This document shows positions 1 to 28,545 of a stretch of DNA of 28,545 nucleotides, piece by piece. Each line of letters starts with the position of its first letter. Positions within the stretch are counted from its first letter, which is position 1. The position numbers and the translations under genes are program-made. The stretch is from a virus. Below the pieces are notes generated by a model. The model had not been told where the DNA came from and searched no databases. It was given only the letters and a program-made list of their open reading frames with translations. The DNA is taken from the IMG/VR virus record IMGVR_UViG_3300032278_002605, positions 1 through 28,545 of that record; one strand, written 5' to 3'.

Positions 1-10
1 TCAAGAATGA

Positions 11-547
11 TATCGGGATTGCGGCTACAACGCGCAAGGCGAGCCGACCGGGGTGACGTTCGCCAACGGCGCAAGCCAGGCGGTGGCGTTCGATCCTGTG
101 GGGCGGCTGTCGTCGATTGCGGCGAACCTGGCCGGCACCTCGGCCGACAACACGCGCAGCTTTACCTACAACCCCGCGGAGCAGCTGACGCAGATCACAC
201 AGTCGAACGATGCCTATGCGTTCGACGGGCTCTACAATGTCGACCGGGCCTACACGGTCAACGGTCGCAACCAGCTGACCAGTGCGGGCGGTGTCACGCT
301 GTCCTACGATACGCGCGGCAACCTGACCAACTCGGGGACCGATACGTTCGCCTATACCAGCGAGAACCTGCTCACCGGGGTCACAGGCGTGGCGAGCATG
401 GTCTACGATCCGCTCGGGCGGCTGTGGCAGGTGGCCGACCTCACCAGCGGGGGAACCACCACCCGGTTCGGGTATGACGGGATCGCGATGATCGGGGAGT
501 ACAATACCTCGAACCAGCTGCAACGCCCCTATATCCACGGCCCCTAG
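11..547 (+). pseudogene. RHS/YD-repeat protein fragment, broken at both ends
   Basis: The frame is open from just after a stop at 8-10 to the TAG at 545-547. It carries degenerate YD repeats typical of RHS polymorphic-toxin shells: LSYDTRGNLTNSG, MVYDPLGRLWQVADL and RFGYDGIAMIGEY. The last residues, RPYIHGP, match the place where intact RHS proteins continue into HGPG-(x)-DEPL and the core-end domain, so the hypervariable tip is missing. A TGA sits in frame just upstream of the repeats, so the upstream side is interrupted as well. The stop codon shares the CTAG with the stop of the leftward phage gene at 544. I infer a remnant cut by recombination rather than a working toxin. Whether it is host DNA or phage cargo cannot be decided here. 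Confidence 0.75.
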
Positions 548-672
548 CCGGCCTTCGCGAGCAGGCCGATCAGCGCAAGCGCGCTTAGCGAGATCACCAG
601 TAGGCCGATCAACGCGAACTCTCCGCGGAACCAGCCCGCGCCATCTTCGGAGGTGCTACCTCGCTTCTTCAT
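544..672 (-). CDS. 42-aa single-pass membrane peptide at the end of the lysis cassette
   Basis: This short ORF encodes a charged N-terminus (MKKRGSTSEDGAGWFRGEF) followed by one strongly hydrophobic helix (residues 20-39, rich in Leu, Ile and Ala) and a short KAG tail. A very good ribosome site, AAGGAG, lies 6 nt before the ATG. It is the last leftward gene after the spanins, with a 71-nt gap, and its stop overlaps the RHS fragment's stop on the opposite strand. Size and topology fit a pinholin, a holin regulator or a small inner-membrane protein of the lysis cassette, but no family is recognised. The start is well supported; the function is inferred from position only. Confidence 0.6.
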   Translation of the reverse strand: MKKRGSTSEDGAGWFRGEFALIGLLVISLSALALIGLLAKAG

Positions 673-743
673 CGGCCGCTCCTTCCAGTCGATTGACCGA
701 AGCAACGTACGCAAAAAGGATAAGGTCCGCGGCGGCGATTTTC

Positions 744-1019
744 TTAGTCATCCGCGGCCGTCGCCCGCGCCTCCGCATCATGCTCCCGGATCGCGTCGAC
801 CTTGGCCGCGCACTTCTCGAACCCGGCCTTGTAGCGCTCGCGGCTGACGACCAAATCGCCCACGGTCTCCAGCGGCACGTCGTGCACCACGCACGGCTCG
901 GTCAGGCCGGCCGGGATGCCAACGTACACCGGCGGCGCGGAGTGGACCTCACCGACCTTCGAGCACGCGCCTAAGATCAGCAGGCAGCTTGCGGCCCAGC
1001 AGCTCTTTGACTTCGGCAT
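744..1019 (-). CDS. Rz1-like outer-membrane spanin lipoprotein
   Basis: The 91-aa product starts with a basic N-terminus and a hydrophobic segment ending in a lipobox L16-G-A-C19 (LLILGACS), so it should be lipidated at Cys19 and sorted to the outer membrane. The mature part begins with a proline-containing stretch (SAPPVYVGIP), as o-spanins often do, and ends in a charged helical tail. It starts inside the Rz-like gene in another frame (71-nt overlap), the classic nested Rz/Rz1 layout. In the family, i- and o-spanins bridge the periplasm and fuse the two membranes in the last step of lysis. Assigned from architecture and position, not from close sequence similarity. Confidence 0.8.
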   Translation of the reverse strand: MPKSKSCWAASCLLILGACSKVGEVHSAPPVYVGIPAGLTEPCVVHDVPLETVGDLVVSRERYKAGFEKCAAKVDAIREHDAEARATAADD

Positions 1020-1338
1020 TGGACGCCTCCAGTTCCCTCAGTTGTTCGGATTGCGCGGCAGAGGCCTGCTCGATCGCGGCGAGCTGGTCCTGCAGCAGTC
1101 GCGTGTTGCGCTGCTCCAAGTCGCGCAGGCGCTGCTGCTGCGCGGCCCAGGCGGCCCATCGGTCGTTGACCGAAACGAGATCGCCGATCCGCGCGTCCTT
1201 CGCCTCGATCGTTCGGTTCTGGGCCTGGATGTGCTGCCAGGCGATGATCGCGGCGCCGATCCCGCAGACGGCGAGGACGCCGACCATCGCGATGATGTGC
1301 GAGCGAAACGGCGCGAGTGCATTGAAGATCCTGCTCAT
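949..1338 (-). CDS. Rz-like inner-membrane spanin
   Basis: The 129-aa protein has an N-terminal membrane anchor (residues about 14-34, HIIAMVGVLAVCGIGAAIIAW) followed by a long charged coiled coil rich in Gln, Glu, Arg and Leu (about 40-115). This is the type II single-pass shape of an i-spanin whose periplasmic coil reaches the o-spanin. I chose the ATG at 1338 because it overlaps the holin stop as ATGA and because the longer frame upstream has no Rz-like character. The Rz1-like gene is nested at its 3' end. The role is membrane fusion after endolysin has degraded the wall. Confidence 0.8.
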   Translation of the reverse strand: MSRIFNALAPFRSHIIAMVGVLAVCGIGAAIIAWQHIQAQNRTIEAKDARIGDLVSVNDRWAAWAAQQQRLRDLEQRNTRLLQDQLAAIEQASAAQSEQLRELEASNAEVKELLGRKLPADLRRVLEGR

Positions 1339-1697
1339 AGGTCTGTCTCCCAGGCCTTGGCGGCCTCGACACGCTTGTCGGTATTCTCCCGCAGCTTGAT
1401 CCCGAGCTTTTCGTAGACGAACCGCTCCAGCAGGCGGATCGAGACGTTCGCGCCCAGCCAGCCGAAGACGCCGACGATAAACCCGCTCCACAGCGGATCG
1501 AAGCCCATCGCGAAGCACAGCAGCATGACGAGAAACCCGACGAAGCCGGAGCCGGCCGTCTCGGCCGCCATCCGCCAGCCGTTCAGCGGATTGCCCTTGT
1601 CGTGCTCGCGCATGATGTAGCCGAGCAGCCCGCCCAGCGCGGCCAGCAGCGTGTAGCCGGCCGAGGTCAGCCAGTCGGACCAGTTGAAGTTTTCCAT
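1335..1697 (-). CDS. Phage holin, LydA/three-helix type
   Basis: The 120-aa protein has three hydrophobic segments at about residues 12-29, 48-66 and 71-90, with a short charged linker between the first two and a charged C-terminal tail. The N-terminus MENFNWSDWLTSAGYTLL resembles the LydA/phage_holin_3_3 family. Holins accumulate in the inner membrane and open it at a set time, letting the endolysin reach the peptidoglycan. It sits 10 nt after the endolysin gene and overlaps the Rz-like gene by ATGA. Endolysin-holin-Rz-Rz1 is a coherent lysis block. The exact holin class and timing cannot be read from sequence. Confidence 0.85.
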   Translation of the reverse strand: MENFNWSDWLTSAGYTLLAALGGLLGYIMREHDKGNPLNGWRMAAETAGSGFVGFLVMLLCFAMGFDPLWSGFIVGVFGWLGANVSIRLLERFVYEKLGIKLRENTDKRVEAAKAWETDL

Positions 1698-1707
1698 GCG
1701 TCTTTCC

Positions 1708-2175
1708 TCAGGTCCGAAGGCCGGCCAGATATCGGGTGCGACCGCCGATCCGTTTCGCGCTCAGTTCCATGTTGCGCATCCGGTGCGCGGAGTAGCTGAC
1801 GTGGATCCAGCCGCTCTCGCCGAATTCGTAGATCAGCTGGTCGTAATTCAGGTGCCGCTCGATCCAGCGGCACACTTCGATGTTGCTGACACCGGCCACC
1901 GTGAAGTCGGCCGCCTCGCCCTTGCAGTGCTGGCTACTCCGGCTCCCCCCGATCGCCGTGTTCAGCCGCGGCGAGCGATAGCCGCTGGTGACGATCACCG
2001 GGCGATCATAGTGATCGCGGACAGGCTGCAGCACCTTCTGGCACAGCAGGCGCAGCGCGGCGATCTCCGCCGGGCCCGGCACGTTGCGAATGCCCTTCCG
2101 CACCGCCGATTGGGACCGGATCATCTCGCCCAGGGTGAAATTGGCGCTCAGGTGTTCGTTGAGGTCGATCGTCAT
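1708..2175 (-). CDS. Endolysin, peptidase M15 (VanY/M15A) type
   Basis: The 155-aa product carries the M15A zinc-peptidase signature: SGYRS at 64-68, the metal/catalytic set SQHCKGEAADF (His83, Asp90) and WIHVS with His125. Enzymes of this family cleave D-Ala or peptide bonds in peptidoglycan stems and act as phage endolysins. There is no signal peptide, so release depends on the holin 10 nt downstream. An ATG at 2190 is possible, but the GGAG that would serve the ATG at 2175 lies 9 nt before it, and 2175 overlaps the stop of the upstream 32-aa ORF as ATGA, so I prefer 2175. Confidence 0.9.
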   Translation of the reverse strand: MTIDLNEHLSANFTLGEMIRSQSAVRKGIRNVPGPAEIAALRLLCQKVLQPVRDHYDRPVIVTSGYRSPRLNTAIGGSRSSQHCKGEAADFTVAGVSNIEVCRWIERHLNYDQLIYEFGESGWIHVSYSAHRMRNMELSAKRIGGRTRYLAGLRT

Positions 2176-2270
2176 GCGCAATTTCTCCATACGAAGAGCA
2201 CCGATGAAGCTCTGGTGACGCCGGGGAACGCCACCATCGCGAGAAGGGCGAGGAATTGGCGGGTCGTCAT
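2172..2270 (-). CDS. 32-aa hydrophobic peptide between the tail fibre and endolysin genes
   Basis: This ORF starts with ATG overlapping the stop of the tail-fibre gene (ATGA) and ends with TGA overlapping the endolysin start (GCATGA), so it exactly bridges two genes in the coupled late operon. The sequence reads MTTRQFLALLAMVAFPGVT and continues to SSVLFVWRNCA: a basic N-terminus, a hydrophobic core of about 12 residues and an AxS-like end, resembling a signal peptide or tiny membrane peptide. The endolysin ribosome site lies inside it. It may be a real lysis-timing peptide, or a leader whose translation couples endolysin synthesis. No family is recognised. Confidence 0.5.
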   Translation of the reverse strand: MTTRQFLALLAMVAFPGVTRASSVLFVWRNCA

Positions 2271-4750
2271 GCCGGCGGCACCCGAGCCTTCGTCGGCTCG
2301 TTCAGCAGCCCGACCACGGCGACAATCTCCGGCTCCCAGGTGTCGGCCTCGCGCGCCACGATCACCCGGCTGTTGTCGGTGTCCGTGATGGCATAGAGGC
2401 CCTGCGAGATGACCGTCACACCGTTGGGCGCGTAGAGGCCGGGCAGGCCGCGATACTCGACCGCGGCGGCCTCGATGATGCTTCCCGCCACGCGCCGCGC
2501 CAGCACGTTGCTGCTGATGTGCCCGACGGGCGGCTCGTAGTTCGCACAGACCTCCAGCCCGGCCATGATCGTCCGCACCGTGCCGGTCGCCGGCATCACG
2601 CCGCGAATGCGATCGAGGTGTTCGTCAGCCCAGACAATCTCGCCGTTCGGGGCCTTGTCGAGGTCGTTCGGATAGTGCCCGTAATAGGTCTGGTCGGCAG
2701 GACCGCCCGCAAGCGGATGTCGCTGCACCTGCCCGACGCACCCCTGCGGATTCGTCCCGGTCATCTTGGCGATCCACAGGTAGGAGCCGTCGATCAGCAT
2801 GGAACGCGCGATCATGCCCGCGCCGGTGAAGTCCGCGAACGCCGTCCCCGCGCCGGTCGGCACGCCATTGGCGTCGAGGTCGAATATCCACGTCTCGCCG
2901 CTGGCCCCGCCGCCAATAATGGTGTTGACCACCATCTTCGTCCCGTTCGTTCGCAGGCCATAGATGTCGCCCGTCACACCGCCCGGCAGCGACCACTGGT
3001 GCTGCACCCGCCACTGGCGATCGACCCAGCGGATCGTGCGGAGGTCCGCCGCCCCGATCAGCGAATAGCCGGTCAGCGGGTCCACGTCGCACCAGCGGCC
3101 CTGGTGCGTGGTGTCGCGCCAGACGGTCGAGCCGTCAGGGTTCACGAGAAGCGCGCTGATGCCGCGGTTCTCCGCGATCAGCAGCGAACAGGGCAGTTCG
3201 CCATAGACCACCACTGCCTGCCGCCCGGTCGGCCCGGTCGGCGTGTTGCTGGTGTTCGGGTTGAACCGGCCCTGTAGCGGATGGGCGGTCAGCGGCGCAT
3301 CGGCCAGTGCCCGCGGCTGTTGCAGCGCGGCATACTTCTGCAAGTCTGCATCGCTCGCCGCGCTGTTCTGCACCATGATACGCCGGACCTCGCCGTCGAG
3401 GTGCCCGCCGTTGAAGTCCTGGCCGAGCATGACGCGATTGAGGCCCGAGGGGCGGGCAAGCAGGGGGCCGCTCGCCGCCCCACCGTCCACCGAAACCCGG
3501 ACGCTGCCTTCGTGCGCGGCCATCGCGATGCGGCACTGCCGCTCGCCCGCCTTGCGCGCCGCGATGGTGAAACTGGACGTGTTGCCGTTGTCGATCAGTT
3601 CGAGCACGATGGCGCCCGTCGCATCGCGCAGGACCGTCAGGCGGTTGAGCGAGGTCCCGTCATCGACGCTGGCGACCACCTGCCGCCCGATCCGGTCGCG
3701 GAATTGCGCCTCGGCAACCAGCGTGAAATCGCCGGTGGCGGGCAGCGTGAAGCGCGCCATCTCGGCCTTGCGGTCGAATGCAGCACCATTCGTCGTGACG
3801 ATCGGGCTGGTTGCATTGCCGGTGCTTTCGATCTGCGCGTGGCTGATGAGGAAGTTGTCGCCTGCCGTCGCAGACAGCCCGACAAAGCCGACGAATGCGC
3901 GAAGCCCGTCGTTCGCGCTGATACCGCTGGGCGGTGTCAGTTCGATGCGCCACCATCCGTTCGACAGGGGGACGGCTCGCGCGCCCTTCGTGCCCACGTA
4001 GTAGGTGATCTGCCCGGTGTCGTAGTTGAACCCGATGTTGAGCAGCGACTGCGAGGTTGTGGAATTGATGAGCGCAAAGCGGTTGCCGATCGTCGCGCCG
4101 TTGCCTTTCTTGACCAGGAACCACGCCGTGTCGCCGTTGCCCGAGGCAGTGCCGGTGCCGTTGATCTGCAAGGTCGTGGCACCCGTCGAAGCGGCAGTGA
4201 CCCTTGTGGACGTGATGCCGTAGGGATCGAGCGGCCCGTCCGCGAAGCTGGCGTTGGTGTTCGGCAGGTTCTCCACGTCGGTCGAATAGCCGACAGACTG
4301 GAATGCCTGCCGTTCGATCAGGAACCCGGCATCGCTGATCCGCATGATGTTGGTGCTGACCTGCGCCCGGTCGCCATTGACGATGTGCCAGGCGAGCGAA
4401 TTGCGCGTGAAGGTGAACCCCGGCACGATCGGCGTGATGTTGTCCGGCTCGCGCAGGTTGGCGTATCGTTCCAGGCCGTTGCGGTAGTATTGATCGGTGA
4501 AGTCGAGTTCAAACGCCTGCTCTGCGAACAGCTCGGCCTCCACCGGATCGGTGATCCCATAGATGGCCGCGCGCCCCGTCGCGGTCGTCAGGTTTTCGAC
4601 GATCTCTGCCGCCGCTTCGGCAGCGTCAGCGGCATTCTCCGCGCGTTCGCGATCCGATTCCGCGCTCGCCGCGGCATTCATGGCGGCGAGGGTGTTTTCA
4701 CCGGCTTGCAGGACGGTGCGGCCGTCCACGACCTTGATGACAGCAGGCAT
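2267..4750 (-). CDS. Tail fibre/receptor-binding protein with LamG-like and propeller-like domains
   Basis: The 827-aa product begins with a short N-terminal module (MPAVIKVVDGRTVLQAGENT), then an Ala/Glu-rich coiled coil (about 20-65). A middle part (about 110-470) has two sandwich-like blocks, the second resembling a concanavalin/LamG fold (FTLVAEAQFRDRIGRQVVAS; later RVMLGQDFNGGHLDGEVRRI). The C-terminal third (about 520-820) shows repeated blade-like segments with NG, DPLTG and DLDANG turns (ISALLVNPDGSTVW, TWIFDLDANGVPTG, YAPNGVTVISQGLYAITDTD), as in NHL/SMP-30 type beta-propellers. It follows the small tail protein by a TAATG overlap. Position and domains fit the host-recognition fibre. 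Domain limits are estimated by eye; the propeller is an inference. Confidence 0.75.
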   Translation of the reverse strand: MPAVIKVVDGRTVLQAGENTLAAMNAAASAESDRERAENAADAAEAAAEIVENLTTATGRAAIYGITDPVEAELFAEQAFELDFTDQYYRNGLERYANLREPDNITPIVPGFTFTRNSLAWHIVNGDRAQVSTNIMRISDAGFLIERQAFQSVGYSTDVENLPNTNASFADGPLDPYGITSTRVTAASTGATTLQINGTGTASGNGDTAWFLVKKGNGATIGNRFALINSTTSQSLLNIGFNYDTGQITYYVGTKGARAVPLSNGWWRIELTPPSGISANDGLRAFVGFVGLSATAGDNFLISHAQIESTGNATSPIVTTNGAAFDRKAEMARFTLPATGDFTLVAEAQFRDRIGRQVVASVDDGTSLNRLTVLRDATGAIVLELIDNGNTSSFTIAARKAGERQCRIAMAAHEGSVRVSVDGGAASGPLLARPSGLNRVMLGQDFNGGHLDGEVRRIMVQNSAASDADLQKYAALQQPRALADAPLTAHPLQGRFNPNTSNTPTGPTGRQAVVVYGELPCSLLIAENRGISALLVNPDGSTVWRDTTHQGRWCDVDPLTGYSLIGAADLRTIRWVDRQWRVQHQWSLPGGVTGDIYGLRTNGTKMVVNTIIGGGASGETWIFDLDANGVPTGAGTAFADFTGAGMIARSMLIDGSYLWIAKMTGTNPQGCVGQVQRHPLAGGPADQTYYGHYPNDLDKAPNGEIVWADEHLDRIRGVMPATGTVRTIMAGLEVCANYEPPVGHISSNVLARRVAGSIIEAAAVEYRGLPGLYAPNGVTVISQGLYAITDTDNSRVIVAREADTWEPEIVAVVGLLNEPTKARVPPA

Positions 4751-5115
4751 TATTCGGTCACTCCCGCTTTGACGACGAAGGAACCGGCGAAGGGGACGAA
4801 CTTCGTCCCGCCGGAAGGGGTGAGGTGCAGGTCGTGATGGAGCGTCACGTCTGCGTCGGGATCGCCGCTGTCGAGCGGCATGGCTTCCATCGTCGCTTCA
4901 TCGATCGACCACGAAACGCGCGAAGTGGGGATACCTTCGGTCACGGTGACCGAAACCACCGGCACGACATCGGCGCGCAGCGTCCCGCCGTTCTTGTGGT
5001 CGCGCACCTGGAGCTTGCAGGTCGCCCCGGTGAAGTCGTAGCCTTCGATGTCCACGTAATCGGCAAACGGCGCAAAGCGGTTCGCCGTCACGCTATAGCT
5101 GACGGTCGGGAACAT
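4750..5115 (-). CDS. Small beta-rich tail/baseplate protein, BppU-N-like
   Basis: The 121-aa protein has the pattern of the small beta-sandwich modules found next to phage tail-tip genes: YDFTGATCKLQVRDHKNGGT, then VSWSIDEATMEAM, HHDLHLTPSGGT and FVVKAGVTE. This resembles the N-terminal domain of BppU-type baseplate proteins, but the match is by motif shape only. It lies between the tail hub and the fibre and ends in TAATG with the fibre start, so it probably connects the two or supports fibre attachment. No membrane segment or catalytic motif is visible. Confidence 0.6.
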   Translation of the reverse strand: MFPTVSYSVTANRFAPFADYVDIEGYDFTGATCKLQVRDHKNGGTLRADVVPVVSVTVTEGIPTSRVSWSIDEATMEAMPLDSGDPDADVTLHHDLHLTPSGGTKFVPFAGSFVVKAGVTE

Positions 5116-5136
5116 TCTTTTCTCCGATGTTTGAAA

Positions 5137-7038
5137 TTAGGGTGCGACTTCCCGCGGGGTGTAATAGCCGCCGTCGCCGCCCCAGCCCCCGGGGGTCGGC
5201 GGGTTCGACGGGTAGCTGCCGCCCGAGCTGGTCGCGCTCCAGCCCAGGAAGATCAGGCTGCTATCGGCCAGCTCGGCTTCGGCAGGTTCCGGCACCGCGG
5301 AATAGGTTCCGGCCTCAGGATCGTAGAGGACTGCGTATCGGACGCTGGAAAGCAGCGAGGTGAGAGACCCCGCCGGGAAGGTAATCTCGGTCCCGTCGTC
5401 CAGCACGCCGTCGAAAGTCGCAATATCGATGCTGTCGTCATCGCTGGTGACCGGATAGGCCACGCTGCGCGTCACGATCTTGCGAGCCGACTTCGGGCCG
5501 GTCAGCGCCGCATCCGAAACCTCGTCGCGTTCCTCCGCGGACTGACCTATTGCCGGAGTAGGCGGCGAAACACCCGTCTGCCCGAGGCAGTATGCGTGCT
5601 TGCCCGGCGTCTCTCCGATAAGTTCCAGCGTGACCTTCATCGTCACCGGGTCGATCTGCCGGCGCAGAACGATCGCGTCGGTGTCCAGCCCCAGTTCGGG
5701 CAGATCAAGGTGCAGGCACTCGCCGGGGCGATAGTGGCGCAGGCGCGGCTTGCACGGCAGCGTAATCGGCGCGAGTTCGCGGCTATCCCAGATCCGATAG
5801 GCTGCCAGCTGCGCGGCTTGATCGACCTCCTTCACGAAATTGAAGGGCCATGCCTCGCGCTTTTCCTCGCCATCCTCGGCCAGGAACGTCGCGTTCACGA
5901 CCGGTGCGGCGTCGATGATCTCCCAATTGTGAGCGGGGCTGCGATACTTCGGCACCGCAGTGTTGATGCGGTTGCGGAACGACTGCATCGCCGTGACGCT
6001 GGCGACGTCCTCGGCCAGGTCGTCCTCGGTAATCGTGTCGAGCGCCACCACGGGGGCGGAGTAGCGGAACGACAGCTTGCCGCCCGGGACCGGCTCGGCA
6101 CCGCCAGCAAGGCAAATGTCCTTCAGGTTGCCCCAGCGGCGCTCCGAATCCTGATTGCCCGCGCCTTCATAAACGACACCGAACATCGTCCAGCCATTGG
6201 CTTCGGTGACGTTCGCCCAGGCTGAGATAACGGCCCAATCGATCCCATCGGCAGGCAGGCCCATGCCCATCGTGCGCTTGCCGTTCTGATACCGGCCGTA
6301 AGCGTAGGTGCCCGCATGAAGGGCAGGGTTCTCGCTCCATTCGTAGGTGCTTTCGTCGCCCAGCCTGTGCGATCCGACGCCCCCGGGCTGCGTATCGTCC
6401 TTTCGCGGATCATAGACCTTGACCCACTGGCCATAGGCACCCGTCAGCGGGATGCCGGATGCGAACCGCTTGCCCTTCTTGTCGAACTTGAACGACCATC
6501 CGATGGCGGCCTGACCGGACAGCTTGTAGGCGGTGCCCCAGCCCGGCGCTCCCGACCATTGCGGCGACAATGCCCCTGCCTCGGGACAGGACCCCAGCTG
6601 CGTGTCGGTATAGAGGAACCCGTTATACCAGCTGCCGATGGCGGCGTAATCGACCCGCGGCGAAATGCTCTCGACCGGCCCGCCGCCCGAATAGACGACC
6701 GCCCAGAAACGATAGGGGTTCGGCACCTTGTCCAGCGTCGGGCCATAGGCGGTGTCGTGCCGCAGAACGCCCGCGAAATAGCCTTCGCCCATGACGTAGG
6801 GCTGAGGCGCGTCGGCAGCGATGGCGATTTGCGAGACAGATCCGCGCACCGGCGGCGGCTTGGCGAGGGCCTGAGCGCCCATCAATGCAAGCGAGGAACC
6901 AACAGACAGCAGAGCCGCTGACGAAATGCTCGTTCCTGCAAGAACAACGGTGCCGCCCACGGCCAAGCCGACGCCGGTAACGGCCAATGCCGCGACACCT
7001 GCGATCGTGCCGATGGTCTTCAGAACGCCCTTAGACAC
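5137..7038 (-). CDS. Tail-tip host-specificity protein (GpJ/GTA gp15-like, phage-tail_3)
   Basis: The 633-aa protein starts with a hydrophobic, Ala/Gly/Val-rich N-terminus (about 4-58) that can act as a membrane- or tail-tube-interacting segment. A long central region follows with hub-like motifs (YNGFLYTDTQLGS, GIDWAVISAWANVTEANGW, WPFNFVKEVDQAAQLAAYRI, YRPGECLHLDLPELGLDTD), and then a variable C-terminus. The DxAAQ-x-AAYRIWDS element with the later PGE and T-x-E-L-I segments matches the J-like tail proteins of lambda-like and GTA modules. I chose the GTG at 7038, which overlaps the upstream stop (GTGTCTAA); the ATG 16 codons earlier lies inside the upstream gene. It should form the central tip that contacts the cell surface. 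Confidence 0.75.
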   Translation of the reverse strand: MSKGVLKTIGTIAGVAALAVTGVGLAVGGTVVLAGTSISSAALLSVGSSLALMGAQALAKPPPVRGSVSQIAIAADAPQPYVMGEGYFAGVLRHDTAYGPTLDKVPNPYRFWAVVYSGGGPVESISPRVDYAAIGSWYNGFLYTDTQLGSCPEAGALSPQWSGAPGWGTAYKLSGQAAIGWSFKFDKKGKRFASGIPLTGAYGQWVKVYDPRKDDTQPGGVGSHRLGDESTYEWSENPALHAGTYAYGRYQNGKRTMGMGLPADGIDWAVISAWANVTEANGWTMFGVVYEGAGNQDSERRWGNLKDICLAGGAEPVPGGKLSFRYSAPVVALDTITEDDLAEDVASVTAMQSFRNRINTAVPKYRSPAHNWEIIDAAPVVNATFLAEDGEEKREAWPFNFVKEVDQAAQLAAYRIWDSRELAPITLPCKPRLRHYRPGECLHLDLPELGLDTDAIVLRRQIDPVTMKVTLELIGETPGKHAYCLGQTGVSPPTPAIGQSAEERDEVSDAALTGPKSARKIVTRSVAYPVTSDDDSIDIATFDGVLDDGTEITFPAGSLTSLLSSVRYAVLYDPEAGTYSAVPEPAEAELADSSLIFLGWSATSSGGSYPSNPPTPGGWGGDGGYYTPREVAP

Positions 7039-7450
7039 GCCACGCCCCCCGCAATCCGTCCAGGTTCTGCACGTCCACCACCGCAAGTTCGGGCTGTTCC
7101 TCGGCCCAACCGAACGCCTTTTGAGGACCGGCGCAGACGAAAATCGCGCTCAGCCCGTCCTCGCTCGGCAGGACCGTCAGGTCTCCCAGCATCATCTGCG
7201 CCGGCGCGATGCGCGGCAGCATCGAATCCAGCATCTGCTCGACGCTTTCCCATCCGCGCGCCTTCAAGGCTCGCTTGGCCGCCAGCGCGCTGCGGATGCG
7301 CGGCAGCGTCTCGGGACGGTGACCCATCGCCCGCAGGTGAAACCGGGCCAGGTGGACGCAGGTGATCCCCCGCGACCAATCGAACACCTTCTTGCGATAG
7401 CGCTTCAGGGTCTTTTCAGTCGCGACCCTGCGCCGCTCCAGTTCGATCAT
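7031..7450 (-). CDS. Tail-tip protein in the NlpC/P60-equivalent position (DUF6950-like)
   Basis: The 139-aa product has the small FxW-x-C-x-xLA layout seen in DUF6950 and in the degenerate NlpC/P60 proteins of tail modules: FDWSRGITCVHLARFHLRAM near residues 23-42, then MMLGDLTVLPSEDGLSAIFV and a C-terminal VDVQNLDGLRGAWRV. The cysteine is present but I see no clear catalytic His/Asp pair, so peptidase activity is uncertain. GGAG lies 9 nt before the ATG at 7450, which overlaps the preceding stop as ATGA. In the alphaproteobacterial GTA this position is held by the cell-wall peptidase gp14. That equivalence is inferred from gene order. Confidence 0.6.
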   Translation of the reverse strand: MIELERRRVATEKTLKRYRKKVFDWSRGITCVHLARFHLRAMGHRPETLPRIRSALAAKRALKARGWESVEQMLDSMLPRIAPAQMMLGDLTVLPSEDGLSAIFVCAGPQKAFGWAEEQPELAVVDVQNLDGLRGAWRV

Positions 7451-8037
7451 CGGTAAACGCTCCACGGCGTGACACCGCCCCCGCCGCCCCCGAAGCCGCC
7501 ACTACGCGGGGCCTCGGTTCCCCATGCAATCGGCACCCCAAGCCCGGTGGCGTTGTCGTGGCCGCGCTCCCCGGGCCAGACCGACTTGTGAAAGGTCGGG
7601 TTGAGCGAGTTGCCGATATTGCCCTCGAACAGCCGCTCCGCCAGCGAGACGACCGAAACCGTCAGCTCCTTCGTCCCCTTGCCGACCTTCAGTTCGGACT
7701 GGTCGATCTGCCCGTCGAACTGGACATCGGACGAGGTAATTTCACCAGTGGCTACATCGTATTCCGCGACCCAGAACCGCACGCGCGCGGTCTGATGCCC
7801 CGGCTTCGCAATCTCCGCTGCCGAACTGGTGTCGGGCGGCAGCAGGGTCATCGTCAGGGCCGGGATGCTGTCGCCCACCCCCTCGGACAACGACTGCACC
7901 GCGCCCACCGTGCCGAACACCGGATCTTTCGCGCGGAATGTCCCGCCGTTGAACTCGAAAAACCCGCCATCGCAGTAGCGCAGCGTTGCCTCGGGCAGGT
8001 CGATCTGTAGCAGGCCGGTCAGGGATACCGTCGTCAT
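7447..8037 (-). CDS. Tail-tip/baseplate hub protein (GTA gp13 position)
   Basis: The 196-aa product is beta-rich, with TARVRFWVAEYDVATGEITS, VQFDGQIDQSELKVGKGTKE and LTVSVVSLAERLFEGN followed by FHKSVWPGERGHDNATGL. This is typical of hub-like proteins in siphophage tail tips, where a similar R-D-(x)n-N turn precedes the C-terminus. A Gly-rich stretch (GGFGGGGGG) near the end is a flexible tail. The ATG at 8037 overlaps the preceding stop as ATGA. By order (tape measure, gp12, gp13, gp14, gp15) it takes the DUF2163 hub place of gene transfer agents, though I cannot confirm homology. Confidence 0.55.
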   Translation of the reverse strand: MTTVSLTGLLQIDLPEATLRYCDGGFFEFNGGTFRAKDPVFGTVGAVQSLSEGVGDSIPALTMTLLPPDTSSAAEIAKPGHQTARVRFWVAEYDVATGEITSSDVQFDGQIDQSELKVGKGTKELTVSVVSLAERLFEGNIGNSLNPTFHKSVWPGERGHDNATGLGVPIAWGTEAPRSGGFGGGGGGVTPWSVYR

Positions 8038-8615
8038 TGATATTCCTCGACCGTAAAGGCCACCGCGATCAGGTGGTGAACCGGCACCTGCCAGCCCCAG
8101 TCCTCGCCCACCACGAAACCTTCGATCCACGGGGCGGCCAGTTCGACCGCATCCCCGTCGCCAAAGGGCGCGCGCAGGGCAGGCTCAATCTCGACTTCAG
8201 CATTGCCGCTCGCATCCGCCACGGCAGTCTGAAACACCGTGTGCAGGTAACTTGTGCCATCGCTCTCCACGATGTTGAGCCAGAACCCTTCCTTCGCGAT
8301 GTAGTGCGGGGTCAGGCCGCGCAGCGCGATCGTCGTGCCCGACTGCCCCGCACCGTCCACTACCGGCGAACCGGGAAGGCCCTGCGGAACGATCAACGGC
8401 AGTTTGACCTTCACCCCCTCCCGCTTGCCGCGTTGCAAACGCGCGACGACCCGGCGCGATGCGTCAGGCTGCATCGGCGGGTAACTGAAGGCCACGCGAT
8501 AGCGCGAACCCGGGCGATTGATGCGAAGCGCAGCAGATCCCCGCTGGACAGAGCCATAGTCCAGCAGGGTCGGCTCCATCCCGTTGGGAATGGCGGTTTC
8601 GGGTAGCTCGATCAT
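8034..8615 (-). CDS. Distal tail protein (GTA gp12 position), unrecognised family
   Basis: The 193-aa protein follows the tape measure directly (ATGA overlap), which is where the distal tail protein (Dit, GTA gp12/DUF2460) is encoded. It is predicted beta-rich, with INRPGSRYRVAFSYPPMQPD, VKVKLPLIVPQG and FGDGDAVELAAPWIEGFVVG; the alternation of short strands and Gly/Pro turns fits a galectin-like or Dit-like fold. No catalytic or membrane feature is seen. It probably caps the tail tube and anchors the tip. The assignment is positional. Confidence 0.55.
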   Translation of the reverse strand: MIELPETAIPNGMEPTLLDYGSVQRGSAALRINRPGSRYRVAFSYPPMQPDASRRVVARLQRGKREGVKVKLPLIVPQGLPGSPVVDGAGQSGTTIALRGLTPHYIAKEGFWLNIVESDGTSYLHTVFQTAVADASGNAEVEIEPALRAPFGDGDAVELAAPWIEGFVVGEDWGWQVPVHHLIAVAFTVEEYQ

Positions 8616-10618
8616 CCGCCGATCCTGCGCGATTGTGCGAACGACGCCTCAGACCCGGCCAGCTGCGCGCCGCCCTGCATCATTGCGGGGGCCGCCTGCA
8701 CCAGTTTGCCGTCCACATAGACATCGAACAGCGGCGACGGCCGGATTTCCATGATGCCGCCCCCCGTCGCCATCGACTCGCGGTTGCTCCAAACCCGCTC
8801 GCCACCGCGGAAGTTGACCAGCTCCGGTCCACGTTCGCCAACCCATGCCAGCCCGGGTGCAGCAGAGCGCGTGCCGGTCGCATAGCCCGGAACAGACGAA
8901 TTGATGTTGTCCGCGATCTTCTGGCCGAACACGCCGATGCTGCCGAGCTGCATCCCCAACCCGAAAATACCTTCGAGAATGTCGAGAAACCCGCCGCCCC
9001 TGATCGCGTCGGTCATGCGGCGCAGGGCAGAAATCGTGTCGGTCGCCATGTCCTTGAAGGACTTGGCCACGCGGACGGTGGCCTCGCCGGAACGCTTCGC
9101 CCACTTGTCCATGGTGCGGCTGAAGTCCTCCAGGCTCTTGTCTATGCCGCCGTCCAGCGGGCCACCCTTGGTCTTGATATCGACGGGCGCAGAGTGGTCT
9201 ATGCCGACCGATTCCAGCGCGAGGCGGCGGCGGGCCTCAGCCTTGGCGCTTGCCCCCAACCCTGAACCTTCGAGCAGCGCCAGGTCGTTCCGATAGCGGT
9301 TAGCTACCCCGATCTCGGGAAACAGCCGATCGAGCAATTGGCGCACCTCGGTGGCCATATCCCGCATGATTTCAGACGTTTTTCGGGCGGCCTTGGCCGC
9401 AGGGTCCACCATGACCTTGTCGAGCCGCGCCATCTCCGCCGCGATCCCGTCCACCATGTCGGGAACCCAGCTATTGCCGACCACCTTATCCCAGAGCCAA
9501 TGAAAGGCCCCCTCGACCATCTCGACCTTTTTCCGCACCGTGTCGAAGACAGCGCCGAGCTTGTCCTGAAGCCAAGTTCTCACGCCGTTGTAGAGGCGCT
9601 GCATTGCCGTCGTCACAATGTCGGGGAGCGCCCTGATAAGATCCCTGAAACGAACGAAGGTGGCTCCAACACTCGACCAAAACTCTCGTGCACGGGCCGC
9701 GTTTCGGGCGCTCATCGCGTCGAACTCGTCGGCGAAGCGCTGCATCGTATCGCTTACCGTGCGGAGGCTCTCTCCGAAGGTTCGCGCCCCTTCGGTCTTC
9801 TTCAGCTCTTCGTCCGTCGCGTTGGCGGCTACCTCGACACCGCTGAAGCCCTCGACTACCGCGCTGAGCTGTTCCGCAAGTTTGGCGAAGTTGTCGATCA
9901 GGCCGCTATCGACCAGCGTGAGGGCAAGTTGCTGGAGTGAATTATCCAGCTTCGCCATCGATTCTTCATAGCGCTGGAGTTGAGCGCGCTGGTCTTCGGT
10001 AATGACCGCAGCTTTCTGCCCGTAGCGCTCCCAAGCGGCTCCACCATTCTCAAGCAGAGGAATGAGGTTGGTCGCGTCCGACGCCATGGTCTCCAGGTAG
10101 AAGACCATGTCCTCTTGGCTGACGTTCGCCTTCTTCAGGCTATCGTAATAGAGCTGAAGCGCATCCCGACCGCCCAAGCCCTCGAACGCCTTGGCTGTTA
10201 CGCCAACCTTGGGCGCAATATTCTCGAAGAAGTCGGCCATTGGCCCGCCACCCGTCTGGGTGAAGTCGCCAATGCGATCGCGCACGTCCTTGAAGATATC
10301 GCCAAGCTTGCCGACCTCGATGCCGACCATCCGCGCGCCATACGCCTGACGCTGGAAGTTCTCGAAAGTCTCCCCCGCGACTTGCGCCGCGGTGCCCATT
10401 TCCTTGGATGTCTGGGCTAGATCGCTAAAGACCTTGTTGATCCCGACAACCGCAGTCCCGATGGCCGCCGCGCCCACTGCAATCGACTTGCTGAAATCCG
10501 AGAACTTGCGGCGCATTTGGCTCATGCGCTTCTCAGACCGGGTTGCGCCCTTCTCGAACGCCACAGTTTCCAGGCTGAGATTAACAGCGAGCCGCGCGAT
10601 GACATCACCTAGGGCCAT
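8612..10618 (-). CDS. Tail tape measure protein
   Basis: The 668-aa product shows long alternating helical heptads (for example MSQMRRKFSDFSKS, and QLQRYEESMAKLDNSLQQLA) and two hydrophobic patches (AVGAAAIGTAVVGI near 45-60, and IRGGGFLDILEGIFGLGMQL). It also has the C-terminal signature WVGERGPELV that is widespread in tape-measure proteins. Tape measures set tail length and later help pass DNA through the inner membrane; at this length the tail would be about 100 nm on the usual scale, which is inference. GGGAG lies about 6 nt before the ATG at 10618, which overlaps the end of the frameshifted chaperone frame by 14 nt. It is the largest gene between the chaperones and tail tip, as expected. 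Confidence 0.92.
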   Translation of the reverse strand: MALGDVIARLAVNLSLETVAFEKGATRSEKRMSQMRRKFSDFSKSIAVGAAAIGTAVVGINKVFSDLAQTSKEMGTAAQVAGETFENFQRQAYGARMVGIEVGKLGDIFKDVRDRIGDFTQTGGGPMADFFENIAPKVGVTAKAFEGLGGRDALQLYYDSLKKANVSQEDMVFYLETMASDATNLIPLLENGGAAWERYGQKAAVITEDQRAQLQRYEESMAKLDNSLQQLALTLVDSGLIDNFAKLAEQLSAVVEGFSGVEVAANATDEELKKTEGARTFGESLRTVSDTMQRFADEFDAMSARNAARAREFWSSVGATFVRFRDLIRALPDIVTTAMQRLYNGVRTWLQDKLGAVFDTVRKKVEMVEGAFHWLWDKVVGNSWVPDMVDGIAAEMARLDKVMVDPAAKAARKTSEIMRDMATEVRQLLDRLFPEIGVANRYRNDLALLEGSGLGASAKAEARRRLALESVGIDHSAPVDIKTKGGPLDGGIDKSLEDFSRTMDKWAKRSGEATVRVAKSFKDMATDTISALRRMTDAIRGGGFLDILEGIFGLGMQLGSIGVFGQKIADNINSSVPGYATGTRSAAPGLAWVGERGPELVNFRGGERVWSNRESMATGGGIMEIRPSPLFDVYVDGKLVQAAPAMMQGGAQLAGSEASFAQSRRIGG

Positions 10619-11230
10619 GCTTTGCTCCCTGTTTCGCCGCCATGCGGGCAATCATGCTGCGAAGATCCGCCGCCTTGGCCTCGGGCGATTTCTCGACCGG
10701 AGGCTTCAGGTATTCGTGCAGCTGCTTCATGTTCTTCGTTCGGGCGAACGATTCCGCGTGCCAGCCCGTCGAAAGGGCCAGGTCCGCGTTGCCCTTCAGC
10801 CGTCCCCCGACGATCAGGGCGAAGGTGCGCGGGGTCGCGCGCCAGAATGCGTCAGGGTCTAGGCCCGCTTCGCACCACTGCGCCCAGAGGTCTTCCCACG
10901 ACGACCGGGCGCGGGCTCGTTTCCCGCTTTCCCCTCGGGGAATGCCACTTCGCCGGCCTTGCTCAGCGCCTGAGCAACCGCGTCAGCATCCGTCCTTAGG
11001 ATGTCCAGGGCGTCGGCCCGGCCGATGTCGTGATGCCGCGAAAGCGCGCCCTGGAGTAGTGCAGCGGTTGCCCCCATGAACCCTTCGCCCGCATCCTGCA
11101 TGAGCTTGGGCAGCGGCTTGCCATAGCGGGCCTCAGCCTCGACCAGCGCTTCCATGTCGAGGACAACGGTAAACTCCCGCCCGTCGCTGAGGACGAGCGG
11201 GACTTCACCCTTCACAGGATTGCGGGCCAT
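10605..11230 (-). CDS. Tail assembly chaperone GT fusion made by -1 frameshift (about 208 aa)
   Basis: Ribosomes reading the G frame (from 11230) can slip back one base at the heptamer GGGAAAC (10925-10919), after residue 104. They then continue in a frame that is open to the TGA at 10607-10605, adding about 104 residues. The extension has the phage_TAC_6 look: EDLWAQWCEAGLDPDAFWRA, TPRTFALIVGGRLKGNAD, and WHAESFARTKNMKQLHEYL. In lambda the same G/GT device supplies a small amount of the T domain that binds the tape measure and tail tube during assembly. The T frame has no good start of its own and overlaps the tape-measure start. Strong inference from sequence; not measured. Confidence 0.8.
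10859..11230 (-). CDS. Tail assembly chaperone G (GTA gp10-like, unshifted product)
   Basis: The 123-aa product reads as the gene-transfer-agent gp10 family: MARNPVKGEVPLVLSDGREF, TVVLDMEALVEAEARYGKPL, then a helical part with ALLQGALSRHH and AVAQALSKAGEVAFPEG. The last 20 residues are a basic tail (GRRGKTSGRSGAKRA), which is just the unshifted reading of the region where the T frame begins. It starts with TGATG overlapping the tail-tube stop. It acts as a cytoplasmic chaperone that keeps the tape measure soluble while the tube polymerises; normally it is made in large excess over the fusion. Confidence 0.85.
   Translation of the reverse strand: MARNPVKGEVPLVLSDGREFTVVLDMEALVEAEARYGKPLPKLMQDAGEGFMGATAALLQGALSRHHDIGRADALDILRTDADAVAQALSKAGEVAFPEGKAGNEPAPGRRGKTSGRSGAKRA
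10919..10925 (-). promoter_or_regulatory. Programmed -1 frameshift slippery heptamer GGGAAAC
   Basis: On the minus strand the G frame reads GCG-GGA-AAC at this point, so the bases are G-GGA-AAC, a canonical X-XXY-YYZ heptamer. It sits at codons 102-104, about 60 nt before the G stop, and the -1 frame beyond it is open and encodes the T domain. Lambda and many other siphophages use the close relative GGGAAAG at the same place. A downstream stimulatory structure is not obvious to me by eye, but the following bases are very GC-rich. Confidence 0.8.
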
Positions 11231-11688
11231 CAGGCAGGCTCCACGTAAGCCGCGCTGGAAACGACGCTGTTGATCGAAACCGTGACTGTCATTTCCATGT
11301 TGCTGTCGGGCGCGACTTCGCCTTCATCGATGCTGGTGACTTCGCCCAGAACGTCGTCGGTCCACACCAGCACACCCAGTTCGGGATAGTTGAACCGGAT
11401 GTAGCGATCACCGCCTTCCTCCAGCGCCGCCTTCAGCGCGACGTAGGTGTCCGAACCGCGGCGCGCATTGACGACGATTTCCGCCTCGCCGCTGTCGATC
11501 ATGCCCTTCGTGTAGGTCCGCCGGCGATTGGGGGCCTTCAGCGTGGTCGTCTCGACCCGTTCGGCAGTCGGGGTGCCGGGGGTGAAGCTGCGAACTTCCT
11601 GCAATTCCACGAGGTTGCCCACGGCGTCGTCGGACGACAGCCAGACCTCCCCGTTCCAGCCAGTGCTGGCTTCCTGCGTTTCCGCCAT
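11230..11688 (-). CDS. Major tail tube protein
   Basis: The 152-aa protein is beta-rich and has the profile of siphophage tail-tube proteins: an N-terminal arm, then SDDAVGNLVELQEVRSFTPG, KGMIDSGEAEIVVNARRGSD, a long insertion (LKAALEEGGDRYIRFNYPEL) and a closing MEMTVTVSINSVV strand. Hexameric rings of this protein stack to form the tail tube. It lies directly before the G/GT chaperones with a TGATG overlap, the normal place for the tube gene. No additional C-terminal Ig domain is present. Confidence 0.85.
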   Translation of the reverse strand: MAETQEASTGWNGEVWLSSDDAVGNLVELQEVRSFTPGTPTAERVETTTLKAPNRRRTYTKGMIDSGEAEIVVNARRGSDTYVALKAALEEGGDRYIRFNYPELGVLVWTDDVLGEVTSIDEGEVAPDSNMEMTVTVSINSVVSSAAYVEPA

Positions 11689-11712
11689 TCTATTTACTCC
11701 TGTGAAGCGGAC

Positions 11713-12126
11713 CTAAGCCAATGAATGTTCGACCAGCAGGTCCATGCTGAGCCGATGCACAAATCCGACGCCTTCAACGTCCTCGCCAAGGTCGCGCGGA
11801 CCTTCCGCCCGGGTGCGACCGAAGTTGACCCCCGCCACGGTGGCGGGAAGCGCTACAGCGCCAATGATGCTTTCCGAAAGCGCCCGGGCCTGCGAATACG
11901 TGTCGGCAAATACGTCCACCTGCACCCGCGTCTGCCGCCCGGCATCGTAACCGGTCAGGTGCTGGGGCCGCAGATCGGTGACCGTCTGCATCCGAAGGTA
12001 AGGCCGGTCCGCACCCTGCGGCACCTTCGTCCAGTAAATCCGTGTCTTACCGTCTGCGATCAGTTGAGCCGCCAGGGAGGGGGCGGCCGCCAGTCTCGCG
12101 GCCAGGGCGGATTGCATGTCAGCCAT
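11713..12126 (-). CDS. Tail completion/terminator protein (DUF3168)
   Basis: The 137-aa product fits the DUF3168 family: an N-terminal helix (MADMQSALAARLAAAPSLAA), a conserved segment GKTRIYWTKVPQGADRPYLR, VQVDVFADTYSQARALSES and a C-terminal strand RLSMDLLVEHSLA. In siphophages this protein forms the ring that ends tail growth and docks to the head completion proteins. It sits between the HK97-gp10-like gene (3 nt away) and the tail-tube gene (24 nt away), exactly the usual order. Confidence 0.85.
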   Translation of the reverse strand: MADMQSALAARLAAAPSLAAQLIADGKTRIYWTKVPQGADRPYLRMQTVTDLRPQHLTGYDAGRQTRVQVDVFADTYSQARALSESIIGAVALPATVAGVNFGRTRAEGPRDLGEDVEGVGFVHRLSMDLLVEHSLA

Positions 12127-12129
12127 CGC

Positions 12130-12597
12130 TCACCCCTTGCTCGCCGCTTTCTTTCGCGCACGGGCGGCGGACTTCATCACCTCGGCCCGGATAATGTCGA
12201 TCACTTCGTCCACTACCGATTGCCCCTCGGCATCCGCCGCCGGGCGCATGAAGGGATTCGCGGCCATCTTGACTGTGCCGAACTCTTGCCATGCGGCGTA
12301 TCCGCCTTCCGGTCGCCCGGTGGGACCGGTCAGCAACTCCACACCGGTCTGCCGCTGGAACTTCACCGAACCGCGCCGACGCCGCGCCTTGGCGTTCTTC
12401 GTCGTAATGCTTTCGCGCAGCCTGCCATCGTCCGCCGGAGCCAGTTGCTTGGCCCGGTCCTCGATCCGCTTCATCGCCTTTCGCATACCGCGACGAACCG
12501 CGTTCTTGCCCGTCGCCGTGCGGCCGCTCAGTTGTTCGATCTCGACAAGCGCCGCTTCCAGGCCGCTAAAGCCCGTCAGGTCAGCCTTCAGCTTCAC
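12130..12597 (-). CDS. HK97 gp10-like head-tail joining protein
   Basis: The 155-aa product matches the HK97-gp10 family: a basic helix (AVRRGMRKAMKRIEDRAKQL), LAPADDGRLRESIT and the family-typical YAAWQEFGTVKMAANPFMRP near residues 100-120, followed by a long C-terminal helix with a lysine-rich end. These proteins act at the neck, between the head-closure and tail-terminator proteins. The start lies in the last bases of the 51-aa gene upstream (17-nt overlap). I saw no unusual features. Confidence 0.88.
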   Translation of the reverse strand: MKLKADLTGFSGLEAALVEIEQLSGRTATGKNAVRRGMRKAMKRIEDRAKQLAPADDGRLRESITTKNAKARRRRGSVKFQRQTGVELLTGPTGRPEGGYAAWQEFGTVKMAANPFMRPAADAEGQSVVDEVIDIIRAEVMKSAARARKKAASKG

Positions 12598-12736
12598 CGG
12601 GCGTATCCTCGGCCACCAGCCCCGCCGCCATGAGGTTGGCCCCGTCGCGATCGCTCACCTCGTATTTGCGGCCGATGTTCTTCAGGTAGCACGGCGGATA
12701 GGCGTTGCCATGCTTGCGGATCGTGCGAACCTTCAT
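12581..12736 (-). CDS. 51-aa small head-tail protein of unknown function
   Basis: The product reads MKVRTIRKHGNAYPPCYLKN, followed by a KYEVSDRDGANLMAAGLV segment and an acidic tail. The strand-turn-helix pattern resembles another small protein encoded next to the capsid gene here (13929-14129), which also pairs a KVKLLRPL-type strand with a D-A-x-R-L-A-x-x-G helix, so the two may be distant relatives. The ATG overlaps the upstream stop as ATGA, which fixes the start. No known family is assigned. The location between head-closure and HK97-gp10 genes suggests a neck or assembly role. Confidence 0.65.
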   Translation of the reverse strand: MKVRTIRKHGNAYPPCYLKNIGRKYEVSDRDGANLMAAGLVAEDTPGEAEG

Positions 12737-13059
12737 GCTACTGCCCTCACAGCTGTAAACTCGATCTGCCCGCGCTTCGGAGTATCTGGCGCAATCGCCG
12801 TGATGTCCCACGCAGCTTCCCAGAAAATGCGATCCTTCAGGGTCACGCTGCGCGTCAGGTCATTGGACAGCACGTTGAACGTCGCCGCTTGCGATCCCTG
12901 TTCCATTGCGGCCTCCCGGCGCTCGCTGCCGCGCCCGAAATAGACCGCCGCCCACTCCGAACCGATGTCGGCCCAGGTGGGGATTTCTTCGAAATATTCG
13001 TCCTGCACCGTGGTGGCCCGCTGGAGCGTCACCAGCTTGTCGCGGCGGCCGGCGGTCAC
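12733..13059 (-). CDS. Head closure protein (SPP1 gp16/phage head-tail adaptor)
   Basis: The 108-aa product carries the head-tail adaptor signature: an N-terminal AGRRDKLVTLQRATTVQDEY, then WADIGSEWAAVYFGRGSERR, the conserved NVLSNDLTRSVTLKDRIFW and a C-terminal W-D-I-T-A-I-A segment. These proteins plug the connector and hold DNA in the filled head. It overlaps the connector gene upstream by ATGA and the 51-aa gene downstream by ATGA. Length and layout are typical. Confidence 0.88.
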   Translation of the reverse strand: MTAGRRDKLVTLQRATTVQDEYFEEIPTWADIGSEWAAVYFGRGSERREAAMEQGSQAATFNVLSNDLTRSVTLKDRIFWEAAWDITAIAPDTPKRGQIEFTAVRAVA

Positions 13060-13586
13060 ACCATCCCCCAGCGGTGCGTATGGATCAGCATTTCCACGCC
13101 CAGCGGTATTTCGCTCAGGCTATCCGAAGCGCTGGCCTCCCGATGTTCGTATAGGTGCCCCAGCATCAGCTTGACCGCCGCCAGCAGGGTGGGCGGACAG
13201 GTTTGCCCCGCTGTGAACGTTACCGATGCCTGCCCGTAGGCCAGCGGCCAAACTCCGTTGACCGCAGGGACGATCTTGCCATCCACCAGGCGGGCATCAT
13301 CATAAGTCTGGGCCGCCCCAGCGCTGTCGAGATAGCCGACTTCGACAATGGCGGTCACCGGGCGCATCGGCAGTTCGGAGATACGCGCGAAGCTGTCTGC
13401 CTCCCAAATGAAATCCGCGCTCGCCAGAGCCACGCCCGAAAGCCGCTCGATATATTCGCAGGCGGCATCGCGCAGCGCGCCAATCAAGCTGTCCTCGTCG
13501 CTGTGGCGCACGCGCAGGTGTTCCTTCGCGTCGTCAAGCGGCAGAATGGCCTCCCCGTCGATCGGGGTCAGGCGGCGCAGATCCAT
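13056..13586 (-). CDS. Head-tail connector protein (HK97 gp6-like)
   Basis: The 176-aa product has the gp6-like pattern: LPLDDAKEHLRVRHSDEDSL, IGALRDAACEYIERLSGVAL, a central beta region (ELPMRPVTAIVEVGYLDSAG) and the C-terminal PPTLLAAVKLMLGHLYEHRE helix. Twelve or thirteen copies of such adaptors dock under the portal. It overlaps the Ig-like gene upstream by TAATG and the closure gene downstream by ATGA. The assignment is firm at family level. Confidence 0.88.
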   Translation of the reverse strand: MDLRRLTPIDGEAILPLDDAKEHLRVRHSDEDSLIGALRDAACEYIERLSGVALASADFIWEADSFARISELPMRPVTAIVEVGYLDSAGAAQTYDDARLVDGKIVPAVNGVWPLAYGQASVTFTAGQTCPPTLLAAVKLMLGHLYEHREASASDSLSEIPLGVEMLIHTHRWGMV

Positions 13587-13927
13587 TACGCAGCCGCCGC
13601 GATCGCGCCGGTTTCGTTGCTCATCGCGCTCGCGCGGAAGCCGTCGTTATCGGCATCGACCCGCACGCTGATAACCGCGCCCTCGTCCGCTTCGACCAGC
13701 GTGTAAGTGGTGGCGGTTTCCCCGTCGATTGCCGCACCGTCGCGCAGCCACTGGCGGGCAAACGAAGGCGTATTCGTCCAGGTGCCGTTCGTCACGGTCA
13801 GGATCTCACCGACCTGCTCGGTCCCCGTGATCGCGGGCGCAACCGAATTGACCGGCTTATGGGCCGAGGCCGCTGCCGCACGGCGATAGGCCGCCTTGCC
13901 GCGGCGTCGTTCGATCGAGCTTGCCAT
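13586..13927 (-). CDS. Small Ig-like-domain protein next to the capsid genes
   Basis: The 113-aa product has a basic N-terminal stretch (ERRRGKAAYRRAAAA) followed by a single Ig/FN3-like module. Its signatures are PAITGTEQVGEILTVTNGTW, ARQWLRDGAAIDGETATTY and EADEGAVISVRVDADND. The G-x-x-L-x-V-x-x-G-x-W and W-x-R-D-G-x-x-I pattern is common in bacterial cell-surface and phage decorating Ig modules. Between the small 66-aa gene and the connector it could decorate the capsid or neck and bind cell-surface sugars weakly. It has no signal peptide. Function is inferred. Confidence 0.6.
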   Translation of the reverse strand: MASSIERRRGKAAYRRAAAASAHKPVNSVAPAITGTEQVGEILTVTNGTWTNTPSFARQWLRDGAAIDGETATTYTLVEADEGAVISVRVDADNDGFRASAMSNETGAIAAAA

Positions 13928-13928
13928 G

Positions 13929-14129
13929 TCAGCTATCCTTCCTCTTGCCGCGCGACTTGTTCTTGGGCGCGGGGGCCTTCTTGTTCGCCGGTGCCGGTTC
14001 GGCCTTGACGATCTCTACCGCGCCACGCTCCGCGAGCCGCTGCGCGTCGGCGGCATCATACTCCGCGAACCCGCCAATCTCCGCGCCATTCAGGGGGCGC
14101 AGCAGCTTGACCTTCACTTTCTCAGCCAT
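13929..14129 (-). CDS. 66-aa basic-tailed small head protein
   Basis: The product is a short strand-rich domain (VKVKLLRPLNGAEIGGFAEY, then DAADAQRLAERGAVEIVKAE) with a Lys/Ala/Pro-rich tail (KKAPAPKNKSRGKRKDS) of +8 or so charge. Such small proteins are common straight after the major capsid gene. The tail could contact DNA or the acidic capsid surface. Family unrecognised. Two hairpins separate it from the major capsid gene, so it may be made at a lower level. Confidence 0.6.
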   Translation of the reverse strand: MAEKVKVKLLRPLNGAEIGGFAEYDAADAQRLAERGAVEIVKAEPAPANKKAPAPKNKSRGKRKDS

Positions 14130-14150
14130 GCTTGGGAACTCCCTTCCTGA

Positions 14151-14170
14151 AACGCCCCCGAGGGCGCTTT
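14151..14170 (-). terminator. Hairpin 2 after the major capsid gene
   Basis: On the minus strand an 8-bp stem AAGCGCCC/GGGCGTTT (one G-U pair) closes a TCGG loop, with a few T bases at its end. It follows the first hairpin by about 10 nt. The U-tract is short, so it would be a leaky terminator or an RNA end-stabiliser rather than a complete stop; downstream genes must still be read. Confidence 0.45.
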
Positions 14171-14178
14171 AAGAAAGG

Positions 14179-14200
14179 GCGGAGACCCGAAGGCCCCCGC
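14179..14200 (-). terminator. Hairpin 1 after the major capsid gene
   Basis: The minus strand carries a 9-bp stem GCGGGGGCC/GGTCTCCGC (two G-U pairs) around a stable TTCG tetraloop, followed by CCTTTCTT. It starts about 10 nt beyond the capsid stop. Together with the next hairpin it probably attenuates or processes the late transcript, raising capsid mRNA relative to the distal genes. Confidence 0.5.
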
Positions 14201-14209
14201 CACAGTCCG

Positions 14210-15406
14210 TCAGGCCACGCGGCCCAGATCGCCGTAAACCAGCGCTTCCGGGCGATAGACCGCCAGCGCGAGCCGTTCCTCGGCGCGGATGGTGACCTTG
14301 TTCTTCTGGAAGTTGTCGGCGTCCTCGGTCGAAACCTCGACCGTGGCATCCTGCCGGTCGAAGATCTGCGCCGCCAGGTCGAACGCACCGATCAGGAACT
14401 TGTCCTCGGTCATCGCCTGCGTGGCGACGACGGGCAGGCCCCACAGCTGCGCCCCGATGGTGCCCTGCGGGTTGCCGATCAGGTAACCTCCGGCCGAGTC
14501 CTTCAGGGTTTCCATGTAGGCCCAGTCGATCGGATTCAGGACAATGCCGTTCGGCGGGTATTCGGCCAGTGCCACCTGGAGCATACCGAGCCGGATCGTA
14601 TCCAGCATGTTGGCGCTGTCCGGGGTGAACGACGGTGAATAGGCCGTGGCTTCGGTCACGAGGCCCGAAAGGTTCTGGCCGGTGCCGTCGCCGTTCAGCA
14701 GCTGGCTTTCCTCGACGTAGGCCAGGCCGTAGCGCAGGCGATTGTCGATGATCGAACGCAGGCCGGGCGCATCCGCAAGGATCTGCACCGACGCGCGCAT
14801 CCAGTGGGCGATCGTGCGAACGGGCGCGGTCGCTTCTTCATACTGGATTTCCGACTGGGGCTTGGCCGCACCTTCCGCGACCGGGGCCGCGCTGTTCGTG
14901 AAGCCCTTTTCCTTGTCGTATTCGATCGTGTTCGACGTGGTGTTGCCCTGCGCCAGCAGCGCGCGAATCGTCATGCGGCGGCGCGGCAGTTCCGTGCCAG
15001 GCACGCGATCGGGCTGCACCAGCGTGCCCACCGAACCCGGGGCGTCGGTCGTCAGCGAGGTGATGTCCTTGACTTCCTCGATGTAGCGACCACGCGGGCG
15101 GGTCTGGCCGGCGAACGCCTTGAAGCCTTCGCTTTCCACGAACTTGGCGCCGGCGGTCTGCGGGCCGGACTTTTCCGCCGTCTCGCGCGCCAGCTTCTGC
15201 TCCAGCTCCTGCATGAGGCCCTTGACCTCGTTCAGGCCGGTGATTGCCTCGTCAGCCTTGGTTTTCTCGCCTTCGGAAAGCTGCTTGCCTTCCTCGGCCA
15301 GAGCCAGTGCCTTCTCGGCAATTTCCTTCACCGCGTCGTGCTTCTTGTCGAACGCGGCCTTCGTCTCGGCGGCCAGCTCGGCCACCGACTTCGTTTCGGT
15401 CGTCAT
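14210..15406 (-). CDS. Major capsid protein, HK97 fold
   Basis: The 398-aa product begins with a helical delta-type scaffold domain rich in Glu, Lys and Ala (1-80). A linker follows (EGFKAFAGQTRPRGRYIEEV), then the HK97-fold body with TTDAPGSVGTLVQPDRVPG, SASVQI-like helices (IAHWMRASVQILADAPGLRS), YVEESQLLNGDGTGQNLSGL and the C-terminal LIGAFDLAAQIFDRQDATVE, ERLALAVYRPEALVYGDLGR. This is the classic order. I took the ATG at 15406 because AGGA precedes it at good spacing and upstream residues lack the scaffold pattern. The delta domain should be removed by the protease encoded next to it. Confidence 0.95.
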   Translation of the reverse strand: MTTETKSVAELAAETKAAFDKKHDAVKEIAEKALALAEEGKQLSEGEKTKADEAITGLNEVKGLMQELEQKLARETAEKSGPQTAGAKFVESEGFKAFAGQTRPRGRYIEEVKDITSLTTDAPGSVGTLVQPDRVPGTELPRRRMTIRALLAQGNTTSNTIEYDKEKGFTNSAAPVAEGAAKPQSEIQYEEATAPVRTIAHWMRASVQILADAPGLRSIIDNRLRYGLAYVEESQLLNGDGTGQNLSGLVTEATAYSPSFTPDSANMLDTIRLGMLQVALAEYPPNGIVLNPIDWAYMETLKDSAGGYLIGNPQGTIGAQLWGLPVVATQAMTEDKFLIGAFDLAAQIFDRQDATVEVSTEDADNFQKNKVTIRAEERLALAVYRPEALVYGDLGRVA

Positions 15407-15422
15407 AGCGATTTTCCTGTGT

Positions 15423-16145
15423 TCAGAGGTCTGCGAAAGAGACCTGATTTCCGTTCTCGTCCTCACAGATCACGTCTGCATCGGACAGGGCCGCCCAGAA
15501 GGCAGCCATCGGGTCGGCAGGTTCGTCGCGGCCCCCGCGATCGTCGTGCAGCAGAGCGTTTGCCATGCGCTCGGCTTCGGAGTTGGAAACCGCGAAGGCA
15601 TCCTTCAGCAGCCCCTCCAACTCGCGCCGCTGGGGCCGGTCCCCGGCGATCCAGCGTGAAAGAACTTCGTCACCCTTCACCCCGGTGACAGTGGCCCGGC
15701 GATTGGCCGGGAAATTGACGGGAGAGATCTCCCACAGCTCTAGCTTTTCCAGCAGGCGGACGCCGCGGCGCTTTTCGTCCTCGCGGCTTTCGATCACCTC
15801 GTAACCGATGGACAGGCCGCGAACGCTCTTGCGCTTCATTGCACGGTGAACGCGCTGCCCCACCGGGTCGTCCAGGTCGATCTGGCCCTTCACCCAGAGG
15901 CCCTTCCCGTCCTCGGCCATGTCGGTCCAGTTGCCGATCGGCAGGTCACCCGCATTATGCCCCCAGAGCATCAGCGGCATCGTGCTCTGGCGCTTGTGCC
16001 GCACCAGCGATTCCGCGAATGCGCCGGGCAGGATAACGTCACCGTAGCTGTCGGGTTCGCCGCCAAAGGTGCTGCCGTAACCCTCGATTACCCCGGCCTC
16101 GTCAGTGGCCTTGATCTCCAGCCCGAAATCCTTGTGGAGCATCAT
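15423..16145 (-). CDS. HK97-type prohead maturation protease (U35)
   Basis: The 240-aa protein shows the U35 signature: GYGSTFGGEPDSYGDVILPG (about 22-41), the histidine of MLWGHNAGDLPIGNW (His63), RGLSIGYE with Ser112, and KLELWEISPVNFPANRRATV (about 134-153). The fold is a herpesvirus-like serine protease that cleaves the scaffold and then is expelled. It overlaps the portal stop by AATGATG, where a second ATG three bases on is equally possible. The C-terminal 70 residues are an extension with acidic end, perhaps the self-targeting part. Confidence 0.92.
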   Translation of the reverse strand: MMLHKDFGLEIKATDEAGVIEGYGSTFGGEPDSYGDVILPGAFAESLVRHKRQSTMPLMLWGHNAGDLPIGNWTDMAEDGKGLWVKGQIDLDDPVGQRVHRAMKRKSVRGLSIGYEVIESREDEKRRGVRLLEKLELWEISPVNFPANRRATVTGVKGDEVLSRWIAGDRPQRRELEGLLKDAFAVSNSEAERMANALLHDDRGGRDEPADPMAAFWAALSDADVICEDENGNQVSFADL

Positions 16146-17401
16146 TCTTCCTCCTGCCCCGCTTCGGTTATGGGGACGTTCTGCATCTGCATTCGTGGCG
16201 TATCGCCGCCCTCGACCGGGGGCAGGTTCTCAAGGGCGCGCACTTCGTTGATCGTGCGCCATCCGTTCTGAAGGCCGGACTGATAGAACTCGGCCCGCGT
16301 CATGCTGTCACCGCGCAGCAGGCCCTCAAGATTGAACTCAATCGAAATTCCGGCATCGCGCTCGGTACGGGACAGCAATTGTTTCTCCAGCGCCTGTTCG
16401 ATCCGCTTGAGGCGGCGGCGCAGGCTGAACTTCACGAAGCCCAGCGTCTGTTGCTCGATCCCGCTGCCCCAGCTGGTCGATTTCTCGGCATGGCCCACCA
16501 TGTGCGGCGGGACGCCAAAAATGCGACAAATCTCCTCGACACCCCAACCGCGCGTCTCGATCATCTGCGCGTCCTCGGGCGACAGGTCGAGCTGGTGCCA
16601 CTCCATCCCCCGATCCAGCACCATCGGGCGGCCGCTGTTCTTCGCCCCGCGGAACTTGTCCTGAAGCAAGGCTTCCAGCTCGGCCCGCTGTTCCTTCGTC
16701 AGCGTGATGCTTTCATGGGTTGCGAGGATGCCGCTCGGCTGAATGCCGTTCGCGAAAATCGATTCTGCCGCCCGGTCGGCCGCCATCGCCGCGTCGAATG
16801 CCCCGCGGCACGTCGCCAGCGTGGACATCCCCGTAAGGCCGTCGCTCAGCGGGCCGCGGATATGCAGGACATCCTTGCTGGACAGCTCGACCTGTTCACC
16901 GTTCTCGGTCCAGCGATACTGAATATCGCCGTTCTCCATCCGGCGCACAGTGACCGCATCGGGGCGCACCGGCGTCAGGGCGATCACCCCGCCGCCTACG
17001 CCCCTGTTGATCCGCGCGTAAGCGTTGCCCTGAAGCTCAATCCCGGCCGACTGGAACTCCCAAAAGTCCACCGCCGTCTGATCGTAGTTCGGGCTGTCGT
17101 GCAGCAACCAATAGAGCGGGTGCCTCCGATCGACCCGCTTCACGTCGCCTTCGCGGCGATAGACCATGAGCGGCAGCGAACCGATCGTGCCCGCGATCAG
17201 GTTGACGCAGGCCCAAGTTGCAGAAAGCCCGATCGCCCCTCGACCCGTCGCCAGCATGATGTCGCGAGCGTCCGCGACCGTGACCTGGTTAGTCCTGAAA
17301 TTCGTTCCATTCTCGGTCGAGAGCATCGAATTGCGCCACGGGATAATGTCTTTCGATTCCCCATCGCGCTCCAGCCCGAACATTTGCCGTAGCCACCCCA
17401 T
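16142..17401 (-). CDS. Portal protein, HK97 type
   Basis: The 419-aa product carries the phage_portal (PF04860-type) core: AIGLSATWACVNLIAGTIGS, LPLMVYRREGDVKRVDRRHP, LLHDSPNYDQTAVDFWEFQS, GNAYARINRG and then VEEICRIFGVPPHMVGHAEK. The R-I-F-x-V-P-P-x-x-V-G motif is the best family landmark. A dodecamer of this protein forms the packaging and exit channel. The start overlaps the large-terminase stop within one base. Sequence length is normal for the family. Confidence 0.94.
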   Translation of the reverse strand: MGWLRQMFGLERDGESKDIIPWRNSMLSTENGTNFRTNQVTVADARDIMLATGRGAIGLSATWACVNLIAGTIGSLPLMVYRREGDVKRVDRRHPLYWLLHDSPNYDQTAVDFWEFQSAGIELQGNAYARINRGVGGGVIALTPVRPDAVTVRRMENGDIQYRWTENGEQVELSSKDVLHIRGPLSDGLTGMSTLATCRGAFDAAMAADRAAESIFANGIQPSGILATHESITLTKEQRAELEALLQDKFRGAKNSGRPMVLDRGMEWHQLDLSPEDAQMIETRGWGVEEICRIFGVPPHMVGHAEKSTSWGSGIEQQTLGFVKFSLRRRLKRIEQALEKQLLSRTERDAGISIEFNLEGLLRGDSMTRAEFYQSGLQNGWRTINEVRALENLPPVEGGDTPRMQMQNVPITEAGQEEE

Positions 17402-18903
17402 CAGGCGAAGCTCGCAATCCAGTCGTCAACCGGCACGGTGGAATCAGTTGCCATCGCCTCAACCCCTTCCGCCATTGCCAGCGCCACCATCCCGTCAATG
17501 CGACCGGTGGCCTTCGACTTGTCCAATTTCCTGTTGCCCGCGGGATCGGGAACCGCGACCGCATTGGCCGCGCACATGGCAAGCACCGGGTGCCCGCCAT
17601 GCCTGATCCGCTCCATCAGCAAGTCGCTCTCCAGCGCGTCCAGCGCAGGCGACATGCTCACATAACCCTGCCCGAATGGCTCCAGCGGCAGATCCACCCC
17701 CGCTGCGTCCAGCGCGGCCTTCATTCGGTCCATCCGCCAGCGGTCGAACCCGATCCGAGCCACCCCCAGCCCTGCCGTAATGTCCGCAATATCCCGCGCG
17801 ACGAAGGCGTAGTCGATCACCCGTCCGGGTGTCGTCCGCAGCAGCCCCTCGCGCACCCAGACATCATACGGTGCCCGGTCCCGCTTCGACGCCTCAGCAA
17901 CGGTGTCGTGCGGCATCCAAAAGAACGGGTGAACATGAAGCACCCCGTCCTTCCGGCATGTCAGCACAAGCGCGGTCAGGTCGGTCGTGGCGGACAAGTC
18001 GAGCCCGCCGAAGACTTGCCCCTCCAGCGGCTCAGGATCTTCGTTGCCCGCCTTCCACACCGCGGGCGACACGAATGCCGCCACCATGTTCCTGCGCTGG
18101 TTTAGCGTCAGCACCCGGAACGTGTTCTCCGCGCTCGGCATCCGCTGAGCCTGCCGCGCCTGTTCCTCTACGTCCTTCTCGCTGCGAAACAGCCCGAGCG
18201 CCGGGTTGGCCGCCCGCCACCCATCGCGATCCATAAGGTCGCAATCGTCGGGAGCCGTATAGACATGGCTCACAATCGTCGGATCTTCAGAACGCTCGGC
18301 GTCGTCGAGCCAGATACTCCACAGGTCCGCATCGGTCGGGGCCTGCGTCGAAATCCCGATAAGCAGCGGCGCGTCGTGCGCCCCTTGCGAAGTCGTGATC
18401 GCGTCCACGAAATCGTTTTGCGGCCCCTTGACCTGCCCCATCTCGTCCAGGATCGCCAGAAACGGCGAAAGCCCGTGTGCGGTTCGACCTTCCGCCGCCA
18501 GCGCCCGGAACTCGGTATTCATCGGCAGTCCGATAAGCCGCTTACCGCTTGGAACGATCCGAACGATCTTTGACAGCTCGGGCGACATCTGCACCATTTT
18601 GGCCGCCAGCCCGAAGACAAGCGCCGCCTGATCGCGGGACAGCGCCCCGCTTACGATCTGCCCGTTCAGCTTCGCTTCCGGCCCGACCAGGTAGGCCAGC
18701 AGCAAGCAGGCGATCAAAGCCGTCTTGCCGTTCTTGCGTCCGACTGAAAGGTAGGCCCTGCGTGTGCCGGCCGGATTGTCCAGCACGTCAAGAATGAACT
18801 TGCGCTGGAACTCAGCAAGCTCGATCGGCTCCCCGACCTTCGCCCCCTCAGGGACCCTGCAATATCGCGAGATGAAGGCGCAAACCTTCTCGCCGCGGGT
18901 CAC
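17401..18903 (-). CDS. Terminase large subunit
   Basis: The 500-aa motor carries a Walker A SVGRKNGKT (53-61), a Walker B FLAILDE (148-154), the coupling region with LLIGISTQAPT and the C-terminal RNase-H-like nuclease with GGLDLSATTDLTALVLT (Asp302) and GRIDGMVALAMA near 467-478. It drives DNA packaging with ATP and cuts the concatemer. The start is GTG at 18903, overlapping the small-subunit stop as GTGA. The family is terminase_1/YmfN-like; HNH and cohesive-end packaging usually go with it. Confidence 0.95.
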   Translation of the reverse strand: MTRGEKVCAFISRYCRVPEGAKVGEPIELAEFQRKFILDVLDNPAGTRRAYLSVGRKNGKTALIACLLLAYLVGPEAKLNGQIVSGALSRDQAALVFGLAAKMVQMSPELSKIVRIVPSGKRLIGLPMNTEFRALAAEGRTAHGLSPFLAILDEMGQVKGPQNDFVDAITTSQGAHDAPLLIGISTQAPTDADLWSIWLDDAERSEDPTIVSHVYTAPDDCDLMDRDGWRAANPALGLFRSEKDVEEQARQAQRMPSAENTFRVLTLNQRRNMVAAFVSPAVWKAGNEDPEPLEGQVFGGLDLSATTDLTALVLTCRKDGVLHVHPFFWMPHDTVAEASKRDRAPYDVWVREGLLRTTPGRVIDYAFVARDIADITAGLGVARIGFDRWRMDRMKAALDAAGVDLPLEPFGQGYVSMSPALDALESDLLMERIRHGGHPVLAMCAANAVAVPDPAGNRKLDKSKATGRIDGMVALAMAEGVEAMATDSTVPVDDWIASFA

Positions 18904-19361
18904 TGGACTGTCGGCCTCGCCAGCAGGTCGTCGTCAAGGTCGGTCTCGACACCCTTGGCCTGGCGCTGCCGCTTTGCCACGTCGCGGGCCTCCCCCTGTT
19001 TCGCGCGCGCGTGAAGGCTCAGCGAGCGACGGAATGAGAGGATGTCCCCAGTAAGGGACTTCACCGCCCGGGCACGGGGATTCTCCACCGTCGTCCCGTT
19101 CTCGCGAACCGAGATCATGCCCTCCTGCCGAAGGGTCCGCTGTTCCTGTTCAAGTGTCGCCAGCGTGCGCGCCAGCATGGCCGCCAGCTCGATCTGATGC
19201 TCAGTCCACTCCGACCGGGCGAACTCCTCGATCACGTTCTCGAAGAACGGCCAATCGATGTCGTCCAGCGGGACATGCGCCGGGGGTTGGATCTGCCGGG
19301 TCGCGCCCTGCATGATTTTGACAGCGGCAGCATTGCTGTCCACGCGCTGCTTGCGTGCCAT
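18900..19361 (-). CDS. Terminase small subunit (P27-like)
   Basis: The 153-aa product begins with a basic tail (MARKQRVDSNAAAVKIM), a D-W-P-F-F-E-N-V helix, then QIELAAMLARTLATLEQEQR and the P27-type motif ENGTTVENPRARAVKSLTGD. A C-terminal basic stretch (RDVAKRQRQAKG) precedes an acidic end. It recognises the packaging site and recruits the large subunit. AGGA lies 9 nt before ATG 19361; the longer frame upstream lacks family character. Directly follows the HNH gene (172-nt gap). Confidence 0.85.
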   Translation of the reverse strand: MARKQRVDSNAAAVKIMQGATRQIQPPAHVPLDDIDWPFFENVIEEFARSEWTEHQIELAAMLARTLATLEQEQRTLRQEGMISVRENGTTVENPRARAVKSLTGDILSFRRSLSLHARAKQGEARDVAKRQRQAKGVETDLDDDLLARPTVQ

Positions 19362-19533
19362 CGTGACGATTCCTGTGTTAGCGACTTTTTTGACTTGGGC
19401 CGGCGGTTTCCGCGCTCGACGCTCCGAACTTTCCCCCACCCCCCTACCGGGATGGGCCTCCCTCAAGCCGGACCTGCTCTCCATCGATGTGCATTCGCAC
19501 CGTCAGGATGTCCCTCACCCTTTGCGGGGCCGG

Positions 19534-19559
19534 CTAGACTGGCCATCCGTCGTCTCCGA
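19534..19559. repeat. Imperfect 26-bp direct repeat, copy 1 (end of the HNH gene)
   Basis: The bases CTAGACTGGCCAT-C-CGTC-G-TCTCCGA match copy 2 at 20543-20568 in 24 of 26 positions. On the minus strand the shared segment reads as the end of an HNH-type frame (…WPV-stop) and contains an ATGGCCAGTCTAG. Confidence 0.7.
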
Positions 19560-19818
19560 ATGTCAGCTTGGGCTCGTGGCCGAATTGCTCTGCGGTGCGC
19601 TTGCCGTGGCAGTCGTGGCACAGGTTGCGGGTATTGCTGTCGATGTCCTCGCCGCCAAGGGCCAGAGGCTTGATATGATCCACTACGTCAGCGGGGCGAA
19701 CTATGCTCTTGGCTTGGCAGTCCTCGCATAGGCCGTTCGTTCGGACGAGGCGGCGCTTGCGGAGAGATACTCCCTTACGTCCGCGGATGCGCTTGCCTGG
19801 TGATGATAGGGTGCCCAT
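19534..19818 (-). CDS. HNH endonuclease (packaging-associated)
   Basis: The 94-aa product has the HNH zinc motifs: CEDC (Cys31/Cys34), VVDHIKPLALGGEDIDS (His48) with N-T-R-N-L, and CHDCHGKR (Cys67/Cys70). HNH proteins next to the small terminase of HK97-like phages stimulate the specific cos cut. The start at 19818 has GAGG 7 nt upstream. The last bases share a 26-nt repeat with 20543-20568. The 172-nt gap to the terminase and the region upstream are the likely home of cos. Confidence 0.88.
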   Translation of the reverse strand: MGTLSSPGKRIRGRKGVSLRKRRLVRTNGLCEDCQAKSIVRPADVVDHIKPLALGGEDIDSNTRNLCHDCHGKRTAEQFGHEPKLTFGDDGWPV

Positions 19819-19960
19819 TGCCCTACCTCTCGAATGTCTGTCCCGATCACAGCCGCACCGTGCTCGCATCCCTGTGCGATACCTGACTTGACCGGTGGTG
19901 GATCCGGACGCGACCTGCTGGGGGCCGGACGCTAAAAGCCCCGCCGGTCCTAGGTGCGAG

Positions 19961-19992
19961 GGAGGGGGGCGATTTGTTCACCTCCCCCCTCC
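19961..19992. repeat. GC-rich inverted repeat between the HNH and membrane-protein genes
   Basis: GGAGGGGGG and CCCCCCTCC form a perfect 9-bp stem around a 14-nt loop, followed on the + strand by GCCTTTTCC. On + it could act as a terminator (for a rightward transcript); on the leftward late transcript it could be a structured leader or part of the packaging site. I cannot tell which. Confidence 0.4.
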
Positions 19993-20024
19993 GCCTTTTC
20001 CTGAACGAAAGCAGACGTACTTCG

Positions 20025-20555
20025 CTAAGCGATAAATCCCGAGAGCGCGGCCCAGCTACCGGCTGCGAACGAGACGACGGACAAGACAGCAAGGCAGAGG
20101 CCCACGGCCAGCGCGATAGAACCGCGCTTGTACGAGCGCATGAAGTCTCGACCCTTGGGCTTGTCTCCGAGCATCTCGCTCTGCTTCTCCCACGCTTCCT
20201 CGATTGAGGTTTGCGAATACCAATACTGAGACAGGAAGCCTCCGAACATGCTGGCGAGCGAACAGAATAGACCAGCGACGAAGAAGCCGAAGGCTAGCTT
20301 GAGCCGTTCCGGATCGAGCGCGAGTTCGATGCCTTGCTGTCCGACCAGAGTGAATAGGGCGACGATGGCGCCACCGTTCACCAAAGTCAGCGACTGGACT
20401 GCGACCTTCCCAAGGTCGACCTGGTGCTGAAGCCGATTTGCAGCGTCGGACATCAGCGCCTCGTAGTCGAGGCGAGCGGCTTCTCGCTTCTGCTCATCCG
20501 GCGTCATGGTGGCTAGGGGATGCCATGGTGCGGAGAGGAATCCTAGACTGGCCAT
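20025..20555 (-). CDS. Unknown multi-pass membrane protein (moron candidate)
   Basis: The 176-aa product has a cytoplasmic-looking N-terminus with charged helix (TPDEQKREAARLDYEALMSD), then three hydrophobic segments: LTLVNGGAIVALFTLVG (about 56-72), LAFGFFVAGLFCSLASMFGG (about 86-106) and IALAVGLCLAVLSVVSFAAG (about 147-166). The first and second are separated by a charged LDPERLK, and a soluble loop with KPKGRDFMRSYKRGS precedes the third. The ATG at 20555 has GGAG at good spacing; an ATG at 20507 lacks one. Location between early and late genes fits superinfection exclusion or abortive-infection membrane proteins, but no family is recognised. Confidence 0.7.
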   Translation of the reverse strand: MASLGFLSAPWHPLATMTPDEQKREAARLDYEALMSDAANRLQHQVDLGKVAVQSLTLVNGGAIVALFTLVGQQGIELALDPERLKLAFGFFVAGLFCSLASMFGGFLSQYWYSQTSIEEAWEKQSEMLGDKPKGRDFMRSYKRGSIALAVGLCLAVLSVVSFAAGSWAALSGFIA

Positions 20556-20568
20556 TCGTCTTCTCCGA
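20543..20568. repeat. Imperfect 26-bp direct repeat, copy 2 (start of the membrane-protein gene)
   Basis: Copy of 19534-19559 with two mismatches. It holds the ribosome site (GGAGAA) and ATG of the leftward membrane-protein gene, and in another minus-strand frame the last codons (GEDEWPV-stop) of a 21-aa ORF (20608-20543). Confidence 0.7.
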
Positions 20569-20628
20569 TCGATGCGTAATTGCGCTCAGTTGCTTCTTCG
20601 GGCATCATGGAAAGCAGAGGGGACTGAT

Positions 20629-21081
20629 ATGAGAATGACGGCAGCTGTTGCGCTGGGGCTGGGATTGGCTCTTTCGTCATGTGGTACAGCAGAGGAAGCA
20701 GATGATCTGCCTGCTGAGCCAATTCAGGAGGCTTCGGATCCGCCGGTCGAGCTTTCAGAGGCCGATCTACTCCGAGTCTGTAGGGGCGGGGCTGCGTTCC
20801 GCAACGGGCACGACGTTGGAATTATCTCGGCGAGAGTAGCGGGGTCGGACATGGTCCGGGTGTCCTACACCCGAGATGACGGCAAGGCCTTTGAGTATGA
20901 ATGCCTCGTTGAAGGCAGCGAGGTTCGCTATCGCATGATCGATGAGCGTGGGCCGGGAACCGGACCTGGCTCTTGGTCCGGCCGAGGATCGACTACGACG
21001 TTCAAAATCGAAGGCGACGAAATCGAATTTACGGACCGGTTTTTTGACGGCTCGACCGACATCCAGCGCCTTAAGGTGTGA
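20629..21081 (+). CDS. Lipoprotein of unknown function (moron)
   Basis: The 150-aa product begins with a signal sequence ending in a lipobox L15-S-S-C18 (GLALSSCG), so it should be lipidated and exported. The rest is mostly soluble, with VELSEADLLRVCRGGAAFRN (Cys), YECLVEGSEVRYRMIDERG and a Gly/Ser-rich linker (GPGTGPGSWSGRGS). GAGG lies 9 nt before ATG 20629. It runs against every neighbour in the late/early block and lies in lower-GC DNA, both marks of a moron that alters the lysogen's surface. Function unknown. Confidence 0.8.
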   Translation: MRMTAAVALGLGLALSSCGTAEEADDLPAEPIQEASDPPVELSEADLLRVCRGGAAFRNGHDVGIISARVAGSDMVRVSYTRDDGKAFEYECLVEGSEVRYRMIDERGPGTGPGSWSGRGSTTTFKIEGDEIEFTDRFFDGSTDIQRLKV

Positions 21082-21396
21082 TCGCTCCGTCAGAGCACGG
21101 GGGCATTTCGTATCGCAGACTTCGCCTCGCTCGTAATAACACCGCAAAGCCTCGTCCTGCATCCGGCAAAGGAAATAGCCACCTTCGTCACACTTGCGGC
21201 CCCTGGCATCCGTGCGGCTGCCGGCAGATCATGCTGGACATCCGCTTTCTCCGCATTCGACCCTCGACCGGCACTTTTGGCCCTACGCCTCAGCGCTCTC
21301 GCGCTGCGTCTTAGCATCGCTTCCCCAGTGCGTCAGGCGTTGCAAACTCTTCGAGACTGAAGCATCATCCGCAGTCCACTGAGGGGAGGAAGTGCA
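21082..21396. other. 315-bp stretch without a convincing gene
   Basis: The region between the lipoprotein and zinc-ribbon genes has no frame with a good start and family character on either strand. One minus-strand frame reads a Cys-containing stretch (see findings) but lacks an upstream start and ribosome site. A ribosome site GGGGAGGAAG for the next gene closes the gap. Confidence 0.5.
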
Positions 21397-21612
21397 ATGC
21401 TAGGAAGATGTCCTAGCTGCGAGAGAAGTGTGGACGTAAGGTATAGCGCTGGCAGGGCGAAGCAAAACTTCGGGAGCGGGGAAATCTCCGTTGTAGGTTA
21501 CACCTGCGGGTCCTGCGGCACCATTCTCGGCGTTCAAGCAGATCCAATCGCGATTATGGCAGATCAGACGGAGCGTGTTGCCAAGCGACTAGGACCAGGC
21601 CCAAAGCGGTAG
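21397..21612 (+). CDS. 71-aa zinc-ribbon protein
   Basis: The product has two CxxC pairs, C5-PS-C8 and C37-GS-C40, in the order RCPSCERS … YTCGSCGTILGV, the usual zinc-ribbon arrangement, and a charged C-terminal helix. The ribosome site GAGGGGAGGAAG lies just before the ATG. Small zinc ribbons of this sort bind nucleic acids or other proteins. It has the same direction as the lipoprotein, 315 bp away, so the two may be co-transcribed. Confidence 0.65.
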   Translation: MLGRCPSCERSVDVRYSAGRAKQNFGSGEISVVGYTCGSCGTILGVQADPIAIMADQTERVAKRLGPGPKR

Positions 21613-21735
21613 CACGCGACCGCGAAGCAACCTGCTGCGGAAGTTGACGGGAAGGGCGAACATGCCGCGCGGGCCATCGACCAATTAACTTCCCAAGGCG
21701 CTTTCGATTAGCGCAATGCCTAACGGCTGTTCACG

Positions 21736-22224
21736 TTATGGTCTCACTTTTTGCAAAAGGCAAGGGGGCACCTTCACCGGCAAGGCGAAATCTGCAATGT
21801 CAACTGTGGCATAGCTTTGGGTGCAGGCGCGTACTGTGCCTTGCAGTCCCTGGAATGGGCCAGATGCAAACCGCACGACCGTGCCCGGCTTCGGCAATAG
21901 CCGAGCCGGGACAGGCGGCTTCTTGGAGATATGGCGCAGCGGTTCGAGCGATCGGTCGGCAATGCGCACGACCTTGCCGTCGACGCGCATCATGCTGAAC
22001 GAGACCAGCGGCACCGTCGGCAGCGCGTCGGCAGCGTCTTCCGGTACGAACACGAACGAGGGGATGCAGGCCTCGCTGATTAGCCGTCGAACGTTCGAGC
22101 GCGGTAGTCGACGCTGTCGCTTCCAAGTTGGCGTCCAGGCGCCGTAGGGGGCGAGCCGGTTCGCCAGCGTCAACGTCTTGCTGCTGGGGCAGCGAAGGAC
22201 GATCCATGTGGTCTCGTTCGTCAT
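21736..22224 (-). CDS. NusG-like transcription (anti)termination protein with KOW motif
   Basis: The 162-aa product starts like an NGN domain (TWIVLRCPSSKTLTLANRL, about 6-25, then a basic segment and IPSFVFVPEDAADALP). It ends with a KOW-type domain (KPGTVVRFASGPFQGLQGTV, about 112-131) and VDIADFALPVKVPPCLLQKV. The G-P-F-x-G-L-x-G-x-V core is the NusG/RfaH mark. A NusG paralogue at the early/late boundary could let polymerase read through to the structural genes, replacing a lambda Q-like factor. The ATG at 22224 overlaps the stop of the upstream gene (TGATG); GTG at 22227 is possible. Family level is likely, function inferred. Confidence 0.75.
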   Translation of the reverse strand: MTNETTWIVLRCPSSKTLTLANRLAPYGAWTPTWKRQRRLPRSNVRRLISEACIPSFVFVPEDAADALPTVPLVSFSMMRVDGKVVRIADRSLEPLRHISKKPPVPARLLPKPGTVVRFASGPFQGLQGTVRACTQSYATVDIADFALPVKVPPCLLQKVRP

Positions 22225-22400
22225 CACCGACCCCTGATTTTGGCGAGGTCGTCGATCACGTCCTCGATGGTCTCACAGGCTTCGCGGCGCATCTCAGCGG
22301 CCAGGGAGGGCATGACACCCGACAGGCCGCGCACCATCATCTTCACGGCCATCAAGCGCGCTACAGCATCCTCAATTGTGGGTTTCCTGGAACTACCCAT
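22224..22400 (-). CDS. 58-aa helical protein of unknown function
   Basis: The product reads MGSSRKPTIEDAVARLMAVK, then MMVRGLSGVMPSLAAEMRRE and a Glu/Asp-rich helix end (TIEDVIDDLAKIRGR). It is all helical and may bind DNA or a partner. ATG 22400 has GGAGG 8-9 nt upstream; the stop overlaps the NusG-like start. It is the first gene beyond the repeat field and a TATAAT-like box (22520-22515), so it may be driven from there. Confidence 0.65.
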   Translation of the reverse strand: MGSSRKPTIEDAVARLMAVKMMVRGLSGVMPSLAAEMRREACETIEDVIDDLAKIRGR

Positions 22401-22431
22401 GTCAGTGTCCCTCCGGTCGATCCGCAGAAAG

Positions 22432-22796
22432 AATCGCAACAATCGCAACAATCGCAGAGGGTCTGCGACAGAAGCCTGAAATGCTGCCTTCTTTCATTAG
22501 GAAAGGCCTAAATTATTATATTAAACAATAGGATACCCCTTCTGAATCCCTAGCTGTGGGAATCAGATTGAGGGCGTCCGATGATGAAAAATCGCAAAGT
22601 GTCGCAGATCTATTGCGACAGTTCAGGGTCCTCCCTTTGGATTAAGAACTGACCAGCTGCGAGCTGCGATTCCTGCGATTGTTGCGATTCTGGTCGCTGC
22701 CAGATTGCAGAAACGACAGAATTCTGCGGACTTCACGCCCGCTGCAAGTGTCGCAGCGGCAATCGCACCGTCTGCGACACTTGCGATTGTTTGCGA
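22432..22796. repeat. Iteron field: 16 TGCGA/TCGCA motifs around an AT-rich patch (candidate replication origin)
   Basis: TCGCA or its complement occurs at 22434, 22443, 22452, 22464, 22592, 22602, 22614, 22658, 22665, 22674, 22683, 22751, 22763, 22773, 22782 and 22792. Three runs are spaced at 9 bp: AATCGCAAC tandem at 22432-22458, TGCGATT-type at 22665-22687 and 22773-22786. A longer form AAGTGTCGCAG occurs at 22597-22607 and 22746-22756 and inverted at 22772-22782. A 17-bp all-AT run lies at 22509-22525 between the groups. Beside the DUF3987 ATPase gene this looks like an origin with initiator sites and unwinding element, or an autoregulatory operator array. Confidence 0.6.
22515..22520 (-). 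promoter_or_regulatory. TATAAT box for the 58-aa/NusG-like genes
   Basis: The minus strand contains a perfect TATAAT at 22520-22515 in the only AT-rich patch of the region, about 115 bp upstream of the 58-aa gene. No good -35 is placed at 17 bp, so it may be an activated promoter or simply part of the origin unwinding region. Confidence 0.35.
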
Positions 22797-22808
22797 CCGA
22801 TCAGCCAT
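22623..22808 (-). CDS. Possible 61-aa ORF inside the repeat field
   Basis: The frame starts at an ATG overlapping the DUF3987 stop and reads MADRSQTIASVADGAIAAAT, then ATRIATIAGIAARSW. Much of the sequence is the direct translation of the TGCGA repeats (ATLA, TIAG, AARS). There is no clear ribosome site. I think the DNA repeats, not a protein, are what is selected, so this is listed only as possible. Confidence 0.25.
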   Translation of the reverse strand: MADRSQTIASVADGAIAAATLAAGVKSAEFCRFCNLAATRIATIAGIAARSWSVLNPKGGP

Positions 22809-24351
22809 GGCGCACCAGTACGCGCCATGCAGCGCGCACCTTCTTCCCGCGGATGACACCCCCATCCGAAGTGCGCTCCACGTGGTTATGACGCTCCAGA
22901 ACCTCCAGCACTGACCGAATTCGATCGCTGCGGCTTCGCAGCGTGGCAGGACCGCCTCGACTGATCTCTGTCAGAGAGATTAGCGGTTCTCGCCATTTGT
23001 ATTTAAGCCAATCGGACAGGTCCTGTGCGTCCCGATAGATTGGGTCGATGGCCTTTTGCCCGAAAAGCCGAAGAGCTTCGTTGAGGTAGAAATCCGCGAG
23101 ACCGATGCCGCAGGCCATGGCGCGACCGTCAATCTCTTCGATCCCGGAACCTTCGTCGAACACCGCGACATTGGCCGCGAGCCGAGCGGCCATTTCCGGC
23201 AGCTTACCGACAAACCCTTTTACGGCGTGCAGTCGGCCCTCAGGGCCGAGCTGCCGCTCGAGATCGTTGTAGTATTCCCACCACATCCTGGCTGCTTTGT
23301 TCGAAAGGGGCAGGGCGCGGGGGGTTAGAACCAGCGTGTCAGGCTCGACCGGCAAGTTGGCTCGAATGATGCGATCAAGCCGTTCGCTATATGTGTCCAA
23401 CTTAGCTTTCGCGTCAGCATCAATCCCAGCCGTGGGATCCACGATCCGGGTTCCCGCCAAACTCTCAGGATGCGAGACGAGCATTCGGCTAAGAAAGCCT
23501 TGGCCCAATGCTTCTTCGTCCCCCAGCAGTCGCTCTGCAACGATGGGCTGCACCATCATGTGAAAGGTAAGCCGGCGACCCCGGAGGGCGGTGAACCCTT
23601 CTCCGGCTGTCAGTATCTGTACGGTCGCACCGTCCCAGAAGTCGCTGAGCGTGGTGATCGTGGCCAGCCGGTTGTCATCGCTCATACCGAAGCCGCCCAA
23701 CCAAGAGCCACCTTCGTCCGACATTAGCCCAAGCGACGGCCGGCAGCTGGAGAAACGACGCAGGAGACCCTGCGTCGTTCCCGTCCGCACGGCAATGGTT
23801 GGCTCAATTGGGCCATCGGGTCGCGGACCGAGTTCGATATATGCGCTCTCCAGCGCCTCACGACCTTGCTTCTTTACCCGCTGAGTGACTTCGCGCTTGG
23901 CTTCGTCCCAAGCCGTTTGCGCGAGGGCAGCACTCGCGCGATCCCGACCGAACTGATCCTCCAGCTCTCGTTCAAATGCCTTCACTGGTCCGAGGGCCAG
24001 ATCATCCGAGGTGGACTTGCGGTCGCCGCTTTCGGCGACAGAAACGAGAAATAGGCTAGTGGGGCGCTCTTTGCCCGTCGGCAGAATAACGTTGAAATGC
24101 GGCTGGACCGCCAGCGAGCAGGCGGCCAGCACGGATTGGGCTGCAAGGCTCGGAGGAACGAAGGCGAGTTTCGCGATGCCTTCAACAGCGCCTTGCATCG
24201 TCGCGCCGAGATACTGGCTTGGATAGGGAGCCTGCTCATCCCTGGTCGGCATGAGCGGTTCGGGCTCCGGTCCTCGCGGTTCGGGATCGCCAAGGTATTC
24301 GGAAGCTCGTGACGCCAGTTCACGCTCTATGGATTCGTCATTAGCCAACAA
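22801..24351 (-). CDS. DUF3987/YfjI-family ATPase, replication protein
   Basis: The 516-aa product has a P-loop-like VSVAESGDRKSTSDD (about 103-117), the family form SG-(D/E)-RKS, and a Walker-B-like LGLMSDEGGSWLGG (207-220). Further landmarks are TAGEGFTALRGRRLTFHMMV, LLGDEEALGQGFLSRMLVSH and the C-terminal winged-helix-like SLTEISRGGPATLRSRSDRI and VLEVLERHNHVERTSDGGVI. Members occur in phages and plasmids as helicase/primase-like replication proteins. The start is TTG at 24351 with GAGGG about 9 nt upstream; no good ATG fits. The iteron field lies right after its stop. Confidence 0.8.
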   Translation of the reverse strand: MLANDESIERELASRASEYLGDPEPRGPEPEPLMPTRDEQAPYPSQYLGATMQGAVEGIAKLAFVPPSLAAQSVLAACSLAVQPHFNVILPTGKERPTSLFLVSVAESGDRKSTSDDLALGPVKAFERELEDQFGRDRASAALAQTAWDEAKREVTQRVKKQGREALESAYIELGPRPDGPIEPTIAVRTGTTQGLLRRFSSCRPSLGLMSDEGGSWLGGFGMSDDNRLATITTLSDFWDGATVQILTAGEGFTALRGRRLTFHMMVQPIVAERLLGDEEALGQGFLSRMLVSHPESLAGTRIVDPTAGIDADAKAKLDTYSERLDRIIRANLPVEPDTLVLTPRALPLSNKAARMWWEYYNDLERQLGPEGRLHAVKGFVGKLPEMAARLAANVAVFDEGSGIEEIDGRAMACGIGLADFYLNEALRLFGQKAIDPIYRDAQDLSDWLKYKWREPLISLTEISRGGPATLRSRSDRIRSVLEVLERHNHVERTSDGGVIRGKKVRAAWRVLVRHG

Positions 24352-24353
24352 CG

Positions 24354-24638
24354 TCAGACGCCCTCGGTGAGAAGCTGTTCGGCGAGAAACGCAGCGTGCA
24401 CCAGATTGCGAACGTAGGTCGCCGCCAGCTTCAGGCGGTCCGGCGACATATCGGCGTAAACGAATTCACCAGCGGCTTCGTGGGCATCGCAAGCGAGTTG
24501 GAAGGCCTGCAAGATCGTGGATTGCCCTCGCAGCATCGCCGCGTGGTCTCTGGCCTTGTACAGGTTGATCCGATACTCAAGTTCCTCGCCCGCGGCGTCA
24601 GGAACGAACTGCTGGATTTGGATGGCCAAGTCTTCCAC
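24354..24638 (-). CDS. 94-aa helical early protein of unknown function
   Basis: The product is helical throughout (AIQIQQFVPDAAGEELEYRI, AAMLRGQSTILQAFQLACDA, LAATYVRNLVHAAFLAEQLL) with no Cys ligands or catalytic motifs. It lies between the 59-aa gene and the DUF3987 gene in the early leftward operon; the DUF3987 TTG start follows its stop by 2 nt. It might be a loader or accessory for replication. Unrecognised. Confidence 0.65.
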   Translation of the reverse strand: MEDLAIQIQQFVPDAAGEELEYRINLYKARDHAAMLRGQSTILQAFQLACDAHEAAGEFVYADMSPDRLKLAATYVRNLVHAAFLAEQLLTEGV

Positions 24639-24653
24639 GCGGTGACCTCGAAT

Positions 24654-24833
24654 CTAGGACGGTAGGCGAAGTGACGCAAAGGCTTCAGCAGCCGCGGCAG
24701 AGACGACCGCTTCACGTTCGACCGGATCGCTCGACAGCGTCGCAACGAGACGCTCGATGGCGCGGCGCGTTACGTCGATGTCGGGACGGAGGCTGGCGAG
24801 GGTGACCGGAGGTCGCGTGTAAGGGCCGTCCAT
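24654..24833 (-). CDS. 59-aa early protein of unknown function
   Basis: The frame starts at the ATG that overlaps the excisionase-like stop as TAATG and reads MDGPYTRPPVTLASLRPDID, then VTRRAIERLVATLSSD and a helical AAAAEAFASLRLPS end. The tight coupling and codon pattern make it a likely gene. It is followed after 15 nt by the 94-aa gene. No family recognised. Confidence 0.6.
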   Translation of the reverse strand: MDGPYTRPPVTLASLRPDIDVTRRAIERLVATLSSDPVEREAVVSAAAAEAFASLRLPS

Positions 24834-25015
24834 TACGCGGGCTCGAAACCGAAGGCGCGGTCCAACGAACTCTTGCGAAAAAAGAGCTTCCGGCCCTTTC
24901 GGAGAACCGGCAGTTCCTCCGCATAGACCAAGTGGTAAATCTGCCGCACCGAAAGGCCGGTGTAAGCCGCTGCGGCCTCAGCACCGCACAACAGGTCATC
25001 CGCCAAGTTCGCCAT
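24833..25015 (-). CDS. Excisionase/AlpA-like helix-turn-helix protein
   Basis: The 60-aa product has the short MerR-like HTH of excisionases and AlpA regulators: EAAAAYTGLSVRQIYHLVYA (about 13-32), then LPVLRKGRKLFFRKSSLD as the wing. Such proteins bend DNA near attP and steer the integrase to excision, and often repress the integrase promoter. ATG at 25015 is the first codon with family character. It opens the leftward early operon, divergent from the 251-aa gene and integrase; promoter boxes lie at 25073-25078 and 25050-25055. Confidence 0.8.
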   Translation of the reverse strand: MANLADDLLCGAEAAAAYTGLSVRQIYHLVYAEELPVLRKGRKLFFRKSSLDRAFGFEPA

Positions 25016-25127
25016 GTGTTCCTCGTGGGATAGAGTGTTAGCCCACGCCCATATGCGGACTTTTCGCTTGCCGGTCAAGGGGGAGAGTGTTAGCTGTATC
25101 CCGCGTAAATTGACGGAGTGACGGGAA
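25016..25127. promoter_or_regulatory. Divergent promoter/operator region with two 11-bp direct repeats
   Basis: Leftward, TTGACC (25078-25073) and CATATG (25055-25050) lie 17 bp apart, a good sigma-70-type promoter for the excisionase operon. AGAGTGTTAGC occurs at 25032-25042 (about +1 of that promoter) and again at 25084-25094 (just upstream of its -35). The second copy also covers the likely -10 of a rightward promoter (TTGCCG at 25068-25073, spacing 17). One protein binding both copies could shut off both sides, as a lysogeny switch would. Confidence 0.55.
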
Positions 25128-25883
25128 ATGGAACTATCCTACAAGCAGCTGGAGAAGACGCTGCTCGCCCATTTCCGCATCTCACCGGATAAGGAGCCGA
25201 CGTTCCGCTCACGCATCAAACAGTTGCAGCGCTTGAATTTTCCGGCGGGTGTAAACGTTGGGCGGGGCGCCAAGATGATCTACGGCGCTGAACATCTGTT
25301 GATGCTGGTCAGCGCCTTTGAGTTGATCGGTACAGGTATTCCGGCCCAGCTAGCTTGTAACCTTGTGACGACGCATTGGGCCACGCTGGCCGGTGGATAC
25401 GCTTTGGCAGCGGTGGCATCACGAGGGGGTGGCCGTGCTGAGCCGATTCTCGCGGTCATTGCAGTAAAGACGATGCACGAAATACAATTTGGGCGATCCG
25501 GATCCGTCAAGCCTTCCGGAGTTGCGATATTTGATGTGTTCGCCTTTGAGCACATGCTGCGTCCGCCGAACTATGACAGAAGCAAGACACACATCGTGTT
25601 GTCACTCGACACCCTTTTGAGAGAGGTTCTCACGGCGGGAAGGAATCAGGCCGGTATCGTTGACGCGTGGAGCCGCAGCGAAGTTTTTCATGGGTGGCTG
25701 CCGAGCGGAAGGGTGCCTGGCTTCTACTTCAAGGGGCGTTACCCCGATCAGAGCAATCTGGAGATGCGGCAACATCTCCATCAGCGCTATGGGACCGATC
25801 CAGACAGCATGACCCCAGATGGGGCGGAAAAGGCGCGAGAATTCTTGGAGCGCGGCTACGGCTATCGGTCCGTTAAGGAATAG
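25128..25883 (+). CDS. Unrecognised 251-aa protein, candidate lysogeny regulator
   Basis: The N-terminus (ELSYKQLEKTLLAHFRISPD, then RSRIKQLQRLNFPAGVNVGR and a MIYGAEHLLMLVSAFELIG segment) resembles a MerR-like or winged HTH with a following helix bundle. The rest (about 100-251) has no recognised fold: mixed strands and helices with LEMRQHLHQRYGTDPDS near the end. It starts 112 bp from the divergent excisionase gene and runs 3 nt before the integrase start, forming one operon. Placement is where a repressor should be. The HTH reading is moderate, the repressor role inferred. Confidence 0.7.
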   Translation: MELSYKQLEKTLLAHFRISPDKEPTFRSRIKQLQRLNFPAGVNVGRGAKMIYGAEHLLMLVSAFELIGTGIPAQLACNLVTTHWATLAGGYALAAVASRGGGRAEPILAVIAVKTMHEIQFGRSGSVKPSGVAIFDVFAFEHMLRPPNYDRSKTHIVLSLDTLLREVLTAGRNQAGIVDAWSRSEVFHGWLPSGRVPGFYFKGRYPDQSNLEMRQHLHQRYGTDPDSMTPDGAEKAREFLERGYGYRSVKE

Positions 25884-25886
25884 GCG

Positions 25887-27080
25887 ATGTCGATCCGGAA
25901 GCGCACATGGACGACGAGGGGTGAGGCGAAGACTGCTTGGTTGGTCGACTACCGCGACCCGGCAGGCGAACGACGGGCCAAGCAGTTCGCCCGTAAGAAA
26001 GATGCCGAAGCCTTTGAGACCCAGACCCTCTGGGAAGTTCGACAGGGCACGCACACGGCGGACTCGCAGAGCATCACCGTCGCGACAGCCGGCGAGAACT
26101 GGCTTGCTCGCGGTCGACGGGAAGGGCTCGAGGATTCCACGCTCGACGCATACGGTCAGCACCTTGAACTGCACATCAAGCCCCAGCTCGGCGCGAAGAA
26201 ACTGAACCAGCTTTCGAAGCCGATGATTGAGGAGTTTCGCGATTGGCTGCTCGACAACGGTCGATCGAAGCCGATGGCGAAGCGGGTACTCGGCTCCCTC
26301 ACCGCACTGATGAAGGAGGCGGAGCGCGTCGGCTATGTCGCGCAGAACGTCGCGAAGGGCGTGACGGTGAAGCGCTCTGGCCGCGAGAAGCCGCGGGTCG
26401 TGCCGCCTACCAAGGAGCAGATCAGGGCGCTGCTCGCCGCCGCTGGCGACGAGAAGGCGCGGCCGATCGATCTGCCGATGTTGATGACGTTCCTGTTCGT
26501 CGGCCTGCGAGCGTCCGAACTCAGGGGCCTGCCGTGGCGTAATGTTGACCTGAAGCACGGCAAGTTGACGGTTGAGCAGCGCGCCGATCGGAAGAACGTC
26601 ATCGGCCCGCCGAAGTCGGCGTCAGGCTTCCGCACGATCCCCATGGTTCCGGGACTTGTCGCAGAGCTGCGCAAGTGGAAGCTCCGCTGCCCGCCGTCGA
26701 AGCTCGATCTCGTCTTCCCCAGCAACAGGGGGACGCCGATCTTCCACGCGAACCTGGTGCTCGGCTTTCAGGAGCCGCTGCAGGCGCGGGCCGGCCTGGT
26801 GAAGCAGTGGATCCGCAACGGCAAGCCAGCGACCGATGACGACGGCGAGCCGATTATGAAAGGCATCTTCACCCTCCACGACTTCCGTCATGCTTGTGCC
26901 TCGTTGTGGATCGAGCAGCGCGTCGCGCCGAAGCGGGTCCAGACGTGGATGGGGCATCACTCGATCCAGGTGACCTTCGACACGTACGGTCACCTCTTCG
27001 AGGCGCTTGAGGACGATACTGCCACGATGGCCGCGATGGAGGCCAGCGTGCTGGGGACAATAGACGGAGCTGTAGCATGA
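25887..27080 (+). CDS. Tyrosine integrase
   Basis: The 397-aa product has an N-terminal arm-binding region with an SIRKRTWTTRGEAKTAWLVD start, a core-binding SAM-like domain (about 65-160) and the catalytic domain with Arg208 (FVGLRASELRGLPW), Lys243 (PPKSASGFRTIPM), HDFRHACASLW (His331, Arg334), MGHHSIQVTFDTYGH (His357) and Tyr367. It recombines attP and the tRNA-Gln attB. The reading direction is towards the tRNA fragment and three small genes intervene. The downstream gene overlaps by ATGA. Confidence 0.95.
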   Translation: MSIRKRTWTTRGEAKTAWLVDYRDPAGERRAKQFARKKDAEAFETQTLWEVRQGTHTADSQSITVATAGENWLARGRREGLEDSTLDAYGQHLELHIKPQLGAKKLNQLSKPMIEEFRDWLLDNGRSKPMAKRVLGSLTALMKEAERVGYVAQNVAKGVTVKRSGREKPRVVPPTKEQIRALLAAAGDEKARPIDLPMLMTFLFVGLRASELRGLPWRNVDLKHGKLTVEQRADRKNVIGPPKSASGFRTIPMVPGLVAELRKWKLRCPPSKLDLVFPSNRGTPIFHANLVLGFQEPLQARAGLVKQWIRNGKPATDDDGEPIMKGIFTLHDFRHACASLWIEQRVAPKRVQTWMGHHSIQVTFDTYGHLFEALEDDTATMAAMEASVLGTIDGAVA

Positions 27081-27340
27081 CCCCGATTGACCGCGCGTGC
27101 TTTACCATCATCGAAGCCCTTCGTGCTCATGGCGACCTCTGTGATGACTGCGGCGAACCCGAGTACGCCCAAGTTGAGGGCTCGTTTGAGGTCGAGCCGG
27201 TCGCCCGCGCAGTCTTGAAAGCGATCCGCGAGCCGAGCGCACAAATGGTGGAGGCCGGCGCCCTGGGTGCAAACTGCGGAGCCGATGAGATACCTGCAAT
27301 CTGGCAGGACATGATCGATGTGGCGCTGGACGAGCGGTGA
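27077..27340 (+). CDS. 87-aa protein of unknown function after the integrase
   Basis: The product starts MTPIDRACFTIIEALRAHGD and has LCDDCGEPEYAQVEGSFEVE; three nearby cysteines (two in a C-x-x-C pair) could bind a metal, and AVLKAIREPSAQMVEAG forms a helix. The ATG overlaps the integrase stop, so it is read from the integrase transcript. Unrecognised; similar small proteins are often called hypothetical in prophages. Confidence 0.65.
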   Translation: MTPIDRACFTIIEALRAHGDLCDDCGEPEYAQVEGSFEVEPVARAVLKAIREPSAQMVEAGALGANCGADEIPAIWQDMIDVALDER

Positions 27341-27394
27341 CTGACATCAAGAGCCAGTCAGCCCACAGGCAAATGGGTCCGGAGGGAGAAGGGG

Positions 27395-27892
27395 ATGGGT
27401 AAACGAAGCAAAGGTAACGGTGGTACACTTCCGCGGATCGCCCCGGTTGAGCCAGCAGAGTTGAGCTTTGCGCTCGCCGTGGGGTCGGCAGCGGCGGCAA
27501 AAAGGATTCCAGGTGCCGGTGTGGGCGGGATGGGAATCGACATTCAAGCGGAAGACGGCGAGATCGAGCGTCTCGAACTAACTGACGTTCCCATGAATCG
27601 CGCTGCTATGGCCATTCGCGATCAGTTCCCACGTGAGAAGTTCATGCCGCTGATGTTTCGCGGGTGGGCGCTGGGGGCGCTGTTTGACGACGAACGAATG
27701 GCTCCATACTTGAGAGAGGACGCTGCCGATCCAAAGGCTTGCGAGGTCCACGAGGCGGTAATGGACGTTGCCGCAGTCATGCCCTTGAACAAGGACGGGC
27801 AGTACAATGCGTCAGCCTTCTTCCGCCGCGTAGAGAGGCGGGCGGAAGAGATCGCTCAGGAGATGCAGGGAGACGAGCGCGATGCCGACTAG
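27395..27892 (+). CDS. 165-aa protein of unknown function between integrase and att
   Basis: The product has a Gly/Arg/Lys-rich start (MGKRSKGNGGTLPRIAP), a first part with PAELSFALAVGSAAAAKRIP, and a helical second half (NRAAMAIRDQFPREKFMPLM, AFFRRVERRAEEIAQEMQGD). GGAGG precedes the ATG within 11-14 nt. The following gene starts 11 nt before its stop. No family recognised and no membrane segment. Confidence 0.6.
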   Translation: MGKRSKGNGGTLPRIAPVEPAELSFALAVGSAAAAKRIPGAGVGGMGIDIQAEDGEIERLELTDVPMNRAAMAIRDQFPREKFMPLMFRGWALGALFDDERMAPYLREDAADPKACEVHEAVMDVAAVMPLNKDGQYNASAFFRRVERRAEEIAQEMQGDERDAD

Positions 27893-28121
27893 CTTGGAAG
27901 CGCGAGTGGCTGAGATGACCGCCACATTCGCAGCCGACCTCAACCGGCTCGCGACTAGAGACTTCATCCGCGAGGGGGTGGTCAAGGAGGCGATGACATC
28001 GTTGATCTGGAGGCTCTACGAAGAGATGCCGGACCAAAGGGCTGCGCTCGCAGACGCATTGGAGAACATGCCAGACCTCATCAAAGAGGCGATGGTCGAG
28101 GACAAAGCTGATCGCGCGTAA
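27882..28121 (+). CDS. 79-aa protein of unknown function
   Basis: An all-helical charged protein (SLEARVAEMTATFAADLNRL, REGVVKEAMTSLIWRLYEEM, LADALENMPDLIKEAMVEDK), with start overlapping the previous stop. The helical, acidic C-terminus and size would suit a small regulator or an antitoxin-like partner, but I have no motif to support it. It is the last phage gene before the att region. Confidence 0.6.
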   Translation: MPTSLEARVAEMTATFAADLNRLATRDFIREGVVKEAMTSLIWRLYEEMPDQRAALADALENMPDLIKEAMVEDKADRA

Positions 28122-28125
28122 CGCA

Positions 28126-28170
28126 CTGCCGAAGGCTGGCGCGATGCAACACAGATGCAACATTCGGCAG
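28126..28170. repeat. Inverted repeat enclosing two 9-bp direct repeats (candidate integrase arm sites)
   Basis: CTGCCGAA (28126-28133) and TTCGGCAG (28163-28170) are perfect inverted copies. Between them GATGCAACA occurs twice, 11 bp apart (28143-28151 and 28154-28162). Close to the tRNA core and downstream of the integrase, these look like arm-type binding sites. Confidence 0.55.
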
Positions 28171-28187
28171 GAAAGCCTAGGCTTTCC
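28170..28187. repeat. Perfect 18-bp palindrome beside the att core
   Basis: GGAAAGCCTAGGCTTTCC is self-complementary. It lies 11 bp from the tRNA fragment and could be an integrase or excisionase site or a host-factor site; as RNA it would be a 9-bp perfect hairpin. Confidence 0.6.
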
Positions 28188-28198
28188 GCCGCTTTCTT

Positions 28199-28247
28199 AC
28201 GGACTCTGACTCCGTCAATCGTGGTTCGAATCCACGCGGGGCATCCA
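28199..28247 (+). tRNA. 3' fragment of tRNA-Gln(CUG), attR-type core
   Basis: The bases form the anticodon arm ACGGA-CTCTGAC-TCCGT (28199-28215, anticodon CTG), a 4-nt variable loop, the T arm CGTGG-TTCGAAT-CCACG (28220-28236) and the 3' acceptor strand CGGGGCA-T-CCA. The 5' half (acceptor and D arm) is not in front: phage sequence is there instead. This is the piece left at one side when a tyrosine integrase uses the anticodon-loop to 3'-end of a tRNA. It is not a working tRNA; the intact gene should be at the other boundary. Confidence 0.85.
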
Positions 28248-28303
28248 GCTTTTCCTTGCCAGACCGGATGTTTTGGCCCCCCGCGTGATGGCAGCGCGGC
28301 TGG

Positions 28304-28545
28304 CTAGGCACGCGTTTCGGGCGTCGTTTCCTCCGCTTCCAGCGGATCAGCGATTTTCAGCGCCAGGGCTTCGAGCCGTTCGGCGAGATCGCGCGCTTCA
28401 TCCTGCGACAGGGCCGACAGGATCGCGCGCTCGACCGCCATGTCCTCGCGAAAGGCGGCTTCGGCCAGCGCGCGTCCTTCATCCGTCAGTTCGACCGGGA
28501 GGCTGCGCTTGTCGCTTCCGGCCGCCGTGCGCCGGACCAGGCCGC
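28304..28545 (-). CDS. MarR-type regulator, C-terminal part (runs off the window)
   Basis: The visible 79 residues include the wing and dimer helices of a MarR winged HTH: GLVRRTAAGSDKRSLPVELT, DEGRALAEAAFREDMAVERA and LSQDEARDLAERLEALALKI. The R-R-x-x-x-x-x-D-K-R-S motif and L-T-D-E-G-R are diagnostic. It lies beyond the tRNA fragment, so it is host DNA. The N-terminus lies outside the window. Confidence 0.8.
   Translation of the reverse strand, partial: GLVRRTAAGSDKRSLPVELTDEGRALAEAAFREDMAVERAILSALSQDEARDLAERLEALALKIADPLEAEETTPETRA

Follow-up and report, generated by a model that had tools for sequence, protein, structure and literature searches.

Phased repeats downstream of a phage DUF3987 gene: a likely iteron origin for a predicted self-loading helicase

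Introduction

What does a dense field of short, regularly spaced repeats do at the end of a phage gene that encodes a DUF3987 protein? DUF3987, a domain whose function is unknown, occurs in phages, prophages, plasmids and satellites and has earlier been predicted only as a helicase family (PMC5862659). In our literature search, it was not found joined with iterons, and neither an origin nor a DNA target was found for it. The field considered here lies in a virus record of 28,545 bases (IMGVR_UViG_3300032278_002605), the whole of which is referred to as the window, and a first-pass annotation of its letters had offered two readings: an iteron origin or a repressor array. As set out below, comparison with related loci makes it very likely that the phage starts its replication at the field, as an iteron origin, with the DUF3987 protein as the proposed self-loading initiator helicase.

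A dense and modular repeat field

Within positions 22434–22796 of the window there are 16 copies of TGCGA or its complement TCGCA, far above what shuffled sequence yields: 300 dinucleotide shuffles of the whole window gave at most 8 copies per any 365 bp (mean 5.4), and shuffles of the field itself gave a mean of 1.65 and a maximum of 8. The comparison with the rest of the window proposed in the first-pass annotation indicates that this density is local to the field, since TGCGA is not enriched window-wide (93 occurrences versus 101 expected); moreover, the exact octamer TTGCGATT occurs in the field and nowhere else in the window. Starting where the DUF3987 gene (22801–24351, minus strand; PF13148, E 5e-81) ends, the field spans the region from the stop codon of that gene to a short ORF preceding a NusG/UpxY-like gene.

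Several modules, none of which is assigned a strand, can be told apart. The one adjoining the stop codon (22744–22796) combines a perfect 13-bp inverted repeat, GCAAGTGTCGCAG (arms 22744–22756 and 22772–22784), with more copies of the motif, and has the strongest single-strand fold among four tested (z -6.0); three palindromes fold well, at z -4.4 to -6.0. It is followed by the iteron triple T1 (22658–22687), whose copies at 22665, 22674 and 22683 are set at 9-bp steps with an extra copy at 22658, and by module B (22592–22620), which holds one iteron and the dyad TGTCGCA-N7-TGCGACA (22600–22620), the spacer of which differs among close relatives while the half-sites are constant. The far end is formed by the triple T2 (22434–22468), with copies at 22434, 22443 and 22452, again at 9-bp steps, and an inverted copy at 22464. 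The first-pass description of the field thus held for the copy number, the perfect inverted repeat, a 17-bp all-A/T segment (22509–22525) and the position at the end of a DUF3987 ATPase gene. Its three exact 9-bp runs came down to the two triples and a pair (22773/22782), as the copy after this pair, 22792, is spaced 10 bp.

A reading frame of 80 aa (or 61 aa, from a start at 22808) also runs through the first half of the field (22623–22865, minus strand). It is conserved in the related locus L004 (85% identical) and weakly in L054 (43%), and may be either coding or a by-product of the repeats. Reading frames with I-A / V-A repeats overlap the arrays both in the window and in the more distant locus L014.

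Among close relatives, L004 encodes a DUF3987 protein 96% identical to that of the window and has kept the field, with 79/80 motif bases identical versus 259/295 of the other bases. Modules B and T2 are likewise kept in L005, where the spacer inside the TGTCGCA-N7-TGCGACA dyad is altered. Among phages, a DNA-similarity search gave a single match of 103 bp, which lies outside the field. At the contig ends, the flanks of the window (28142–28537) and of L004 (470–864) are 95% identical, perhaps reflecting the same host integration site.

An AT-rich patch at a fixed distance

The all-A/T segment belongs to an AT-rich patch (22496–22525, no strand) that is the AT-richest 30-mer in the 900 bp past the stop codon and a candidate unwinding element. 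It lies 63–85 bp from T2 in 13/13 loci of the window's group, even where the separation of T1 and T2 is about 370 bp greater, and its sequence differs in most of them. When such a patch was sought in the convergent fields outside the window's group (see below), no clear one was found.

The alignment of this group further revealed the heptamer CTATTGT (22525–22531, minus strand), invariant in all 13 aligned loci, and, together with a fold test, a second dyad unrelated to the iterons, TCTGAATCCC-N7-GGGAATCAGA (22541–22567, no strand). The arms of this dyad vary between relatives yet mostly stay complementary; because the arms were chosen by eye, the permutation result for them is biased upward. 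Placed beside CTATTGT and the AT-rich patch, the dyad might form a hairpin at which primase starts, bind a second protein or belong to a promoter. In the same alignment, the iterons switch together, from GCGA to GCTA.

Searches for other origin and promoter features gave neither a DnaA box (TTWTNCACA within one mismatch) nor an IHF site in the field, and a simple scan found no promoter at the AT-rich patch. The GC skew of the window has a minimum plateau around 20–24 kb, near the field, where it is confounded by a change of gene direction.

The field's downstream neighbour, which lies outside the proposed origin, is the gene for the NusG/UpxY-like antiterminator (21736–22227, minus strand; PHROG 6386, with NF033644 below cut-off). 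This phage gene follows the field in some other members of the group too and may control the late operon; beyond it lie genes for an HNH endonuclease and for an HK97-type terminase, portal, protease and capsid. The terminase large subunit (17401–18903) is about 62% identical to those of enterobacterial HK022/HK97-type phages, a far closer relationship than that of the replication genes.

Phased arrays follow many DUF3987 genes

Two distant relatives carry different motifs at the matching place, namely CCGCTAC in L014 (Paracoccus pTAV4, 36%) and TGGCGAC in L015 (a P. putida plasmid, 35%), and for this reason DUF3987 loci were collected from viral and genome contigs, about 170 related loci being compared overall. 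Counted in 113 loci, exact 6-mer repeats with a period of 9 averaged 6.9 in the 700 bp that surround and follow the stop codon, as opposed to 0.5 within the gene body, 0.76 on its upstream side and 0.87 at a distance of two kilobases downstream. A strict test, which required a phased 5-mer array within 400 bp, detected arrays at 9-bp steps just after the stop codon in 83/118 DUF3987 loci versus 11/562 control segments. The motif itself varies by locus and includes TGCGAC, TGCGAT, TGCTAC, TGCTAA, CGCTAC and TCCTAC.

The arrays are not universal, given that 35/118 loci were negative in the strict test and that both enterobacterial YfjI loci examined (L211 and L213) are devoid of them. The first-pass annotation had regarded relatives that keep the DUF3987 gene and lack the repeats as evidence against an origin, and these loci give that objection some substance; on the other side stand the 83 array-bearing loci as well as those failures in which an array is displaced or imperfect. 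Displaced 9-bp-phased arrays occur at +1400 (L028), +2379 (L027) and +1243 (L073) after the DUF3987 stop, perhaps as a result of gene insertions, and imperfect ones in L101, L110 and L038. The YfjI genes of L211 and L213 adjoin AlpA and Gp2-type genes, and these loci may have an origin of another type.

Three direct plus three inverted copies at 9-bp steps constitute the commonest layout (40/72), which was also seen in the Legionella plasmid L212, with TGCGAC at 8–9-bp steps. The gaps between such convergent triples cluster at 19–20 bp (24 loci), 28–31 bp (32) and 38–41 bp (6), in counts that related loci enter more than once. As these gaps differ by about one helical turn, they suggest that a single complex holds both triples. 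The window's group departs from the convergent 3+3 fields in that its triples are far apart and divergent.

On the other side of the DUF3987 gene, a homologous gene lies upstream in 50/64 loci and a Toprim primase domain was present in 9/9 of those tested; where present, the primase is encoded by a separate gene, usually directly upstream of DUF3987, a neighbourhood that points to replication. The usual adjacent primase gene is absent from the window's phage. In L056, the upstream DnaG-like primase has an apparent intein-like insertion (GETGVITYDGT...) in its zinc-finger region.

A predicted MCM-like core and a C-terminal winged helix

The DUF3987 protein of the window comprises 516 aa and matches PF13148 with 273 bits versus a curated cut-off of 27, as well as PHROG 2373 (‘DNA helicase’). 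A Pfam scan gives DUF3987 alone, with no match to any MCM family at E 1e-3, and a sequence search among solved structures produced no convincing DUF3987 entry. An AlphaFold2 model based on 83 homologues (pLDDT 93) places an MCM-like AAA+ fold at residues ~49–433, a likeness that belongs to the predicted model only (6mii_A, Z 18.4, rmsd 3.6, 269 residues aligned).

This core is followed by a predicted winged helix (residues 437–511; 22819–23043, minus strand), which the structure models and the covariation described below single out as the putative iteron-reading domain. When searched alone, the domain retrieved only generic winged-helix matches and accordingly no DNA-bound template for its helix 2. 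It is in helix 2 (460–466) that the model puts residues 461 and 465, one turn apart. In most winged helices, the reading helix is helix 3, and the location of the covarying residues in helix 2 rather than in this usual recognition helix speaks against the reading preferred here.

Two residues track the iteron sequence

If the iteron is written as TGC-K-A-N, its fourth position (G or T) can be set against each alignment column of the protein in turn. For this purpose, eight loci were labelled manually and eight doubtful ones were dropped. Residue 465 came out as the top column for position 4, with a z of 17.4 as compared to 8.9 for the next: where the base is G, Arg occupies the residue in 22/27 loci, and where it is T, Gln does so in 23/32. 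For position 6 the top column is residue 461, which is Arg or Lys where the sixth base is C (R461 in 29/35 loci). The codons of residues 461–465, T461 and R465 in the window's protein, lie at 22957–22971 (minus strand).

Shared ancestry was addressed with a tree built from residues 1–430, i.e. leaving out the C-terminal domain. On this tree, the position-4 motif changed 13 times, and in seven well-supported independent pairs residue 465 followed the motif in an average of 6.6 and opposed it in 0.0. The rule was then fixed beforehand and applied to 47 new non-redundant loci, where it was correct for position 4 in 24/27 testable cases (Fisher P 7e-5, treating loci as independent and hence optimistic, because loci are related) and for position 6 in 29/30, or in 27/28 once two loci whose proteins are gapped at residue 461 are excluded. 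The plasmid L212 fits as well, having Arg at both positions within the C-terminal sequence VREIQRLSP. A particularly close natural pair is that of L138 and L117, whose proteins are 84% identical and combine Q465 with GCTAC and R465 with GCGAC, respectively.

Context affects the code in at least one case: two of the three held-out errors involve S461/R465, as in L115 of the first set, and likewise show GCTA followed by A/T. Proteins with S461/R465 (L115, L156 and L192) all go with GCTA and then A/T, as in GCTAT, and form a consistent exception to the simple rule that points to an interplay between the two residues. Taken together, covariation and held-out prediction suggest that residues 461 and 465 of the helicase read the repeats and that iteron specificity is probably set by the C-terminal domain. 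A two-residue reading of iterons by a DUF3987 helicase was not found described in our literature search.

Proposed mechanism and alternatives

Computation shows the arrays and where they sit relative to DUF3987 genes, the 3+3 layout, covariation and held-out prediction, the fixed AT-rich patch of the window's group and the predicted fold. From these we infer physical binding, assembly of a hexamer on 3+3 sites, melting and the start of replication. In this model, the gene directly upstream supplies an MCM-like AAA+ helicase, the DUF3987 protein. Its C-terminal winged helix would bind the TGCGA iterons, where residue 461 would read base position 6 of TGC-G/T-A-N and residue 465 base position 4. 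The protein would assemble on the 9-bp-phased triples in opposite orientation, melt the AT-rich patch between the arrays and load itself as the replicative helicase, without DnaA. The iteron origin named in the first-pass annotation is thus supported by arrays that recur after DUF3987 genes and covary with the winged helix, and by an AT-rich patch at a fixed distance from T2.

The DUF3987 protein might also bind the field as a mere control site, for copy control, autorepression or as an operator of the downstream operon, while the true origin lies elsewhere. We consider this unlikely, even though the field does separate the DUF3987 gene from an operon whose first members are the short ORF and the NusG-like antiterminator gene. 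Operators of plasmid Rep proteins mix palindromic and direct copies, as this field does, and the AT-rich patch could be a promoter, despite the negative promoter scan. What weighs against a control site is that the arrays lie downstream of the DUF3987 gene and not in front of it, that the genes following them differ between groups (the largest downstream cluster covers 16/64 loci) and that the upstream neighbour is usually a primase. Considerably less probable still is that the field serves as an operator array to which either the 251-aa regulator or the excisionase-like HTH protein (PF12728 match) binds, two phage proteins that are both encoded nearby. The regulators of the window and L004 are alike in the first 83 residues only, at 33% identity, so that the protein has been largely replaced while the field's motif bases (79/80) have not changed, which makes the field unlikely to be its operator and disfavours the ‘repressor array’ of the first-pass annotation. 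The regulator and the HTH protein are each found in only two other loci of the window's group and both differ or are missing in relatives with the same field; the arrays, in contrast, accompany DUF3987 and their motif tracks its residues. This candidate was rejected.

Action as RNA, with leader hairpins of the antiterminator operon serving as an anti-termination or put-like element, would agree with the well-folding palindromes (z -4.4 to -6.0) and with the NusG/UpxY-like gene that comes after the field. It is nevertheless very improbable, as the direct triples, which are unable to pair among themselves, are equally conserved, the NusG-like gene cluster occurs in only 15/64 array-bearing loci and the motif covaries with the winged-helix domain of the helicase. 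Finally, 9 bp correspond to three codons, and a small reading frame through the field, like the I-A / V-A repeat frames overlapping the arrays of the window and L014, raises the thought that the repeats are a by-product of coding. There is next to no likelihood of this: the motif appears in either orientation and also beyond the frame, in modules B and T2, and between the window and L004 the motif bases are better kept than their neighbours (79/80 versus 259/295), on which grounds a coding artefact was rejected.

Beyond the window, we would give roughly even chances to the more general idea that DUF3987/YfjI-type proteins are widespread MCM-like self-loading bacterial initiator helicases with hexamer-matched 3+3 iteron origins, in which the 461/465 code switches origin specificity and thereby avoids cross-replication.

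Comparison with known systems

In the staphylococcal SaPI and SCCmec islands, each helicase lineage has its own iteron. Two self-loading helicases, SaPI Rep and SCCmec Cch2 (the latter with a putative origin), use their C-terminal domain to bind iterons directly downstream of their own gene (PMC7581432), the same placement as that seen in 83/118 DUF3987 loci. Unlike these proteins, which belong to the DUF927 and D5/Primase_Cterm families, the window's protein gives DUF3987 only in a Pfam scan, and neither the 9-bp-phased 3+3 inverted layout nor a 461/465 code was found described in the parts of the SaPI/SCCmec report consulted (PMC7581432). By analogy, DUF3987 appears to work like SaPI Rep and Cch2, from another helicase family.

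The alpha protein of phage P4 offers a further parallel, in that the C-terminal winged helix of a helicase binds short iterons in both orientations (ori/crr). Alpha fuses primase and helicase and has a second iteron site kilobases away, whereas the DUF3987 protein lacks a fused primase, which is a separate gene in most loci. The iteron plasmids pSC101, R6K and RK2 have direct iterons beside an AT-rich patch and inverted copies in regulatory positions; their iterons measure about 17–22 bp, and initiation there involves DnaA boxes and an initiator other than a helicase. An AT-rich region at a fixed distance from the iterons is shared by the window's group (13/13), though not seen in convergent fields, while the 9-bp phasing and the field without a DnaA box set the present system apart. 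In the PICMI satellites of Vibrio, the primase gene is defined partly by DUF3987; the word iteron is absent from that report, and the parts of it consulted yielded no mapped origin (PMC10803314).

DUF3987 thereby gains a probable function, a target and a recognition rule of two residues from which the iterons of unseen loci can be predicted, meaning that in many elements the sequence itself could suffice to annotate the origin. Closely related helicases that differ in their iterons form natural pairs, available for comparisons of binding and compatibility. The archaeal and eukaryotic MCM helicases need loaders, and we know of no case in which an MCM winged helix reads iterons. DUF3987 resembles them in its predicted AAA+ core followed by a winged helix and differs in having no match to the MCM sequence family, and it may thus offer a simple bacterial comparison for MCM-type origin melting.
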